Positions 1 through 64,000 of a DNA stretch of 64,000 nt are shown piece by piece. Each line of letters starts with the position of its first letter. The stretch's first letter is position 1. The stretch spans positions 3,094,001 to 3,158,000 of the forward strand of contig LR882958.1 in assembly GCA_904830895.1 (NCBI GenBank). Reading direction: 5' to 3'. Both the position numbers and the translations under genes were made by a program. Origin of the DNA: Planktothrix rubescens CCAP 1459/22. Its GTDB lineage: Bacteria > Cyanobacteriota > Cyanobacteriia > Cyanobacteriales > Microcoleaceae. The notes under the pieces are model-generated. The model had not been told where the DNA came from and did not search any database. It worked only from the letters and a program-made list of their open reading frames with translations.

Positions 1-213
1 CCATTACCTATTAATCAAAAATACCGAAAACGGGGCGTTATTGGGGTCACAGGGAGTGTGTCCTTCCTGGCTAAAACCCAACTGCCAACCTCTAATTAAA
101 ATTTCTTTACAAAATCCAAGGCTGTGATAGTATCTGGATGGATTTACACTACTGATGGACAGCCAATGGGCTGAATTTCCGTGGTGGAGGAGAGTAGAGG
201 AGTGCAAAATAGG

Positions 214-1281
214 ATGTCCCTTGGATATTCAAATGCTATGACTGGAAGGAATTACCTTGACCCGATTCAAGTTGGTGTGATCGGTGTGGGTAATATGGGG
301 CAGCATCATACCCGGGTTTTGAGTATGCTCAAGGACGTGGAACTCGTGGGAGTTTCCGATCTCAGTGTTGAACGGGGAATTGATACGGCGAGTAAGTATC
401 GAGTGAGGTTTTTTGAAGATTATCGAGACCTTTTGCCCCTAGTAGATGCTGTCTGTATCGCAGTTCCAACTCGGTTACACTATCCGGTGGGGATGGCCTG
501 TTTACAAGCCGGGGTTCATGTATTAATTGAAAAACCTATTGCTGCGAGTATTGGTGAGGCAGAATTGTTAGTCAACGCCGCCGCAGATTATCAGCGAATT
601 TTACAAGTCGGTCATATTGAACGGTTTAATCCCGCTTTTCAAGAATTTAGTAAAGTTTTAAAAACGGAGGAAGTTTTAGCATTAGAAGCCCGTCGCATGA
701 GTCCCTATTCTAACCGAGCCAATGATGTTTCGGTGGTCTTGGATTTAATGATTCATGATATTGATTTAATGTTAGATCTAGTGGCGGCTCCTGTTGTTAA
801 ATTAACCGCCAGTGGTAGCCGAGCTTCCGACTCTGGCTATTTAGATTATGTGACCGCTACCCTCGGTTTTGCTAATGGTGTGATCGCAAATTTAATTAGC
901 AGTAAAGTCACCCATCGCAAATTGCGTTCTATTGTTGCCCATTGCAAAAATTCTTTAACCGAAGCCGATTTTCTCAATAATGAAATTTTAATTCATCGGC
1001 AAACCACGGCTAATTATGTTACGGATTATGGTCAAGTTCTCTATCGTCAAGATGGGTTAATTCAAAAAGTTCATACCAGTAATATTGAACCCCTACACGC
1101 TGAATTGGAACATTTTGTCAGTTGTGTTCGGGGTGGAAATCAACCCTCCGTGGGTGGAGAACAAGCCTTAAAAGCCTTGCGTCTAGCCAGTTTAATTGAA
1201 CAAATGGCATTAGATGGTAAAGCTTGGGATTTGGTGGAAACCGACTATCTTTTTGATTCATCGACGGTTTCCATCGGTTAG
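214..1281 (+). CDS. Gfo/Idh/MocA family NAD(P)-dependent oxidoreductase
   Basis: A predicted cytoplasmic sugar-type or biliverdin-type dehydrogenase. The N-terminus carries the Rossmann dinucleotide-binding motif (GVIGVGNMGQHH), and the family EKP signature follows (LIEKPIAAS). The C-terminal half has the look of the substrate-binding GFO_IDH_MocA_C domain, including VVLDLMIHDIDLML. The length of about 355 residues is normal for the family. In-frame starts exist at GTG 181, ATG 214 and ATG 238. I chose 214 because AGAGGAG lies about 11 bases upstream. The substrate cannot be told from sequence. The gene is followed by a convergent agmatinase gene, and no operon partner is visible. Confidence 0.85.
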   Translation: MSLGYSNAMTGRNYLDPIQVGVIGVGNMGQHHTRVLSMLKDVELVGVSDLSVERGIDTASKYRVRFFEDYRDLLPLVDAVCIAVPTRLHYPVGMACLQAGVHVLIEKPIAASIGEAELLVNAAADYQRILQVGHIERFNPAFQEFSKVLKTEEVLALEARRMSPYSNRANDVSVVLDLMIHDIDLMLDLVAAPVVKLTASGSRASDSGYLDYVTATLGFANGVIANLISSKVTHRKLRSIVAHCKNSLTEADFLNNEILIHRQTTANYVTDYGQVLYRQDGLIQKVHTSNIEPLHAELEHFVSCVRGGNQPSVGGEQALKALRLASLIEQMALDGKAWDLVETDYLFDSSTVSIG

Positions 1282-1362
1282 GGGAAGGAAAAAAAGCGAG
1301 GTTTGGGGCTGAAGTTCACCCGATGCGGCTCCCCTCAACCCTCAACAGTTGATCCCTAATTT

Positions 1363-2265
1363 TTAATCCTTAATCCATTTCTTTGCTACAGTTTGATAGC
1401 CAATTAATTTATAGGTTAATTTAGCAACGGTAAATTCAGAAACCACTGAACCAACCACGGGAGCTAATTCCATGACATCACACCCAATTACATCTTTAGA
1501 TTGAAATAAACGGCGTAAAAATCTTAGGGTAGAATACCAATTTAATCCCCCCGGTTCGGGAGTTCCCACCCCAGGAATTAAACTCGGATCAATGCCATCA
1601 ACATCAATGGTTAAAAAGACTTTTTCTGTGGGAATACTGGCGATCGCTTGTTCAATCCAATCCAGATTAAAAGCCATTTCTCTAGCCCGAAAAACCGTTA
1701 AATTTTTCTCTTTAATTAAATCAGCTTCCTCTTGACAAATGGCTCTAATTCCCACTTGAACTGTCGGTAATCCCATATTCACAATTCGACGCATAACACA
1801 GGCATGACTATGAATTGTATCCTGATATTCATGTCTTAAATCCCCATGGGCATCAATTTGAACCACGGTAAAGGATTCTTGATATACTTGACGATATCCC
1901 TGTACCACTCCTTCGGTAATACTGTGTTCTCCCCCAATGGAAATCACAAATTTTTTCTGTTCAATTAAAGACTGGAGGGTTTCTTGAGTCACCCGCAACA
2001 TTTCTGCGTCTGAAACTGTCTTTCCATGGCGAGTATCTGCAATCGGAGCATGGGTAAAAATCCCCGCATCAAAACAGATTTCTCGGTCTAGTTCTTCATC
2101 ATAACATTCTAACTGATGGGAAGCCTCCAGTAAAGCATCGGGGCCGTTCTCGCACCCTTTTCTATAGCTAGTTGTGGCTTCATAGGGAATCGGTAAAATC
2201 ACAACTTTAGCGGTTTCATATTCCGGGACAATTTCAGAACCCAGAAAGTCTATAGTAGCAGTCAT
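1363..2265 (-). CDS. speB: Agmatinase / ureohydrolase family protein
   Basis: Predicted Mn-dependent ureohydrolase that would split agmatine to putrescine and urea (arginase/agmatinase/formiminoglutamase family). Metal-ligand motifs are visible: GGEHS at residues 111-115, IDAHGD at about 137-142, and TIDVDGIDP at about 219-227. The open frame extends upstream to 2382, but the extra N-terminus is not family-like. The ATG at 2265 gives a normal protein of 300 residues beginning MTATIDFLG. The agmatinase assignment within the ureohydrolases is by overall similarity; guanidino-acid hydrolases in cyanobacteria look alike. Its promoter region contains a heptamer repeat array shared with the divergent hydrolase gene. 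Confidence 0.85.
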   Translation of the reverse strand: MTATIDFLGSEIVPEYETAKVVILPIPYEATTSYRKGCENGPDALLEASHQLECYDEELDREICFDAGIFTHAPIADTRHGKTVSDAEMLRVTQETLQSLIEQKKFVISIGGEHSITEGVVQGYRQVYQESFTVVQIDAHGDLRHEYQDTIHSHACVMRRIVNMGLPTVQVGIRAICQEEADLIKEKNLTVFRAREMAFNLDWIEQAIASIPTEKVFLTIDVDGIDPSLIPGVGTPEPGGLNWYSTLRFLRRLFQSKDVIGCDVMELAPVVGSVVSEFTVAKLTYKLIGYQTVAKKWIKD

Positions 2266-2373
2266 TTTAATTCGGAAATTAACACCTCTTAATTTTGACA
2301 CAAGAGGAAACATTTTTGTCAAAAGATAGAATGATTTATTGCTATAATTATAACAGTTAAAAAATAAATCCCT

Positions 2374-2401
2374 ATTACCCATTACCCATTACCCATTACC
2401 C
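2374..2401. repeat. Heptameric short tandem repeat (ATTACCC x4)
   Basis: Four perfect copies of ATTACCC end directly at the ATG of the downstream hydrolase gene. Short tandemly repeated repetitive heptamers are a known feature of filamentous cyanobacterial genomes. Here the array replaces any recognisable ribosome binding site of the gene starting at 2402. Confidence 0.9.
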
Positions 2402-3280
2402 ATGTTAACTACTTCATCTGTACCGCAAACTTGGATTTGGAAAGGATACCCGATTTGTTATGTCCGAGAGGGTGATCATGGCCCGGCAGTGGTTTTAATT
2501 CATGGGTTTGGGGCATCTTGGGGTCATTGGCGAAAAAATATCCCTGAATTAGCAAAACATTGTCGAGTCTTTGCTATAGATTTAATTGGGTTTGGGGGGT
2601 CAGCGAAACCGAAACCGAGTCCAGAAATGGGTTATACTTTTGAAACTTGGGGAGAACAAATTGCTGATTTTTGTCGAGAAATTGTTCAGGATAAAGTTTT
2701 TTTAGTGGGAAATTCCATTGGTTGTATTGCAGTAATGCAGGCGGCTATTGATAATCCTGATATTGTTCAAGAAGTTGCGTTATTAAACTGTTCTTTAAGA
2801 TTATTACACGATCGCAAAAGATCCGAACTTCCTTGGTATCGAAATTATGGCTCTAGTTTTGTTCAAGAGTTATTAAAATATTCCTGGTTTAATCAATTAT
2901 TTTTTAACCTTTTGGCAACTCCTAAAACCGTTAGAAAAGTATTATTACAAGCCTACAAACGGGATGAAGCTGTTACAGATGAATTGGTAGAAATGTTATT
3001 AAAACCTGCCCAAGATCAAGGAGCAGTTGAGGTTTTTGCCGCATTTACGCGCTATTCCCAAGGGCCATTACCGGAGGATTTATTGCCAAGATTACCTTGT
3101 CCAGCCATAATATTATGGGGAACCGATGATCCTTGGGAACCGATAGAAATTGCTGAACAATTCAAACAATATTCAACGGTTAAACAGTTTATTAGATTAG
3201 AAGGAGTCGGTCATTGTCCCCAAGATGAAGCCCCAGAATTAGTCAATCCTATTTTATTAAAGCGGATTGCTCTATACTAA
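2402..3280 (+). CDS. Alpha/beta fold hydrolase
   Basis: A 292-residue alpha/beta hydrolase, probably soluble. The oxyanion region HGFGASWGHW (about 34-43), the nucleophile elbow GNSIG with Ser105, a late acidic residue in TDDPWEP and the catalytic His in EGVGHCPQDEAP give a complete triad. Cyanobacteria and plastids carry several such proteins, some acting on chlorophyll or lipid esters, but the substrate here is unknown. The start directly abuts a heptamer repeat and has no clear Shine-Dalgarno sequence. A Tat-exported phosphoesterase follows 36 bases downstream on the same strand, so the two may be co-transcribed. Confidence 0.85.
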   Translation: MLTTSSVPQTWIWKGYPICYVREGDHGPAVVLIHGFGASWGHWRKNIPELAKHCRVFAIDLIGFGGSAKPKPSPEMGYTFETWGEQIADFCREIVQDKVFLVGNSIGCIAVMQAAIDNPDIVQEVALLNCSLRLLHDRKRSELPWYRNYGSSFVQELLKYSWFNQLFFNLLATPKTVRKVLLQAYKRDEAVTDELVEMLLKPAQDQGAVEVFAAFTRYSQGPLPEDLLPRLPCPAIILWGTDDPWEPIEIAEQFKQYSTVKQFIRLEGVGHCPQDEAPELVNPILLKRIALY

Positions 3281-3316
3281 GAAGTATGTCTATAATGCGT
3301 TAATTCACTCTTAACT

Positions 3317-4258
3317 ATGTCCCTAAAAAGACGTCAATTTCTATTGTTAGCGAGCTTGAGTACTGCTGGTTTTATCGGATTAGGAGCTACTCGAAAAATC
3401 CTGAGCCTTCCTGAGATTCCTAAACAACAAATTTCCCAGGAAAACGGTGCAATGCCGCAAGGCGACGACTACGAAATCGCATCTATACCTGAAGATAAAC
3501 CCCTATTTCGTTTTGTCACTATTGGAGATGTAGGAACGGGAGAAACAGGACAATATGAAGTCGCAAATGCTATGGTTCGCTATCATCAAAATCATCCTTT
3601 TAAAGTAGTTACTTTACTCGGAGATAATATTTATACTAATGGTGAAATTGAAAAAATCAAGGATGTATTTGAAAAACCCTATCAATCTTTACTGGAACAA
3701 AGCGTTAAATTTTATGCCTGTTTAGGAAACCATGATATCAGAACAGAAAATGGTAATCGACAAGTGACTTATCCTTTATTTAATATGCAGGGTCGTTACT
3801 ATACATTCAAATATGATCCTGTACAATTTTTTGTTTTAGATGCAAATGATAATGCCGATTGGGATAAACAAATACCTTGGTTAGAAGACCAACTTCAACG
3901 GAATCAAACTCCTTGGAAAATTGTTTATAGTCATTTTCCCATGTATTCTTCTGGGTTATATGGTGTGAACAAAATATTGATTAATCGCTTAACTCCTTTA
4001 TTTAAAAAATATGGGGTTCAACTCTATATGAATGGTCATGAACATAATTATGAACGTACCCAACCTATTCATGGTATAACTTATTTAGTTAATGGTAATG
4101 GAGGGGCGAATATACGTCCTGTAGGAAGTTCGGAGTGGACAGCAAAAGCCGCCTCAACCCATGGATTTACTGCGATTGAGGTTTATGCAGATCGGATGAT
4201 AATTCAGGCAATTGATACGAATGATCAAGTATTTGATCAAGGAATTATTCGTTTATAA
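3317..4258 (+). CDS. Tat-exported metallophosphoesterase
   Basis: Predicted extracytoplasmic calcineurin-like phosphoesterase (purple acid phosphatase type), 313 residues. The N-terminus is a twin-arginine signal: RRQFLLL at residues 5-11 followed by a hydrophobic stretch. Metal-binding motifs follow in the expected order: GDVGTGE, LGDNIY, LGNHD, YSHFPMYSSG and NGHEHNYER. The role is probably scavenging phosphate from organic esters in the periplasm. It lies just downstream of the alpha/beta hydrolase on the same strand. No Pho-box was recognised. Confidence 0.88.
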   Translation: MSLKRRQFLLLASLSTAGFIGLGATRKILSLPEIPKQQISQENGAMPQGDDYEIASIPEDKPLFRFVTIGDVGTGETGQYEVANAMVRYHQNHPFKVVTLLGDNIYTNGEIEKIKDVFEKPYQSLLEQSVKFYACLGNHDIRTENGNRQVTYPLFNMQGRYYTFKYDPVQFFVLDANDNADWDKQIPWLEDQLQRNQTPWKIVYSHFPMYSSGLYGVNKILINRLTPLFKKYGVQLYMNGHEHNYERTQPIHGITYLVNGNGGANIRPVGSSEWTAKAASTHGFTAIEVYADRMIIQAIDTNDQVFDQGIIRL

Positions 4259-4501
4259 ACCAATAGTAAACTGGGAAGATATAACCTAAATTCCCTATAA
4301 ATTGAGTTAAGGAAGATGCCCCAAAATCCTCTAAAATAATTATGAATGTTCTTTGATTGGCTTCTAAACTATAGACTTTAATTACCCTATCTATTTTATA
4401 GAATACATCCATATTTTTATTTTAAATCAAAATATTGACTAAAATTTCAATTCAAGTTAAAATGAAATATGTTAATAAAATTTTGAGGAATTACTGACCA
4501 T

Positions 4502-5368
4502 GTGAATGCAAAAAAAAATCCTCTGGTTAAACCATTTTTAAAATGGGCAGGAGGGAAACGGCAATTATTACCTGAAATTCTCAAATATCTTCCTAAAAAT
4601 ATCGGTAAAACTACATATTTTGAACCATTTTTGGGGGGAGGAGCACTCTTATTTGAGTTACAGCCGAAACAAGCAATTGTTAATGATAGTAACAGGGAAT
4701 TAATTAATTGTTATCGAGTGATTAAAGATAATGTTGAAGAACTCATTGAGGTTTTAAAAGTTCACAAAGCGAAAAATTCCAAAGAATACTTTGATTATCT
4801 TCGTGAAAGAGATCGTTTAAAACAGTATAATAAATTTTCTGATATTCAAAAAGCTGCTAGAATTATTTATTTAAACAAAACTTGTTACAATGGATTATTT
4901 AGAGTTAATTCTAAAGGACAGTTTAATGTTCCCTTTGGTAGTTATAAAAATCCCAATATATTAGACGAAGCTGTATTAAGAGGAGTTAATGATTATTTAA
5001 ACCAAAAATCAGTAACTTTTTTAAATATTGATTTTGCCGAAGCTGTCAAAGAGGCAAACAAAGGCGATTTTATCTATTTTGATCCTCCTTATGATCCTGT
5101 TTCTAATACCGCTTCTTTCACCGGATATGATATTAATGGCTTTAATCAAAATGAACAAAGACGTTTAAAACAAGTGGTTGATGAATTAACAGAAAAAGAA
5201 TGTTATGTAATGTTGAGTAATTCAGCAACAGATTTTATTTTAGATTTGTATAAAGATTATCAAAAAACAACAAAAATCGTTTCTGCAACCCGCAGTATTA
5301 ACTCTAATGCTCTTAAACGAGGTAAAATCAATGAGATTTTAGTATTAAACTATGTTCCCCAACATTAA
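4502..5368 (+). CDS. Dam-type (D12 class) adenine-N6 DNA methyltransferase
   Basis: An alpha-class adenine methyltransferase of 288 residues, close in size to E. coli Dam and the DpnM group. The SAM-binding motif PFLKWAGGKRQ (11-21), the FLGGGALLFEL segment (43-53) and the catalytic DPPY at 194-197 are all present. By family, GATC is the likely target. The start is a GTG at 4502. An ATG two bases upstream is followed at once by TGA and cannot be used. No restriction endonuclease gene is adjacent, so this looks like an orphan or genome-maintenance methylase. GATC lies inside HIP1 (GCGATCGC), which is frequent in this window. Confidence 0.9.
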   Translation: MNAKKNPLVKPFLKWAGGKRQLLPEILKYLPKNIGKTTYFEPFLGGGALLFELQPKQAIVNDSNRELINCYRVIKDNVEELIEVLKVHKAKNSKEYFDYLRERDRLKQYNKFSDIQKAARIIYLNKTCYNGLFRVNSKGQFNVPFGSYKNPNILDEAVLRGVNDYLNQKSVTFLNIDFAEAVKEANKGDFIYFDPPYDPVSNTASFTGYDINGFNQNEQRRLKQVVDELTEKECYVMLSNSATDFILDLYKDYQKTTKIVSATRSINSNALKRGKINEILVLNYVPQH

Positions 5369-5650
5369 AATACATGAATAACAAAAAAACAGCGACTAAA
5401 ATCAATCAAGAACGAGAAAGAAAGTTGGTTAATGGCTGAGTTTGATCATTCAGTGAATTTAGAAAACATAACAATTATTACTCATAGACTGCAAGCCGTC
5501 GGGAGAATCGGGGAAATTGTCAAGAATTTTTCCTGAGAACTCAGTGTAATTACGGAATATAATTGATATACTTGAACTACAAAGGCAGTTTTCTTATCGT
5601 TGGCTGCCCTGGTTGAAGAATATGATGTTTAATTAGGGGGTAAAACGATT
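5369..5650. other. Intergenic stretch with a possible decayed short ORF
   Basis: No recognisable gene. A 34-codon frame from the ATG near 5431 to the TGA near 5535 (containing THRLQAVGRIGEIV) has no family I recognise. It could be a remnant of something formerly paired with the upstream methylase, or chance. Confidence 0.3.
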
Positions 5651-5875
5651 ATGGTTTCTAGCTTGACATTACAAAAAACAATCGCATGGGTAAGCTGTTT
5701 GCCCCTAAGTGTGGCTCTAGTTTTCACCTTATGGGTAAAGTTAGAGGCAGCTACCCAGGTCAATTTTGCTCAGTTGTATAAACATCTGGACACCTCGTCG
5801 CAGTTAATCTGTGAATATGTTCCTCCCGATACGGGAAAACCCCCAGCAGGAGACGGTTCAGGTTCTCGAACCTAA
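5651..5875 (+). CDS. Small putative secreted protein
   Basis: A 74-residue protein with a hydrophobic N-terminal segment (about residues 10-30, AWVSCLPLSVALVFTLWV) that could be a signal peptide, then a short polar tail ending VPPDTGKPPAGDGSGSRT. I recall similar Pro/Gly/Arg-rich segments near the start of cyanobacterial secreted DUF928-type proteins, so this may be a truncated relative, but that is a guess. AGGGGG lies upstream of the ATG. Its stop codon overlaps the stop of the convergent nadB by a few bases. Confidence 0.45.
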   Translation: MVSSLTLQKTIAWVSCLPLSVALVFTLWVKLEAATQVNFAQLYKHLDTSSQLICEYVPPDTGKPPAGDGSGSRT

Positions 5876-7584
5876 TCTAAGACAGGCGAAGATTTCCAGA
5901 TTTGGTTTGCTTGAATTAAGGTATGTACTTTCCAGCTTGGGTCTGATTGCGGGTATTCCTGCCGATAATGACCTCCACGACTTTCGAGACGGAACGCTGC
6001 ACTCTTCAAAATCAACTCCCCAATACTCAGTAAGTTATGGGTTTCCCCCCACTGTTTTAGGTCGCTGTGGGCGATTTCTTGTGTTTCCAGTTCAGCCAAA
6101 GAATTTGGATGTAGAGTCGATAAAAATTGGCTGATGGGTAAGGCTAAAAATTCTTCAGACCATGCTTTCACCTGGATTAATCCCTCCTGCAAATGATCGG
6201 ACTGGCGACAGATCCCGGCACTACGCCAGAGAACATCGGGCAAATTAGATCTAATTGTTTTAATCGTAGCATATTGTTCTTCCCAATGGGAGGCTGGTGA
6301 CACCCTCTGGGATACGGGAACAGACCCCCCCAGGCCAGATTCAGTTTCAGCAAAATTGAGATTTTCAATTAATGCCATTTGAGCACCGAATACTAAACAT
6401 TCTAGCAAAGAATTACTCGCTAAACGGTTCGCCCCGTGAACTCCCGTACTCGCAGTTTCACCTACGGCATAAAGTCCAGGGATAGAGGTTTGACTTTGGG
6501 TATTGGTAACAATACCCCCCATCCAATAATGGGCGGCGGGGGTGACAGGAATGGGTTCATGGAGAATATCAACCCCCCATTGTTGACAGACCTGAATAAT
6601 ATTCGGAAACCGATGCTGGATTTTCTCAGTTGGAATTGACCGTAAATCTAACCAAACCCGTTCACTATTGGCTCCTGGGATTTGCCGTAATTTTTGTAAA
6701 TGGCTAAAAATTGCCCGACTCACAATATCTCTGGGGGCTAATTCTCCCCGCTCGTCATAATCAAATACAAATCTGTGACCCTGGGAATCAATCAGGTGGG
6801 CTCCTTCCCCCCGTACCGCCTCACTAATTAAAAATCGAGGAGCCCCGGGTTGGGTTAGGGCCGTGGGGTGAAATTGGAAAAACTCTAAATCTCGGAGTAA
6901 CGATCCCGCTCTCCAAGCCATCGCCACCCCATCACCCGTACTAACGGCGGGGTTAGTGGTATGAGCAAAGACTTGACCTCCTCCCCCCGTTGCCAAGACA
7001 ACCGCCTTGGCCTTCACCCAATAAATCCGACTATCATGAATTAAGCTCACCCCCTGACACCGTTGACCCGAAGCATCCATCCATAAATCCAGGGCAAAGG
7101 CGGGGGAAATAATTTTAATATTCGGTCTTTCTAAAACTCGTTCTGTTAAGGTTGTGATCACTGCACGTCCGGTTGTATCGGCGGCGTGTAGGACGCGGTG
7201 ACGGGAGTGGGCGGCTTCTAAGGTCAAAGCTAACTGGCTTTGATGGCGGTCAAAAGCTACTCCTAATTCGACTAAACGGTGAATACATTCAGGGGCGTGA
7301 TTGACCAGAAACTCCACCGCCGACCGTTCACATAAACCCGCCCCAGCTTTTAAGGTATCTTCTAAATGCAGACTGGGAGAGTCATCGGTTGAAATCGCTG
7401 CTGCAATGCCTCCTTGGGCCCAATCACTAGCTGATAGGGGTAAAATATCCTTACTGACTAAGCCGATGCTCAAATGTTTGGGTAAACAAAGGGCGGTATA
7501 TAATCCGGCTGCCCCGGTTCCCACCACCAATACATCAAAGGTTAAGGGAAACTCAGACGGGAGGGAAAGATCAATGGAGGTCAT
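5872..7584 (-). CDS. nadB: L-aspartate oxidase
   Basis: FAD-dependent L-aspartate oxidase, first enzyme of de novo NAD synthesis: it oxidises aspartate to iminoaspartate, which NadA then uses. At 570 residues it has the normal length. The FAD-binding VVGTGAAGLYTALCL motif is at the N-terminus, SASDWAQGGIAAAIS and the long FQFHPTAL segment mark the succinate dehydrogenase/NadB fold, and GLYAVGETASTGVHGANRLASNS is the classical C-terminal FAD motif. The gene stands alone, convergent with a small secreted protein, and no other nad gene is in the window. Confidence 0.95.
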   Translation of the reverse strand: MTSIDLSLPSEFPLTFDVLVVGTGAAGLYTALCLPKHLSIGLVSKDILPLSASDWAQGGIAAAISTDDSPSLHLEDTLKAGAGLCERSAVEFLVNHAPECIHRLVELGVAFDRHQSQLALTLEAAHSRHRVLHAADTTGRAVITTLTERVLERPNIKIISPAFALDLWMDASGQRCQGVSLIHDSRIYWVKAKAVVLATGGGGQVFAHTTNPAVSTGDGVAMAWRAGSLLRDLEFFQFHPTALTQPGAPRFLISEAVRGEGAHLIDSQGHRFVFDYDERGELAPRDIVSRAIFSHLQKLRQIPGANSERVWLDLRSIPTEKIQHRFPNIIQVCQQWGVDILHEPIPVTPAAHYWMGGIVTNTQSQTSIPGLYAVGETASTGVHGANRLASNSLLECLVFGAQMALIENLNFAETESGLGGSVPVSQRVSPASHWEEQYATIKTIRSNLPDVLWRSAGICRQSDHLQEGLIQVKAWSEEFLALPISQFLSTLHPNSLAELETQEIAHSDLKQWGETHNLLSIGELILKSAAFRLESRGGHYRQEYPQSDPSWKVHTLIQANQIWKSSPVLD

Positions 7585-7742
7585 GGGTCAGTGCCAGAAT
7601 GAAGGATTCGTTTCAAGTCCAGACGGATTTCGACATATTAAACTAACTTTAAGGATTATGTTGACTTTTTAGGTCTGTTAGCATAATCCTAACATTCTGA
7701 CCTAAGAATCAAAGGATGCAAGCCCCTAAATTCATTCATGAG

Positions 7743-7796
7743 GTAGGGACGAGCCAATCGCCTAACGGCATCGTTTCGCACTTGGCACGTCTCTAC
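7743..7796. repeat. Palindromic GTAGGGACG element
   Basis: The ends GTAGGGACG (7743-7751) and CGTCTCTAC (7788-7796) are inverted repeats with one mismatch around a 36-base interior. The element lies just downstream of psbU. It resembles other GTAGGGG-ended palindromes in this window (15003, 32123, 61061) and may be a non-coding MITE-like or REP-like element. Confidence 0.6.
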
Positions 7797-7816
7797 AATG
7801 AATTTCACCAAATGGC

Positions 7817-8248
7817 CTAGTCGTAAGCCCCAACATTTAACCGTTGGTCGCCTTCAATAAATACAGATTCTGGAGGCGTTACGGTAAAGTTATCTAAATT
7901 CTTTTGCAGAATTTCTTTTTGTTTTTCTGTCAAACCAGAAATTTTCAATACATCTTCGACGGAATTATAGGGAGCACTCTTAATGATCACTGACCCTAAT
8001 TTCGGAAACATTCCTTTATATTGACGAAAATCTCGCAGATCGCTATTATTTAAGTCCAATTTATTGCGAACGGTGGCCATTTTCTCGTCAACCCGATTTT
8101 TCCGAGGGGCTTCCGTTGCTAAGAGCGGAGCAACAATCCCATACTGCATCACATTGACGTTTGCAGCTAAAACATTTTGATCTCCAGTCCATGCGAAGCA
8201 ACCGACTATCAAAACTAACAAAGCCAACAGGCGACTTAATCGTTTCAT
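7817..8248 (-). CDS. psbU: Photosystem II extrinsic 12 kDa protein PsbU
   Basis: PsbU caps the lumenal side of photosystem II and stabilises the Mn-Ca cluster environment together with PsbV and PsbO. The precursor has a signal peptide (MKRLSRLLALLVLIVGCFAWTG) and a mature part of about 100 residues. That part contains the helix-hairpin-helix-like core (LDLNNSDLRDFRQYKGMFP, then YNSVEDVLKISGLT) and ends NVGAYD. The open frame extends to 8281. I prefer the ATG at 8248, which places positive charges directly before the hydrophobic core. It is a single gene and its psbV partner lies about 13 kb away. Confidence 0.93.
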   Translation of the reverse strand: MKRLSRLLALLVLIVGCFAWTGDQNVLAANVNVMQYGIVAPLLATEAPRKNRVDEKMATVRNKLDLNNSDLRDFRQYKGMFPKLGSVIIKSAPYNSVEDVLKISGLTEKQKEILQKNLDNFTVTPPESVFIEGDQRLNVGAYD

Positions 8249-8647
8249 CAACGCTTTTCTCCCAACTGACATAAACAGCATTTACAAGAATTTGATATTT
8301 TCAGGCTTAGTAGCAGACTGTATTTTACCATCTTACGAACTTCTACTGGAGTCCCATAGTTCAATGGAAAAACTGGCTGCTCCCCTAGCCAAAAACCCCA
8401 GATTTGGAAGTCATTTCAAATCACAGTTAAGTTTATGCTGTTGTCAACCTTTTCCGATTTTATGTAAATTTTCTTAAAATTTGTTAACAGTTGCGGAGGT
8501 GAAAATTAAAATTCAGCCGTCCATCTCTACAAAATAGCTAGGCATAAGTTTAAGTTATCCTTAACTGGTTATAGTTTTGAATTTTAAAATTAAAATCATT
8601 TTTTTGGCTAATTTTGTCAAGAGGTTATTGAATTCCATTCGCAACTA

Positions 8648-8678
8648 TTGACGAAATTACGGGGTTTGGTGCTATAAT
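8648..8678 (+). promoter_or_regulatory. Orphan promoter-like sequence
   Basis: TTGACG at 8648-8653 and TATAAT at 8673-8678 are separated by 19 bases, slightly longer than ideal. No open reading frame follows on this strand before the end of the convergent gene at 8857. The transcript, if made, would be a non-coding RNA or an antisense RNA to that gene. Confidence 0.4.
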
Positions 8679-8720
8679 ACAAAAAAAATAGTCTGGGGAA
8701 GTTTGGCTTATTCAAAAAAT

Positions 8721-8743
8721 AAGGATTAAAAACCTTAATCCTT
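8721..8743. other. Short hairpin, 9-bp stem
   Basis: AAGGATTAA (8721-8729) and TTAATCCTT (8735-8743) form a perfect 9-bp stem with a 5-base loop. No U-run follows, so it is not a classical terminator. It lies about 40 bases after the orphan promoter. Confidence 0.55.
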
Positions 8744-8856
8744 CGTGTAATCCTAATGTTACAACTCTGGTTAGTTTCCGATCTATTGTACAAATCTTTT
8801 CGGGGCTAGGTTGAGAACCTCAGAGTCGAGCTTGACAAAAAAACATTTTTTGTGTA

Positions 8857-11202
8857 TTAAATCCATTTTCGCTGTTTCAAGCGTTTCCAATGGGATGATT
8901 TTAAGTTAATTAATAATTGTCGCATTTGTTTGAGGTTAACCGACTTTCCGCCATAGCGCCAACCCACATAGGCCTGAGAGATTTCATCAATCACTTCAAA
9001 TTCTGAAATTGAATGATATTGATCTAACCAAGAGGCATATTCTAAAGGGGTTTGGGTGGGAGATTTGGGATATCCTTTACTAGCTAAAACCTGCAAAAGT
9101 TGTTGATAGAGACTTTCTTCTGGGGGTAATTTAGCTAACCAGCGACGATAGCGCCAACCTCGCCATAAATCCCAACTTAACCAGCCGAAAAATGCCATAA
9201 TTGTTGTGACGATTAAGCCGCTAAAAATCCCCAACCATCCTTGAGTAAACAGATTAAAAAACCAGCTAATTACTTGGAATATTCCTAAAATTAAACGGCC
9301 TAAAATCGCTTGTAATCCATTCGCCAATGGAGAAGGTAGCCAACCAGCCACCCAATTCCAAAAGGCTTTTAAGGCACTAAAGGTTTGATCTTCTTCCACC
9401 GAAGGCGGAATTAAATCCATCCCAGGAATAGGGTTAAAACCAAACCAACCATATTCGGGGAAATATACCTCCGTCATCGCAAAAGCATCGGTATTTTTAA
9501 CCACATATAATCCCGTAAACGGATTAAATTCTCCTGGGTTAAACCCCGCTACCAGACGCGCCGGAATTCCAATTGAACGTAACATCATGGTTAAAACCGT
9601 GGAAAAATGATCGGGGTAGCCCCCGGTAATTTTTTCTCCGGGGGGACTATCTTGATAACCAAAAAGAAACGCTTCTACTAGATCTTCATTTTCCCTTAAA
9701 AACGGCGGTTCTTCCTGTAATTTATAGTTAGGGTTTTGTTTGAGATACTGGGCTAAATATAAGGCTTTTTCATAATTGGAATCTAAGGGTTTTTTGTTTT
9801 GGGCGACTTGATGCACACTGGCTAGAATTTCTTCCGTCTTTTTCCTGACTTGCTCTTTAATTTGATCTGGAACTTGTAAATAGTATTTTTTGATATTTGG
9901 AGGATAGTTTTTAGAAGCGGCTTGTAATTGTACCCTGTCGCGCAGGGGAACTTGAGAAACCACTGTATAGGTCATGCCCTCTCGTAATTCTAAAGGCGAT
10001 CGCAAATTGCCATCGGGATCAATCGCAATTTCCTCCGTCGGGAAATAGAGTTCATTCGGTTTATTCATCGCCGGAATTAAACTAGGAAGCTGTTGAAGTA
10101 CGGTATAACTTTGAATCACTTCTTGAGTCTTGGCATTAGTGATTGGCGGAAATAGATTGAATTGATATGACCAACGGGGACGTCTTAAAGTGATCGCTCT
10201 ATTATTTCGAGAAATTTCCCATCCCTCTCCAGTATAACGATCAAAAGCTACAACCCGCCAAAATCCCCGGGCTTGCGATCGCACCCTTAATACTTCTTGT
10301 GGCTTTAAATTGCCGCGTAAATTCTGATTAATTTTGGTATTGAATCCATAATAGAAGGTATCATTAAGAGTTCCTGCCCCCGTTTCCTGATTTAATCCGG
10401 TGCCACCTGCACCCGAATTATTATTATTATTATTTCCCGAAGACACATAACCCGGATTGAGAATGCGTTGTCCATTAAATTGTCCGGGGGGCATATCAAT
10501 TGGAGAACTGACCGGAAAAGTTCTTAACTGATAGCTAGGAAACCGAGGAAGAACGGTAAAAATAGTTAATCCCAAAGCAACAACTACTAAAAAAATAATT
10601 CCTAAAGATTTAAAATTTATTCCACTTCCGGGTTGCTGGGGTGTTTTTTTAGAGTTAAATTGAATCTCCCCCAGCCCTAAACGAGAGCGATAATCTAAAA
10701 TTAATGTTGGTAAAGCTAAAGCCAAAAATACTAACACCACAGGCCCAAAAGCCAAGGTTTGACTGAGAGTTCCCGCTACTCCCATTAAAATTAATCCAAT
10801 CACCATCGAATAGCCTAAATCCTTACGCCGGGGTAAATCAAAACTGTGTAAAACCTGTAATTCTATTAATAATCTCGCTAAGGCTAACCGCGTATCATTC
10901 ATTTCGCCAAACAGTCGCCCAAAAAATGCAGCCAGGGCAATTAACATCCCAATAGCAATACAAAATTTAACAGGCACATTGCGATGGTAACGACGAAACC
11001 AACTCCAAGTTGCTCCGACAATGCTAACCGGAATTGCCCATAAATTCAGGGGTTCTTCAATAGCGACGTCCGTGGCAATAATCCCGGCAATCACTAATAA
11101 CTGCACCAATATCCGCAGCCAAAGGGAATCTTCAGGAATTGGCTTTGGTATGGCTTCAATCCGTCGCCATAATTGACTAATCAAAGGGATTGAATTTGTC
11201 AT
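8857..11202 (-). CDS. TgpA-like membrane protein (DUF3488, degenerate transglutaminase-like, DUF4129)
   Basis: A 781-residue membrane protein with the TgpA architecture. About six transmembrane helices occupy residues 25-220, followed by an extracytoplasmic region, a transglutaminase-like core around residues 520-600, one or two more helices near 640-690, and a C-terminal DUF4129-type tail. In active family members the core has Cys, His and Asp. Here the corresponding segments read GGYPDHFST, NTDAFAMTEVYF and GFNPIPG, so all three catalytic positions appear changed (Cys to Pro, His to Phe, Asp to Asn). This suggests a pseudo-enzyme used for binding or a structural role. A low-complexity Asn/Gly run (SSGNNNNNNSGAGG) lies after the second membrane block. 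Confidence 0.82.
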   Translation of the reverse strand: MTNSIPLISQLWRRIEAIPKPIPEDSLWLRILVQLLVIAGIIATDVAIEEPLNLWAIPVSIVGATWSWFRRYHRNVPVKFCIAIGMLIALAAFFGRLFGEMNDTRLALARLLIELQVLHSFDLPRRKDLGYSMVIGLILMGVAGTLSQTLAFGPVVLVFLALALPTLILDYRSRLGLGEIQFNSKKTPQQPGSGINFKSLGIIFLVVVALGLTIFTVLPRFPSYQLRTFPVSSPIDMPPGQFNGQRILNPGYVSSGNNNNNNSGAGGTGLNQETGAGTLNDTFYYGFNTKINQNLRGNLKPQEVLRVRSQARGFWRVVAFDRYTGEGWEISRNNRAITLRRPRWSYQFNLFPPITNAKTQEVIQSYTVLQQLPSLIPAMNKPNELYFPTEEIAIDPDGNLRSPLELREGMTYTVVSQVPLRDRVQLQAASKNYPPNIKKYYLQVPDQIKEQVRKKTEEILASVHQVAQNKKPLDSNYEKALYLAQYLKQNPNYKLQEEPPFLRENEDLVEAFLFGYQDSPPGEKITGGYPDHFSTVLTMMLRSIGIPARLVAGFNPGEFNPFTGLYVVKNTDAFAMTEVYFPEYGWFGFNPIPGMDLIPPSVEEDQTFSALKAFWNWVAGWLPSPLANGLQAILGRLILGIFQVISWFFNLFTQGWLGIFSGLIVTTIMAFFGWLSWDLWRGWRYRRWLAKLPPEESLYQQLLQVLASKGYPKSPTQTPLEYASWLDQYHSISEFEVIDEISQAYVGWRYGGKSVNLKQMRQLLINLKSSHWKRLKQRKWI

Positions 11203-11292
11203 CGTTTCGATTTGAAGATTAGGGGGGTTAAATGCTCCACCCTACTCTAACTTAATCTGACCTAAACTTCAATCTGTTGTTGTTGTTCCCCA

Positions 11293-11333
11293 TTCGTAAT
11301 TCGTAATTCGTAATTCCCTATTCCCTATTCCCT
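11293..11333. repeat. Two adjoining heptamer arrays
   Basis: About three ATTCGTA-type units are followed by three TTCCCTA units. The second array overlaps the 3' end of the patU3-like gene and supplies its last codons (reading IGNRE and then the stop). Confidence 0.85.
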
Positions 11334-12355
11334 ATGATTGCAAAACAGAGGGGATTTTGCTCCTCACTATCTAATAAAACATGAAGTCGATAAATCTGGT
11401 TCGGTTCAGGGTTAGTCAATTCCAGGGTTAAACATCCGGGGGAATTGCGTTTTGCGGTTACTGATCTGTCATTTCCTAATAGTTGTAAGCGTCCGCCATC
11501 GGGAAATTCACCCCGGATTTTCAAACTTGTACCAGACTCAGTTTCAACATAGTCAACATCAACGGTAAATAGCCCTAAAGTTGTTAACCATTCCTGATGA
11601 ACCGTCGATTGATTCAAACGACAATTGAGGGTTAAAGTATTCAGAAGTTCTTGAGCAGCTAATAATAATAACACCATTTGTTGTTCAGGAGTCGCTGTTT
11701 CATAACAGGGTTGGGACTCCCTTAAATCTAAAGATCCCCGTAAAGAACCTCGAATCACTAAACCTGCTAATTCATTCAAGGGTTGGGACTCGTTAGGAAA
11801 TAAAGTTTCCACGGCCTGAACTAATTTTGCTCCTTCTCGTAGGCCAGATTGTAGTAGAGTAAACACTGGAGCCAGTAACTGAGCAAAAACCTGATCGGGT
11901 AGGGGCATCGACCATCTCAATTGTTGTCGATGAGCCATCCATAAATGAGTAGCGGGAACCTGTTCTTCTCTAAATACGTCAGGGTACTCATTCAGCAAGT
12001 CAGTGCCGATCGGTTCCCACGGAAACAGGGGTGGGTTCATCTCAATTCTGGCTTTAAGTTTTTCTCTTAAAACGGTCTCAAATCGGTTTTTCACAATTTC
12101 TATCTCTCCTATAGCTGAATATTGATTTTCCGGGCGGAAAAGCTGCTCCTCAAAATCGAGGGGATCTAATTCATCCCACTCTAGGTTTTCCACCTCACAA
12201 CTCTGATCAAGCTGTGTATGGGGGTTTAATTCCTCCTCAGCCGAATCAGAGGTAGGGACGGGAGTATCCCGCCCATACAAGTCTTTTTGTAACAACCCGT
12301 CAAAGAATCGGCGTTCAAACGCTTGCTCGTCTTGGTTTGTTTCGTTATTCATCAC
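11318..12355 (-). CDS. patU3: PatU3-like protein
   Basis: A 345-residue acidic protein encoded directly after the hetZ homologue and overlapping it by 11 bases, the gene order known for hetZ-patU3 in heterocyst-forming cyanobacteria. In Anabaena, PatU3 works against HetZ in heterocyst patterning. The N-terminal FERRFFDGLLQKDLYGRD and the C-terminal beta-rich half are the parts I associate with PatU-type proteins, so the name rests on context plus partial recognition. No membrane segment or enzyme motif is visible. The last few codons fall in a heptamer repeat, which suggests the native C-terminus was changed slightly. The gene may have lost its promoter because an IS splits the upstream hetZ. 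Confidence 0.62.
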   Translation of the reverse strand: MMNNETNQDEQAFERRFFDGLLQKDLYGRDTPVPTSDSAEEELNPHTQLDQSCEVENLEWDELDPLDFEEQLFRPENQYSAIGEIEIVKNRFETVLREKLKARIEMNPPLFPWEPIGTDLLNEYPDVFREEQVPATHLWMAHRQQLRWSMPLPDQVFAQLLAPVFTLLQSGLREGAKLVQAVETLFPNESQPLNELAGLVIRGSLRGSLDLRESQPCYETATPEQQMVLLLLAAQELLNTLTLNCRLNQSTVHQEWLTTLGLFTVDVDYVETESGTSLKIRGEFPDGGRLQLLGNDRSVTAKRNSPGCLTLELTNPEPNQIYRLHVLLDSEEQNPLCFAIIGNRE

Positions 12356-13073
12356 TAGATGCCCCTGCTCCGGATACCGAATGATTCCTGATTTCCCAAG
12401 CCAATTCTAACAACTTAAACCAACGTTTTTGAATTTGAGTGGTTTTACAATTTAAAACCTTAGCAATTTCTACCTCGGATAATCCCTCCTGTTTTAAACT
12501 TAATAAACGCTGTTCATTCGCCCCGATTTGATTTAGGAATTCTTGCCATTGATGGGGTAATAACCCTAAATCCCGTTCTAAATCTGCTTCTAACCATTGG
12601 TGAACTAATTCCCAACGGTGTCCTAAAGCAAATCGCAGTAGATGGTACTTAAATCGTTGCTGCAAATAATCACGCTGACGAGGTGTTAATCCGAGAATTT
12701 CCTCTATTTCACGGGTCGGTAAATCCTGTAACCGCAAGGCAAAATAGTCGGCACAATCGGGTTGTTTGTTTTCTTCTAAATAAGCAATTAGTTCCTCTAC
12801 GACGGTTTGACGCAAAGAGTCGGACTCTGATTCGTTGGACTCGATGACCATAGCAGCCCGAACTTGTCCGAGGAAGGAATCATGATTGTTAGTATCTGAT
12901 TCACTCCCTCCGCCCTGGGCGGCTAATTCTAAATCGACAAAACTTTCTTTAGGCTGTTGTTGAGAGAAGGTTTGCGCTCTTAAAATAATCAATTGTTGAC
13001 TCCGACCTCTAGCTAAAGGAATTCGCCGTTTACCGTAGCGTTCCGTAAATGCCATATATTCCGCTAGTTCTAA
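12345..13073 (-). pseudogene. hetZ: hetZ, 3' part (split by IS701-family element)
   Basis: C-terminal part of a HetZ homologue, a DNA-binding regulator of early heterocyst differentiation in Anabaena. The frame resumes right after the IS with LELAEYMAFTERYGKRRIPL, a stretch I recognise as typical of HetZ, followed by SQQLIILRAQTFS. It ends with a helix-turn-helix-like region (GLSEVEIAKVLNCKTTQIQKR). An ATG at 13055 could start a protein of 236 residues lacking the N-terminus. Joined to the 5' part at 14434-14869 it would give about 386 residues, against about 401 for Anabaena HetZ. The stop overlaps the start of patU3. Confidence 0.78.
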
Positions 13074-14433
13074 TGGGACTTAAACAAAAATCAAGCCCAA
13101 ATCAAGCCTAAACTTGCTTTGTAGGCTGCAAATACATCCCTATTATTCTGGAGCCACTCCACAAATCGAAAGGAAATCGCTGTGCGGAAGGCTTCAAGGG
13201 CATCAGCAAATGTGTTTAAAGGTTTGTTAGCCCATCGACGTCTTAACCCTCCAGTTAAACTATGCCAGAGAATAAAAGTATAGGCACAAAATACCAAAAT
13301 CCAATGTCTGATTAGACTTCTTTTATCTCGGACTTGATATTCTTTCAGCCCCAACCAACCCTTAGCTTCCCTGTAAAAAACTTCTATCCAATTTCTTTGT
13401 GAATAGGTCGTTACTATCCATTCTCCTGTGGCTTTTGATGCCTCAACATTAGTCATTAAATAATCAATATCACTGGCTTGGTCGAAAGTGGCAGCATTCA
13501 TGACGATGGCTATTACTTTCTTCCCTGCATACTTTGATAATTCAATTTCTTTTGTTGCTACCCACACAGTTCTGGGTTTTTCTAGTTGGAGTTGAATTTC
13601 ACTAAAAGCTCCTTGGGGCAACGATTTGGCTAAATTATCTAATCGAGTTTCCTCTGTTTTATCTTCCCCCTTTTTGAGGATTACCTTTCGATTCTTGGCG
13701 ACTCCCCCTATATATTTTAATCTTTTTTTCTCTAACTCTTGTAAAAAATTTGTGTTATTTCCATACCCGGCATCTGTTAGCACAATTCCCGGTTGATATC
13801 CTCTCTCTAAGCTCCTTTCTATTAATTCTAATGCTATTTCCGGTTTCTTTTTAAATTCCGGGTCAGCTTTTCCTGACGGTAATGACTCGGCTTTTTGATA
13901 TAATTCTATATCTAATGGTAGGCTTTTTTTGCCATCGTATAGATGGCTCGTTACTGCTACGATTCCATTGTCGGTTTTTCCGATTTCTCCGATGTATTGT
14001 CGTCCCACTCCATCAGTAAAGTTCCCGCTTTTTCGATGTCCTGAATCATCAATAATTAGGGCAAATCCCCGACTAATCTGGGTTTGCTTACACTGATTCA
14101 TCACCTCCAGGCGACGCTGATTCAGTTTCATTGCTAACCAGGGAGCTTCGGTTAAAAAGTGGTGTAATCGGTGGTAAGCTACTCCTACGGAGTTATTCGC
14201 CATTTGCGACAGGTTTTTTCGCTCACTTTCTCCCAATAATCCCCCTAAATAGTTCCTAAATTCCCGTTTTTGGGCAAGATGACCAAATATATCGTCAAAT
14301 CTTTGACACCATCGGTCAAAGCAGGGGGGCATCGCTGCCGGGGTTGTCTCTTTCATTCGTTATTCTTGAATGTTATGTGCTTGCTACATAATCATTATCA
14401 TCTATTTCTTCCCTTATTTTTGTTTAAGTCCCA
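13074..14433 (-). mobile_element. Complete IS701-family insertion sequence
   Basis: A 1360-bp element with perfect 18-bp terminal inverted repeats: TGGGACTTAAACAAAAAT at 13074-13091 and its complement at 14416-14433. It is flanked by the 4-bp direct repeat CTAA (13070-13073 and 14434-14437; TTAG on the hetZ strand), which agrees with the YTAG-type duplication known for IS701. It contains one full-length transposase gene and looks intact and recent. It sits inside hetZ in the same orientation. Confidence 0.93.
13091..14356 (-). CDS. IS701-family DDE transposase
   Basis: A 421-residue transposase filling the element at 13074-14433. Acidic catalytic candidates are visible: ALIIDDSGHRKSG near residue 100, IVLTDAGYG near 195 and WIEVFYREAKGWLGLKEYQV near 330. 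The C-terminal HWILVFCAYTFILWHSL block is also seen in this family. The full length and the perfect inverted repeats suggest it is functional. The start ATG at 14356 follows an A/T-rich stretch just inside the terminal repeat. Confidence 0.93.
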   Translation of the reverse strand: MKETTPAAMPPCFDRWCQRFDDIFGHLAQKREFRNYLGGLLGESERKNLSQMANNSVGVAYHRLHHFLTEAPWLAMKLNQRRLEVMNQCKQTQISRGFALIIDDSGHRKSGNFTDGVGRQYIGEIGKTDNGIVAVTSHLYDGKKSLPLDIELYQKAESLPSGKADPEFKKKPEIALELIERSLERGYQPGIVLTDAGYGNNTNFLQELEKKRLKYIGGVAKNRKVILKKGEDKTEETRLDNLAKSLPQGAFSEIQLQLEKPRTVWVATKEIELSKYAGKKVIAIVMNAATFDQASDIDYLMTNVEASKATGEWIVTTYSQRNWIEVFYREAKGWLGLKEYQVRDKRSLIRHWILVFCAYTFILWHSLTGGLRRRWANKPLNTFADALEAFRTAISFRFVEWLQNNRDVFAAYKASLGLIWA

Positions 14434-14869
14434 CTAACAAGGTTCGAGGACGGTAAGTTGCCGCTAACTTTGCTTCTTTGCGAAAGGCATTGAGGGTTTC
14501 TAAATAAAAGGCTTGTAAAAAATCCCTGATTAATTCCAATCGAGCTTGATAACTGGACTGGACTTGAGGAGGAGTAATATATCGATATACAATCGCGCTC
14601 AAGGTACTATGTAATTCTAAAGACCCTTGTTTCGACCCTAGCTGATAATATTGAATACATTGCTGTAAACGATGTTGTGCTAGTGTCATGGCCCAGGTTT
14701 CTACATCCCCGGAATCTTGAATCCGTTTGCTTTCTGTACAAATGCGGGTAGCTTCTTCGTTAATTCGTTCGGCTACATCCCGACAGTTTTGTTCAGATGC
14801 ACGGGTGGATAGACTCAGTTCTCTCAATAGCTTTTGGAAAATGGTTTCGGTTTGGCAGATTTCCCCCAT
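14434..14869 (-). pseudogene. hetZ: hetZ, 5' part (split by IS701-family element)
   Basis: N-terminal 145 residues of the HetZ homologue, from ATG 14869 to the insertion point. The native frame reads ...TYRPRTLL, then runs six foreign codons into the IS end and stops (VGLKQK). Removing the IS and one copy of TTAG restores PRTLLELAEYMAFTE without any other change. That is the direct evidence that the two pieces were one gene. The upstream region contains a cyanobacterial heptamer array and a palindromic element but no obvious promoter. Confidence 0.8.
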
Positions 14870-14941
14870 GATGTCTAATTACTACAATGACCCTAACACA
14901 ATGATTCTGTGAGTTGGCTTGGATTTCCGGATCGTTTTAAT

Positions 14942-15004
14942 CAGTTATCAGTCATCAGTTAACAGTTAGCAGTCAGCAGTCAGCAGTTAGCAGTTAACAG
15001 TTGT
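14942..15004. repeat. Heptamer array CAGTNAN, about nine units
   Basis: Nine consecutive 7-base units of the form CAGTTAN or CAGTCAN, imperfect but in register. The array leads directly into the palindromic element at 15003. Confidence 0.88.
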
Positions 15005-15064
15005 AGGGGCGGGTTCTTTTAGATCTTTCTTAATCACGGCGCATCTTGATGAACCCGCCCGTAC
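15003..15064. repeat. Palindromic element with GTAGGGGCGGGTTC ends
   Basis: The 14-base end GTAGGGGCGGGTTC (15003-15016) is inversely repeated at 15051-15064 with one mismatch. The same 14-base end recurs at 61061 and 61158, so this is one dispersed family. The interior has no coding capacity. It may be a MITE or a REP-like element. Confidence 0.75.
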
Positions 15065-15118
15065 CAGTCATTAGTTAACAGTCTATTAATATTCTTGATC
15101 TTTATTTTTTTAAACATA

Positions 15119-15607
15119 ATGAATTTAGACCTACAAATTCAGTCTTTAATTGATCATGCGCCTCAAGATGGAACAACTCCTCAAATTGTGGAAGCGATCG
15201 CTCCGGCCTTAAAATTATTAGCAGAACAATTAGAACATCCCGAATATTATATTTTGCAAACTTTAGACCAAAGTTGGGTGATTCAACCGTTTATCAATGT
15301 AGATCAACCGCAGATAAAAAAGAGAGTAATTTATGCTTTTTCTACCGTAGAAGATGCTTTAAGTTATACTAATCCTGATGCAGATTCTCAAGTTTTGGCG
15401 ATTCCTTTACCCGTGACTCATATTTTATTTCAAATGGTTGTTTTAGAAATGCCGGATAGTTTATGCTTTTTTGAAACGCCTAATAATTTTCAGTCTGCTA
15501 CGGAAATTAAACGCAGTGAAATCCAAGAGTTAATTCAGGTTTATTTACAGGACTATCAACAACGGCGTCAGTCAAAATCCCGTAAAATTCCGCCGAATAT
15601 TGCTTAA
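15119..15607 (+). CDS. Conserved cyanobacterial hypothetical protein
   Basis: A 162-residue soluble acidic protein (MNLDLQIQSLIDHAPQDG...). No membrane segment, signal or enzyme motif is seen. It reads like a small alpha/beta protein with an N-terminal helical part (EAIAPALKLLAEQLEHPEYYILQ). I do not recognise a named family. The ATG at 15119 is preferred over the in-frame start at 15095, which lies in an A/T-rich leader. A GGTAATA repeat array follows the stop. Confidence 0.6.
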   Translation: MNLDLQIQSLIDHAPQDGTTPQIVEAIAPALKLLAEQLEHPEYYILQTLDQSWVIQPFINVDQPQIKKRVIYAFSTVEDALSYTNPDADSQVLAIPLPVTHILFQMVVLEMPDSLCFFETPNNFQSATEIKRSEIQELIQVYLQDYQQRRQSKSRKIPPNIA

Positions 15608-15625
15608 GAAGGGAACACCGGAACA

Positions 15626-15653
15626 GGTAATAGGTAATAGGTAATAGGTAATA
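15626..15653. repeat. Heptamer array GGTAATA x4
   Basis: Four perfect GGTAATA units lie between the hypothetical gene ending at 15607 and the 3' end of the convergent PP2C gene. Confidence 0.9.
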
Positions 15654-15744
15654 GGGTATTTCAATCCCTAATAGATAAACTGTTTATACCCAAAATTTCC
15701 CCTTCTATTTCAAACAGCTATAGGTTGTCGGAAATTGAACCCCA

Positions 15745-17670
15745 TCAGCGCGTCTGAGTTGGTTGACCCGAAGGAATAGATTTGATTTGAGTTTGACGAA
15801 CTTGCCACCATATTGCAAAACCCCCAGCAATAAATATCGCAAATAAACTCAAAATAAAAAATACCTCTTTCCACTTAGACATTGACTTAGAGGGGGGCTG
15901 AACCTCTTGCTCAGGAATCGATTCATCATATAATAAAACCTTAGAGGCTTCCGTTGGTTCAGACTCCAAAGATTCAGTTTTTGTGGCTAGAGGTGTAGTT
16001 TCTACTAATACTAATTTTTGCGGAGATACCCCACAATAAATCATCACAACCGAGATATTATCCTGACCATTCTTATCATTAGCAATGTCAATCCATCCCT
16101 GCACCGCCGACTCTAAAGATTGTTCTCCATTTAACACCGAAGCAGAAAAATTTTGCCAACATTGTTCCACCCGTTGATTATCACTTAATCCGTCGGAACA
16201 TAATAATAATAATCCATCTTCTTCAATAATAAATCGTTGTACAGTTGGCCGTAAAAACTCCGCTTCTCGGGTTCCTAATGCTTGGGTTAAAGCTCCCGAA
16301 CCCGACCTTTGAACAGCATCCCAATATAAACTCCGACCATGACAAACCTCCCGATTTGCCACATCATCATCGACGGTTAATTGTTGGCAGGAATTTTGAG
16401 TAATCCAATAGGCGCGACTATCGCCCACATTCACCAAATATAATTCATGGCAATTGGTTAACTCAATACCTTCGGGAGTTTTTACCTTTTGAGGTAACTG
16501 TAAAGCCATGACTAAAGTTGTTCCCATCCGTTGTCTAAATTCTCGCCCTTGTTCATTATTTTGGGCAGCAATAACATTATTAACAACTCGGGTAATTTCT
16601 TGCAGTTGTTCCATAATTAATTCCGGTGGGGCTAACTCCTCCTGCTGGGAAATTTCCGCCATAAAACTATAAATCAAAGGCTTTAAAGACTGTACCGCCA
16701 ATTGACTCGCCACCTCACCGCCATCATGACCCCCCACCCCATCACAAACAATACTTAAATGGGGAATTAATTTATCATTTGGATAAAGATGAAAATTTCG
16801 GACATCGTGCAGACCCGGATAATAACTATCCTCGTTCTCCGAACGTCTGACCCCCACATCCGTTAATCCCGTTACCGCTAAATGTAAGGGGAGTTGGGCC
16901 GCCTGTTCCATTAATAATTGATTCAGTTGACTCGCCACCTCTTTTAAGCAGTCCTCCTGACGACGCATCAATTGATGAATGGTTTGTAAACGGTACTGTA
17001 TAGTCGGATGGGCCGTTTCTATTAAAGCAACCCAAGATTCGGCTAAATCTCGTTGGGTGGGTTGTAGTGCGCCCTGATGCAGTTCTCGCAACCGCACCCG
17101 CCAACCGTCTACCCGCAGGTTCTCCTTGACAAATAAACTATAGGCCGCTCCCTGTTCGGTTAAAGGTGTCCACAGTTGTAGTATTTGCCATAACCAATAG
17201 ACCTGACGCACGGCGGAGGTTTTCGGCCAGACTTCCACCAAGGTCGGGAATAGTTGACCCCGACTATCGACGGGAATATTATCCAATAGTAGGGTTTCCG
17301 TCGCTTCTGGGGGAATCCCCAAGGGATAGACCCCAAACACCCCAGGAATATGCAAATGATGAGGAGAGAGATATAAATAGGATAATATCGACTCGGAGAG
17401 AATATCGGGCAAAATCGGTGGGGCACCGGGTTTAGTATCTAACCAAACTTGGGGGAAGGTGACATAATAGCGATTTCCCACTAACTGACAGGGTTGAATT
17501 TGTCCCGCCCCTGAACCAGTAGCCCATAAATATCTATAGGTTAGGGGAGTTTGGCAAGTCTGACAAATTTGATGTCCCAAGGAGTTACGCGGTTGGGGAC
17601 AGGCGGGGTTGGTGCAATGAATTGGCGGCGGCGCCGAGGTGCTAATTTGGAATAATTTTTCTAAGGACAC
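15745..17670 (-). CDS. PP2C-family Ser/Thr protein phosphatase with zinc ribbon and C-terminal anchor
   Basis: A 641-residue membrane-anchored protein phosphatase. A four-Cys ribbon sits at the N-terminus (CTNPACP and CQTCQ, residues 19-41), followed by a region of about 200 residues without motifs. The PP2C catalytic domain runs from about 263: TDVGVRRSENEDSYY, IVCDGVGGHDGGEVAS, LLCSDGLSDN and NDKNGQDNISVVMI supply the metal-binding Asp residues. A single transmembrane helix near residues 605-628 (FFILSLFAIFIAGGFAIWW) puts the rest in the cytoplasm. Related cyanobacterial proteins often act with Ser/Thr kinases; none is in this window. Confidence 0.88.
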   Translation of the reverse strand: MSLEKLFQISTSAPPPIHCTNPACPQPRNSLGHQICQTCQTPLTYRYLWATGSGAGQIQPCQLVGNRYYVTFPQVWLDTKPGAPPILPDILSESILSYLYLSPHHLHIPGVFGVYPLGIPPEATETLLLDNIPVDSRGQLFPTLVEVWPKTSAVRQVYWLWQILQLWTPLTEQGAAYSLFVKENLRVDGWRVRLRELHQGALQPTQRDLAESWVALIETAHPTIQYRLQTIHQLMRRQEDCLKEVASQLNQLLMEQAAQLPLHLAVTGLTDVGVRRSENEDSYYPGLHDVRNFHLYPNDKLIPHLSIVCDGVGGHDGGEVASQLAVQSLKPLIYSFMAEISQQEELAPPELIMEQLQEITRVVNNVIAAQNNEQGREFRQRMGTTLVMALQLPQKVKTPEGIELTNCHELYLVNVGDSRAYWITQNSCQQLTVDDDVANREVCHGRSLYWDAVQRSGSGALTQALGTREAEFLRPTVQRFIIEEDGLLLLCSDGLSDNQRVEQCWQNFSASVLNGEQSLESAVQGWIDIANDKNGQDNISVVMIYCGVSPQKLVLVETTPLATKTESLESEPTEASKVLLYDESIPEQEVQPPSKSMSKWKEVFFILSLFAIFIAGGFAIWWQVRQTQIKSIPSGQPTQTR

Positions 17671-17837
17671 GGCTAGGACTGTTAATAGGGACTTAATTTT
17701 AGAAAGGTTAATTATAAAAGGGGATATTTAAAATTCACCAGTGTTAAACGGTGAGAGTGTCAACAAAGTTTTCGGTTCACACAAGCATCTAGTACAGTAA
17801 TACATAGAAAGTAGTAATTATTGAAACCTTAACATTA

Positions 17838-18515
17838 ATGAACACAGAATCTTATATTTTTGTTGCGGGTGCAAGTCGCGGTGTGGGACGAGAAGTGGTC
17901 AAATCCCTCCGCAACCAACAGATAAACGTCAAAGCCCTATTAAGAACACCGGATACTCGCCCCGAATTAGAAGCCTTGGGGGTGCGGGTGGTGATGGGGA
18001 ATGCCTTGGATATAACCGCCGTTGAACAGGCGATATTAGGCCCAGAAACAATTTCGGCGGTGATTAGTACCATTGGCGGTTTACCCAAGGATGGAGAGCG
18101 GGCGGACTATTTAGGGAATCAACATTTAATTGACGCGGCGGTGAAAGCGGGCGTCGGGAAGTTTATTCTGGTATCTTCGATTGGGAGTGGCAAAAGTGTG
18201 GTGGCTTTACCTCCCCAAGCGTTTGAAACCTTAAAATCGGTTTTAGTGGAAAAGGAAAAAGCAGAACAGCATTTAATTAATAGTGGACTGAATTACACGA
18301 TTATTCGTCCGGGGGGACTGAAATCTGAACCCGCCACCGGAAACGGCGTATTAACAGAAAATTATCGGGTAGCGGGAAATATTCATCGGGCTGATGTGGC
18401 TCAATTGCTCTGTGATTGTTTATGTTCAGAGGTAGCTAATCATAAGATTCTTTCAGCTATTGACCGGAATATGACCTACGGACAATCGGATTTTGAAATT
18501 TTGAATTTGAGTTAA
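17838..18515 (+). CDS. Atypical SDR-family NAD(P)-binding protein
   Basis: A 225-residue single-domain NAD(P)-binding protein. The nucleotide-binding motif is VAGASRGVGREVVKSL at residues 9-24. VISTIGG and LVSSIGSGKS follow, and the NYTIIRPGGL segment is typical of NmrA-like/atypical SDRs. The classical YxxxK catalytic pair is not evident, which is common in this subgroup. Plant and cyanobacterial relatives act as redox sensors or assembly factors (Ycf39/HCF173 type), but no specific role can be read here. An ATG follows a short A/T-rich leader. It is divergent from the PP2C gene. Confidence 0.8.
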   Translation: MNTESYIFVAGASRGVGREVVKSLRNQQINVKALLRTPDTRPELEALGVRVVMGNALDITAVEQAILGPETISAVISTIGGLPKDGERADYLGNQHLIDAAVKAGVGKFILVSSIGSGKSVVALPPQAFETLKSVLVEKEKAEQHLINSGLNYTIIRPGGLKSEPATGNGVLTENYRVAGNIHRADVAQLLCDCLCSEVANHKILSAIDRNMTYGQSDFEILNLS

Positions 18516-18529
18516 ATTTACCAGTTTTT

Positions 18530-18778
18530 CTAATCTAAATTAACCTGGATTCTCGTTTCATCCCAACTATTTTCTACTTGCCAATTTGGATCTTGATTAT
18601 TTTCTAAATTGGCATTAATATTTTGGGCAACTTGATTGAGTTTATCTTGGGATAAACCTTCTGAATTAGAAGTTTTTGCTTGCTGTTCATCGACACCAAT
18701 ACTAACAATTTCTAAACCCTCTCCAGACTTAGGAGATGGCTCGGAATTGGAGGGATTTTTAGCGTCGGATTTAGACAT
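18530..18778 (-). CDS. Small acidic hypothetical protein
   Basis: An 82-residue protein rich in Ser, Asn and Glu, with a probably disordered N-terminal third (residues 1-25, SDAKNPSNSEPSPKSGEG) and a more structured C-terminus. No family is recognised. It ends 15 bases from the convergent SDR gene and lies just downstream of two other same-strand genes, so it may be the last gene of a three-gene unit. Confidence 0.5.
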   Translation of the reverse strand: MSKSDAKNPSNSEPSPKSGEGLEIVSIGVDEQQAKTSNSEGLSQDKLNQVAQNINANLENNQDPNWQVENSWDETRIQVNLD

Positions 18779-18826
18779 TTTAACTCTTTTATAAATAAGG
18801 ATATAACTCTATTATAACCTGAATTT

Positions 18827-19462
18827 TCAAAAAGGCAAATCATCTTCCAAATCTTGATTATTGTCTAAAGGTTGTACTTGAGGCATAATCATTTTTTCAG
18901 CTTGTTTAATTCTTTCAAATAAAGAAGAACGAGATTGTTGGCGTTTTTGAATTAATTTGTTAATATTGTATTTGACCTTTAATTCTTCTCGTTGCTCTGG
19001 GGATAATGGCTCATAATCCGGTAAAAAATCCGCCGCCGTCACAATAGGAACCCTAGGGCCTAGTTTCTCCACCGGAATTTGGGGAAGACGGGCTAAAAAA
19101 TAGTCTTTTCTGTTTCTAATTTGTTCAGACTTATTATTGATTTCGGTAATAATCCCGATAATTTGACTCAAATGATGGTTAGATAAAGCCCTCTGAATAT
19201 CAATACTTTCTAAGGAAATTTCCAAGGTTTCTATTTGTTTTAAAATATCGGCAGGAATATGATCCAAATTCGGCGGATTAACCGTTGTTTTTAAGGTGAT
19301 TAAAGCCTGATTTAATTGAGTTTCAATCTCGTTGATAACCTCACGGTGATGGTCTTGAGAAACCGGGTTTTGTAATAGGTCTTGCAGGTTTTGAGTGGCT
19401 TGTTGCACAAGCTCAAGGGTCGCCTGAAGTTGGGGGGAATTTGTAGATTTAAAGTGATTCAA
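18827..19462 (-). CDS. Hypothetical helical protein with SSB-like acidic tip
   Basis: A 211-residue, mostly helical, Gln/Leu/Ile-rich protein that likely forms coiled coils in its first 120 residues. A conserved-looking patch follows (PVEKLGPRVPIVTAADFLP). The C-terminus ends NNQDLEDDLPF, very like the acidic DDDIPF tip by which single-stranded DNA-binding protein recruits partners. The similarity may be chance, and no OB-fold is seen. Its start overlaps the end of the upstream Trp-rich protein gene by 14 bases, which indicates co-translation. Confidence 0.6.
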   Translation of the reverse strand: MNHFKSTNSPQLQATLELVQQATQNLQDLLQNPVSQDHHREVINEIETQLNQALITLKTTVNPPNLDHIPADILKQIETLEISLESIDIQRALSNHHLSQIIGIITEINNKSEQIRNRKDYFLARLPQIPVEKLGPRVPIVTAADFLPDYEPLSPEQREELKVKYNINKLIQKRQQSRSSLFERIKQAEKMIMPQVQPLDNNQDLEDDLPF

Positions 19463-19697
19463 GGTCTTCTAATTCCTGGGTAGACTGCCATCCGGGTTGC
19501 CATAAAGCCCGGTCTTGAAGTTGTTGGGCATTTAACCAAAATCTCACCTGGGGGTCACAGGATGCCACCATTTCGGCAAATACCCATTTGCCTTGATTTT
19601 TGCGGTTTGCGACTTGGAAATGCCTCCAGCCCCAGGTTTTTTGATGAGATGTCCATTTAGAACCTAAAAGATAGGGGAATTTTTGCTTTTTTGCCAT
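19449..19697 (-). CDS. TIGR02450-type Trp-rich small protein
   Basis: An 82-residue protein with six Trp residues in the pattern I associate with the TIGR02450 family (GSKWTS near the start, WGWRHF, KWVFAEMVASCD, FWLNAQQL, WQPGW). Members occur in cyanobacteria and marine bacteria and their function is not known. It is the first gene of a short same-strand group with 18827-19462 and possibly 18530-18778. Confidence 0.72.
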   Translation of the reverse strand: MAKKQKFPYLLGSKWTSHQKTWGWRHFQVANRKNQGKWVFAEMVASCDPQVRFWLNAQQLQDRALWQPGWQSTQELEDLESL

Positions 19698-20274
19698 GCT
19701 TAAGATTTGGGCCCTGGACGATAACAGTAATTGTTAACGATTTTGATACTCCCCAGGGCTGAAGCCACTGGGATTCTTGAATGAATCCGAAAACTCTCAA
19801 AGGCGCTATCAAATCACCTCTACACGCTCAAAACAACTACCCTTATAAAAGATATTGCAATTGCGCTTACTTTTAAATTGTGTTTGTTTTCATAGACCAT
19901 CACAACGCCAGATAGGTACGCTTCACACTCTGCCATTACTTGTCAGTTATACAGGCTTACTACTCCTCAAGGAGTGTGGTGGCTCACTGTGCCGGGATTT
20001 CTCCGATACTAGAGTGTTTCAACACGCAGATGGTTGTTTTACTTACGATCTATTCTAACTCAACTTTTCAATCAGTTAGATCAGGAAATATTGAAGGCGG
20101 TTGAAACCGCAGCCACTTTCCTCCCCATGTCTAAAGCCAGGGGCTTCTCGCTCGTTTTTTGGTGACAGATTTTTTGCCCGATTGCCAGGGCTGTTTTTTA
20201 ATACGACAGGTTGTCATAGTTTATGGTAGGATGTTTTTCAACGCTTAGAAGATCACATTTTTTAGAGGCAAGTT
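19698..20274. other. 577-base region with IS605-type end remnants upstream of petE
   Basis: No real gene. Two hairpin segments, 19749-19776 and 20121-20149, read on the minus strand as GAATCCCAGTGGC...TGGGGAG and GAGAAGCCCC...ATGGGGAG. They resemble the right-end hairpin of the tnpB element at 23343-23371. They are therefore probably scars of IS200/IS605-type elements that have lost their coding part. A 67-codon frame at 19855-20058 between them has no recognisable homology. The last 120 bases should hold the petE promoter. Confidence 0.45.
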
Positions 20275-20688
20275 ATGAATCAGATGGTTTCAGTGTCCAA
20301 GCGGGTCGCCCTAGTTTTGTCTGTGGCCTTTTTAATGATTAGCACCTTTGTTTTTGGTGTGGGTCAAGCCTCCGCAGAAACCTTTACTGTTAAAATGGGT
20401 GCTGATTCGGGGATGTTAAAATTTGATCCGAGTAAAGTAGAAGTCAAACCGGGTGATGTTGTTAAATTTGTAAATAACAAACTCCCTCCCCATAATGCAG
20501 TTTTTGATAAAGCCAAATCTCCTGATGCGGCTGTGGCGGTCAAACTTTCCCATAAAGCATTACTTCAAAAACTGGGTGAGTCCTTTGAAGTTGCCTTCAC
20601 CGACGATATGCCTGCTGGTGTTTATTCCTACTATTGTGAACCTCACCGTGGCGCGGGTATGAACGCTGAAATTGTTCTGAAAAAATAA
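20275..20688 (+). CDS. petE: Plastocyanin precursor
   Basis: Type I blue copper protein carrying electrons from cytochrome b6f to photosystem I in the thylakoid lumen. A signal peptide of about 34 residues ends near GQASAETF. The mature protein of about 103 residues has the copper ligands: His in LPPHNAVF, and Cys, His and Met in YYCEPHRGAGM. AGAGGCAAG lies before the ATG. In cyanobacteria it is often copper-induced and swapped with cytochrome c6 (petJ), which is not in the window. Confidence 0.96.
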   Translation: MNQMVSVSKRVALVLSVAFLMISTFVFGVGQASAETFTVKMGADSGMLKFDPSKVEVKPGDVVKFVNNKLPPHNAVFDKAKSPDAAVAVKLSHKALLQKLGESFEVAFTDDMPAGVYSYYCEPHRGAGMNAEIVLKK

Positions 20689-21027
20689 TGAGAGTCTAGT
20701 TACTTTACTTGTTGAATTAATAATTAATTTTGGGTGGTTTTTTGTTGGTAATTAAACTAACAAGAGACTGCCCAAATATTTTATATATAGCAGGGAATAG
20801 GGAACAGGGAACAGGGAACAGGGAACAGGGAATAGGGAGGAAAACAACAGTTGAAGTTTTTTTTAGACGCGATGCTATAGTTACAGTCTTTTAAAACTTT
20901 AGACTTTAGATTTTAAATTTAAGATAATTTTGTTTGAGTTTCCCCACATTGAGTAAAGACAGCTAAAACCTTAAAATCATCCCTAACCTAAAACCTAAAG
21001 TCTAAAATTGTCAATTGTTAACCGATG
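20689..21027. other. Intergenic region between petE and psbV
   Basis: 339 bases between two convergent genes with no open reading frame of note. It holds the heptamer array at 20792-20837, several oligo-T and oligo-A stretches and an ATTAATAATTAAT palindrome shortly after petE. No clear stem-and-U-run terminator was found. Confidence 0.6.
20792..20837. repeat. Heptamer array AGGGAAC/T x6
   Basis: Six units AGGGAAT-AGGGAAC(x4)-AGGGAAT and a partial seventh. They lie between petE and psbV. Confidence 0.92.
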
Positions 21028-21519
21028 TTAGCGCAGGTATTTACCACCACCCCATTGTTCAGGACGAACTTTGGGTTCTAATAATAGATATCCAGCCAGA
21101 TTATATAAATCATCTTCCGTCAGATTTCGCATGGCGACGAAAATATCTGAACTCTTGGTGCTGGGGTGGGTTTCGGAAATTTCTTCTAACCCATCATAGG
21201 TTGTGGGATTTTTGATAAAGTCGATCAGGGCGACAATATTATCGCGGGAGGGGGATGCTCCTGCCAAGGTTGGAGGACTGAGGTTAATATCAGGGTTGGT
21301 TTTGGTCATCCCTAAAGCGTGACAGGAGGCGCAAGCCTTATTAAATAATTTTTTGCCCTTTTTCAGTTCTTTTTCACTCAGAACAACGGTTTGGCCCTGG
21401 TCATTTAGGGGTAAAGTCCGAAGTTCTTTGGTCAGGTCTAATGCATTGGCATTAGTGACAAACAGTTGAAAGGTGAAAAATACAGTGGCTATTGCCAGCC
21501 AAAAGTATCTTTTTAGCAT
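21028..21519 (-). CDS. psbV: Cytochrome c550, photosystem II extrinsic protein PsbV
   Basis: Lumenal mono-haem c-type cytochrome that stabilises the oxygen-evolving side of photosystem II together with PsbU. The precursor has 163 residues: a signal peptide to about residue 26 (ending TNANA) and a mature part starting LDLTKELRT. The haem motif CASCH is near residue 63. The second axial ligand of this family is a His about 50 residues later (ETHPSTKSSDIFVAMRNLT). The C-terminus PEQWGGGKYLR is a family hallmark. Its gene is convergent with petE. Confidence 0.96.
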   Translation of the reverse strand: MLKRYFWLAIATVFFTFQLFVTNANALDLTKELRTLPLNDQGQTVVLSEKELKKGKKLFNKACASCHALGMTKTNPDINLSPPTLAGASPSRDNIVALIDFIKNPTTYDGLEEISETHPSTKSSDIFVAMRNLTEDDLYNLAGYLLLEPKVRPEQWGGGKYLR

Positions 21520-21673
21520 GGTTCTCCTTATGACTAAGTTAGTGATTAAAAGCTAAATCCAGTCTTGGCTTGATCCGCGAGCAGAAGTTAGTTAAGTTTG
21601 GGTTCAGGTTATTGAATGTCCCCGATCCCGGTGATTAGCTGATCGGCATTTGTCAATCGTCTATTGTTATTTA

Positions 21674-21720
21674 CCACCTTAACCCTCTGCGAAATATAAT
21701 TTCACAGAGGGTTAAGGTGG
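21674..21720. other. Long perfect hairpin, probable bidirectional transcription end
   Basis: A 16-bp perfect outer stem (CCACCTTAACCCTCTG at 21674-21689 against 21705-21720), one mismatch, then 5 more pairs around an ATA loop. It lies between the 3' end of a small gene and the psbV promoter. No U-run is present, so it may work as a processing or stability element rather than a standard terminator. Confidence 0.6.
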
Positions 21721-21726
21721 ATTGAA

Positions 21727-21915
21727 CTATTGGGACTCTGGGGACTGACGTTGGGCTGTGATTTTAGACATCAAAGCCTTAGCATCCTCCAGGGCTAAAC
21801 GGGTTTGAGAATGTTGATAGGCAATTCCCAATTGGTCACACAGTTGGAGTACAGTCTCAACGGGGAGATTGTAGTCCTCTGCTATTTCTGTGATGGACAG
21901 GTCGGCAAAACCCAT
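21727..21915 (-). CDS. Small conserved cyanobacterial protein, HTH-like
   Basis: A 62-residue protein (from ATG 21915, MGFADLSITEIAEDYNLP) that reads as a short helix-turn-helix-like domain: two helices around residues 6-30 with VETVLQLCDQLGIAY, then a helical tail. Similar short proteins occur widely in cyanobacteria next to housekeeping genes, with no assigned function that I know. An upstream in-frame start at 21945 adds ten residues that look unstructured. It lies 81 bases upstream of the accD stop, on the same strand and downstream of accD. Confidence 0.55.
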   Translation of the reverse strand: MGFADLSITEIAEDYNLPVETVLQLCDQLGIAYQHSQTRLALEDAKALMSKITAQRQSPESQ

Positions 21916-22025
21916 AAGTCTGTTTAAACAATAGGTCTTGATCAAAAATTATAGGAACCTTTGGTATTTTGTGAAAACCAACAATTTGATCGCGATCGCC
22001 ACTAAACATCGATCAACAGTTCCCG

Positions 22026-22988
22026 CTAGACTGACTTAGACGCTGAGACACCCTGAGATAAATCTATGGGTGTATCACCCGAAGTTAGGGGGATAACTTC
22101 AGCAGTATGGGATAAGGGCCCGGAGGTTTGGGGAAGACGATGGAGGCGAATCAATTGGGCTAGGGTTTTTTTGAGTTGGGTACGGGGAACAATGGCATCC
22201 ACAAACCCATAATTCAATAGGTATTCTGAGGTTTGGAAATCATCGGGTAACTTCTCTCTCAGGGTTTGTTCAATTACCCGTCTTCCAGCAAAACCAATAG
22301 TCGCTTTTGGCTCGGCTAAAATCATATCCCCTAACATGGCAAAACTGGCCGTCACCCCTCCGGTGGTGGGATGGGTGAGGACGGGAATATACAGCAGTCG
22401 GGATTTGCGGTGGCGATGCAAGGCGGCGGAGATTTTCGCCATCTGCATCAGACTTAACATTCCCTCCTGCATCCTCGCGCCCCCGGAGGCACAAATAATC
22501 ACCACGGGATAGCCTTCATTAGTGCCATGTTCAATCAGGCGGGTGAGTTTTTCCCCGACCACTGAACCCATGCTACCGCCCATAAACCGGAAGTCCATGA
22601 CTCCCAGGGCCACGGGTTCACCTTCGAGTAAGCCGATTCCGGTTTGTACCGCATCGGATAATCCGGTTTTTTCCCGGGTTTCTCGGAGTCGATCACTATA
22701 GGATTTGCGATCGCGAAATTTCAGGGGATCAACCGCATACATTTCGGCATCTAAAGCCATCCAGGTATTAGGATCAATCAATTGCCCAATTCGCTCGTCG
22801 CTATTGACCATGAAATGATGACCGCATTCCAAACAAACCTTATTATTGGCTTGTAGGTCTTTGGCATAAGTTAAAGCATTGCACTTTTCGCACTTAACCC
22901 ATAGCCCATCAGCAATTTCTCGTTCCTGCGGTTCGGGAGTGTTGGGTAATAATTTACGCCGATTTGCGAACCAATCAAATAGAGACAT
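22026..22988 (-). CDS. accD: Acetyl-CoA carboxylase carboxyltransferase subunit beta
   Basis: Beta subunit of the carboxyltransferase that, with AccA, moves carboxyl from biotin to acetyl-CoA in fatty-acid synthesis. At 320 residues it has the usual size. The zinc ribbon is at residues about 33-55 (CEKCNALTY and CLECGHHF). The crotonase-fold core includes [19 protein letters not shown] and [12 protein letters not shown] for CoA binding and the oxyanion hole. The C-terminal tail is short and polar. AccA, AccB and AccC are not in this window. Confidence 0.96.
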
Positions 22989-23124
22989 TAAAAATTGTTT
23001 TGACTTTTGCTATTTCTAATTTTAAGACTGTGAGGCCTTGGGAAATTGGGGGATTCCCGTTAGCCCCATTAGTTAAATTCAAAATCTACACCATAATAGA
23101 ACGATATATAGCAAGTCTTAACGT

Positions 23125-23370
23125 TTAATCTACAGATTCTAATTCTTCATCAATGGGGCTTAATAGGAGCAACGCCTCCCAGCGATGAGCTAAGGGGACT
23201 TGTAGCCCTACCGGACTGCCCATCCCCAGGGAAGAACTGACTCCTAAGTCAATTACCCGGGTGGGAATATCCTGGGCTTCTAAGACTTGCTGCATAAATT
23301 CGGCTTCCCATCGCAGAGCCGTTGTATGAATGTTGACATCCGCCCCGCCGTAAACGGACGGGGATTCCAT
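23125..23370 (-). pseudogene. Small conserved protein with N-terminus replaced by IS605 end
   Basis: An 81-codon frame whose conserved part begins at about LRWEAEFMQQVLEAQDIPTR and continues through a Gly/Pro segment and LLLLSPIDEE. This is the style of small cyanobacterial DUF2007-like putative signal-transducing proteins. The first 17 or so codons (MESPSVYGGADVN...) are read from the right end of the neighbouring IS605-type element. The ATG directly follows the tnpB stop (TAGATG). The native start is therefore lost, and the product, if made, is a chimera translated from the tnpB transcript. Confidence 0.55.
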
Positions 23371-24486
23371 CTATTTCAACAAATCAAAAACATCTCGATC
23401 ATGAGATTCGCCACAATTTAAACAAATCCAATCTCTCACAGACAAATCTAATTTACCAATTTTGAATCCACAACAAGAGCAAGTCTTAGATGTAGGTTCC
23501 CATCGGTCTATGATTCGGAAATCTCTACCATACTTTTCTGATTTAGCTTCTAGGAAAGTTCTAAAACTTCTCCACCCTAAATCAGAGATAGCTCTTGATA
23601 ATTTCCGGTTTTTAACCATTCCTGAAACATTTAAGTCCTCCAAGACTATTGTTTGGTTTTCACGAACAATCTGGGTAGACAATTTATGCAAGAAATCGGT
23701 GCGGGTATCAGAAACTTTAGCATGAAGTTTAGCTAATCTTTTTCTGGCTTTTTCATAACGTTCAGACCCTTTGGTTTTCCGAGACAATTGCTTAGAAAAT
23801 TTACGAAGCTCCTTAATTCGCTGTTTTATCGGCTTAGGAGCTTTTATTTTTTGCCCATTACTTAATGTGGCAAAGGTTGTTATTCCCAAATCAATGCCAA
23901 CTGAGTTTTCAGATTGTGGCAAGATTTCGGATTGAATTTCTACTACAAAACTCAGGAAGTATCGGTCAGCACTGTCTTTGACAATCGTGACAGAACTGGG
24001 TTCAGAGGGTAGTTGTCTTGACCAAATTACATCAATCTTACCTATTTTAGCGAGATAAACTTTCTCTCCTTTGAAGGAAAATCCGGTTTTTGTAAATCTA
24101 GCAGACTGTTGTGATTTTCGTTTCTTGAATTTTGGAGGTTTAACCCGTTGACCTTTCCTAGTTCCTTTACAGGAATTAAAGAAATTTTGATAGGCTTGTT
24201 CTAGGTTGTTTAAGGATTGTTGCAAGGGAATTACTGAAACTTCTGACAACCATTCTCTTTCTTCTAGCTTTTTAGCTTGGGTGATGAATTGTTTCTGAAG
24301 TTCAGCATTTTTGGGCTTCTTTTTACCTCCTTTGTACTCGGAAATACAAAAAGCCAGTGCATCGTTCCATACTACCCGCACACAACCAAATAATTTGGCT
24401 AATGCCAATTTTTGGGAAGGTGTTGGATAGCATCTATAGCGATACCTGGCTTTCATACTTTTGTTGATTACAGCTTGTTTTATCAT
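23371..24486 (-). CDS. tnpB: TnpB, RNA-guided nuclease of IS605-type element
   Basis: A 371-residue TnpB. The N-terminal OrfB_IS605 helix-turn-helix part starts YRYRCYPTPSQKLALAKLFGC. RuvC motifs are GIDLGITTFATL (first Asp), VLEDLNVSGM (Glu) and HDRD near the end (last Asp). The zinc finger is CSCCGF followed by CLNCGE. The protein stops only a few residues after HDRD (VFDLLK), whereas most TnpBs read DRDxNAAxNI and run 15-30 residues further. The tail is thus cut short, although all three acidic residues remain. TnpB proteins cleave DNA guided by an RNA from the element's right end and favour retention of the element. Confidence 0.88.
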   Translation of the reverse strand: MIKQAVINKSMKARYRYRCYPTPSQKLALAKLFGCVRVVWNDALAFCISEYKGGKKKPKNAELQKQFITQAKKLEEREWLSEVSVIPLQQSLNNLEQAYQNFFNSCKGTRKGQRVKPPKFKKRKSQQSARFTKTGFSFKGEKVYLAKIGKIDVIWSRQLPSEPSSVTIVKDSADRYFLSFVVEIQSEILPQSENSVGIDLGITTFATLSNGQKIKAPKPIKQRIKELRKFSKQLSRKTKGSERYEKARKRLAKLHAKVSDTRTDFLHKLSTQIVRENQTIVLEDLNVSGMVKNRKLSRAISDLGWRSFRTFLEAKSEKYGRDFRIIDRWEPTSKTCSCCGFKIGKLDLSVRDWICLNCGESHDRDVFDLLK

Positions 24487-24503
24487 ACATCAAGTTAGAA
24501 TAA

Positions 24504-24530
24504 AAAGCCGTCGTGGAACGACGGGGCTTT
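24504..24530 (-). terminator. Hairpin with U-run: left end of IS605 element or terminator of pilD
   Basis: On the minus strand a GC-rich stem (AAAGCCCCGTCGT / ACGACGGCTTT, 2-base bulge) is followed by TTTTTATT. It lies 37 bases after the prepilin peptidase stop and could end that transcript. It also lies where the left-end hairpin of the tnpB element is expected. Confidence 0.6.
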
Positions 24531-24566
24531 AAACCCAAAATTTCCGGTAATCCAAGACATGGTATT

Positions 24567-25370
24567 TCAATTGACAAGGGGAAAAAATAAGCCTAGATAG
24601 GTGGAGAGGATTTGATGCCCCCAGAGGGCAGTAATAGCTGCACCCAGGGCTAGAAAGGGGCCGAAGGGGATGGGTTGACGGCGACTGATTAAACCGATTG
24701 CGATCGCTCCTCCTCCCACCACAGCCCCGAATAAGCAAGCTATAAATCCGCCTACGAGTAAATATTTCCACCCTAGCCAAGCCCCCATCATCGCCGCGAG
24801 TTTACTATCTCCGGCTCCCATGGCCGTTTGTCCCATGACCAGAGTTCCCACAAAGGATATGATGTCAAATAACCATAATCCCAGCACCGCCCCAATTATC
24901 CCCATCATTAACCCGTAACTGGGGGATGGGGACTGGCTGAGTTGAAACCCTAAACCCAAGACTAACCCCGACTGGGTGAGAACATTGGGGAGGGTATAGG
25001 TATCTAAATCAATTAGGGATAGGGCAATTAACCAACTGAATAATACCCAATAACCTAATATCTGGGGGAGGGTAGGAAAACTGAAAAATATGACTAAAAA
25101 TAATAGTCCTGTAGTCGTTTCTACGATGGGATAGCGGCTGGAAATTGGTGCATGGCAATGTTTACAACGTCCCTGTAGCCACAGCCAACCAAAGACGGGA
25201 ATATTTTCTGAGGGACTCAACTGGGTTAAACAGTGGGGACAGCGAGAGGGGGGGTGTAGTATGGATAAACCCGCCGGAATTCGATAAATCACGACGTTGA
25301 GAAAACTGCCTATTGATGCTCCCAGGGCAAACACAATTAAACAGGCAGGTAAACTCAGTATAATATTCAT
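24567..25370 (-). CDS. pilD: Prepilin peptidase (A24 family)
   Basis: Membrane aspartic peptidase and N-methyltransferase that matures type IV pilins. The protein is 267 residues from ATG 25370. It begins with a hydrophobic segment and GSFLNVVIYRIP, has two CxxC pairs (CPHC and CKHC) in the cytoplasmic methylase loop, and then six or so transmembrane helices. The two catalytic Asp motifs are LIDLDTYTLPN and GAGDSKLAAMMGAW (GxGD type). The frame is open upstream to 25511 but that part overlaps the preceding gene. Type IV pili serve motility and DNA uptake in cyanobacteria. Confidence 0.92.
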   Translation of the reverse strand: MNIILSLPACLIVFALGASIGSFLNVVIYRIPAGLSILHPPSRCPHCLTQLSPSENIPVFGWLWLQGRCKHCHAPISSRYPIVETTTGLLFLVIFFSFPTLPQILGYWVLFSWLIALSLIDLDTYTLPNVLTQSGLVLGLGFQLSQSPSPSYGLMMGIIGAVLGLWLFDIISFVGTLVMGQTAMGAGDSKLAAMMGAWLGWKYLLVGGFIACLFGAVVGGGAIAIGLISRRQPIPFGPFLALGAAITALWGHQILSTYLGLFFPLVN

Positions 25371-25398
25371 GCTTGATCTCGATTTCTGACTTGGGCTG

Positions 25399-25662
25399 TT
25401 AAAACAAATCGGCTTCAATCTGTTCAAAAGGGATAAAATATTCCCCAGGGAGCAAAATCGGTTGACCGGAAAATAATAGGCAACTACGATAATTGCTAGG
25501 ATTGATGGCAACTCCCAACGGCCGCCGCATTCGTTGGGCGTGGACTTCTACATAGGCATGATATATCTGTTTAGCTACCCTAATTAAGTCGGCATTAAGC
25601 TCATGGGATGGGGTTTGAGGGTTAGCCAGAAATTCAGTTTGGAGTTGTAAGGCTTGTACCAT
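25399..25662 (-). CDS. Conserved cyanobacterial hypothetical protein
   Basis: An 87-residue soluble protein with an N-terminal helical part (ELNADLIRVAKQIYHAYVEVHAQRMRRP) and a short beta-rich tail (GQPILLPGEYFIPFEQIEADLF). I do not recognise a named family. It lies 28 bases upstream of pilD on the same strand and is probably co-transcribed with it. Confidence 0.6.
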   Translation of the reverse strand: MVQALQLQTEFLANPQTPSHELNADLIRVAKQIYHAYVEVHAQRMRRPLGVAINPSNYRSCLLFSGQPILLPGEYFIPFEQIEADLF

Positions 25663-25760
25663 AGTAGACCCTCAATTACAAATTTTAGAGGCAAAAAACG
25701 GTGTTAATTTAATATTAGGTTGAGTTAATTCCTAAATTGTCAATTTCAAATTAAAGTTTT

Positions 25761-26552
25761 ATGATAAACGATAAACCAACTTTACTGGCGCTAGATTTTG
25801 ATGGGGTTCTTTGTGACGGACTTCTGGAATATTTTCAAACCGCATGGCGAACCTATTGTCAACTTTGGTCGGTTCCGACCAGCGTTTCGCCGGAAGCATT
25901 GGCTCTTTTATTTTATCGAACTCGCCCGGTGATTGAAATTGGTTGGGAAATGCCTGTTTTAATTCGGGCTTTGGTTTTGGGAATTTCTGAAAGTGAAATT
26001 TTACAGAATTGGTCGGGAATTGCTCACAATATCGTAACGGAAGAACAATTACAGGCGGAAATAATTGGCCCCCATTTGGATAGGGTTCGGGATGAATGGA
26101 TTGATACGGATTTATCTGGGTGGTTGGGATTACATCGGTTTTATCCAGGTGTGATTGAACGAATTAAACCTTTAATTGAAGATGGTTTTCCTGTTTATAT
26201 TATTACCACGAAAGAGGAAAGATTTGTGCGATCGCTCCTCCAAGAACAAGGAGTTACTATTCCAGAGAATCAACTTTTTGGCAAAGGCTATAAACGCCCT
26301 AAATATGAAATTTTACGGGAATTATTAGCAAGTATTAAACCGACTCCGAATATTTGGTTTATTGAAGATCGCTTACAAACGTTATTATCGGTGCAACAAC
26401 AACTGGATTTAAACAAGGTGCAATTATTCTTAGCAAATTGGGGTTATAATCTTCAAAAAGAACGGGATTTAGCTTCGGAATCTTCAGCTATTCATTTATT
26501 ATCTTTGCCTCAATTTAGCCAGAACTTTTCTGAATGGTTGACTGTTGAATAG
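25761..26552 (+). CDS. HAD-superfamily hydrolase
   Basis: A 263-residue phosphatase-type protein. The nucleophile motif I is LLALDFDGVLCDG at residues 8-20, motif II is YIITTKEER near 151, a conserved Lys lies in FGKGYKRPKYEIL, and motif IV is IWFIEDRLQTLL. The cap is a helical insertion between motifs I and II. Substrates of this group (phosphoglycolate-like and others) cannot be told from sequence. It is divergent from the pilD group. The intergenic region after the gene contains the 51-bp C/G-rich repeat. Confidence 0.85.
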   Translation: MINDKPTLLALDFDGVLCDGLLEYFQTAWRTYCQLWSVPTSVSPEALALLFYRTRPVIEIGWEMPVLIRALVLGISESEILQNWSGIAHNIVTEEQLQAEIIGPHLDRVRDEWIDTDLSGWLGLHRFYPGVIERIKPLIEDGFPVYIITTKEERFVRSLLQEQGVTIPENQLFGKGYKRPKYEILRELLASIKPTPNIWFIEDRLQTLLSVQQQLDLNKVQLFLANWGYNLQKERDLASESSAIHLLSLPQFSQNFSEWLTVE

Positions 26553-26663
26553 CTTCATCAAGAAATGATATCAAAAATTCAAAGTTCAACCCTATCTCCC
26601 AATGTTGAACTCTGAATTTTTGTTAAGTACCTAAACAAAATTAATTACACATCCTCCACCCTG

Positions 26664-26714
26664 TTCCCTCCCCCCCTAGCCCCCCGTGCACGGGGGGTTT
26701 GGGGGGGCTGTTCC
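26664..26714. repeat. 51-bp C/G-rich repeat, copy 1
   Basis: A pyrimidine run, a CCCCCCGTG(C/T)ACGGGGGG palindrome and a G-run ending GGGCTGTTCC. The whole block is repeated with one base change at 56946-56996, and its G-run and GGGCTGTT tail recur in part at 37778 and 40217. It is intergenic and may form a hairpin or G-rich structure at the end of transcripts. Confidence 0.85.
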
Positions 26715-26757
26715 GGTGTTCCCTCTCTCAACTAGGTAATTTATTTTGTGTAACTAC

Positions 26758-28389
26758 TTAATTCCCAGACAGCATTGATGGATTTAAAGGTTGGAGTTGG
26801 GTTCCTGGGAAGTAAAAGTTTAAAATTTGTTCGCTTGACCATCCTAATTTAGCCAGATGATAAGATCCTGTCTGACTCATTCCTACTCCATGTCCGAAAC
26901 CACCTCCAACAAAAACATAACCTTTAAGGGTTTTATTGGGATTGTAAACCGGATCAATATAAAATAAAGTGCTAATCGGGGGTAAAAATGCACTTTGAAT
27001 TTCATCTTTAGCAATTTCTAACATCCCTTGATCTGTCGTTACTATCATTTTCAATACTCGGCCAGTTGGCGATCTCTTTACAATCTCAACCTTTTGAACT
27101 GTCTTCAAATTAGCTTGAGGCAAATTGCGCCGTTTTAAGTAAGATCGCAATTGTTCTGCAATCGCTTCTAAGGTAGCTTCTCCTCGCCAACGAAAATCAA
27201 GTTCTCCGGTTTCATTAAATCCGGTTTTCAGATTGATAAACTTTCTAAAATTAGGTTCAGAAGCTAAATTTTGTTGAGATAAATCCCAAATTTTATTCGG
27301 AGCGTCAATTACTCCTTGTAAATAGGGCCGGGGTTCTCCATTCCAAATATCATTATAATTTGCCGTGACTCCCCCACTGCTGGAAAAATACACCGCCTCC
27401 GTCAAGTTATTATTATGGGTTAAAGCTAAACCTTTAGTCACCTCAATAGCTTGATCTGTAGTCGAATAAACTTCCGTTAGTCCTCGATAAACTTGACAGT
27501 CAGTATTAGCACAAAGATGATAATTGTCCGCTTCAAACCGTTGCAGGTTTCGCAAGGCGTAGGTTCGCGCTAGAACCGCCTGGGCTTCGATGGAGGCTGC
27601 CGGGGGCCAAGCACCAATTTCATGTGGCACGACGCCCCGCAAATAGGTCTCTAATGGCACATTATTAACGAGGGTATAAGTCCCGTAGGCATCGGGTTGC
27701 AATCGCAAACTTCCCCCATAAACCAAAGGTTCGGGATCATTGGGTTTTTGACTAACTTGAATCACATTCTGGGGACTGGTGATCTGCAATTCATTGCGGT
27801 TGTAGCGATATCCGGCCGCCGTCCAATAGGGGGTACGTTTTTGGGTGAGAACTTGGGTTTTCAGGCGCGGCAGTTTATGGCCTTGGGCTTGTAAACTATC
27901 AATTAACCACCGCCGCAATAGGGGGGTATTGTAAACGCTGCGTTTGGCCCAAACTTGCCAGCGATCGGGTTGGGCCAGTTCCACTTCTAAACCGAGCGAT
28001 CGCCATTTTTGAGCGTCTTCTTCAGCATTTTCATAGCTGCGGTGGGTACTTAAAACCACTCTTTCTTCGACTTCCGGTTCCGGGAGGGGTTCAAATCCCA
28101 TTTTCAGGAGCACACTCTCAGTCTGGAGTTGTTTGTTCCCTTGGGGCGTCTGAAATTGCAGGGTTAAGTAATCTCCCGGTTGGGCTTTGAGAATAAGTTG
28201 ATCGGTGGGTTTTTGCCCAAAGTGTTGAACCACCCCTATTTTGAGGGGGATGTTCATGTCTTTGGGTTCCCGTTCTTGGGCGACGGTTAGCTTGGGAGAA
28301 AAAACGAGTAAAGAAAAGAAAATTAAGCTGGAAACGGTAAATTTTGCTGACTGAGTGCTTGTCCGAGATAAAAGTTTTGAAGTTCTCAT
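26758..28389 (-). CDS. SpoIID/LytB-domain secreted protein
   Basis: A 543-residue exported protein. The N-terminus carries a signal segment (SSLIFFSLLVFSP, residues 20-32). Residues 40-200 form a variable region including an SPOR-like stretch (VVLSTHRSYENAEEDAQKW). The SpoIID core follows with VPLETYLRGVVPHEIGAWPPAASIEAQAVLARTYALR, ALTHNNNLTEAVYFSSSGG and the C-terminal GGGFGHGVGMSQTGSYHLAKLGWSSEQILNFYFPGT (quoted in part by position near 490-525). By family it is a lytic transglycosylase or amidase enhancer acting on peptidoglycan. It stands alone. Confidence 0.88.
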   Translation of the reverse strand: MRTSKLLSRTSTQSAKFTVSSLIFFSLLVFSPKLTVAQEREPKDMNIPLKIGVVQHFGQKPTDQLILKAQPGDYLTLQFQTPQGNKQLQTESVLLKMGFEPLPEPEVEERVVLSTHRSYENAEEDAQKWRSLGLEVELAQPDRWQVWAKRSVYNTPLLRRWLIDSLQAQGHKLPRLKTQVLTQKRTPYWTAAGYRYNRNELQITSPQNVIQVSQKPNDPEPLVYGGSLRLQPDAYGTYTLVNNVPLETYLRGVVPHEIGAWPPAASIEAQAVLARTYALRNLQRFEADNYHLCANTDCQVYRGLTEVYSTTDQAIEVTKGLALTHNNNLTEAVYFSSSGGVTANYNDIWNGEPRPYLQGVIDAPNKIWDLSQQNLASEPNFRKFINLKTGFNETGELDFRWRGEATLEAIAEQLRSYLKRRNLPQANLKTVQKVEIVKRSPTGRVLKMIVTTDQGMLEIAKDEIQSAFLPPISTLFYIDPVYNPNKTLKGYVFVGGGFGHGVGMSQTGSYHLAKLGWSSEQILNFYFPGTQLQPLNPSMLSGN

Positions 28390-28545
28390 TGATGTTGGGA
28401 AAATTAAAACAATCTGGTATTGAGTCTTGAGTCGTTCAAGTTGATGTCTATGTTACTGGTATTTTTATCCTTAGTTCCAAGTTAAGTATTAAGGTGTGGG
28501 TATGGTAAAATAACTATAGAAGATGGATTCAAAACCTAAAAAATT

Positions 28546-29994
28546 ATGTCAACTCAATTTCAGTCTAGCATTTTTCTTCCTGAAAGATTCGATATTCTCG
28601 AACGACGTACTAAAAAAGATAATCTCAAGAATATTGTTGTTGCCGTTCAAGACTCATTGAATTATATCAATGATATTTATAGTGACATGGAATCTGCTGG
28701 TAGAGGTGCTTTTCTTGTATTTCGTGGTGAATCTGGTTCAGGAAAGTCTACATTTCTACATACCCTCTATTTATTCAAAGAAGGAGTAGTAACAGAATCA
28801 ATTGATCAGAATGAGTCAGTTTCCGATAGACTTAAAAAATTAAGTTCAACACAGGAAAATCTGCGAGTTTTAGTGATCGAAGGTAGAGAAGCTTTAACAG
28901 ATTTTTCTGAAGAATTGCTGGAAAAAGATTTGCACACAATCAATAGTTTTATGCGTTCATATCAGGGCGAGAAAACGTTGATCGTTTGGCCCTGTAATTC
29001 AGACGAGCTTGAACACAGATTAATTACCCTAGCAAAGCGTATAGGAGGAGAATCTTTACTTGGAATTAGCCAAAAAGGTTATCAATTTAGTGGGCCACCA
29101 AAGTCTAATTATTTATCAATTGCAAATCGAACAATCGAAACTTTGAACGAAGGGGCTTCCTTAACAGATTTAGGTCTTTCAGAGAAACAAGCTACTGAAT
29201 TAATACCTCAAGCAAATACTATTGGTGCCTATATAAGTTTGCTACGTCAAGAACTACGCAACAATCAAAATACTGTAACATCTTTACTAGATAAAGAACA
29301 ATGTCATGTATGGACTGTTGTTATTGCAGGCAACGATCCTAAGAAAGATATTGAAGCATTAACAAGAGGTTCTTCGTTTACCGCTGATACCAGCCATTTG
29401 ATGAGTTCAACAGAAGCAAACATTGTTGAAAAAATAAAAAAAGATCCTGAGAAGGTAGGTCTATTGGGAACTGTTTTAGATGCGAAGATATTACACTTAC
29501 CTGTTCTGACAGCATTGGCAATCACTAAACAATATGCTAACCCAGAACTACGTTCAGCTATGAGAAATAATAATATGTCTATTAATCTTGACCATAAAAT
29601 GTTGGAACGTTTAAATAATAGTCAATTGGTGCATGCGTTAAAATCTGCGGGGCGACAAATCGGTCGTCCAGGTAAATCTATCGGCACAAACAGCGTAAAC
29701 TCTTTTGAAAAACTAGCTTCAATTGCAAGACAACAAGATGGCTTACTGAATAGAACTATTGGTGAAGCTCTTCAGAAGAGTGGTTTGATTGATTCTTATC
29801 AAACAGAAAATGAGTTTATTGGTAATGGTTTAACTTTCAAAAGCGACATAACTTGTCAGACTAATCAAGGTTCAATCAGATTAGAAATTATGTGGCGTAA
29901 AAAGACTAGCCAAGCTGAGATAGCTAATTATGTATTAACAAAACTTTATAATTATGGTTGCGCTATTGGTTTTCTTCAACCAGACAAATCTTAA
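28546..29994 (+). CDS. P-loop NTPase of unknown family
   Basis: A 482-residue protein I do not recognise. A clear Walker A motif GESGSGKST lies at residues 61-69. A strand ending in acidic residues (LRVLVIEGRE, 106-115) may be Walker B, and TLIVWPCNSDELE (144-156) looks like a sensor strand. The middle is helical. The last 55 residues contain an Asp, then after 14 residues LEIMWRKK and a helix (EIANYVLTKLYNYG). That order of elements faintly recalls a PD-(D/E)xK-type nuclease fold, but the Lys is not in the standard place. The gene lies upstream of a prlF-yhaV toxin-antitoxin pair and a decayed enzyme gene, an accessory context in which defence genes are common. Function unknown. Confidence 0.6.
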   Translation: MSTQFQSSIFLPERFDILERRTKKDNLKNIVVAVQDSLNYINDIYSDMESAGRGAFLVFRGESGSGKSTFLHTLYLFKEGVVTESIDQNESVSDRLKKLSSTQENLRVLVIEGREALTDFSEELLEKDLHTINSFMRSYQGEKTLIVWPCNSDELEHRLITLAKRIGGESLLGISQKGYQFSGPPKSNYLSIANRTIETLNEGASLTDLGLSEKQATELIPQANTIGAYISLLRQELRNNQNTVTSLLDKEQCHVWTVVIAGNDPKKDIEALTRGSSFTADTSHLMSSTEANIVEKIKKDPEKVGLLGTVLDAKILHLPVLTALAITKQYANPELRSAMRNNNMSINLDHKMLERLNNSQLVHALKSAGRQIGRPGKSIGTNSVNSFEKLASIARQQDGLLNRTIGEALQKSGLIDSYQTENEFIGNGLTFKSDITCQTNQGSIRLEIMWRKKTSQAEIANYVLTKLYNYGCAIGFLQPDKS

Positions 29995-30108
29995 AAGGGC
30001 TATTGAGGTGGCATAGGAAACTTCAAACTCAATCATGTCAATCTTGACAAGACAATGTAATTGCATTACCTTAGAAATACAGTTTAATCCATCGGTTTAG
30101 AGGTCGCT

Positions 30109-30441
30109 ATGACTGTAAAACCCGCCCCATGCTCAGAATCTACTCTCACAGATCGTTATCAGACTACAATTCCTGAGCCGATTCGCAAAGCTCTGGGCTT
30201 GAATAAACGTGATAAAATTTGCTACACCCTCCAGTCTGACGGTCAAGTCGTCATTTCTCGTACTGACACAACAGAAAATGATCCAATACTTGGAGAATTT
30301 CTGAATTTTCTAGCACAAGATATTAAAAACAATCCTCAGCACTTAGAAACACTTAGCTCTGATTTAGTCAACCGTGTTCAGTCGTTGGTTTCTGATGTTG
30401 ATCTGGATCTGGATGCACCACTTTTGGATGAGGATGAGTAA
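30109..30441 (+). CDS. prlF: PrlF-type antitoxin (AbrB fold)
   Basis: Antitoxin of a type II toxin-antitoxin pair, 110 residues. The swapped-hairpin AbrB DNA-binding domain is at residues 10-45 (STLTDRYQTTIPEPIRKALGL). The acidic C-terminal tail (DVDLDLDAPLLDEDE) would bind the toxin. It would repress its own promoter. The toxin gene begins two bases after the stop, so the two are translationally coupled. Confidence 0.9.
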   Translation: MTVKPAPCSESTLTDRYQTTIPEPIRKALGLNKRDKICYTLQSDGQVVISRTDTTENDPILGEFLNFLAQDIKNNPQHLETLSSDLVNRVQSLVSDVDLDLDAPLLDEDE

Positions 30442-30443
30442 GT

Positions 30444-30941
30444 GTGTTTGTCAATCAACCGCTTGTCATTAATGGGTGGAATCTATTTGCTCATCCTCTA
30501 TTTCTTAACCAGTTTGAAGAACTTCTGACCCAGGTTGAACAGTTGCGCCAGAAGTCTCCTCAAGACTACAAAAAGAAAAATGCTACAAAGCGTCTAGCTG
30601 CGATCGCAAAGTTAGCATTTGATACTATTCCTCAAGATCCAACCCGTAGCGAGTATCGTCAAGGGAGTACCCTTGGAGATGATTACAAACACTGGTTTAG
30701 AGCAAAATTTTTTCAACAATATCGGTTGTTCTTTCGATATCATCAAGAAAGCAAAATAATTGTCTACGCTTGGGTTAACGATGAAAACTCTAAACGAGCT
30801 TACGATAGTAATACAGACGCTTATCGAGTTTTTAAGAAAATGCTTGACAGTGGCTATCCTCCTGATAATTGGGGTGATTTACTCAAAGAGGCAACTAGCG
30901 AAACGAATCGTTTGGAGAAAGCAGCTAACATAGAGATTTAG
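30444..30941 (+). CDS. yhaV: YhaV-type ribonuclease toxin
   Basis: A 165-residue toxin of the RelE-like YhaV family that cleaves mRNA. Typical motifs are NGWNLFAHPLFLNQFEEL at the N-terminus, DPTRSEYRQGSTLGDDYKHWFRAKFFQQYRLFFR in the middle (about residues 70-104), IVYAWVNDENSKRAYDS, and GYPPDNWGDLL near the end. The start is a GTG at 30444, just after the antitoxin stop. Length and motifs look intact. Confidence 0.92.
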   Translation: MFVNQPLVINGWNLFAHPLFLNQFEELLTQVEQLRQKSPQDYKKKNATKRLAAIAKLAFDTIPQDPTRSEYRQGSTLGDDYKHWFRAKFFQQYRLFFRYHQESKIIVYAWVNDENSKRAYDSNTDAYRVFKKMLDSGYPPDNWGDLLKEATSETNRLEKAANIEI

Positions 30942-31006
30942 TAAGGTGGAAATATAAAGGCAAATATGGATTAAAAATCTGATGCTGAACCTCTTTAGAA
31001 ATATTA

Positions 31007-31234
31007 ATGCCATTATCAGCGATCGCAATTTCCAACCAATGGTTTAAAGCGGTGGTAGCTCTCAGAAAGAAATTGATTTCTTTTGGAAAATTATTCATTG
31101 CTAACCCTGATTTACCTGAACGTTTGGCAACAGATGCTGCTTTTAATACTCCTGATTTTGCAACGTTTTACGGCAAAGGAGATCAGAATTTAGAGAAAGG
31201 TTACACCGATTATCTATTTTTAACGGCGAGTTAG
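31007..31234 (+). pseudogene. C-terminal remnant of an old-yellow-enzyme type alkene reductase
   Basis: From about residue 23 this 75-codon frame reads LISFGKLFIANPDLPERL, then NTPDFATFYGKGDQNLEKGYTDYLFL. This matches the end of NemA/12-oxophytodienoate reductase type FMN enzymes (normally FGxxFIANPDLPxR...ATFYGG...GYTDYP). The other roughly 300 residues, including the FMN and substrate residues, are missing. The N-terminal 22 residues are unrelated. A degraded gene fragment. Confidence 0.7.
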
Positions 31235-31331
31235 CAAGGGGAATTATAAGACCAATTCTGTTAAAATCCGGTTATCCTTGACCCTTCAAGAGCAAAGACA
31301 CCGGATTAAATCAATATTCAGGAATTAACGA

Positions 31332-31916
31332 TTAATTACTAGGGGTTTGTTGCTGCCATCCCATCCATCGAGGATAACCATTTTCATCCCGTAATTGTAA
31401 GGTTTGATTTCCTTTTTTAATCTCTCCGACAATTAAATTGGGTTGTCCTCCCCAGTCAATTCGTGTTCCCGTAACTTCTACGGTATCATTGGGTTGAATT
31501 TGAAAGTTTTGTTGTTCTAAATACCACACAGGGCCAATATGAAGTCCTAGGGTTTCTGTATTTGTTTTAATCTGTAAATACATACCGTGAGGCATTTGAT
31601 TTCCTCGATTTCCCGGTTGTATTTCTAATATTGTTCCTTGAACTGTTTCTACATGACTCGGATCATACATCATCCGAGAATATTGCCCTTTTCCTCTTGG
31701 AGAATTTCCCCGCCAACCCTGACCCATCATGGGATGATTTTGCCCCATGAGTTCGTGACAGGGGGGATCAAAATCATTGTCATTGGTAGGGGTTGGTTGG
31801 GGAGAATTTGAGTTAGGTTTTGCCAACAAAGGCGGGGAATAATTAAGGGAAATAAAAGCAATCCCTGTAGCAATTACAGCACCTTTAACTAGAGTTTTAG
31901 ATAAATTAATCTTCAT
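31332..31916 (-). CDS. Exported hypothetical protein, possible OB-fold
   Basis: A 194-residue protein with a signal peptide (residues 1-32, VKGAVIATGIAFISLNYSPPLLAKP) and a Pro/Asn/Met/Gly-rich linker (PPCHELMGQNHPMMGQGWRG) containing His and Met residues that might bind metal. A beta-rich domain of about 100 residues follows (VETVQGTILEIQPG...VEVTGTRIDWGGQPNLIVGEI), like the OB-type domains of small periplasmic metal-associated proteins. No enzyme motif. Divergent neighbours are a truncated response regulator and VKOR. The upstream 280 bases have no other gene. Confidence 0.6.
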   Translation of the reverse strand: MKINLSKTLVKGAVIATGIAFISLNYSPPLLAKPNSNSPQPTPTNDNDFDPPCHELMGQNHPMMGQGWRGNSPRGKGQYSRMMYDPSHVETVQGTILEIQPGNRGNQMPHGMYLQIKTNTETLGLHIGPVWYLEQQNFQIQPNDTVEVTGTRIDWGGQPNLIVGEIKKGNQTLQLRDENGYPRWMGWQQQTPSN

Positions 31917-32122
31917 GGTTCAGTCCTCCTGGTGAATTAACCAGTTTTGCTGATAGATATATGATAAAGTATCCTGCAAGTGGAGAGTCTAGTTAAGTTG
32001 ATAAAACTTTATAAAAAATAGCAAATCTTCATTAAATTAAGAATAGATTAGTTTGTTCTTTTACCTTGAGAATAGGGCAGAAAAATTGTATAGCAATCCT
32101 AAATGATTTGTGATAAAAATCT

Positions 32123-32180
32123 GTAGGGGGTTTTGTCTCTAAACCCTCTTTGCGCCTGGGTTTGGAGATCAAACCCCTAC
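32123..32180. repeat. Palindromic GTAGGGG...CCCCTAC element
   Basis: GTAGGGGGTTTTG at 32123-32135 faces CAAACCCCTAC at 32170-32180. The inside contains a second pair (TCTCTAAACCC and GGGTTTGGAGA) so the whole folds into one long hairpin. It sits about 20 bases past the premature stop of the truncated response regulator. Confidence 0.7.
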
Positions 32181-32200
32181 GATAAAATATTACAACCTAT

Positions 32201-32500
32201 TTAATCATCCACTCCAGCATCTAACCCCATAATTTTATCGGCTTCGGTATCTTTTGCTGTTAAAATTAGAATAGGAATCAAACTGCCTTGGTGTCGTAGC
32301 TTTTGGCAGAGTTCAATTCTCGATAAGCCTGGTAATAACCAATCAAAAATAACCAAAGTGTACTGTGTCCATTGATTTTCCAAATAATCCCAAGATTCTA
32401 TACCATCCCGAACCCAATCTACAATATAGGCTTTTTGGGTTAATATTCGTTTAATGGCTTCCCCTAAATCTGGTTCATTTTCCACCAACAAAATTCTCAT
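32201..32500 (-). pseudogene. Truncated OmpR-type response regulator (receiver domain only)
   Basis: A 99-codon frame with an N-terminal receiver domain: acidic pair in LLVENEPD, phospho-acceptor Asp in VIFDWLLPG (near 54), Thr in LILTAKD and Lys missing at the end. Response regulators continue GLDAGADDYLVKPF and then a DNA-binding domain. This one stops at GLDAGVDD, just before the conserved Lys, directly beside a palindromic element. It cannot bind DNA. No sensor kinase is nearby. Confidence 0.75.
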
Positions 32501-32560
32501 GGTTTAAAATCCCTAAAAGGATATAAAATTTTTTCCAGTATAACCTACAAAAATATTGCT

Positions 32561-33463
32561 ATGATTCGCCGACGTTCAACTCCTTGGATTCATCAAAAAT
32601 CGAGATTTATCATTGCTAGTGTAGCTGCTTTTGGTGCAGTAATTGCCGCCTATTTAACCTTTGTTAAACTGACAGGAGGAAGTGCGGCTTGTCCGACAAC
32701 AGGTTGCGATCAAGTTCTGGAAAGTCCCTATGCCATTGTTTTTGGTTTACCCCTGCCTTTGTTTGGGTTAGTGGCTTATATTATCATGGCAGGGATGGCA
32801 GTTTCCCCTTGGTTAATTAATACAGAAACTCAAAAAAGTTTAAGAACCAAAACAGAAGATTGGACATGGATATTGATGTTTGCTCAAGCATCTGCCATGA
32901 TGATTTTCAGCTTTTATCTGATGTATATAATGGCATTTGTCATTAAAGCCTTGTGTATTTATTGTACTGCTTCTGCCATTTGTTCTATCAGTTTATTCCT
33001 TTTAGTTTTATTAGGTAAAGATTGGGAAGATCGAGGTCAACTATTTTTTATTGCGGTAGTAGTAGCAATGATCACATTAATTGGAACCTTAGCGGTATAT
33101 GCTCCAATTAATAGCCCTCGCGCTGAAGAAAGTCAGTTTAACATTACCACAATATCCGACCCGGCGAATATTGAACTGGCTGAATATTTAACCCAGTCTG
33201 GGGCAAAAATGTATGGGGCTTTTTGGTGTGGTCACTGTCATGATCAAAAGCAATTATTTGGTCAACAAGCAGTAGATAAAATGCCTTATATTGAGTGTGA
33301 CAAAGAAGGTAAAAATCCTCAACTTGATTTGTGTAAAGCCAAGAATATTGAAAGTTATCCCACCTGGGAAATTAAGGGTAAAATGTATACAGGAATTCAG
33401 AGTTTAGAAAAGTTATCAGAGGTTTCAGGATATAAAGGATCTCGGGCTTTTGGGACTCGTTAA
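32561..33463 (+). CDS. VKOR-thioredoxin fusion, disulfide-forming oxidoreductase
   Basis: Vitamin K epoxide reductase family protein fused to a thioredoxin-like domain (300 residues), the form known from cyanobacteria. It would oxidise lumenal or periplasmic proteins and pass electrons to quinone. Four or five transmembrane helices carry the loop Cys pair (CPTTGC, 44-49) and the active-site CxxC (CIYC, about 132-135). The C-terminal domain has FWCGHC near residue 222 and further Cys pairs (ECDKEGKNPQLDLC) typical of this fusion. It is divergent from the response regulator fragment. Confidence 0.92.
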   Translation: MIRRRSTPWIHQKSRFIIASVAAFGAVIAAYLTFVKLTGGSAACPTTGCDQVLESPYAIVFGLPLPLFGLVAYIIMAGMAVSPWLINTETQKSLRTKTEDWTWILMFAQASAMMIFSFYLMYIMAFVIKALCIYCTASAICSISLFLLVLLGKDWEDRGQLFFIAVVVAMITLIGTLAVYAPINSPRAEESQFNITTISDPANIELAEYLTQSGAKMYGAFWCGHCHDQKQLFGQQAVDKMPYIECDKEGKNPQLDLCKAKNIESYPTWEIKGKMYTGIQSLEKLSEVSGYKGSRAFGTR

Positions 33464-33486
33464 TATCAATTAAAATCTACAAACTT

Positions 33487-33540
33487 CGTTGTTGCACTTT
33501 AGTGCTAATTCCTATGGGGATGCGCTAAAGCGCAACAACG
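33487..33540. repeat. Palindromic CGTTGTTGC element
   Basis: CGTTGTTGCACTTTAGTGC (33487-33505) and GCGCTAAAGCGCAACAACG (33522-33540) are inverted repeats differing at 2 of 19 positions. The same 19-base word is the core of the repeat block at 44574-44914. It lies between the VKOR stop and the amine oxidase start. Confidence 0.8.
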
Positions 33541-33562
33541 GAATCTAATTGGGTTAGAATTT

Positions 33563-34956
33563 ATGCAGTTTTTACCAAATTTCAACAGATCTCGTCGCAA
33601 TTTCATACAATTGAGTGCTTTAGTTGCTGCTTCTTTTCCCCTTTGGTCAAGTTGTCAAAATAACTCTCAAGCTATTTCAGAAAATGTTATTATATTGGTG
33701 CGGGAATTGCGGGAATTGCAGCGGCGAAAACCTTGAAATCTCAAGGATTTCAAGTTACTATTTTAGAAGCCCGCGATCGCATTGGGGGTAGAATTTATAC
33801 AGATAAAACATTAGGTTTTCCCGTCGATTTAGGCGCGTCATGGATTCATGGAATTCAAAATAATCCGATTGGAAAACTAGCCCATGACTTTAATATTGCT
33901 ATTAAACAAACCAATTATTATCATGTAGATTTATATACGAATAATCAAAATAAAATTCAAGATTCTGAATTAGAACAAGCTGAATCTCTGTATGAAAAAA
34001 TTATAGCCCGGGCTAAATCTTGGAGTGAAAATCAAGAACAAGATGTCTCAGTTTATCAAGCTGTTAACCGCTTTTTTAAACTCGATAACTTATCACCCCG
34101 TCAAGCTAAATTAGTCAATTGGTTATTAACTTCAGAAATTTTAATTGAGACAGGAGCAGACTTAGAAAAACTTTCAATTTGGGAATTGGATGAAGATGAA
34201 GCTTTTGGCGGAGAGGATTATCTTTTTCCTAATGGTTATGAGCAAATTATTCAAAACTTAGCCCAAGGACTAGAGATTAAACTTCAACATCCCGTTACTG
34301 AAATTCAATATAATAATCAACAAGTTACTGTAAAAACTCCTCAAGGTAATTTTCAGGGAAGTGCGGTATTAATCACCGTACCATTAGGCGTATTAAAAGC
34401 CAATAAAGTTAACTTTATCCCAGAATTACCCCAGGATAAAAAAACGGCAATTCAGAAATTAAACATGGGAGTTTTAAATAAAGTTGTAGTTAAATTCCCT
34501 AAAGTTTTTTGGGAAAAAAATTATGAATTTCTAGGATATTTGCCTAAAAGTAGCCCCAACTTTACAGTATTTCTGAATTTTAATTATTATAACTCATCTC
34601 CGATGTTAATGGCTTTAACCGGAGGGAGTTTTGCCCGCAGTTTAGAAACCATGACTCAACAACAATTAACCGATAAAATCATGGCAATTTTGCGAGAAAT
34701 GTATGGTAATTCTATTCCTAACCCCCAAGAAATATTAGTCACTCGTTGGAGTTCTGACCCCTATACATTGGGTTCCTATTCCTATATTCCACAGGGAACA
34801 ACGGCAAAAGAACGAGATAGTTTAGCCTCTCCAGTTAATAATATGCTATTTTTCGCTGGAGAAGCCACCTCTCGTCAATACCCAGCAACCGTTCATGGAG
34901 CCTATTTATCAGGATTAAGAGAAGCACAACGAATTCAAAAAATTTTTATGAATTGA
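33563..34956 (+). pseudogene. Flavin amine oxidase, frameshifted in the FAD motif
   Basis: Tat-exported FAD-dependent monoamine-oxidase-like protein of about 460 residues. From ATG 33563 the frame encodes a Tat signal (RSRRNFIQLSALVAASFPLW) and reads to ENVII, then goes out of frame and stops at 33735-33737. From about 33695 the other frame continues with IGAGIAGIAAAKTLKSQGFQV, DRIGGRIYTD and DLGASWIHGIQ, on to a normal C-terminus with FFAGEATSRQYPATVHGAYLSG. One base is missing at about 33690-33697, inside the first strand of the FAD-binding fold. Translation from ATG 33733 would lack GxGxxG. A sequencing error is possible. Confidence 0.78.
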
Positions 34957-34997
34957 TATTTCTAAACCCGCCAAGACTTTTTCAAAATCAATTATTC

Positions 34998-35330
34998 TTA
35001 ATCTCCTTCTATTTCTGGTTCTTTCACCTGAATTGAGATTTTAAACCCTAAAATATTAAGTAATTCAACAAAAGTATAAATTTCTGTACAACCGCTTACT
35101 GTTAAGCAGTCATAAATTTTTTCTTGCTTTTTAATCAGTTCTTCGGATAAAAGATGCTGACTAGAAAAAGCTCTCATGATATCTTCAATTGTGGCGAGTA
35201 GTAGTTTTGGTTCAGGATTTTCTTCTTCTAAAACAACTTCTAAATAAACTGCTGCTTCTTGAGGATCTTTGAGAGATTCTATAAAAGCATCTTTCCAGCT
35301 ATCACTAATGGGAGTTTTAACGTCTTGCAT
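34998..35330 (-). CDS. Putative antitoxin of RelE-type pair (HigA-like)
   Basis: A 110-residue acidic protein with a helix-turn-helix-like centre. The ATG at 35330 (MQDVKTPISDSWKD) overlaps the toxin stop by 14 bases. The pattern SWKDAFIESLKDPQEAAVYLEVVLEEENPEPKLLLATIEDIMRA is the arrangement of antitoxins whose name often is 'addiction module antidote/HigA-like'. Its order after the toxin gene is as in higBA systems. Confidence 0.75.
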   Translation of the reverse strand: MQDVKTPISDSWKDAFIESLKDPQEAAVYLEVVLEEENPEPKLLLATIEDIMRAFSSQHLLSEELIKKQEKIYDCLTVSGCTEIYTFVELLNILGFKISIQVKEPEIEGD

Positions 35331-35649
35331 AGTAGTTTCTCCAGTATTCTTTGGCTTTTTCAATATCTTGTTGTTGAGTGCTTTTATCTCCACCACATAA
35401 AAGGAGTATTAGGGTTAACCCAACTTGTCCAAAATAGATCCGATAACCAGGGCCATAATTGATTTTAAATTCATAAACGCCCTCACCTAATGAACGATAG
35501 TCTCCCCAATTTCCTAAATGAATTCGTCTTAACTTAGTTTGAATTTTCAATCTAGCTTTTCGATCCCGCAGAGAGTCTAACCATTCTGCAAACGGAACTT
35601 TACCTTCTGGTGTAACATAACGTTGAATTTCCCTAGGTTGACTTTCCAT
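35317..35649 (-). CDS. RelE/ParE superfamily toxin
   Basis: A 110-residue toxin with features of the HigB-like/PF05973 group: YVTPEGKVPFAEWLDSLRDRKARLKIQTKLRRIHLGNWGD at the N-terminus (residues 9-48), GVYEFKINYGPGYRIYFG, and LLLCGGDKSTQQQDIEKAKEYW at the end. Family members block translation or inhibit gyrase. The start is ATG 35649, with a weaker in-frame start at 35658. The toxin gene precedes the antitoxin gene, and they overlap. Confidence 0.88.
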   Translation of the reverse strand: MESQPREIQRYVTPEGKVPFAEWLDSLRDRKARLKIQTKLRRIHLGNWGDYRSLGEGVYEFKINYGPGYRIYFGQVGLTLILLLCGGDKSTQQQDIEKAKEYWRNYYARR

Positions 35650-35734
35650 AATGATCATTATAGCGATCGCTCATCCCCAATTTTATCAAAACAATCCATT
35701 TTTGAGGCAAATTTTGGGATAGTTAACAATAGGG

Positions 35735-36637
35735 ATGGGTTATATTAGGATAATGATCAAAAATTTAAGCTCGATGACTATTACTGAATTTATTAATAAA
35801 ATAGTCCAAGGAGACTGTATCGAAGTGATGAAAAACTTCGAGAATGACTGTATTGATATGGTGTTAACTTCTCCCCCCTATGATAACCTCAGAAAATACA
35901 GAGGTTTTGTATTTCCCTTTGAAGATATTGCTAGAGAATTATACCGTGTGATTAAACCAGGTGGGGTTATGGTTTGGGTGGTTGCTGATGCCACCATTGA
36001 CGGAAGTGAAACTGGAACTAGCTTTAAACAGGCGATATTTTTTAAAGAAATTGGTTTTAATCTTCATGATACGATGATTTTTAAAAAAAGAAATCCCATC
36101 CCTCAAATTTATCGACGGAGATATAGTAATGAATTTGAATATATGTTTGTTTTAAGTAAAGGTCAGGTTGCTACCCATAACGCCTTAATGATAGACTGTT
36201 TACACGCCGGATTAGAACTGAATGGCACAACCTATAAAAATTATTCAAAAGATCATCAAAAACGTTCAAAAATGGCAAAACCTGTAAAGAATCAAAAAAT
36301 TAAAGGGAATATTTGGGAATATGTTGTAGGAAAAAATCTCGAAGATCAAGAAGCAAAAAATCACCCTGCACCCTTTCCCTGTGAATTAGCGAGGGATCAT
36401 ATTTATTCTTGGTCAAATGCTGGGGATTTGATTCTTGATCCGATGTGTGGAAGTGGGACAACTTGCAAAGTTGCTCAACAAATGGGGAGAAATTTTATCG
36501 GAATTGATATTAGTCCAGAATATTGTGAAATTGCGAGGAATCGGATTGAAAAAGTGGATGGATTCCAGTTGCAACTGCCCCTAGATACCAGCGCACTTAA
36601 TCAGGATTCTATTCCCCCATCACCTCAACTATCTTAA
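35735..36637 (+). CDS. Beta-class DNA methyltransferase (TSPPY type), orphan
   Basis: A DNA (N4-cytosine or N6-adenine) methyltransferase of about 290-300 residues. The catalytic motif TSPPY comes first (near residue 50) and the SAM-binding motif DPMCGSGTT near residue 243, so the order is that of the beta class. TSPPY points to N4-cytosine methylation, although some adenine enzymes also have it. Starts at 35735, 35753 and 35774 (MTITEFINK) are possible; the last gives the most family-like N-terminus. No restriction endonuclease is next to it. The stop overlaps the convergent ABC permease stop by 4 bases. Confidence 0.85.
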   Translation: MGYIRIMIKNLSSMTITEFINKIVQGDCIEVMKNFENDCIDMVLTSPPYDNLRKYRGFVFPFEDIARELYRVIKPGGVMVWVVADATIDGSETGTSFKQAIFFKEIGFNLHDTMIFKKRNPIPQIYRRRYSNEFEYMFVLSKGQVATHNALMIDCLHAGLELNGTTYKNYSKDHQKRSKMAKPVKNQKIKGNIWEYVVGKNLEDQEAKNHPAPFPCELARDHIYSWSNAGDLILDPMCGSGTTCKVAQQMGRNFIGIDISPEYCEIARNRIEKVDGFQLQLPLDTSALNQDSIPPSPQLS

Positions 36638-37659
36638 TATCTAATTCGCGGATCGATACAGGCATTCAACACATCAATTAGAATACTAGCAGCAACAACA
36701 ATAGCCGCGAAAAAGACAACAATTCCCTGCACCGTTGGATAATCTCGGAAACTAATGGCTTCATATAAACGATTAGCTAATCCCGGCCAAGAAAAGGTAA
36801 CTTCCGTTAAAATTGCCCCCCCTAATAACGCTGCAAAAGTTAAACCTAAAACCGTAATTACCGGAATCATCGCATTTTTTAAAGCGTGGGCTAAAACAAT
36901 TCTTAATTCGGGAATTCCTCTGGCCCTAGCCGCTTCTACATAATCGGCTTTTAAAGTTTGTTTGAGGTTAACTCGCACAATGCGTTCAAAAATACCACTT
37001 AACAATAAACCCAAAGTTAAAGAAGGTAAACAGAGGTAATAAAGTGCGACTCCCAACTGCATTAAGTTTCCCGTAAATAAACTATCCAAGGTATACAAAC
37101 CACTCCAACCTTCAGGAGTAGGAATTGTCACCGGAAATCGAGTTCCCAGGGGAAACCAACCCAACTGCACCGCAAAAATTAATTGCAACAACATCCCCGC
37201 CCAAAAAGGAGGAATTGCATAGGTAATAATTCCGAATAAACGGCCCCCCGTGTCCAAAATCGTATCGGGATGGGACGCGGCTACGGCCCCAACGGTAATT
37301 CCCACCGCCAAAGCCACCATCATGCTAAATAAAGCCAGTTCAACCGTTGCGGGAAAGTGATTTTGAATAATTTGCCAAACCGTTTCCCCGCGACTGGTGA
37401 GGGATGTGCCTAAATCCAGATGTAGGAGTTTTCCCATATACTCAAAATATTGTTGCAATATGGAACCTTTTAACCCCAATTGCGATCGCAAAGCCTCCTT
37501 TGCGGCTTCTGGCGCCCTGGGGCCAAGAATCGCATCCACCGGATCACCCGGCGTGGCGCGTAACAGCAAAAAAACCACGGTGGTAATTGTCCACAGCATT
37601 AAGGGGGCTAACAGTAAACGACTAAAAACGTAATATTGTAAAGCTTTAGAACGAGACAT
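36634..37659 (-). CDS. ABC-type dipeptide/oligopeptide permease, DppB-like
   Basis: A 341-residue inner-membrane permease with about six transmembrane helices. The N-terminal signature (TTVVFLLLRATPGDPVDAILG) and the cytoplasmic EAA loop (ARARGIPELRIVLAHALKNAMIPV) mark it as the first permease (B subunit) of a peptide/nickel-type ABC importer. The partner permease, ATPase and binding protein are not adjacent, which is common in cyanobacteria where these genes are scattered. Confidence 0.88.
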   Translation of the reverse strand: MSRSKALQYYVFSRLLLAPLMLWTITTVVFLLLRATPGDPVDAILGPRAPEAAKEALRSQLGLKGSILQQYFEYMGKLLHLDLGTSLTSRGETVWQIIQNHFPATVELALFSMMVALAVGITVGAVAASHPDTILDTGGRLFGIITYAIPPFWAGMLLQLIFAVQLGWFPLGTRFPVTIPTPEGWSGLYTLDSLFTGNLMQLGVALYYLCLPSLTLGLLLSGIFERIVRVNLKQTLKADYVEAARARGIPELRIVLAHALKNAMIPVITVLGLTFAALLGGAILTEVTFSWPGLANRLYEAISFRDYPTVQGIVVFFAAIVVAASILIDVLNACIDPRIRY

Positions 37660-37777
37660 AATCGACTAAAAATCACTTTAGACTTATATTAAAGCCTCTG
37701 GATCAATAAACTTACAATTCACCCCAAATAAAAAATAATTACCCTGTTAAAAGGACGCGATCGCACTTTCTTCATCA

Positions 37778-37818
37778 AAGCCCCCCTTTTTTAAGGGGGG
37801 TTGGGGGCAGGGCTGTTT
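37778..37818. repeat. C/G-rich hairpin repeat (partial copy)
   Basis: CCCCCCTT-TTTT-AAGGGGGG at 37781-37800 is a perfect 8-bp hairpin, followed by TTGGGGGCAGGGCTGTTT, which is shared with the end of the repeats at 26664, 40217 and 56946. HIP1 octamers or near-HIP1 sequences (CGATCGC) lie on both sides. Confidence 0.65.
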
Positions 37819-38214
37819 CAAAGTCAGGTGAAAAAGAGTAAAGAAAGAGCGATCGCCACCTGATAAAATGGAGAGCGATCACCATTTTTTTCTAAAATAA
37901 AGATGCTAACAAGTTTAATAGAAAATTTAAAAGAAGTCAAGGATTTCCGAAAAAATCAGGGAAAAAGGTATAGTTTATGGGAAGTGCTATTAGTAGTAGT
38001 TTTAGGGGTGATGTCAGGGCATCAAGGATATCGAGAGATGGAATATTTTGTCAAAGCCAACGAAGTTATCCTGAAAAGAACATTCAATATCTATAGCCAA
38101 GGAATGCCATCTTATTCAACAATAAGGAGGGTGATGAGAGGAGTAGACGAGAAGGATTTAAGCAAAATAGTAAAAGAATGGTCAAGAGAGAATTCTCCTA
38201 AATTAAAGGGAATA

Positions 38215-39363
38215 TAGCAGTCCTAAATCATTATCAAGAGCATGATATAATGATATACACTACTTGATTATGACAATAAAAATTATGAATGACTTACAAC
38301 AGGCAGAAAAAGAGCGGAACAAAGAAATAGCTGAATTAGAAATTTTAATTGAGAGTAATCTTTCGGCAAGAGAACTAAAACGAGCAATAGCTGTCAGGAT
38401 GGCACTCACCGGTAAAATTTACCGTGAAATCAGCCAAATTTTAGGTGTAAGCGAATTTTTTGTTGGGCATTGGAAAAAAGTTTTTAAAGTCAAAGGAATC
38501 GCTGGATTAAAACTAGGATATAAAGGCTCAAAAGGGTATTTAAGTATTCAAGAAAAAACAGAAGTAATTGAGTGGTTAAAGAATAAAAAGTATTGGGATT
38601 TAGATGAATTAGTTACTTATGTGGATCAAGAATTTGGGGTAATATATAAATCGAAACAAAGCTACTATAAACTTTTTGACCAGGCAAATATTAGTTGGAA
38701 GAAGTCTCAAAAGGTGAATCCAAAATTTAACGAAGAGCAAGTAAAAAAAAAGAGAGAAGAAATTAATGAGATGTTATCAAAACAAAAGGCTGGCATAGAA
38801 TCGGGGGAAGTAATAGTATTTTTTTTAGATGAATGTCATCTACTTCATGGAGATGTTAATGGCTACGTTTGGGGTCAATCAAATCTAAGAATTGAAGTTC
38901 CAATTACCAATGAAAAAGAGCGACAAACTTATTTTGGAGCACTGAATTATCAAAGCAAAAGATTCCATGTTAAAAGTTACCCATCTGGGGATGGAAAATC
39001 AACAATTGAATTTATAAAATACTTACAAAACCAATATAAAAACAAGAGAATTATCTTAATTTGGGATGGAGCGAGCTATCATAGATTTGGAGAATTTAGA
39101 GAATTTTTATCAGAAATAAATGGTGATAAAGAACCTGATGATTTTTTAATTACTTGTATTTTATTTGCTCCTAATGCTCCGCAACAAAATCCGGTTGAAG
39201 ATATTTGGTTACAAGCGAAAAACTTTTTGAGGAAGTATTGGTATTTATGCAGGTCGTTTAAGATTATCAAATTTTTGTTCGAGTTTTTTACTAAGGAACA
39301 TAAATTTGATTTTCCCAAAATTCATCAGTATACTTATATATAGAAAATCATTTAGGATTGCTA
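38215..39363 (+). mobile_element. IS630-family insertion sequence nested in ISAs1-type gene
   Basis: An element of 1149 bp with imperfect terminal inverted repeats: TAGCAGTCCTAAATCATT at the left and the complement of TAGCAATCCTAAATGATT at the right. It is flanked by a TA dinucleotide duplication (38213-38214 and 39364-39365), as expected for the IS630/Tc1 superfamily. It contains one full-length transposase gene. Confidence 0.9.
38270..39343 (+). CDS. IS630-family DDE transposase
   Basis: A single-frame transposase of about 357 residues. An N-terminal helix-turn-helix (IAVRMALTGKIYREISQILGVS) is followed by a DDE domain: FFLDECHLLHG, IILIWDGASYHR and FAPNAPQQNPVEDIWLQAKNFL. That final NPVEDIW/E motif is typical. 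The start may be ATG 38270 or 38285 (MNDLQQAEK). It sits inside the IS at 38215-39363 and looks intact. Confidence 0.92.
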   Translation: MTIKIMNDLQQAEKERNKEIAELEILIESNLSARELKRAIAVRMALTGKIYREISQILGVSEFFVGHWKKVFKVKGIAGLKLGYKGSKGYLSIQEKTEVIEWLKNKKYWDLDELVTYVDQEFGVIYKSKQSYYKLFDQANISWKKSQKVNPKFNEEQVKKKREEINEMLSKQKAGIESGEVIVFFLDECHLLHGDVNGYVWGQSNLRIEVPITNEKERQTYFGALNYQSKRFHVKSYPSGDGKSTIEFIKYLQNQYKNKRIILIWDGASYHRFGEFREFLSEINGDKEPDDFLITCILFAPNAPQQNPVEDIWLQAKNFLRKYWYLCRSFKIIKFLFEFFTKEHKFDFPKIHQYTYI

Positions 39364-40173
39364 TAGAGGGATTAGCAATAGATGGAAAAAGTTTAAGAAG
39401 TACGGTAAAAGACCCAGGCAATCAGCAGCAAAACATGGTAATAATGGTATCTCTATTTAGTCAAGAAACCGGATTAGTATTAGCGACGGAAAAGTTCGAG
39501 AGTAAAACCGGTTCAGAACAAGCTGTAGCCCAAGGGATAATAGAAGAATGTGGTCTAAAAGGAAAGTTAATAACTGCGGATGCGTTACATTGTAATGTCA
39601 CCACAGTCCGAAAGATTATCGAGAGTGAAAACGATTATTTAATCGCGGTTAAAAAGAATCAAATCAAACTGTATAATTCAGGTAGAAAGGTGGGGATACA
39701 GAGGAAAAAAGCCTTATAGAGAAACGGTTTATTATATAAGTAGTATCTGGGAAAAGGCGGATTTTTTTTCCAAAAAAATTAAAGGGCATTGGGGGATTGA
39801 GAATCAAGTTCATTGGGTAAAAGATGTGTTATTTAAAGAGGATAGTATGAAAATTCATCAAGTACAAGCCGCGACTAATTGGGCACTGCTCAACACCCTA
39901 GGATTGAATATTTTCAGAGGTTTAGGATTTTTGTCAATAACAGAGGGAAGAAGGTGGTTAGGAAATCATTGGGAGAAATTAGTGGCTATCTCTTAATCCG
40001 AAAGTTAAAACTGAAACAATAGAGCAATTAATTTAGGAAAAATAGATAAAAATCGGGAATGTAAGTCTTACTCCGTAGGGAATAAGAATATTTATGCTGT
40101 TTAAATGATATTTCCTATAATTAATATTAATATAGCAATTATATGAAATATTAATTATTCGGAAAATAGCTAT

Positions 40174-40221
40174 CATGTTTGAGAATTATGACCCAAAAGT
40201 AGGCTATAATTTTCAAACATG
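40174..40221. other. 16-bp palindrome, hairpin
   Basis: CATGTTTGAGAATTAT (40174-40189) and ATAATTTTCAAACATG (40206-40221) pair with one mismatch around a 16-base loop. It overlaps the 3' end of the CHAT gene. It might end transcription or be a relic of a mobile-element end. Confidence 0.65.
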
Positions 40222-41103
40222 AAACAGCCCTGGGGGTTGGGGGGGGGTTTTTTGACCCTCATGTTTTAAGATAGAAGTAGCTGGTAAATCAGAAATTGTC
40301 CCGTTAATCACCATTAAAGATTGACTTCCTAAACGTTGTTTAAGCTCCGAGGGAGGCATTGGCACAATTTGAACTAACGCTTGCAATTGCTCTAAAATAT
40401 TCGCCTGTTCTAAAGGAGATAAATCAAGATTTTGTTCAAATATTTCTCGTAATTTTGCTAAATCTTCTAAACTGGTTTTACCATCAGTTATTGTTGAAGA
40501 TAAACCCCGCAAATCATCCCAAATTAAAGGCATTTCTGAGGGATTTTGGAAAATAATTGGCAGCCAACTGGCACAGGGATATTGATCTTCTTTAGCGTGG
40601 AGTTTTTCTCTAGCTTCGCGCACGGCTGTATATAAAGTTTTTCCCTTAGAAAATGCTAGGAGAAAATACTTTAAAAATTCCGTAGCAATAGTATCAGGGA
40701 CGGGTTCTCGCATCACAATAATTTGAGGAATTTGTAAATCCGCTAAATCCCGCGCTAACCCCAACCCATCACAGGAGTTAAAAATGGCTAATTTCAGCCC
40801 TCGATCAACAGCAAATCGGAGAGAATATTTTAAATCAGAAATAGTTAAATAATCCGTCGGATTAATATGAATAATCCCTGATTCTTCCTCGGTTAAACTA
40901 TGTCCGGCAAAAAACAGAATATCCCAGCCAATTTCATCCCGGAGGTGAACATCAACGTCTAAACGTTGGGGTTGATCTAAAACTGTCACATCCGCACCGA
41001 TAATCTGTTGTAAAATAGCTCGATCTTTCTGAACATTAATATTTTGATTATTTCCTAAAATCGCTAAAATTCTAACTCGCGTTCTGGGTAGGTTTAAATT
41101 AAC
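40213..41103 (-). pseudogene. CHAT-domain (caspase-like) protein, N-terminus lost
   Basis: C-terminal part of a CHAT protease-like protein. The frame is open from about 41103 with NLNLPRTRVRILAILGNN, then DILFFAGHS (catalytic His) and LAIFNSCDG (catalytic Cys), TLYTAVREAREKLHA and YPCASWLPIIFQ. There is no ATG, GTG or TTG upstream of the GTG at 40989, which falls inside the domain. The usual N-terminal region of several hundred residues is missing. The last ten codons read into a G-rich repeat and the palindrome at 40174. In bacteria CHAT proteins act as proteases in signalling or defence. This copy probably is not functional. Confidence 0.7.
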
Positions 41104-41114
41104 AGATTCCGCTC

Positions 41115-41387
41115 TTAATATTCCGTTTCCAAGGTTTGTAAGGTTTCCTGATAGGTTTGAGTAAAGTTTTGATGAATTTTGGTTTTATCAGCTTCCGGGG
41201 GAACCTGCACCCGCACAATAAACACGCCATCGCCTTTATTTTCAATTCTTTGGATAGTTAATTCGGTTTCAGAGTTCTCAACTTGAACTTTTTTAAAGGA
41301 ATAAATAAACGCCCGCCAATCAACTCCTTCACGGAAGATTAAATCATCAGATCCTCTTAAATTAGCATATTCTAGGTTAGCATTCAT
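41115..41387 (-). pseudogene. Pentapeptide-repeat protein fragment
   Basis: A 90-codon frame. It begins with two or three pentapeptide repeats (NANLEYANLRG; the frame upstream adds LKEANLM) and continues DLIFREGVDWRAFIYSFKKVQ...FIVRVQVPPEADKTKIHQNF. This is the region that normally follows the repeats in a group of cyanobacterial pentapeptide proteins. It stops at TLETEY, right where the CHAT frame begins in another phase. It is likely the remaining piece of a larger protein joined to a CHAT remnant by deletion. It follows the DUF1822 gene by 20 bases. Confidence 0.6.
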
Positions 41388-41407
41388 TAAGTTTGCTTCC
41401 TTTAAAT

Positions 41408-42874
41408 TCAGACCAAGCCTTGTAACGCAATTGATACAATTTGATTCTCTGCGGTATCCTCCAATACAATATCTTTTTTATCATTTAAAATTATCACTTT
41501 TAAATCTTTAGGGAGAGGCGAATTATCTGTGGAATAAACTTCTAATAAAATTCGCACTTCTTCCTTAACTCTGGAAATCAAGTTTATGGTTAAAACTAAG
41601 GTTGTTTCCTGAATATTAATCGACTTAACTTTTCTCACACCTAAAGCAGAATGGTGCGGTTGTAACTGTCGCAAAGTTGCTACAGCATTCCAAAGAATGT
41701 CATCATCTTCGGTGATTTGGATTTGTTCAACTAAGGTTTCAATCTGGGTTATTTCTGCTTCACCTCCTGGGAAATCAGGGTTTGATTTACCTCTCCATCC
41801 TTCTAACGCGGGAGTTGCAGAAAATATTCCAAAAACCTCCTCAAAAGTTTGCCATCCTGTCTGAAAAATTCCCTCAAACCATTGATTTAAGGGTATAGAT
41901 TGTGTTGTTACTTTTGCCTTGAGTTGTTCTAATAATAAGGTTTCATCTAAGTTTAATACCGCTTTTACATAGAGATGATAAGCAGCCACCGGAACTTCTA
42001 ATATAGTTTTCCAGGCTAATTCCTGTTGATGAAATTCGGGGTTATTTATAGTTCCTTTGTTCAAACCCAAAGCCAAAATTTCTTCTAAACTAGAAGATTT
42101 TTCAATAAATCCTTGTTCAAAGTCTCCCACATCTAACAAAATGTCATATATTTTCCGAGATAATCGTTTTCCTACAGGTTTTAATAAATTACAAGTTAGC
42201 ATCGGAATTACATTGCAAGTTTCCGCAATTACATCCTGTTCTAAACCGGAAATTGTTGTTGGAATTAAGAGATTAGTTGAACTAAGATAGTCAGTTTTTA
42301 CAGACAGTAACATCACCGAAATAACTTGCCATTCCGGTGTTTCGTCGATTTCCAATTCCGGTTCCGTGACAATTATTACATAGCGAGGCGGTGTATTCCC
42401 ATTGAAAAAATCAAAAATAGCAGGGGAATAAAAATGCTGTTTTTTGGGATTTTCTTGGTCTACAGAAATAATTGCTTTTTGAATCTGAGCGTTTGTATCG
42501 GTTGTTTCTAAATCTTCTCCGATATCAGGAACATGATTAATAATCTCTGGAATTTTATTTTTTAAAAATTTACTTTCTGTTTTAATTTTACGCAGTAAAT
42601 CTATAATACAATTCGAGGCGACCCTAGAACACCAATGATTAAATTGTTCTAGGTCTCCTTGGGTGAATCTACCTCTTAAAGCTTCTATTAACACTTTTTC
42701 AAATGCTGTTTGAGCCGCATCTTCCCAGTTGTGGGACTGTCCTGAAAATTTTTTCCTGGCTATGATTTGACAGAGTTGATAATATTTAGGATCTTTCAAA
42801 AGTTCTCGACAAGCATCCCTATCTCCTTGAAGATAACGCTTGAGCAATGCTTCTGGCGGTTCTGATAATGGCAT
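41408..42874 (-). CDS. Sigma-70-like region 2 fused to DUF1822 domain
   Basis: A 488-residue fusion. Residues 1-105 look like region 2 of an RNA polymerase ECF-type sigma factor (YYQLCQIIARKKFSGQSHNWEDAAQTAF and HWCSRVASNCIIDLLRK), but no region 4 (-35 binding) follows. From about residue 130 the protein resembles cyanobacterial DUF1822 (SGLEQDVIAETCNVIPML, LNQWFEGIFQTGWQTFEEVF, LPKDLKVIILND). In many cyanobacteria a separate sigma gene, a DUF1822 gene and a CHAT gene stand in a row. Here the first two are joined and the CHAT partner downstream is damaged. Role unknown; a signalling cascade is inferred. Confidence 0.72.
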   Translation of the reverse strand: MPLSEPPEALLKRYLQGDRDACRELLKDPKYYQLCQIIARKKFSGQSHNWEDAAQTAFEKVLIEALRGRFTQGDLEQFNHWCSRVASNCIIDLLRKIKTESKFLKNKIPEIINHVPDIGEDLETTDTNAQIQKAIISVDQENPKKQHFYSPAIFDFFNGNTPPRYVIIVTEPELEIDETPEWQVISVMLLSVKTDYLSSTNLLIPTTISGLEQDVIAETCNVIPMLTCNLLKPVGKRLSRKIYDILLDVGDFEQGFIEKSSSLEEILALGLNKGTINNPEFHQQELAWKTILEVPVAAYHLYVKAVLNLDETLLLEQLKAKVTTQSIPLNQWFEGIFQTGWQTFEEVFGIFSATPALEGWRGKSNPDFPGGEAEITQIETLVEQIQITEDDDILWNAVATLRQLQPHHSALGVRKVKSINIQETTLVLTINLISRVKEEVRILLEVYSTDNSPLPKDLKVIILNDKKDIVLEDTAENQIVSIALQGLV

Positions 42875-43053
42875 AGCAAAACCTGGTTAGGTGAAAAGTG
42901 GATGATTTTAAAAAGGATATATTCCCCTCAAGTTAGTTATAGCATTGATTTTAAAAAAATAATTATATCTACCTATATAATTTTGGCATGGAGTCGCATT
43001 AATTGTTAAAAACTGTCATAATATAAAAATAGACGTAAAAATTCTTAAACACA

Positions 43054-44562
43054 ATGGCGAGAGATTTAAGGGGCTTTTTAAAACTGTTAGAAGAACGAGG
43101 ACAATTAAGAAGGATTAAAACTTTAGTTGATCCTGACTTAGAAATTGCCGAAATTTCTAACCGAATGTTGCAAGCAGGTGGCCCTGGATTATTGTTTGAA
43201 AATGTCAAAGGTTCACCATATCCGGTGGCTGTGAATTTATTGGGGACAGAACAACGGGTCTGTTGGTCAATGAACATGGAAAAACCCCAAGAGTTAGAGG
43301 AATTGGGGAAAAAATTAGGAATGTTACAACAACCTAAACCCCCGAAAAAAATATCCCAAGCGATTGATTTTGGTAAGGTTTTATTTGATGTAGTTAAAGC
43401 TAAACCTGGGCGTAACTTTTTCCCTCCTTGTCAACAGATTATCATTGAAGGAGATGATGTTGATTTAAACCAAATTCCGATGATTCGTCCCTATCCTAAA
43501 GATGCGGGGAAAATTATTACTTTGGGATTAGTAATTACTAAAGATTGTGAAACTGGAACCCCAAATGTCGGAGTTTATCGGTTACAATTGCAATCTAAAA
43601 ATACTATGACCGTGCATTGGTTATCAGTAAGAGGAGGGGCTAGACATTTACGCAAGGCGGCGGAGAAGGGAAAAAAATTAGAAATTGCGATCGCTTTAGG
43701 AGTAGATCCGTTAATTATTATGGCGGCGGCGACTCCCATTCCTGTTGATTTATCGGAATGGTTATTTGCGGGATTATATGGGGGTTCTGGCGTACAATTA
43801 GCTAAGTGTAAAACAGTCGATTTAGAAGTTCCGGCGGACTCGGAATTTGTATTAGAAGGAACTATTACCCCTGGAGAAATATTACCCGATGGGCCCTTTG
43901 GTGATCACATGGGATATTATGGGGGTGTGGAAGATTCTCCCCTAGTTAGATTTAACTGTATTACCCATCGTCAAGATCCAATTTATTTAACGACTTTTAG
44001 CGGTCGTCCTCCCAAAGAAGAAGCAATGATGGCGATCGCATTAAACCGGATTTATACCCCGATTTTAAGACAGCAAGTATCGGAAATTGTAGACTTTTTC
44101 CTACCCATGGAAGCCTTGAGTTATAAAGCCGCAATTATCTCCATTGATAAGGCTTATCCGGGTCAAGCAAGGCGGGCAGCTTTAGCGTTTTGGAGTGCCT
44201 TACCTCAGTTTACTTATACCAAATTTGTGATAGTTGTGGATAAGAGTATTAATATTAGAGATCCGCGACAAGTGGTATGGGCAATTAGTTCAAAAGTTGA
44301 CCCTTCCAGGGATGTTTTTATTCTTCCAGATACGCCTTTTGATACCTTAGATTTTGCTAGTCAAAAAATCGGATTAGGGGGAAGAATGGGGATAGATGCA
44401 ACTACAAAAATACCTCCTGAAACCAATCACGAATGGGGAGAACCTTTAGAGTCAGATATTGATACAGCCGAAATGGTGACAAAACGTTGGGCAGAATATG
44501 GATTAAATGATCTGAATTTAACCGAAGTAGACCCAAATTTATTTGGTTACGATATCAGATAA
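43054..44562 (+). CDS. ubiD: UbiD-family prenylated-FMN decarboxylase
   Basis: A 502-residue UbiD-family decarboxylase that, with prenyl-FMN from UbiX, removes CO2 from 4-hydroxy-3-polyprenylbenzoate-type acids; in cyanobacteria this is a step to plastoquinone. Start MARDLRGFLKLLEERGQLRRI (position 1-21). Cofactor and catalytic motifs are visible in PVAVNLLGTEQRVCWSMN, SVRGGARHLRKAAEKGK, PDGPFGDHMGYYGG and the Glu-containing FSGRPPKEEAMMAIALNR. Length and end (NPNLFGYDIR type) are normal. UbiX is not in the window. Confidence 0.92.
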   Translation: MARDLRGFLKLLEERGQLRRIKTLVDPDLEIAEISNRMLQAGGPGLLFENVKGSPYPVAVNLLGTEQRVCWSMNMEKPQELEELGKKLGMLQQPKPPKKISQAIDFGKVLFDVVKAKPGRNFFPPCQQIIIEGDDVDLNQIPMIRPYPKDAGKIITLGLVITKDCETGTPNVGVYRLQLQSKNTMTVHWLSVRGGARHLRKAAEKGKKLEIAIALGVDPLIIMAAATPIPVDLSEWLFAGLYGGSGVQLAKCKTVDLEVPADSEFVLEGTITPGEILPDGPFGDHMGYYGGVEDSPLVRFNCITHRQDPIYLTTFSGRPPKEEAMMAIALNRIYTPILRQQVSEIVDFFLPMEALSYKAAIISIDKAYPGQARRAALAFWSALPQFTYTKFVIVVDKSINIRDPRQVVWAISSKVDPSRDVFILPDTPFDTLDFASQKIGLGGRMGIDATTKIPPETNHEWGEPLESDIDTAEMVTKRWAEYGLNDLNLTEVDPNLFGYDIR

Positions 44563-44573
44563 AAATGTAGCCA

Positions 44574-44914
44574 CCGTTGTTGCGCCGTTGTTGCGCCGTT
44601 GTTGCGCTTCAGCGCACCTCTTATCAGGCTAAAGCCTAAAAACGGGGTCTGTTTAAGTAGCCGTTGTTGCGCTTCAGCGCACCTCTTATCAGGCTAAAGC
44701 CTAAAAACGGGGTCTGTTTAAGTAGGTGTTCATAATTATTCGCATTTATAGAAAAATTGTTGTTGATGCTTCAGGTTTTATAAGAAATGCGCTGAAGCGC
44801 AACAACGGTGCAACAACATTATGACCATTTTTAGAAGAAATGCGCTGAAGTGCAACAACGGTGCAACAACGGTGCAACAACGGCGCAACAACGGTGCAAC
44901 AACGGCGTAACAAC
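44574..44914. repeat. Complex block: 11-bp minisatellite, two 65-bp tandem repeats, inverted arms
   Basis: 361 bases between ubiD and the giant gene contain no ORF. They hold three left-side copies of CCGTTGTTGCG (44574-44606), two perfect 65-bp direct repeats (44596-44660 and 44661-44725), the 19-base word GCGCTGAAG(C/T)GCAACAACG on the right side in inverted orientation (44789-44807, 44842-44860), and almost six right-side copies of the 11-base unit TGCAACAACGG (44851-44914). The left and right sets are complementary, so a long hairpin is possible. The core word is the same as in the palindrome at 33487. Confidence 0.88.
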
Positions 44915-44923
44915 ATTATTGGT

Positions 44924-47900
44924 TTATTGATGGGTTAACTGTTCATAATCTGAACGAAACCATTGCGGTAAACGAGAAAGATCCTGAATTTGTAATTGTT
45001 CAGGGCGACAATATAATAACACCGCCAATAGAGGTTTAATGGTGTCTATTTCATTTAATCCTTGATTCATTTGAGAGGCTAAGGTTTTAATGAATTGCTG
45101 TTCTGTAGATGTTAAATTTTCTTGAGAAAACCCACTATATAATAGGGTTCGATAGACTTGACCCACTGAACTTTGATAAACAGATTCTAATTGTATGGTT
45201 TCCAAACCCAACCAAAAATCAGCAAATTGTCGGCGAATTTGACGTAAATCCTCAACAATAGCAGCATTAGCCGGATCAATTTTATATAAATTAACACATC
45301 CAACTAACCGATTTTTGAATAATTCTGCATCGGTTAACGGTAGATTTTTTGTAACAATTAAAGGCTGTACTTTTTCCACAACTAACGGATTTTCAAATAC
45401 CCGTTGATATTCTTTTAATAACCATTCAGGTAAACGAGTTTTTGCATTAGCAACTACCATTTTTCCAGGGGGATAATATAACATTAATACCATTAAATGA
45501 TTTAAAGAATCAGACTGTTTAAGTCCAATCGCCTGTTGAGTAATTTGGTTAACAAATTGTTCTTCTTCTACGGTTAATAGTTCCCGTTGAATCCCTCGAT
45601 TTAAGAGAATTTGATATCCTTTTCCTAAATCTGTTGTATACATTCTTTCTAACTGTTCGGGTAGAATTTTTAACCAATGTTCCACCATTATTTTCCGAAT
45701 AGAACGCAACTGATTAATAATTACTTGATTATTGGGTTCTAATTCATAATGATTGATATGAGTCACCAAATCCGATAAATACTGTTGGATTGCTTCTCGA
45801 CTATTGAGTTGAATAGATGGCGAGTTGGGTTGGTTTTGTTGCCAAGTTTGGAATAACTGTTGGAAAATTATACCCATTTTATTTGAGTAGGTTCGACTAT
45901 CCAAAAATTCAGGATTCTGCTGCATTTTTTGTTGAATTTCTTGGCGCTTTTGTTGTCTAAGTTGAGGATTATTAGCAAGGTTTGTGGCTAGATTAATATA
46001 GGATTCTTCACCATTGGCAATTAAGTCATTAATAGAGAGCGATCGCAACAAAGAAGCCGCCATTAATGAACGGAATGAACCAATATCTCGGACGACAAAA
46101 ACCTCTCCCGCTTGGGATGTTGTCGGGGAAAAATTAGGAATAATATCCCCATCTCGGACAACAGGAACTAAACCCACTTCTAAGGGATCAACTAAAGAAT
46201 TTACCCCAGAAAAAGGATAGGAGTCTAAATAAATATCCGCTAACTTCAGATATTCTTTAATATCGCTGCGACTCCCTTGGGGTTTAATCATAATTAAACG
46301 ACTCGGATCAACACCATATTTAGTTAAAACTTCTTTAAACTTATTAATCCAGGGAAGCGCTCTATATTGAGATGCCCAATTGGGGTTAAATGGATATAAA
46401 ACCAACACCGAATTAGGAACTTTTGCTAATAGTTTAGCCCAAGTTTCTCGAAGTTCAGGAATAATTTTATAGAAATTAGCACCGGAGATAAAAACAACCG
46501 CCTGTTCAGAAATTCCTAAACCAGAACGAGTTGGAGTAACTTGCGGTGGTTCCGGGGGAGTTGCATAATAACTAAAACAGTGCGCCGTCCCTTCTAAAAG
46601 AATTAATTTTTCCCGATATTGGGCTTGGGGATTCTGTTTTATTTCTGTTAAAGTTCCTGAAATATAGTAATCCATATTCCGCATTCCTGTAGTTACACAG
46701 GATGATGTTGATGTGATTTGAATCCGGGCTAACCGATGTAATCCTAAGAGCGTTATCCCGTGATTAACGGCCGTTACATTGGTTCCAATTAACAAAATAT
46801 CTAAATCATCATTACGGATTAATTGCACCTGTTCTGAGATGTTTTTAGGCAGTTTTACAAAGCGTTCTGCTCGACTTTGGCAATACTTTTCTAGGGGATG
46901 ATTATTCGATTGTAGAGTATATAAAATCACCTCAAATTGAGTTGAATCTAAATACTCAAAAACAGGTAAAGTTGAGTAAGTTTCGGTTTGGGGTAGAAAA
47001 TGGTTACTGAGAATTCCTAAGCGGATTTTCTGACGATTTGGACGTTGGGGAAATTGATAATCTAAAGAATAACCTAAATGAGTTAGGGCAAATTCCATAA
47101 TTTCCGCCCGTTTAATATAAATATTTTTGAGATTAGCTGTATTAAAATATAAAGGAATAAAGTTAGCTATTTGGGTGAATTTCCAGGCTAATTCTTGCCA
47201 AATTGAAAACTCAGGATGACTGGTAAACCGCTCATGAATATAGGTAATCCAATTTTCCAAATAACGATAATATAGTTCAGCTTCTCCTAATTCTTGGAAA
47301 AACTGAGGGACTGCTAACATAAACTCGAAATAGTCGGGTAAAAACCATTTAGGAATAGGGGCTTGAATATACCAATTAGGGGATAATTGATAGGGATAGC
47401 TATACAAGATAATTGCCAATAAATATTGTATGCTTTTCGGTTGATTGAGTCCCTGTTTTAGATAAGCATACCAATCTTGAACTTGAGCTTTTTCTAGGGG
47501 TGTTAATGCTTCATTTTTTATACCACTATTGAGTATAATTTTATGGGCTTGACCAATTTCTCCTCCATAGGCTTTTTCTAAATTCTCTGATTCTAAACCT
47601 AACCAATATTGAGCCACAATTTGCCGAATTTGACGCAGGGAATTTAGGATAAAATCTGGGTTATTGGTGGTTTTGTATTCTTCGGTTAAACGGGAAACTT
47701 CCGCCAAAATTTGAGCCGGAGTTAAAGTTTTAATTTGAGCTTTGGGTTGTTGTTGAGGACTAAATAACCCAATAATTGCCTGTTTAATTGTATCAGATTG
47801 ACTACATTTTAATGCTTCTTGAATTTGAGCAATCACCGCATTAGCATCGCCCTGAGTTAACAGTTGTTGAGCGGTATTAATAGCATACAAACCATAATGT

Positions 47901-50900
47901 TCTCTGGCTTTATTTGATAAAATAACCGCTTGATTTTCGGGTAAATAGGATTGAGAGAGTTCAATGGATTTTAAAGTATCAGAAATATTGGCTCCCATTG
48001 AAATTAACCGAGAACTTTCTGAAGTTGAATGTAAACGATAACAGGCTAAAGGTTGGGGTTCATAAGCAACAGGATAATAGGTAGAAATTCGTTTCCACAT
48101 TTCCCAATCGGCGGCGGAACCTGCATTTTCAGAAAATCCTCCTAATGTTTCATAAACACTGCGTTTAACCACCATAGCAGCAAATTGAATACGCTGCATC
48201 ACAGCAATGCGTTCTAACCAGTTAGAAATAATCCCATTTGTTTCCTGTTCTAAAGCAGAAAGTGAGCGTTGTTTTCCCTGTTCATCAATATAATAATGGC
48301 GACAAAATCCAGCCCCGGCGGTGGGTTCTTTTTCTAATAATTGTCGCATCTGATGATAAAATCCAGGTAGGACTAAATCATCCTGATGTAGAAGATGAAT
48401 CCATTGTCCCGTCGCCCGTTTAATACAATCATTCCAGTTAGGAATTAACCCTAAATTTTGCGGTTGTCGATAGAATTGAACTCGATTTTTACCGAAGGTT
48501 TTAACTAGAGCTTCAAATTTTAGATTAGTTGAACAATCATCAACAACAATAATCTCCATTTCGTCAGAACTCGGTGCTTGAGTCAGAACACTATTTAATA
48601 CCTGTTCTATATATTTTTCACCGTTATAACTGGGAATAATTACTGACCAAAAGGGTCGAGGTTGAGCGGAAAAAACCGAAGCAATTCGAGGTGCATTAAC
48701 TTGACTAAGTTTAGATAAATTAATATACATTTGAGCAGGATCAATTTTTTCCATTCCCTCCCCTTTAATTTGAATTTGCTCATCACAAGTTTCTATGATT
48801 TCTGGTGATAATGTTTTCATAAATTGAAATCGGGTGGCTGGGTCAGAAAATCGATTCCAAATTCTTAATAAATTAGTTTGTACTGTTTGTTGATAGGTTC
48901 CCAATTCAACTACAGAGTTTAATAATTCCGTGATTAATTTAATATAAAACGGTAGATGAAACTGTGATAAAACTTGATTCGCTAAATCACAGGATAAATT
49001 ATTGACTAAAATTTGATAGTTTTGATCAGTTAGTTGAATTTGAGAATGATTCAAAAATTGAGCTAATTTTTCCCGTGAGGAGGTATATCTTTTAAAGATT
49101 AATATTTCTTCTTCCCGACTTAAATCTTGTTGATGACTTAAGGAATTTTCTGATAAATTCAAAGTCCCTAAGATTTCGGGAATAAAATGGAATTCTCCCC
49201 CATTAGCAATTCTAATATAAAAATCCTGATCTCCTCGAACTTTTAAAGTTTGATCAAATAATCCGTAATTATTATGTAGAGATTTTCGCCACATTGGTTG
49301 AGAACCTACTTGGGCTGAAAATAATAATTTTAAACGACAAAATTCCGGCCATTTCCAGTGAGGTTTGCCATTTAATTGCTCTAAATTAACAGTTTCTCCT
49401 GGTGATACCGCTTGCTGATCTGCGTGTACTAATATGACTTCTGAATGTTCATCTAAATAGTTAGATAATCGTTCTAAAGCATTTAATTTGAGACGATCAT
49501 CGGTATTTTGATTAGTGATATATTCACCCCGCGCGATCGCAATTCCTCTATTCCACGCTTGATAAATTGGTTCCCTTGCTTCAGTTTTAATATAAATAAT
49601 CGAGTCAGGATATTGCTTTTTAAACTCTAAAATAATATCTCTTTCATTTTCCTGGGAACCGGAATCAACAACAATAATCTCTAATTTTCCTTGTTGAAAT
49701 AAAGTTTGATTAACTAAATTTTCTAACCTTCCCGACATCATTGATGCCGAATTATAGGTGGAAACAATCGCAGAAACTTTGATTTGAGGTTGAGTTAATG
49801 ACTGTTGTTTTAAGGCTAAAACTTGATGATCTTTCAACACAATTACAGGAGGAGATAGCTGTTCTGAAGTATATTTCCCTTGCTGAATTAATTGTATTTC
49901 CTCTTGAACAATTTGCTTCACTTCTTGATAATATTGCTCTCGATAAATTTTAGAACGTTGAGTATCATAAGTACGAAATCCGCCAATTAAACTTCTCAAT
50001 AAATACAAAGGAGCATAACGAGAAAAGCGTAACCACAGTTCAAAATCCCCCGCTAAATTGAGATTTGTTTGTAATTTTGATCCGGCTTTTTCCCAAAGCG
50101 ATCGCGTCCAAAATGTACTTTCTTGTTGAATCCAAGTATGTTGTAATTGTTGATTTTGTATAACTTCCTGTTTTTCTAATAATAATTTTCTTGTCCATTT
50201 TGGAATAGGAAATTGGCGTGGAATGTGTTGACCTTGACGATCCCATTCCGTCGGAATTCCCATTACCCATTCCACCTGTTTATTGTGCCCAAATGTCGCC
50301 GCCAGTTTATAAAAAGCATCGGGATGATATTTGTCATCGGAATTTAACCATCCCATAATTTCACCCGTTGTTTTTTTAAATCCTGCATTCACCGCCACAT
50401 AATGACCGCCATCCGCTTGACTTTGCCAATATGTTAAATACTTATCATATTTTTTAATAATTTCAACTGAATTATCCGTACTTCCCCCATCCATAATAAT
50501 GTATTCTAAGTTAGGATAATTTTGACTCAAAATCGAATCAATACACTCCTCTAAAAATTCCCCTTGATTTAAAGAAGGGGTAACAATAGAAATTTTAGGT
50601 AAAGATGAAGAAATAATCACTTGAGGAGATACAGATCTAAAATTTATTGCTGATTTTTGCCAGAGAATATTATAGGAAATCGGTTGACCAAATTCTTGAT
50701 AGGATGTTTTTGTAGTGGGTTGCCAAAATTGACGATAGGCGGTTTCTGACATTCCATATAAATCAGGATCAAGTTTAATTTGATCAAAATCAATCATAGA
50801 ATTTAAGGTTTTTTGGGTCTTAAATAAATAGGGCAAAAATTGATTTGTCCAAACTTCTGCGGGTCTAACCACCACATCAAAACAATGTAAGGAAAAACCG

Positions 50901-53900
50901 TTGGGTTTTAAAATTCGATCAATATCTTGGGTAATTTTATCAAAAGTTGTTTGATTTTCAGAAATATGTTCTAGGGTAGAAATACTAAAAACACAATCAA
51001 AATATTGATCAGGAAGTTCAGAGTTAAAGTTGCCAATATAGTCTAAAACAATACGGGAGTTAGCATAATTTTGAATTTGATTCGGGCCATTTCCTACCCC
51101 TTCAAATTTATCTAAATTCCAGCATTCATAGTCCTGTTTTAATGCTTCTAAAACCCGAGAATTTCCCCCACCAATTTCTAATAGTTTTGAACCTTTGGGT
51201 AAATTTTGGGTAATAAAGTTATAGACTAATAAATCTTGATAAATTTTTAGATCACAAGCATCTGGATTAATATTGCTATAGGCTTTAAACCGTTGAAATT
51301 GATTAAAATGACTGCGTTTGGAATAGGTAAAATCTTGAAAATTAAGCTGTTTTTTTTCTGGTTTTAAGTTTTGCATAGTTTTGATTAAAGTATTTTGGAT
51401 AATTGCAGCCATTTTTGACCAAGAATATTGAGAAGATTGTTGTAAACCTGCTTTAATTAAAGGTTGACTAATTTCGGATTTTTGAATTTCTTCTAATGCT
51501 TGCAGCATTTCTAAAACCCGATCTTCATTAACATAATAAGCTGCTGTTTTGGCAATTTCTGGAATTGAACCTTTTCGACAGGTAATTACCGGACAACCGC
51601 AAGCCATCGCCTCTATAATTGGCATTCCAAACCCTTCATATTTAGAGGGATAAACTAATGCAGTTGCGCCGGAATACGCTTGTTTCAATTCTTGATCACT
51701 CAGTTGCAATAAATGAATTCTAAACTGTTGAATATAGGGATAAAATTCTGCTTCTAAAGTTGGTTCTCCTCCGACACAAACAATTTCAAAATCCCGATTA
51801 TTTTTGAGTTGAGTTAGGGCTTTAAAAAACAATAAAGTATTTTTATATCCTCCCGCACCCAAACGTTGACCGACTAAAATAAAATAGGGTTTATTGATGC
51901 TATGCTTAAATTTAAACTGTTGAATTTCTCCTGGAGTTGCGGGGGAAAAAACAGCCGGAACACCACAATGGGCGACGGTAATTTGATTTTTATTAATATT
52001 AGGGAAAAAGTTAACTAAATCTTGGGCTGTGTTTTCAGAAATCGTAATATAGGCGGATGCGTGTTTAATTCCATGATGTTTTTCTTGCCACATGGGAATA
52101 GTTAAATCCAGTCCCAACTGTTCTGGAATCATATCATATCCCATAAAAACCGAAGGTGTTGTTAGGGGAGTGGTATAATAGGTTGAAATGAACAGATCGG
52201 CATTTTCTTGATCACATATTTTTTGTAATAATTGCCGATCTTCCTCAATTTTATCATAGTTATATTCGGGAATTCGATAATATTTAATCCCAGGAATTTT
52301 GGGCGTAGTCCCTTCCCGGTCTAAGACAATAATTTGTTCAGCAAAATCCTGGGTAGACCAAGTTTCTAGTAAGGATTTCCAAACCCTAGCAATTCCGGTG
52401 TTACAAATTTGGAAAAATACACCATCAATAATAATTTTACAAGTTCGGGACTTTTGGTGTTGAGTTGGAGTCCAAAGGGGATTAATTTTTAATCCTTCTG
52501 AACGGTCAACCAGAGTTTCATCTTTTACCCAATCAAAATATTGTTTTAAAGCCACAGGAAATTGTTGCTGTTGCTGCAAATTCAACCATTTAACCATCAA
52601 ATTCTGATAACCATAATATTGTTCTTTAATTTTGATTTGTTCGGGGGTCACATAAGCAAAGTGTTGAAACACTAAACCGTTTTTTTCTGTTTCTTGATGC
52701 CAAAAAGGATTCAGAGTTGCGATATCTTGCCACTGACCATTGGTTAAGGGTTGAACTAAAAGCGGGGGTTCGTGACTTAACCATTGCATTCCAGGTTTAA
52801 ACCGCCAAGTTCTTAACCATTCTTGCTGAGGATTTTCGGCATAACAATTACGACTACTAATGACCAGATTTTCCCCAACAAAATACCAACACCAATACCA
52901 AGCAGCCGTTTTATCTGGATTTTCTAAAAACATTTGGCGGGTGGTACAAATTTGTTCAACCTTCCACAGTTCATCAACATCAATTTGCCAGAGTAAACAG
53001 TCTTCGTGAATATTAACCAAAGGGGCATTTACCATTTCCCGTTTGCCATTCCAGAATTGTCTTTCTGGTTTTCTATAAATAGTAATCTGATCAGGATATT
53101 GTTGTTTGAGTTGATCTAAGTACGCTGTTGTACCATCTTTACTGCGCCCGAAATCATGTAAATCATCCGTAATTTTTCCGCCAAATTGTAAACTCCAGGC
53201 TGTATCCTGTTTTAAATCCGCAACTCCTTCAATAATATGCCAATGCCATTTAAAATTTAACTGCTTTAAAACATCAATATGATATTGGATAAAAGGTTCA
53301 CCATTCAGAACAATGGTAAAAAAGTGAATCGGTAATGAAGGAAAAGCAATGTAGTTTTCATAGAAAGAACTTGAATCTTCAGATAATTCCCCAATTCCCC
53401 CATCTTCTGAAATTTGATGGCATTCATAATTATGGGATTTTAAAAATTCAAAAACTTCTCCAGATTTACGATTCAGTCCTTCTAACATTTTTTGAGAAAT
53501 TTCAAACTGAATCCAGTTAATTTTTCTTTGTTCTAATAGTTTTTTTGCCCCTTTTAAAACATCAATTTCTGCTCCTTCTACATCAACTTTTAAGTAATCA
53601 ATTTTCTGAATATTATGGCTTTCACAAAAAGAATCTAGTGTAATCGCTACAACTTTCTCTGTTTGTACAATAGGAACATAATCCTTGTGAGTTTTGGGAT
53701 TAATCATTTGGGGTACGCCCAAACTATTCCAGGCTGCATATTCTTCAGGAAACTCATGTAAATCAACTGTTGTGTTATCACAATAAACAGCATTTTTCAA
53801 TACAAAAACATTGCTACAGCCATAATTTTCAATGCGCTGCTTAAGTTTTAAAAATGTGCTAGATGTCGGTTCAAAAGCATATACTTTTCCCTGATCTTCG

Positions 53901-54727
53901 ACTAATTGGCTAAATAAAATTGAATAGTTCCCAATATTAGCTCCCACATCAAAAATCACCATATTGGGACGAACTAATCTCTTGACTAAGGATTGCTCTA
54001 ATAGTTCTTCCTTAAAATTAAAATCATTTTTTGTTTGTTTATTAAATATCGCATAGCCATTTCTTAGATCCATATTTTGGGCAATAAGTTGATAATTTTT
54101 GTCTTGCCGTAATCGCTGATAATTATAATGATTTTTATAACTATTGATATCATCTAGTAAAATATATTTTGCCCCATAAACATCTTCTAGCTCTGATTTT
54201 CCGGTAAATTCAGAACCATCAATTAACACCACATCAAAGTTTTTAATATTATTTTCAGTTTTAATTTTTTGAATTCCAGAGTGGGTTACTCCCGAATAGT
54301 TTAAATAGTTAATATCTTGTTGCAACCATCCCAAAACCTGCTCAAGAGGATATTGATTCAGGGCGGTGTTATGGGATGTATAAAAATCTATAACGTCTTG
54401 GGGTTGGGGAAATTGGTCAAGGGAAACGGATGAAACGTTATAACATTTGACAAAAGAATCGGTAGTATATTTATTTTGCAGTTCAATAAATCTAGGTTTA
54501 GAAATTTCCATACAAAATAACGTCGGATGCTCAGGATTATCCCTTAACCCTCTGACAAATGCTTCCGTACTTCCCCCACCCGATGATGAACCAATTTCTA
54601 AAACGGTTTGAATCTTCTCCTCACGGGAAATTTTTTGAATCCAGGTGTAAAATTCATCATGCTTGATTTCCGCCGGGATAATTTGGTTCAGTTCAGAGTT
54701 GAGAAGATATTCGTTTTTATCGCTCAT
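44924..54727 (-). CDS. Giant multidomain glycosyltransferase/methyltransferase
   Basis: A 3267-residue protein without signal peptide or membrane segment, so cytoplasmic. Domains in order: SAM methyltransferase-like (1-230, VLEIGSSSGGGSTEAFV); FkbM-type methyltransferase (235-440, FDVGANIGNYSILFS); a glycosyltransferase-like part (465-750); GT4 glycosyltransferase (760-1120, YEGFGMPIIEAMACGCPVI near 1040); type-11 methyltransferase (1150-1330, LLEIGGGNSRVLEAL); three GT2 domains (from about 1377 VTPSLNQGEFLEECIDSIL, 1650 and 2023); and an OGT/SPINDLY-like GT41 C-terminal part (2560-2930, KIRLGILSNHFLPQ). A module of about 110 residues occurs three times, at about 2370, 3015 and 3170, ending in W-hydrophobic-PDYF/KEYQ/SDYE. 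Probably builds and modifies a surface glycan or glycoprotein. Confidence 0.82.
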   Translation of the reverse strand: MSDKNEYLLNSELNQIIPAEIKHDEFYTWIQKISREEKIQTVLEIGSSSGGGSTEAFVRGLRDNPEHPTLFCMEISKPRFIELQNKYTTDSFVKCYNVSSVSLDQFPQPQDVIDFYTSHNTALNQYPLEQVLGWLQQDINYLNYSGVTHSGIQKIKTENNIKNFDVVLIDGSEFTGKSELEDVYGAKYILLDDINSYKNHYNYQRLRQDKNYQLIAQNMDLRNGYAIFNKQTKNDFNFKEELLEQSLVKRLVRPNMVIFDVGANIGNYSILFSQLVEDQGKVYAFEPTSSTFLKLKQRIENYGCSNVFVLKNAVYCDNTTVDLHEFPEEYAAWNSLGVPQMINPKTHKDYVPIVQTEKVVAITLDSFCESHNIQKIDYLKVDVEGAEIDVLKGAKKLLEQRKINWIQFEISQKMLEGLNRKSGEVFEFLKSHNYECHQISEDGGIGELSEDSSSFYENYIAFPSLPIHFFTIVLNGEPFIQYHIDVLKQLNFKWHWHIIEGVADLKQDTAWSLQFGGKITDDLHDFGRSKDGTTAYLDQLKQQYPDQITIYRKPERQFWNGKREMVNAPLVNIHEDCLLWQIDVDELWKVEQICTTRQMFLENPDKTAAWYWCWYFVGENLVISSRNCYAENPQQEWLRTWRFKPGMQWLSHEPPLLVQPLTNGQWQDIATLNPFWHQETEKNGLVFQHFAYVTPEQIKIKEQYYGYQNLMVKWLNLQQQQQFPVALKQYFDWVKDETLVDRSEGLKINPLWTPTQHQKSRTCKIIIDGVFFQICNTGIARVWKSLLETWSTQDFAEQIIVLDREGTTPKIPGIKYYRIPEYNYDKIEEDRQLLQKICDQENADLFISTYYTTPLTTPSVFMGYDMIPEQLGLDLTIPMWQEKHHGIKHASAYITISENTAQDLVNFFPNINKNQITVAHCGVPAVFSPATPGEIQQFKFKHSINKPYFILVGQRLGAGGYKNTLLFFKALTQLKNNRDFEIVCVGGEPTLEAEFYPYIQQFRIHLLQLSDQELKQAYSGATALVYPSKYEGFGMPIIEAMACGCPVITCRKGSIPEIAKTAAYYVNEDRVLEMLQALEEIQKSEISQPLIKAGLQQSSQYSWSKMAAIIQNTLIKTMQNLKPEKKQLNFQDFTYSKRSHFNQFQRFKAYSNINPDACDLKIYQDLLVYNFITQNLPKGSKLLEIGGGNSRVLEALKQDYECWNLDKFEGVGNGPNQIQNYANSRIVLDYIGNFNSELPDQYFDCVFSISTLEHISENQTTFDKITQDIDRILKPNGFSLHCFDVVVRPAEVWTNQFLPYLFKTQKTLNSMIDFDQIKLDPDLYGMSETAYRQFWQPTTKTSYQEFGQPISYNILWQKSAINFRSVSPQVIISSSLPKISIVTPSLNQGEFLEECIDSILSQNYPNLEYIIMDGGSTDNSVEIIKKYDKYLTYWQSQADGGHYVAVNAGFKKTTGEIMGWLNSDDKYHPDAFYKLAATFGHNKQVEWVMGIPTEWDRQGQHIPRQFPIPKWTRKLLLEKQEVIQNQQLQHTWIQQESTFWTRSLWEKAGSKLQTNLNLAGDFELWLRFSRYAPLYLLRSLIGGFRTYDTQRSKIYREQYYQEVKQIVQEEIQLIQQGKYTSEQLSPPVIVLKDHQVLALKQQSLTQPQIKVSAIVSTYNSASMMSGRLENLVNQTLFQQGKLEIIVVDSGSQENERDIILEFKKQYPDSIIYIKTEAREPIYQAWNRGIAIARGEYITNQNTDDRLKLNALERLSNYLDEHSEVILVHADQQAVSPGETVNLEQLNGKPHWKWPEFCRLKLLFSAQVGSQPMWRKSLHNNYGLFDQTLKVRGDQDFYIRIANGGEFHFIPEILGTLNLSENSLSHQQDLSREEEILIFKRYTSSREKLAQFLNHSQIQLTDQNYQILVNNLSCDLANQVLSQFHLPFYIKLITELLNSVVELGTYQQTVQTNLLRIWNRFSDPATRFQFMKTLSPEIIETCDEQIQIKGEGMEKIDPAQMYINLSKLSQVNAPRIASVFSAQPRPFWSVIIPSYNGEKYIEQVLNSVLTQAPSSDEMEIIVVDDCSTNLKFEALVKTFGKNRVQFYRQPQNLGLIPNWNDCIKRATGQWIHLLHQDDLVLPGFYHQMRQLLEKEPTAGAGFCRHYYIDEQGKQRSLSALEQETNGIISNWLERIAVMQRIQFAAMVVKRSVYETLGGFSENAGSAADWEMWKRISTYYPVAYEPQPLACYRLHSTSESSRLISMGANISDTLKSIELSQSYLPENQAVILSNKAREHYGLYAINTAQQLLTQGDANAVIAQIQEALKCSQSDTIKQAIIGLFSPQQQPKAQIKTLTPAQILAEVSRLTEEYKTTNNPDFILNSLRQIRQIVAQYWLGLESENLEKAYGGEIGQAHKIILNSGIKNEALTPLEKAQVQDWYAYLKQGLNQPKSIQYLLAIILYSYPYQLSPNWYIQAPIPKWFLPDYFEFMLAVPQFFQELGEAELYYRYLENWITYIHERFTSHPEFSIWQELAWKFTQIANFIPLYFNTANLKNIYIKRAEIMEFALTHLGYSLDYQFPQRPNRQKIRLGILSNHFLPQTETYSTLPVFEYLDSTQFEVILYTLQSNNHPLEKYCQSRAERFVKLPKNISEQVQLIRNDDLDILLIGTNVTAVNHGITLLGLHRLARIQITSTSSCVTTGMRNMDYYISGTLTEIKQNPQAQYREKLILLEGTAHCFSYYATPPEPPQVTPTRSGLGISEQAVVFISGANFYKIIPELRETWAKLLAKVPNSVLVLYPFNPNWASQYRALPWINKFKEVLTKYGVDPSRLIMIKPQGSRSDIKEYLKLADIYLDSYPFSGVNSLVDPLEVGLVPVVRDGDIIPNFSPTTSQAGEVFVVRDIGSFRSLMAASLLRSLSINDLIANGEESYINLATNLANNPQLRQQKRQEIQQKMQQNPEFLDSRTYSNKMGIIFQQLFQTWQQNQPNSPSIQLNSREAIQQYLSDLVTHINHYELEPNNQVIINQLRSIRKIMVEHWLKILPEQLERMYTTDLGKGYQILLNRGIQRELLTVEEEQFVNQITQQAIGLKQSDSLNHLMVLMLYYPPGKMVVANAKTRLPEWLLKEYQRVFENPLVVEKVQPLIVTKNLPLTDAELFKNRLVGCVNLYKIDPANAAIVEDLRQIRRQFADFWLGLETIQLESVYQSSVGQVYRTLLYSGFSQENLTSTEQQFIKTLASQMNQGLNEIDTIKPLLAVLLYCRPEQLQIQDLSRLPQWFRSDYEQLTHQ

Positions 54728-54976
54728 AATTCAGATTGTGTCCCCACTTATTAAAAAGATTTGCTGCATAAATCTGAAGACTGAAACAGCCCCTAGGAAA
54801 TTAATTGAGCCATTTCTCCCCAATTCTCCCTGCCGATTTTGAGTCCAGTCCCCATCCCGTGATCATCAAATCTCTAGCTTTACCACCAGTCTTGATGAAA
54901 AATACGTTAAGATTAGTAACAATACCATAACAATGAGTCCTGTAGACTCGCCGCAACAGTAGGAGGATAGACCTCG

Positions 54977-56815
54977 GTGAATAAACGCTGGAGAAATGCG
55001 GGGTTATACGCCCTGCTTGCCATTGTAGTCTTAGCATTAGCAACTGCTTTTTTTGATAAACAGCCCCAAACCCGGGAAAGCTGGAAGTATAGTACCTTTA
55101 TTCAAGAAGTCAAGAGTAATAAAGTTGAACGGGTCAGTCTCAGTTCCGATCGCTCCAGAGCCCTAGTCACGGCCCAGGATGGGAATAAAGTCATTGTTAA
55201 CCTTCCCAACGATCCGGCCCTGATCGATATTCTGACCGAAAATAACGTTGATATTTCTGTTTTACCCCAAAACGATGAAAGCTTCTGGTTCAAAGCCCTG
55301 AGCAGTCTGTTTTTCCCCGTTTTACTCTTAGTGGGGTTATTTTTCTTACTCCGTCGCGCTCAGAATGGCCCGGGTAGCCAAGCTATGAACTTTGGCAAGT
55401 CCAAAGCTAGAGTCCAGATGGAACCCCAAACCCAAGTCACCTTCGGAGATGTGGCGGGTATCGAGCAAGCTAAACTCGAACTTAGCGAAGTCGTGGACTT
55501 CCTGAAAAATTCCGATCGGTTTACGGCCGTGGGTGCAAAAATTCCTAAAGGTGTCTTATTAGTTGGCCCCCCAGGAACCGGAAAAACCCTATTAGCCAAA
55601 GCCGTAGCCGGAGAAGCGGGTGTTCCCTTCTTCAGTATTTCCGGTTCGGAATTTGTAGAAATGTTCGTCGGTGTGGGTGCGTCCCGGGTGCGTGACCTGT
55701 TTGAACAGGCGAAAACCAATGCTCCCTGTATCGTATTTATTGATGAAATTGACGCCGTAGGTCGTCAACGGGGTGCAGGTTTAGGCGGTGGTAACGATGA
55801 GCGCGAACAAACCCTAAACCAGTTATTAACCGAAATGGACGGGTTTGAAGGCAATAACGGAATTATTATTATTGCCGCGACTAACCGCCCCGACGTCCTC
55901 GACTCCGCCTTAATGCGTCCGGGTCGCTTCGACCGCCAAGTTGTGGTTGACCGTCCCGACTATAACGGCCGAGCAGAAATTCTGCGAGTTCATGCCCGGG
56001 GCAAAACCTTGGCTAAAGATGTGGACTTGGATAAAATTGCCCGTCGTACCCCTGGGTTTACCGGGGCGGACTTATCCAACCTGTTAAACGAAGCCGCTAT
56101 TTTAGCCGCCCGTCGTAACCTGACCGAAATTTCAATGGATGAAGTCAATGATGCCATTGACCGGGTGTTAGCTGGCCCTGAGAAGAAAGATCGGGTGATG
56201 AGCGAAAAACGCAAAACCCTAGTCGCTTATCACGAAGCCGGACACGCCTTAGTAGGGGCCTTAATGCCCGACTATGACCCTGTACAGAAAATTAGTATTA
56301 TTCCTCGCGGTCGGGCCGGGGGGTTAACCTGGTTTATGCCCAGTGAAGAACGTATGGACTCCGGTTTGTTCAGCCGCTCCTATCTGGAAAATCAAATGGC
56401 CGTGGCTTTGGGTGGCCGGGTAGCTGAAGAAATTATCTTCGGGGAAGAAGAAGTCACCACCGGAGCGTCCAATGACTTACAACAGGTGACTCGGGTGGCC
56501 CGTCAAATGATTACCCGTTATGGGATGAGCGATCGCCTTGGCCCCGTGGCTTTAGGTCGTCAACAGGGGAATGTGTTTCTGGGACGGGATATTATGTCGG
56601 AACGGGATTTTTCCGAAGAAACCGCCTCAACTATTGATGCCGAGGTTCGTATACTGGTGGATGCCGCCTATAAACGGGCAAAACAAGTATTAGTAGAAAA
56701 CCGCCATGTTTTAAATCAATTAGCCAATGTTTTAATTGATAAAGAAACGGTGGATGCTGATGAATTGCAAGAACTGTTAGCCAATAATGAAGTCAAAATG
56801 GCGTCAGTTGTTTAA
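54977..56815 (+). CDS. ftsH: ATP-dependent zinc metalloprotease FtsH
   Basis: Thylakoid or plasma-membrane AAA+ protease of 612 residues; in cyanobacteria FtsH removes damaged photosystem II D1 protein. It starts with GTG 54977 (MNKRWRN). Two transmembrane segments flank a lumenal domain (about 8-26 and 110-126, [15 protein letters not shown]). Walker A GPPGTGKT, Walker [16 protein letters not shown], the [16 protein letters not shown] and zinc HEAGHA are all intact. AGGAGG stands just before the start. A strong hairpin with a U-run follows the stop. Confidence 0.96.
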
Positions 56816-56845
56816 TTCAAATCCTAAAAATTAAATCAGTTTAAA

Positions 56846-56890
56846 TAAAAATAGGGCTATTTCTGGGAACAGAAATATAGCCCTATTTTT
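56846..56890 (+). terminator. Rho-independent terminator of ftsH
   Basis: A stem of about 19 pairs (AAAAATAGGGCTATTTCTG against CAGAAATATAGCCCTATTTTT, one 2-base bulge) ends in T-rich sequence about 30 bases after the ftsH stop. The A-run on the other side would also serve the convergent CPP1-like gene. Confidence 0.85.
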
Positions 56891-56945
56891 ATACCAGTTG
56901 CCCCTAACAGTTAGGAAAAAGACTGCTAAAGTCTTTTTTTCCCTA

Positions 56946-56996
56946 TTCCCTCCCCCCCTAGCCCCCCGTGTACGGGGGGTTTGGGGGGGCTGTTCC
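56946..56996. repeat. 51-bp C/G-rich repeat, copy 2
   Basis: Identical to the repeat at 26664-26714 except for one base in the centre (GTGTAC in place of GTGCAC). Pyrimidine run, palindrome and G-run, ending GGGCTGTTCC. Lies after the ftsH terminator and before the end of the CPP1-like gene. Confidence 0.88.
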
Positions 56997-57026
56997 CTAA
57001 TTCTGGTAACTTCAAACCCTGGGGAA

Positions 57027-57632
57027 TTAACGCAGAAAGCAAGCCACAAGCCACAAAACAATAAAAGTAATAAAAGCAATAAATCGTTCTACCGCGATCG
57101 CTCCTGCTAGTGAACTCAATAAACTTCCTAATATTAACCCCCCAATTAAACCCGCAACGGTCAGTAAAACCGCTCGACCAAACTTATTTTCCTTCCGGTT
57201 GAGGAAATAAAGACAAGATCCCACACCCAAGGCTAAAGTTAGTTGTAATAATGAGGTAGCAAAACCCGAATAAAGGCTCAAACCTGCCAAGGTGACATAT
57301 ACCCCAGAAGGCCATAATAACTCAGCACGACTGGGAGTATCCAACAGTTGGCTTAACCAATTGGGTTTTGAATTCGCCACAGGTTGAACACCAGAGGGCG
57401 GAGTTGGGGCCACTCGTTCGGGAAAACGAATTCGCTCCGGGACTTTAATTTTGCCCTCTTGTCGCATTTTCAACCGATCCATCAAAATGGCATCATAAGC
57501 CGCTTCAATAGATTGCAGCAGCTTAACTTCGCCAATATATTGCTGTTTTAGGCGATCTCGAGCTTCCTGAATTTCATCAAAGGAGGCATCAAGGGTAACC
57601 CCAAGCTGTTCGTAGGGACTTTGCTCGCTCAT
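57027..57632 (-). CDS. CPP1-like family protein (J-like domain with membrane helices)
   Basis: A 201-residue protein. The N-terminal 75 residues are a J-domain-like fold without HPD ([26 protein letters not shown] and then [17 protein letters not shown]), and about four hydrophobic segments occupy residues 110-201. This is the pattern of plant CPP1/CDF1, which stabilises protochlorophyllide oxidoreductase, and of its cyanobacterial relatives. The start is ATG 57632, with no strong Shine-Dalgarno. The gene stands alone, convergent with ftsH. Confidence 0.85.
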
Positions 57633-57705
57633 CAGACTTTTTCTTATACCGTTTATTAATTGTAAGCTTAACTCAATCTCGATCCAAACCGTTGATCTAT
57701 TAACT

Positions 57706-58512
57706 CTACTGACTCACAATCCCTGACCATTGAACCCGTTTCAATTGTTCCCGACGATAGGAGAAAAAAGCCTCCGGGTCTTGATAGGTACAATGGGGAG
57801 CGATCGCCACTTGTTCAGGTGTAATCCCTAACTGTTCTAGTTGTAAACTATTAAACCGTCGCACATCTAAACGGACTTTATCCGGGTCAGGATCGGTCAT
57901 TAGGGGGGAATTAGGGAGTTGATAGACTGGTTCTAATCCCCCTATATCACAAACCAAACTTTGGGCTAACTGGGTCGCCACATCCAAGGAAACTTGATAG
58001 ACCTGTCCCGAAATCGCTGGCCCTAATCCGATCCGTAAATCCTCTAATTGACTACCCTGGGCTTGAAAATGAGCGATCGCCTCTGGAACAATCTTAGCGG
58101 CCGTCCCCCGCCAGCCCGCATGAACCGCAGCCACCTTTCCGGTTTGAGCATCCGCAATTAACACCGGAACACAATCCGCCGTAGCTACCCAAACCGCTTC
58201 CGAGGAATTTTCCGCAAATAAACCATCCGCTTCCATCAAAGGAATTTCCTGTGATCCTAAATTATCCAAGGGGTCAACAGTTCCCGTTTTTAACACTACA
58301 TTCCCATGCACCTGCTTAACTCGATACACTGGAACCGCAGGTTGTAAAACAGCCACTAAGTCCGAAGGAGTTCGAGGACTAAAAGAACGGGTAAAAAAGC
58401 CATGTTGCCAATCTTTAAGCAAACTACAGGTTAAATAGGGTAATCCATTCCAGGTTTGCCAATGCCAAGTGTGCATAAAATTATGATTAGGAACAGTTGC
58501 GACTACAAACAC
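57706..58512 (-). CDS. pgeF: Peptidoglycan editing factor PgeF (polyphenol oxidase-like)
   Basis: A Zn-containing hydrolase of the YfiH/PgeF family that removes misincorporated amino acids from peptidoglycan precursors; the family also was called multicopper polyphenol oxidase. Motifs visible: HGFFTRSF, VKQVHGNVV, ADCVPVLIAD, VHAGWRGTAAKIV and PHCTYQDPEAFFSYRRE, which supply the His/Cys metal ligands. Length 268 from 58512; a start at ATG 58476 (MHTWHWQTWNG) would remove an overlap with birA upstream sequence and is equally plausible. Confidence 0.9.
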   Translation of the reverse strand: MFVVATVPNHNFMHTWHWQTWNGLPYLTCSLLKDWQHGFFTRSFSPRTPSDLVAVLQPAVPVYRVKQVHGNVVLKTGTVDPLDNLGSQEIPLMEADGLFAENSSEAVWVATADCVPVLIADAQTGKVAAVHAGWRGTAAKIVPEAIAHFQAQGSQLEDLRIGLGPAISGQVYQVSLDVATQLAQSLVCDIGGLEPVYQLPNSPLMTDPDPDKVRLDVRRFNSLQLEQLGITPEQVAIAPHCTYQDPEAFFSYRREQLKRVQWSGIVSQ

Positions 58513-58532
58513 CCCTAATTTTAACCGATTCT

Positions 58533-58564
58533 TCTTTGTGTCTTTGTGTCTTTGTGCCTTTGTG
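58533..58564. repeat. Octamer array TCTTTGTG x4
   Basis: Three perfect TCTTTGTG units and one CCTTTGTG unit lie in the divergent region between pgeF and birA. They are part of the open frame that reads into birA from a TTG at 58497, which speaks against that upstream start. Confidence 0.9.
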
Positions 58565-58589
58565 TTTTATTCCCATTCCCTTAAATAAC

Positions 58590-59393
58590 TTGCTGAATTT
58601 ATCCCGTTTGGAATCTGCCTTACAAACCCTGATGGAGACGCGCCGTGGTACTTCTCTACCAACTATTTATTATTTTGATAGCTTAATTTCTACTAATCAA
58701 ACCGCCTGGGAACTGTTAGAACAGGGTGAACCTTCGGGAACTGTTGTTATCGCCGGAGAACAAACCGCCGGACGGGGACAATGGGGCCGACAATGGCAGT
58801 CGAGTCAGGGGGGGCTATTTTTATCAAAAATTGTCGATATCAACCTTCGGGTGACTCAACAAGCCCATTTGAGCATCAGTTCAGCTTGGGGTATCGCCAC
58901 AATTTTGCGCGATCGCTCCTGTCCCGTACAATTGAAATGGCCGAATGATTTAATTTTAAATCAGCGCAAACTCGGCGGAATTCTCACCGAAACCAAAATT
59001 TCGGGACAGCTTATTACTCAGGCGGTGATCGGAGTTGGCTTAAACTGGGAAAATCCCGTTCCTGAAATTGGGATTAATTTACAAACCTTTTTTGCCCATT
59101 CTCCCACACCGCCGACGATTCAATCCCTAGAATTCCTCGCCGCCCTAGTCTTACAGGGATTAGACCTAGGGATTCAACACTTATCAGATACTAAGGTTAA
59201 GAAAATGTTAACGGGCTATAATCAACTCTTAACCTGTATGGGGAAACCGATCCAGATTGGGGATCAAATGGGTGAAATTATCGGAATTTCGGAACAAGGG
59301 AACCTGCGAGTTGGTCTTTATCCTAAAACCGAAATCGGTTTTTCTCAAGAAATTGACCAACAGCCCGGTACAATAAATATCGGCTACAGTTAG
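58590..59393 (+). CDS. birA: Biotin-[acetyl-CoA-carboxylase] ligase
   Basis: Class I (non-regulatory) biotin protein ligase; attaches biotin to AccB, and so belongs functionally with accD elsewhere in this window. No N-terminal DNA-binding domain. Motifs: FDSLISTNQTAWELL, the biotinyl-AMP loop AGEQTAGRGQWGRQW and KWPNDLILNQRKLGGIL, then VIGVGLNWEN. The frame runs from 58497, but its first 30 codons cover an octamer repeat. A TTG at 58590 or ATG at 58632 is a better start, giving about 254-268 residues. No clear Shine-Dalgarno. Confidence 0.9.
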   Translation: MLNLSRLESALQTLMETRRGTSLPTIYYFDSLISTNQTAWELLEQGEPSGTVVIAGEQTAGRGQWGRQWQSSQGGLFLSKIVDINLRVTQQAHLSISSAWGIATILRDRSCPVQLKWPNDLILNQRKLGGILTETKISGQLITQAVIGVGLNWENPVPEIGINLQTFFAHSPTPPTIQSLEFLAALVLQGLDLGIQHLSDTKVKKMLTGYNQLLTCMGKPIQIGDQMGEIIGISEQGNLRVGLYPKTEIGFSQEIDQQPGTINIGYS

Positions 59394-59429
59394 TTCAACA
59401 GTTAGATCATTATTGGTTGTGTGAGGAAG

Positions 59430-61016
59430 ATGACGGAACAGAAAAAATATCCAACATCCAATACCCGCCAAGGACGTTGGTACTTGGGTTCAAGAAGTTA
59501 CGCCCTTTTGGGTTTAGGTTGTCTTACGGGTTTAGTCCTATTCAGTAGCCGTGTAATTGCTACGGATGAATTTTCTATACCCGTGGAAGCGGAACCTGTG
59601 GAAGCGTCTGTTCCCAGCGCTCCTGAAGCGACTACAGGATACAGTGATAACTTGACTGTTCCGAATACTGAACCAGAACCCACCTATAGCGAACCCGCAA
59701 CTGTTCCAGACTACTCTACACCTGATCCGAGTTATTCTGAACCCGCCCCTAATCCTGAACCAGAATATTATTCCGAACCCTACAGCCCAGAAATTCCTAA
59801 TATTGTCCCTCCACCTGAACAAGAGATTGTTTTTCCAGAAACACCCCCCGCAGAGGAGTCTCCAGCTAATGCTTATATAGATCCAACGGATTATCAAATT
59901 GGGGCCACGGACGGCTATGAAGCTCCCTCTACAGTGGTATTCTCCGAACGTTCAACTGGATGCGAAGCGGCTTTAGAATTAGGACAATCCGCCGGAGATT
60001 TATGCGTCCCGGCTTATCCCTCATCAATTTATCAGGCGGAAAATAATCAAGTTCCCTATACTGGAAATACTCCCTACATTGGCAATAATAATTTAGGCTC
60101 TATTCCCAACCCCTTACTAGACGGGGGAAATACCGCCTATGGTCAGCCCAATTCCTCCTACACTAATGGTTTTGTTGCCAACTCCGAGGCTAATATTGGG
60201 GGCGGTTACGAGGCCAACTATACTTATAATCAGCAACCTCAATCCGTTGATTATGGTTCTGGTGGGTCATACTCTGGGGAAGTAGCCGTTACCGGGTTTA
60301 GCCCGATTCAAGTTGGCCCAATGGTGGTCAGCAGTATGAGTAATTCCGGTTTGACCTATTATAATCGCACCCAACGTCCGGCGGCGGTGCGGGGAAATGG
60401 CAATAGCAGCGCGCTTTTTCCCCTAACTATTCCCTCCCCAATTACTTCTTTATTTGGTTGGCGTGAACACCCGGTTTTGGGTTATGGCCGTTTTCACACC
60501 GGGATTGATTTAGGGGCTGATGAAGGGACACCCGTTGTGGCTTCCTATTCCGGTCAAGTGTCCGTCGCCGATTGGTTAGGGGGCTACGGGATGGCGGTGG
60601 TACTAAATCACTCGGAAAAATCCCAGGAAACCCTCTATGGTCACTTATCGGAATTGTTTGTTAAACCCGGAGAGCAGGTTAAACAGGGGGAAGTGATTGG
60701 ACGGGTCGGAAGTACGGGGATATCCACCGGGCCCCATTTACACTTTGAGTTACGGAAGTTAACCAGTCAAGGCTGGGTAGCTATTGACCCCCGCAATGAT
60801 ATTGAAGTGGCGCTGGCTCAACTATTAAATACCATGAAGGTGGCGCAGGTTCCTTCCTCAGAATTTATTGCCAAATTAGCGGCAAAAACCACCGATGTTG
60901 AAACCGGAATTCCTAAATTACCCCCGTTACCGCCGGGTGTGGATGTGATGATTCCTAATTTAGAACCTCCGACCCTGAATTTTGGATTTGCAGAGAATCT
61001 TAAAAGTCCTGGATAA
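59430..61016 (+). CDS. Exported M23-family peptidase
   Basis: A 528-residue protein. Residues 20-45 form a signal or membrane anchor (LLGLGCLTGLVLFSSRVIA). A Pro/Glu/Ser/Tyr-rich low-complexity region follows (about 50-150, PEPTYSEPATVPDYSTPDPS), then a Gly/Asn/Tyr-rich linker. The C-terminal LytM/M23 domain (about 320-460) has FGWREHPVLGYGRFHTGIDLGA (His, Asp) and GPHLHFELR (HxH). It would cut peptidoglycan peptides, or like NlpD/EnvC regulate amidases. Start ATG 59430 (MTEQKKYPTS) or GTG 59421. Confidence 0.9.
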   Translation: MTEQKKYPTSNTRQGRWYLGSRSYALLGLGCLTGLVLFSSRVIATDEFSIPVEAEPVEASVPSAPEATTGYSDNLTVPNTEPEPTYSEPATVPDYSTPDPSYSEPAPNPEPEYYSEPYSPEIPNIVPPPEQEIVFPETPPAEESPANAYIDPTDYQIGATDGYEAPSTVVFSERSTGCEAALELGQSAGDLCVPAYPSSIYQAENNQVPYTGNTPYIGNNNLGSIPNPLLDGGNTAYGQPNSSYTNGFVANSEANIGGGYEANYTYNQQPQSVDYGSGGSYSGEVAVTGFSPIQVGPMVVSSMSNSGLTYYNRTQRPAAVRGNGNSSALFPLTIPSPITSLFGWREHPVLGYGRFHTGIDLGADEGTPVVASYSGQVSVADWLGGYGMAVVLNHSEKSQETLYGHLSELFVKPGEQVKQGEVIGRVGSTGISTGPHLHFELRKLTSQGWVAIDPRNDIEVALAQLLNTMKVAQVPSSEFIAKLAAKTTDVETGIPKLPPLPPGVDVMIPNLEPPTLNFGFAENLKSPG

Positions 61017-61060
61017 TTCACCATAAATTTCTATTTTTTGACAGTTCAATATCTTCCCCC

Positions 61061-61158
61061 GTAGGTGCGGGTTCGAGTGAGGGGTTATTGGTTGGGTGGG
61101 GGCGGGTTTATTAAGGTTGTTGGTGAGTGGCAAAATTCATCGGTGAACCCGCCCCTAC
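61061..61158. repeat. 98-bp palindromic element with GTAGGGGCGGGTTC ends
   Basis: GTAGGTGCGGGTTC (61061-61074) faces GAACCCGCCCCTAC (61145-61158), one mismatch in 14. A further internal GGGCGGGTTTA (about 61100-61110) repeats part of the end. Same family as the element at 15003-15064. Lies between two convergent genes. Confidence 0.78.
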
Positions 61159-61179
61159 ATATAGAAACAGGATTTCTGG

Positions 61180-62547
61180 TTATTGACAATTCAAAATAAG
61201 ATATTGTTGAATAATGGGAGAAATCTTAAAGTAGGTTTGCTGTTGCTGTTCTTCTGTTTCTATTAAACAACGCCGTTCTAAAGATTGTATAGCTTTAAAT
61301 ACATCCATTGCAGGTAATTTAGATATTTCTATTAATTCCGCAATTCCTAGCGGTTGCTTTTCTTGACTTAGAGTTATGATTACGGTTTTTTCAATCTTTG
61401 ACAACTGATCTAAATGCTGTGTTAAGATTTCGGTTAATTCCTCTCCTAGATATAGATTATCATATTTGAGAAATTCTGCAACCTTTCCTCTAAAAATATC
61501 TTGAATCATCGTTGCAACAATTTTTAACCATAAGGGATTTCCTTGATAAGTCTCAATTAACAAATGCCATTGTTCCTCATCTTTTAATCGTTTTTCGCGT
61601 AAAATTTCCGTTGCTGCTGAACCCAAACCGGGTAACTTTAAACAGCGAATGGGTGCATTATCATCAGTTAAGGTAACAATATCCTGGGGAAGTTCCCAAC
61701 TATTGAGAATTAAACAACTTTGATGGGAGGTTTCAGCGATTAATTTAAACAATAGGCTATAATTTTTAAAGTCAGGATGATATTGTCCAGCTAGGGTTCC
61801 TTGATTGAGTAAGGTTTGCACATCATCCAGAATAATCAGACAGCGTTTAGTTCTCAGATATTCGATTAATAAAGATAATTGTTCTTCTAAACTAACAGGT
61901 AAATCTGTTAAGGATTGATTAGAGAAAAATAATAATAAATTTTTTAGGGTAATCTCTAAACTGGGGGAAGTATAAAAACTTCGCCATATAATTGCTTCAA
62001 ATTCCGGTTGTAGGGTTTGAATTAAATAACGAGTTAGGGTAGTTTTACCAATACCACTTAATCCAATAATAGAAACTAGGCGACAATTTTCTTGAATTAT
62101 CCAATTTTGTAGGGTTTTTAATTCGTGAATGCGATCATATATTTTCTTAAGATCCGGTGCTGTTCCTAAGTCAATTTGTTGTTGTTTTGGGGGAGATTGC
62201 GATCGCTCTGTTGGTATGATTGATGATGAGTTATTATTGCATATATTAACATGGCTAAGATTTACAGACTCATTATATAAAAAATAAGCTGATTGTGAGC
62301 GTTCCAAACTCGATATAATATTCGATTTCCTAATATTTTCACCTAAAATCCCTGAAAACATTTTCCATAATTGTGAGGCTAAATTTCTCACATAAGCCTC
62401 AGTGAGATAACATTCTTCTGCGATTTCAGAATATTTTTGGCCATCCCATACACCGCGCAATACCGCTTTTTGCAGATCATCCAGATGTTTTTCTGTCTCC
62501 GAAAAAACCACGTTGTCTGCTAACTTTAAGAATTCTTCTATGTCCAT
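61180..62547 (-). CDS. vMAP-type HTH / NB-ARC STAND ATPase without sensor repeats
   Basis: A 455-residue STAND-class signalling ATPase. Residues 1-80 (MDIEEFLKLADNVVFS, DLQKAVLRGVWDGQKYSEIAE) match the vWA-MoxR-associated N-terminal HTH domain. The NB-ARC core starts near 145 with Walker A SIIGLSGIGKTTLTRYL, Walker B CLIILDDVQTLL and GLP-like LPGLGSAATEIL. A winged-helix region ends the protein. Most relatives carry WD40 or TPR repeats after this; here the protein ends without them. Such proteins in cyanobacteria are linked to conflict or stress systems. The start is ATG 62547, with an upstream alternative at 62574. Confidence 0.82.
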   Translation of the reverse strand: MDIEEFLKLADNVVFSETEKHLDDLQKAVLRGVWDGQKYSEIAEECYLTEAYVRNLASQLWKMFSGILGENIRKSNIISSLERSQSAYFLYNESVNLSHVNICNNNSSSIIPTERSQSPPKQQQIDLGTAPDLKKIYDRIHELKTLQNWIIQENCRLVSIIGLSGIGKTTLTRYLIQTLQPEFEAIIWRSFYTSPSLEITLKNLLLFFSNQSLTDLPVSLEEQLSLLIEYLRTKRCLIILDDVQTLLNQGTLAGQYHPDFKNYSLLFKLIAETSHQSCLILNSWELPQDIVTLTDDNAPIRCLKLPGLGSAATEILREKRLKDEEQWHLLIETYQGNPLWLKIVATMIQDIFRGKVAEFLKYDNLYLGEELTEILTQHLDQLSKIEKTVIITLSQEKQPLGIAELIEISKLPAMDVFKAIQSLERRCLIETEEQQQQTYFKISPIIQQYLILNCQ

Positions 62548-62789
62548 AACTCCACAACATATCAGTATTTTCACTAGGATATCAGACTTTTTGTGATTTC
62601 ACCTGACATTTCTCAAAATATTATGACAATTTATGACGAAAACGATTTTAATTATCTGCTTAAAAGTGATATTTTATTACTTTACAAAAACAGGTTTTTT
62701 GTGCATACTATTCTTTAAATCAGTTCGTTTAGTCAGTTACTTATATTTATCAAAATTATCTCACTTTTATCTAAATTCAGGGAAGATAT

Positions 62790-64000
62790 ATGTCTAATCC
62801 ACTTTCGCAAGATCCTAGTCAGAATTTGCTCCCATCTACCAGTTTTTCTGCTTTGAATTGGAACCTCCAAGAACCTAATCCAGCAGTTATTTTACAATCT
62901 GACTTATTAATCGGTCATATTAATCAAAACCCAAATATTACAGCACTCACGCCGAACCCTCTGATAGTTTATTGCTGGCTCAAATTCAAGGATCAATTGC
63001 AACTATTGACCCTAATATAACGTTACCGAATGACAATTCTTTCGATGGGTTGACGGGTGAAGCAATGGATATTGTCAAGGAACAATTAACCCAGTTTGCC
63101 AAGGTTCCTAATTTTGTCGAAAAGATGAATTTAGCCTTTGGAGAAAGTTGGGATAATCAAGCTGCAAATGTTCTAACCCAAGATTGGTTAAACGGTGATT
63201 TTAGTTTAATTCCGCCAGTTAAATTTGTCTCGTCTGCCGAAATTGGTGGGGCGAATGGGGCTTTTGCAGGGGCGACAGATACGATTTATTTATCGAGAGA
63301 ATTATTGGCTGGGAATAGCGCAAATCCGGCGGCGGTGGCCGATGTGTTGTTGGAAGAAATCGGGCATTCTATTGATGCGCGGTTGAATATTACGGATGCA
63401 CCCGGAGATGAGGGCGCGATTTTTGGGGCGGTTGTGCAGGGGAAGGAGTTGAGTGAGGGTGAGCTTCAGGGGTTGAGGGGTGAGGACGATCGGGCGACTG
63501 TTGTGTTAGGTGGGCAAACAATTTCGATTGAAAAGGCTGCTTTTGATTGGCAAAATAACTGGGGTGTCCAATCTTGGAATCGGAATGGAAATTCAAAAAG
63601 TTGGGAACCTGTATTATGGTCTGGCTATAATGCCCTAGGTTTTGGTTCTAACACCCGCAGCGATGGCAAAAAAGGTTTTGCAAAGGATTGGGGAAATGGG
63701 AGTCCTGCGAACGGAGTAAATCAGGATGACTTCTACTTGAGATTTTGGACACAAGCTGATTTTCAGCAAGGTCAAACTTACAACTTCAATGTAAAAGCCG
63801 ATGATAAGTATGCTTTATTCGCTTACCCTGTAGGTGCAAATAACGAAAACCAGGCAGAACCGATCGGTGGCAATCAGTTGAAGGGAGATGCCTTTGAAGG
63901 TAAGACTATTCAATTTACACCGAAAAATAATGGTAAGTATTGGGTCAGGGCAGACTACCGTGAAATAGCTAACACTGCCTATTTCGATCTCTCTTGGGAT
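62790..64000 (+). pseudogene. Large surface protein, 5' end, frameshifted; partial at window edge
   Basis: Begins at ATG 62790 (GGGAAG upstream) with SNPLSQDPSQNLLPSTSFSA, then reads to NPNITALT. At about 62950 the frame must change by one base to continue EPSDSLLLAQIQGSIATIDPN, which stays open to the end of the window. The next part has AGATDTIYLSRELL, VLLEEIGHSID (an EEIGH element similar to metalloprotease HExxH) and GDEGAIFGAVVQGKELS, a region I know from the N-terminus of large cyanobacterial surface proteins. Then a pre-peptidase-like beta domain follows (TYNFNVKADDKYALFAY). Truncated only by the window. The single missing base may be a true mutation or an error in the sequence. Confidence 0.68.

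What the first reader, a model, noticed from the sequence alone, without database searches (positions are those of the whole stretch)
12345..14869. hetZ is split by an intact IS701-family element in an apparently non-heterocystous genome
The 1360-bp element has perfect 18-bp inverted repeats and a 4-bp duplication (TTAG on the gene strand). Deleting it plus one TTAG restores an unbroken 386-codon HetZ-like frame. HetZ is required for early heterocyst development in Anabaena. A homologue kept intact until a recent insertion suggests that hetZ had a role outside heterocyst formation in this lineage, now being lost, or that the element moves in and out.
Basis: partly seen in the sequence, partly recalled or inferred. 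Interest (0 to 1): 0.75.

Follow-up and report, generated by a model that had tools for sequence, protein, structure and literature searches.

The report
Jumping gene recently broke hetZ
In one strain of a bloom-forming filamentous cyanobacterium, an ordinary mobile element that had recently multiplied landed inside hetZ, a regulator gene kept intact in the close relatives examined, giving a natural mutant for asking what this "heterocyst" gene does where heterocysts are apparently not made.

Summary
A 1360-bp IS701-family element (13074-14433) with perfect 18-bp ends and a 4-bp target duplication splits a 386-codon minus-strand gene. Removing it and one duplicate gives true HetZ (634.9 bits, cut-off 550), not a paralogue. 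A same-species genome has the exact empty site. HetZ is full length in 9 of 9 other genus genomes and 12 of 12 other family genomes sampled. The host has 12 base-identical copies, 12 of 12 with intact duplications; the same-species genome has only fragments, so the burst is recent. Replicon sizes fit Planktothrix rubescens PCC 7821, and the element fits its published IS "group 16". hetZ in non-heterocystous filamentous cyanobacteria is already known; dN/dS of 0.105-0.163 fits a retained role. I found no sign of reversible movement or lineage-wide loss; sister strains were not readable. Most likely a strain-level knockout or truncation, with hetR, patU and the HetZ-related paralogue intact. Ordinary in kind, useful as a natural mutant.

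The parts
14434..14869 (-). hetZ 5' part: HetZ residues 1 to about 145 (reads as a 151-residue ORF, 14414-14869, whose last 6 codons lie in the IS)
   Evidence: ORF list; NF037963 HetZ 235.4 bits over model 1-136
12345..13073 (-). hetZ 3' part: HetZ residues about 144-386 (ATG-started ORF 12345-13055, 236 aa, with a sigma-70 region-4-like stretch)
   Evidence: ORF list; NF037963 374.8 bits over model 142-366; Pfam Sigma70_r4_2 25.3 bits, just under its 25.7 cut-off
13074..14433 (-). IS701-family insertion sequence, 1360 bp, one of 12 identical copies
13091..14356 (-). DDE transposase, 421 aa, same strand as hetZ
   Evidence: NF033540 IS701 332.8 bits, cut-off 150; DDE_5 138 bits, cut-off 27
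13074..13091 (.). inverted repeat, one end of the IS (18 bp, perfect)
14416..14433 (.). inverted repeat, other end of the IS (18 bp, perfect)
13070..13073 (.). target duplication CTAA (TTAG on the gene strand)
14434..14437 (.). target duplication CTAA (TTAG on the gene strand)
11318..12355 (-). patU homologue, 345 aa, open; its start overlaps the hetZ stop by 11 bases
   Evidence: homologue downstream of hetZ in 79 of 80 titled loci and present in 57 of 59 family genomes, own included; the name patU rests on this position and the literature (PMC7377430, passages); no Pfam or NCBIfam match
8857..11202 (-). large gene downstream of patU (TgpA/transglutaminase-like is a recalled name; no NCBIfam match)
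   Evidence: ORF list; no NCBIfam match; its homologue is fused to a truncated HetZ in another genome

Best explanation
A cut-and-paste IS701-family element that had recently multiplied in this strain inserted at a TTAG target at codon 144-145 of a functional, selectively maintained hetZ and so inactivated or truncated it, as far as can be seen in this strain alone. Shown: the insertion, its target duplication, the empty site in a same-species genome, the identity of the gene, the 12 identical copies, and full-length hetZ in the genus and family genomes examined. Inferred: the strain (Planktothrix rubescens PCC 7821, from replicon sizes), loss of full-length HetZ function, and tolerance of that loss because the strain makes no heterocysts and/or because the HetZ-related paralogue, hetR and patU remain. 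Also inferred: the leftover 236-residue C-terminal piece, whose ATG lies 35 bases after the transposase stop on the same strand, might be made by read-through together with PatU.
For: Exact element, ends and duplication. HetZ equivalog score 634.9 against a 550 cut-off; HetZ-related 499.9 (cut-off 612) and HetZ_rel_2 85.7 (cut-off 400) not met. HetZ group separated from the paralogue by a 100/100 branch. Empty site in the same species. 9 of 9 other genus genomes full length and 12 of 12 other family genomes in the order sample (3 of these 12 are genus members). dN/dS 0.105-0.163 against seven congeners. None of the four residues that differ from the same-species genome is private to the broken copy. 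12 of 12 full copies base-identical and only fragments in the same-species genome. 12 of 12 with 4-bp duplications and a TA core. HetZ-related paralogue open (648.6 bits, cut-off 612), patU open, hetR domain in an open frame of 325. Strain and IS group fit the published tables.
Against: No expression or phenotype data, so partial function from the two pieces is not excluded. Sister strains of the same published lineage (No82, No108, No758) could not be read, so the insertion might be older than one strain. The strain is named by size match, not by accession. Cyanobacteria are often polyploid (recalled), and an assembly shows one allele. dN/dS against the same-species genome is higher (0.276), though from only 4 synonymous and 4 non-synonymous changes.
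Confidence: 0.86

Rival explanations
1. Rewiring rather than loss: the transposase gene, on the same strand, drives a stand-alone HetZ C-terminal fragment (helix-turn-helix-like part and PatU-binding part) and PatU, uncoupled from the hetZ promoter.
For: The 236-aa ORF starts with ATG 35 bases after the transposase stop, on the same strand. [quoted passage not shown] deletions of 2-144 and 145-288 were in the same figure, but their outcome is not spelled out in the passages I saw (PMC7377430). Additional transcription start points for patU inside hetZ are mentioned there. One weak promoter-like match lies on the minus strand inside the IS (13854-13825, 9 of 12).
Against: Promoter-like matches in the region are no more than chance (4 found, 5.2 expected, sd 2.3). 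The start methionine (151) is leucine in one of eight aligned genus sequences, so it is not a conserved internal start. In Anabaena an in-frame deletion of 66 residues near the N-terminus blocked discernible heterocyst differentiation.
Confidence: 0.08
2. Reversible insertion: the element moves in and out of hetZ as a switch.
For: The element looks intact and recently active.
Against: Restoring the frame needs excision that also removes one 4-bp duplicate; 12 of 12 copies keep both, the site in 9 of 9 genus relatives has no footprint, and the copies lie in unrelated places, so nothing is hetZ-specific.
Confidence: 0.02
3. Programmed excision element of the heterocyst kind (like the nifD or fdxN elements, names recalled).
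For: It interrupts a gene of the heterocyst circuit.
Against: Its only ORF of 60 or more codons lying wholly inside is a DDE transposase, not a site-specific recombinase; it has a 4-bp target duplication and 12 copies. The genome has no nifH above the cut-off.
Confidence: 0.01
4. Lineage-wide decay: hetZ is dispensable in lineage-2 Planktothrix and the IS is fixed there.
For: The element group is reported from lineage 2 with one exception, at 1-12 full copies in 4 strains (section read).
Against: The broken copy has no other lesion and no private residue change. Full-length hetZ in 9 of 9 other genus genomes and 12 of 12 other family genomes sampled; but none of these is known to be a lineage-2 strain.
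Confidence: 0.08

Closest known systems
HetZ (NCBIfam NF037963; alr0099 of Anabaena PCC 7120 in PMC2821919)
   Same: Full-length sequence 66% identical to HetZ of two Nostoc records, patU next door, score over the equivalog cut-off
   Different: Interrupted at residue 144-145; the host presumably makes no heterocysts and has no nifH over the cut-off
IS701 family, 'group 16' of the Planktothrix IS survey (PMC9366434, sections 14 and 15 read)
   Same: IS701 family, 1266-bp transposase ORF; 12 copies here against a published 1-12 in lineage 2
   Different: The survey is not among the papers holding both Planktothrix and hetZ and 'heterocyst' occurs 0 times in it, so the hetZ hit is not described in its main text
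ISPlag1 and ISPlr1 insertions inactivating mcy genes in Planktothrix (as cited in PMC9366434)
   Same: Strain-level gene inactivation by an IS in the same genus
   Different: Other elements and another kind of target (secondary-metabolite genes there, a regulator here)
HetZ-related protein (NF037964)
   Same: Paralogue of similar length, 49% identical, open in this genome
   Different: Separate group in the tree; 491.4 bits on the HetZ model, under its 550 cut-off

Membership tests
HetZ (NF037963 equivalog) | Score over the curated equivalog cut-off of 550 bits | tested here: met
   634.9 bits for the joined protein; 635.2 for the intact same-species copy
HetZ (NF037963 equivalog) | Groups with HetZ of heterocyst formers rather than with HetZ-related | tested here: met
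   Tree of 17 rows (13 HetZ, 4 HetZ-related), groups separated by a 100/100 branch; HetZ_rel_2 not in the tree
HetZ (NF037963 equivalog) | patU directly downstream | tested here: met
   345-aa ORF overlapping the hetZ stop by 11 bases; homologue in 79 of 80 titled loci, the one miss (L106) ending 139 bases past hetZ
HetZ (NF037963 equivalog) | Required for heterocyst differentiation | not testable with these tools
   Needs genetics; the host is presumed not to form heterocysts
IS701 family | Transposase over the NCBIfam IS701 cut-off | tested here: met
   NF033540 332.8 bits, cut-off 150
IS701 family | Terminal inverted repeats and a 4-bp target duplication (family trait recalled) | tested here: met
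   18-bp perfect ends; 12 of 12 copies with 4-bp duplications, TA core in 12 of 12, TTAG in 6 of 12 in element orientation
IS701 family | Transposition activity | not testable with these tools
   Inferred only from 12 identical copies
Programmed heterocyst excision element | Encodes a site-specific recombinase and is present once (traits recalled) | tested here: not met
   DDE transposase; 12 copies

The most novel reading that the evidence does not exclude
The insertion is not a plain null: it frees the HetZ C-terminal module (helix-turn-helix-like and PatU-binding part) and PatU from hetZ control. The strain would then be a natural experiment showing that full-length HetZ is dispensable for growth and filament formation in a non-heterocystous cyanobacterium, while a HetZ-C/PatU branch is kept.
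Probability: 0.1. Interest if true: 0.55.

Novelty: new member of a known kind. Interest (0 to 1): 0.3.

Why it matters
hetZ, hetR and patU3 were proposed as part of a core set for filamentous growth because filamentous species without heterocysts keep them (PMC2821919, passages). In the passages I read I saw no test of what hetZ does in such species. A public culture-collection strain with a natural hetZ insertion, an intact same-species comparison genome and an intact HetZ-related paralogue would allow a test without first building a mutant. A 2025 paper speaks of filaments of PCC 7821 (PMC13383048, passages); if that culture carries the insertion, this argues against a strict need for full-length HetZ in filament formation, in line with the remark that mutations in these genes do not give a unicellular phenotype (PMC2821919, passages).

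Tried and rejected
Heterocyst-type excision element: rejected on gene content and copy number. Reversible switch: no footprint and nothing site-specific. Paralogue instead of HetZ: rejected by family scores and tree. Hotspot for hetZ: the 12 sites share little beyond the short target. Of the 12 insertions, 8 lie in a frame of 60 or more codons once the flanks are joined. Five of these have firm family support: hetZ, an alpha/beta hydrolase, a PD-(D/E)XK_3 protein, a sodium/proton exchanger, and a PEP-utilising enzyme hit 11 codons from its end. One has weak support under the cut-off (collagen-like, plasmid). Two (L041, L047) I judged chance frames by eye and did not search.

Two of my early comparisons were flawed and are not used: one search compared 5 of 8 copies in the wrong orientation (986 mismatches reported), superseded; one search aligned opposite strands, superseded. 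Structure prediction of HetZ was asked for four times and the machine was busy each time, so no fold comparison was made; a profile search of solved structures gave 0 matches at E up to 1. A search for HetZ with sigma factor and DNA-binding listed 4 papers (listing only), none opened for that question. L014 was left out of the dN/dS table (one codon shorter, genome 73% complete); L115 was left out of the structure alignment because its matched stretch runs past a stop near the C-terminus; L092 has the same kind of end.
Full report
WHAT IS THERE. On the minus strand, HetZ codons run from 14869 down to 14434, are interrupted by a 1360-bp element (13074-14433), and continue from 13073 down to 12345. 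The element ends in perfect 18-bp inverted repeats and is flanked by CTAA on both sides (TTAG on the gene strand). Joining the flanks with one duplicate removed gives a single 386-codon frame. The element carries a 421-residue DDE transposase on the same strand as hetZ, scoring 332.8 bits on the IS701 model (cut-off 150).

WHICH GENE. The joined protein scores 634.9 bits on the HetZ equivalog (cut-off 550), 499.9 on HetZ-related (cut-off 612) and 85.7 on HetZ_rel_2 (cut-off 400). It is 66% identical to HetZ of two Nostoc records and 49% to the HetZ-related paralogue of the same genome, and a 17-row tree separates the two groups with 100/100 support. The next gene, 11318-12355, is a patU homologue: it was found downstream of hetZ in 79 of 80 titled loci (the miss ends 139 bases past hetZ) and in 57 of 59 genomes of the family, own included (the two misses are drafts, and in draft G005 it is broken by stops near a contig end). 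The 80 loci are the best-matching of 541, so they favour intact genes; 80 of 80 are open over the match apart from two that end a few residues early.

WAS IT INTACT BEFORE. A same-species genome (G001) has the unoccupied site: 4135 of 4158 aligned columns are identical, the junction is identical, and a single CTAA is present. BLAST of the wider region shows the two flanks meeting in G001 with a 4-base overlap, which is the duplication. HetZ is full length in 9 of 9 other genomes of the genus and in 12 of 12 other family genomes in a 195-genome sample of the order (3 of the 12 are genus members). In 9 of 9 genus relatives the site shows no extra bases. In the order sample 99 of 195 genomes are over the HetZ cut-off and 149 of 195 have some match. 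Outside the family, not every hetZ is whole: two shortened copies (G067, G131) are described under things noticed. Against seven congeners dN/dS is 0.105-0.163; against G001 it is 0.276, from only 4 synonymous and 4 non-synonymous changes. At all four of those residues the interrupted copy has a state seen in other relatives. So the gene was under purifying selection and has not visibly decayed since the insertion.

HOW RECENT. The genome holds 12 full copies of the element, all 100% identical over 1360 bp, while G001 has only fragments (up to 85 bases) and one congener (G002) has full copies at 94-95%. 12 of 12 have matching 4-bp duplications; the core TA is in 12 of 12, and TTAG in element orientation is in 6 of 12. 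Rough arithmetic of my own: no difference in about 11 x 1360 bases gives an upper bound near 2e-4 changes per site, against about 0.008 per lineage from dS 0.016 in hetZ, so the burst probably falls within the last few per cent of the time since the two genomes split, unless gene conversion has kept the copies alike or the element evolves more slowly.

WHICH STRAIN. The genome has 5 contigs, 5,698,378 bases in all, with a 5,464,396-base first contig and a 78,572-base second contig. Among the 13 strains in Table 1 of Entfellner et al. 2022 (PMC9366434; sections 14 and 15 seen, section 14 part 1 only) the one that fits is Planktothrix rubescens PCC 7821 (5.69 Mb; 5.46 Mb chromosome; plasmids 13.0, 48.5, 78.6 and 94.0 kb; lake Gjersjoen 1971). 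The element fits their IS group 16 (IS701, transposase 1266 bp, 1-12 copies in lineage 2). A plasmid search with a C2 stretch gave Planktothrix in 5 of 6 matching records, none covering 80% of the query. The naming is an inference. The genome has hetR (Peptidase_S48 259.6 bits) and no nifH above the cut-off (best 221.6 against 394.35; below the cut-off this model also matches 14 of 14 control genomes). In the genus, 4 of 10 genomes have nifH over the cut-off.

WHAT IT MEANS. hetZ in a non-heterocystous filamentous genome is expected, not odd: hetR, hetZ and patU3 were listed among core genes of filamentous cyanobacteria in 2010, with a suggested role in filament formation (PMC2821919, passages). 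A 2024 paper reports genes similar to hetR and hetZ-patU in non-heterocystous Leptolyngbya BL0902 (PMC11298460, passages). In Anabaena, inactivation of hetZ abolishes differentiation, PatU3 interacts with HetZ, and PatU3 also limits cell division (PMC12288457, passages; PMC7377430, passages). The insertion therefore most likely gives a strain-level loss of full-length HetZ, tolerated in culture. A truncated C-terminal product cannot be excluded: its ORF begins 35 bases after the transposase stop on the same strand, contains the region-4-like stretch (25.3 bits, under the 25.7 cut-off), and corresponds to the end of HetZ whose loss abolished PatU3 interaction in a two-hybrid test. Promoter-like matches there are at the chance level, one of them on the right strand inside the IS.

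WHAT ELSE COULD MASK A PHENOTYPE. The HetZ-related paralogue is open (648.6 bits, cut-off 612), and a third, distant one has an open frame of 374 residues. One of the other 11 IS copies lies 359 bp upstream of the HetZ-related ORF on the same strand, which may or may not affect it.

IN PRINT. Full-text searches for Planktothrix with hetZ (5 papers) and for hetZ with insertion sequence and transposase (15 papers) showed no title or abstract start about this insertion. I saw listings only for these, though two papers listed in other searches (PMC5259702, PMC9366434) were looked into for other terms. The held library omits most subscription journals, so this is weak evidence of novelty.

LIMITS. 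No expression or phenotype data; sister strains not readable; strain identity inferred; no structure model.

Noticed in passing
L146 1989-4799 (unnamed one-contig genome G067): HetZ up to about residue 350 of the window protein (C-terminal end lost) is fused in frame to residue 196 onwards of the homologue of the window gene 8857-11202, and no patU match was found in that genome, against 5 of 5 others searched alongside. The HetZ part is 82.5-85.0% identical to its six best titled loci, which include Nostoc, Komarekiella and Scytonema, so this looks like a second, independent lesion of hetZ-patU, in the heterocyst clade; an assembly error is not excluded.
   Followed up: partly
G067:C1:4513206-4537064; G161:C1:227863-233993; G119:C1:3487174-3492914: nifH model halves lie about 23 kb apart in G067 and about 5 kb apart in G161 and G119; these look like candidate excision elements of the heterocyst kind. 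G119 also has a whole nifH elsewhere.
   Followed up: no
L147 1280-2404 (draft genome G131): HetZ matches the model only to position 335 of 366 and then continues in other residues, as after a frameshift; a patU match lies downstream. It may be a sequencing error in a draft.
   Followed up: no
L039 3304-4663: Another copy of the same IS lies 359 bp upstream of the HetZ-related paralogue's ORF, on the same strand.
   Followed up: partly
window 15627-15654: Four tandem copies of the 7-base unit GTAATAG downstream of the ORF 15095-15607; the same-species genome has five copies.
   Followed up: yes
window 14942-15083: Short repeats of the CAGTTAACAGTT kind lie upstream of hetZ.
   Followed up: no
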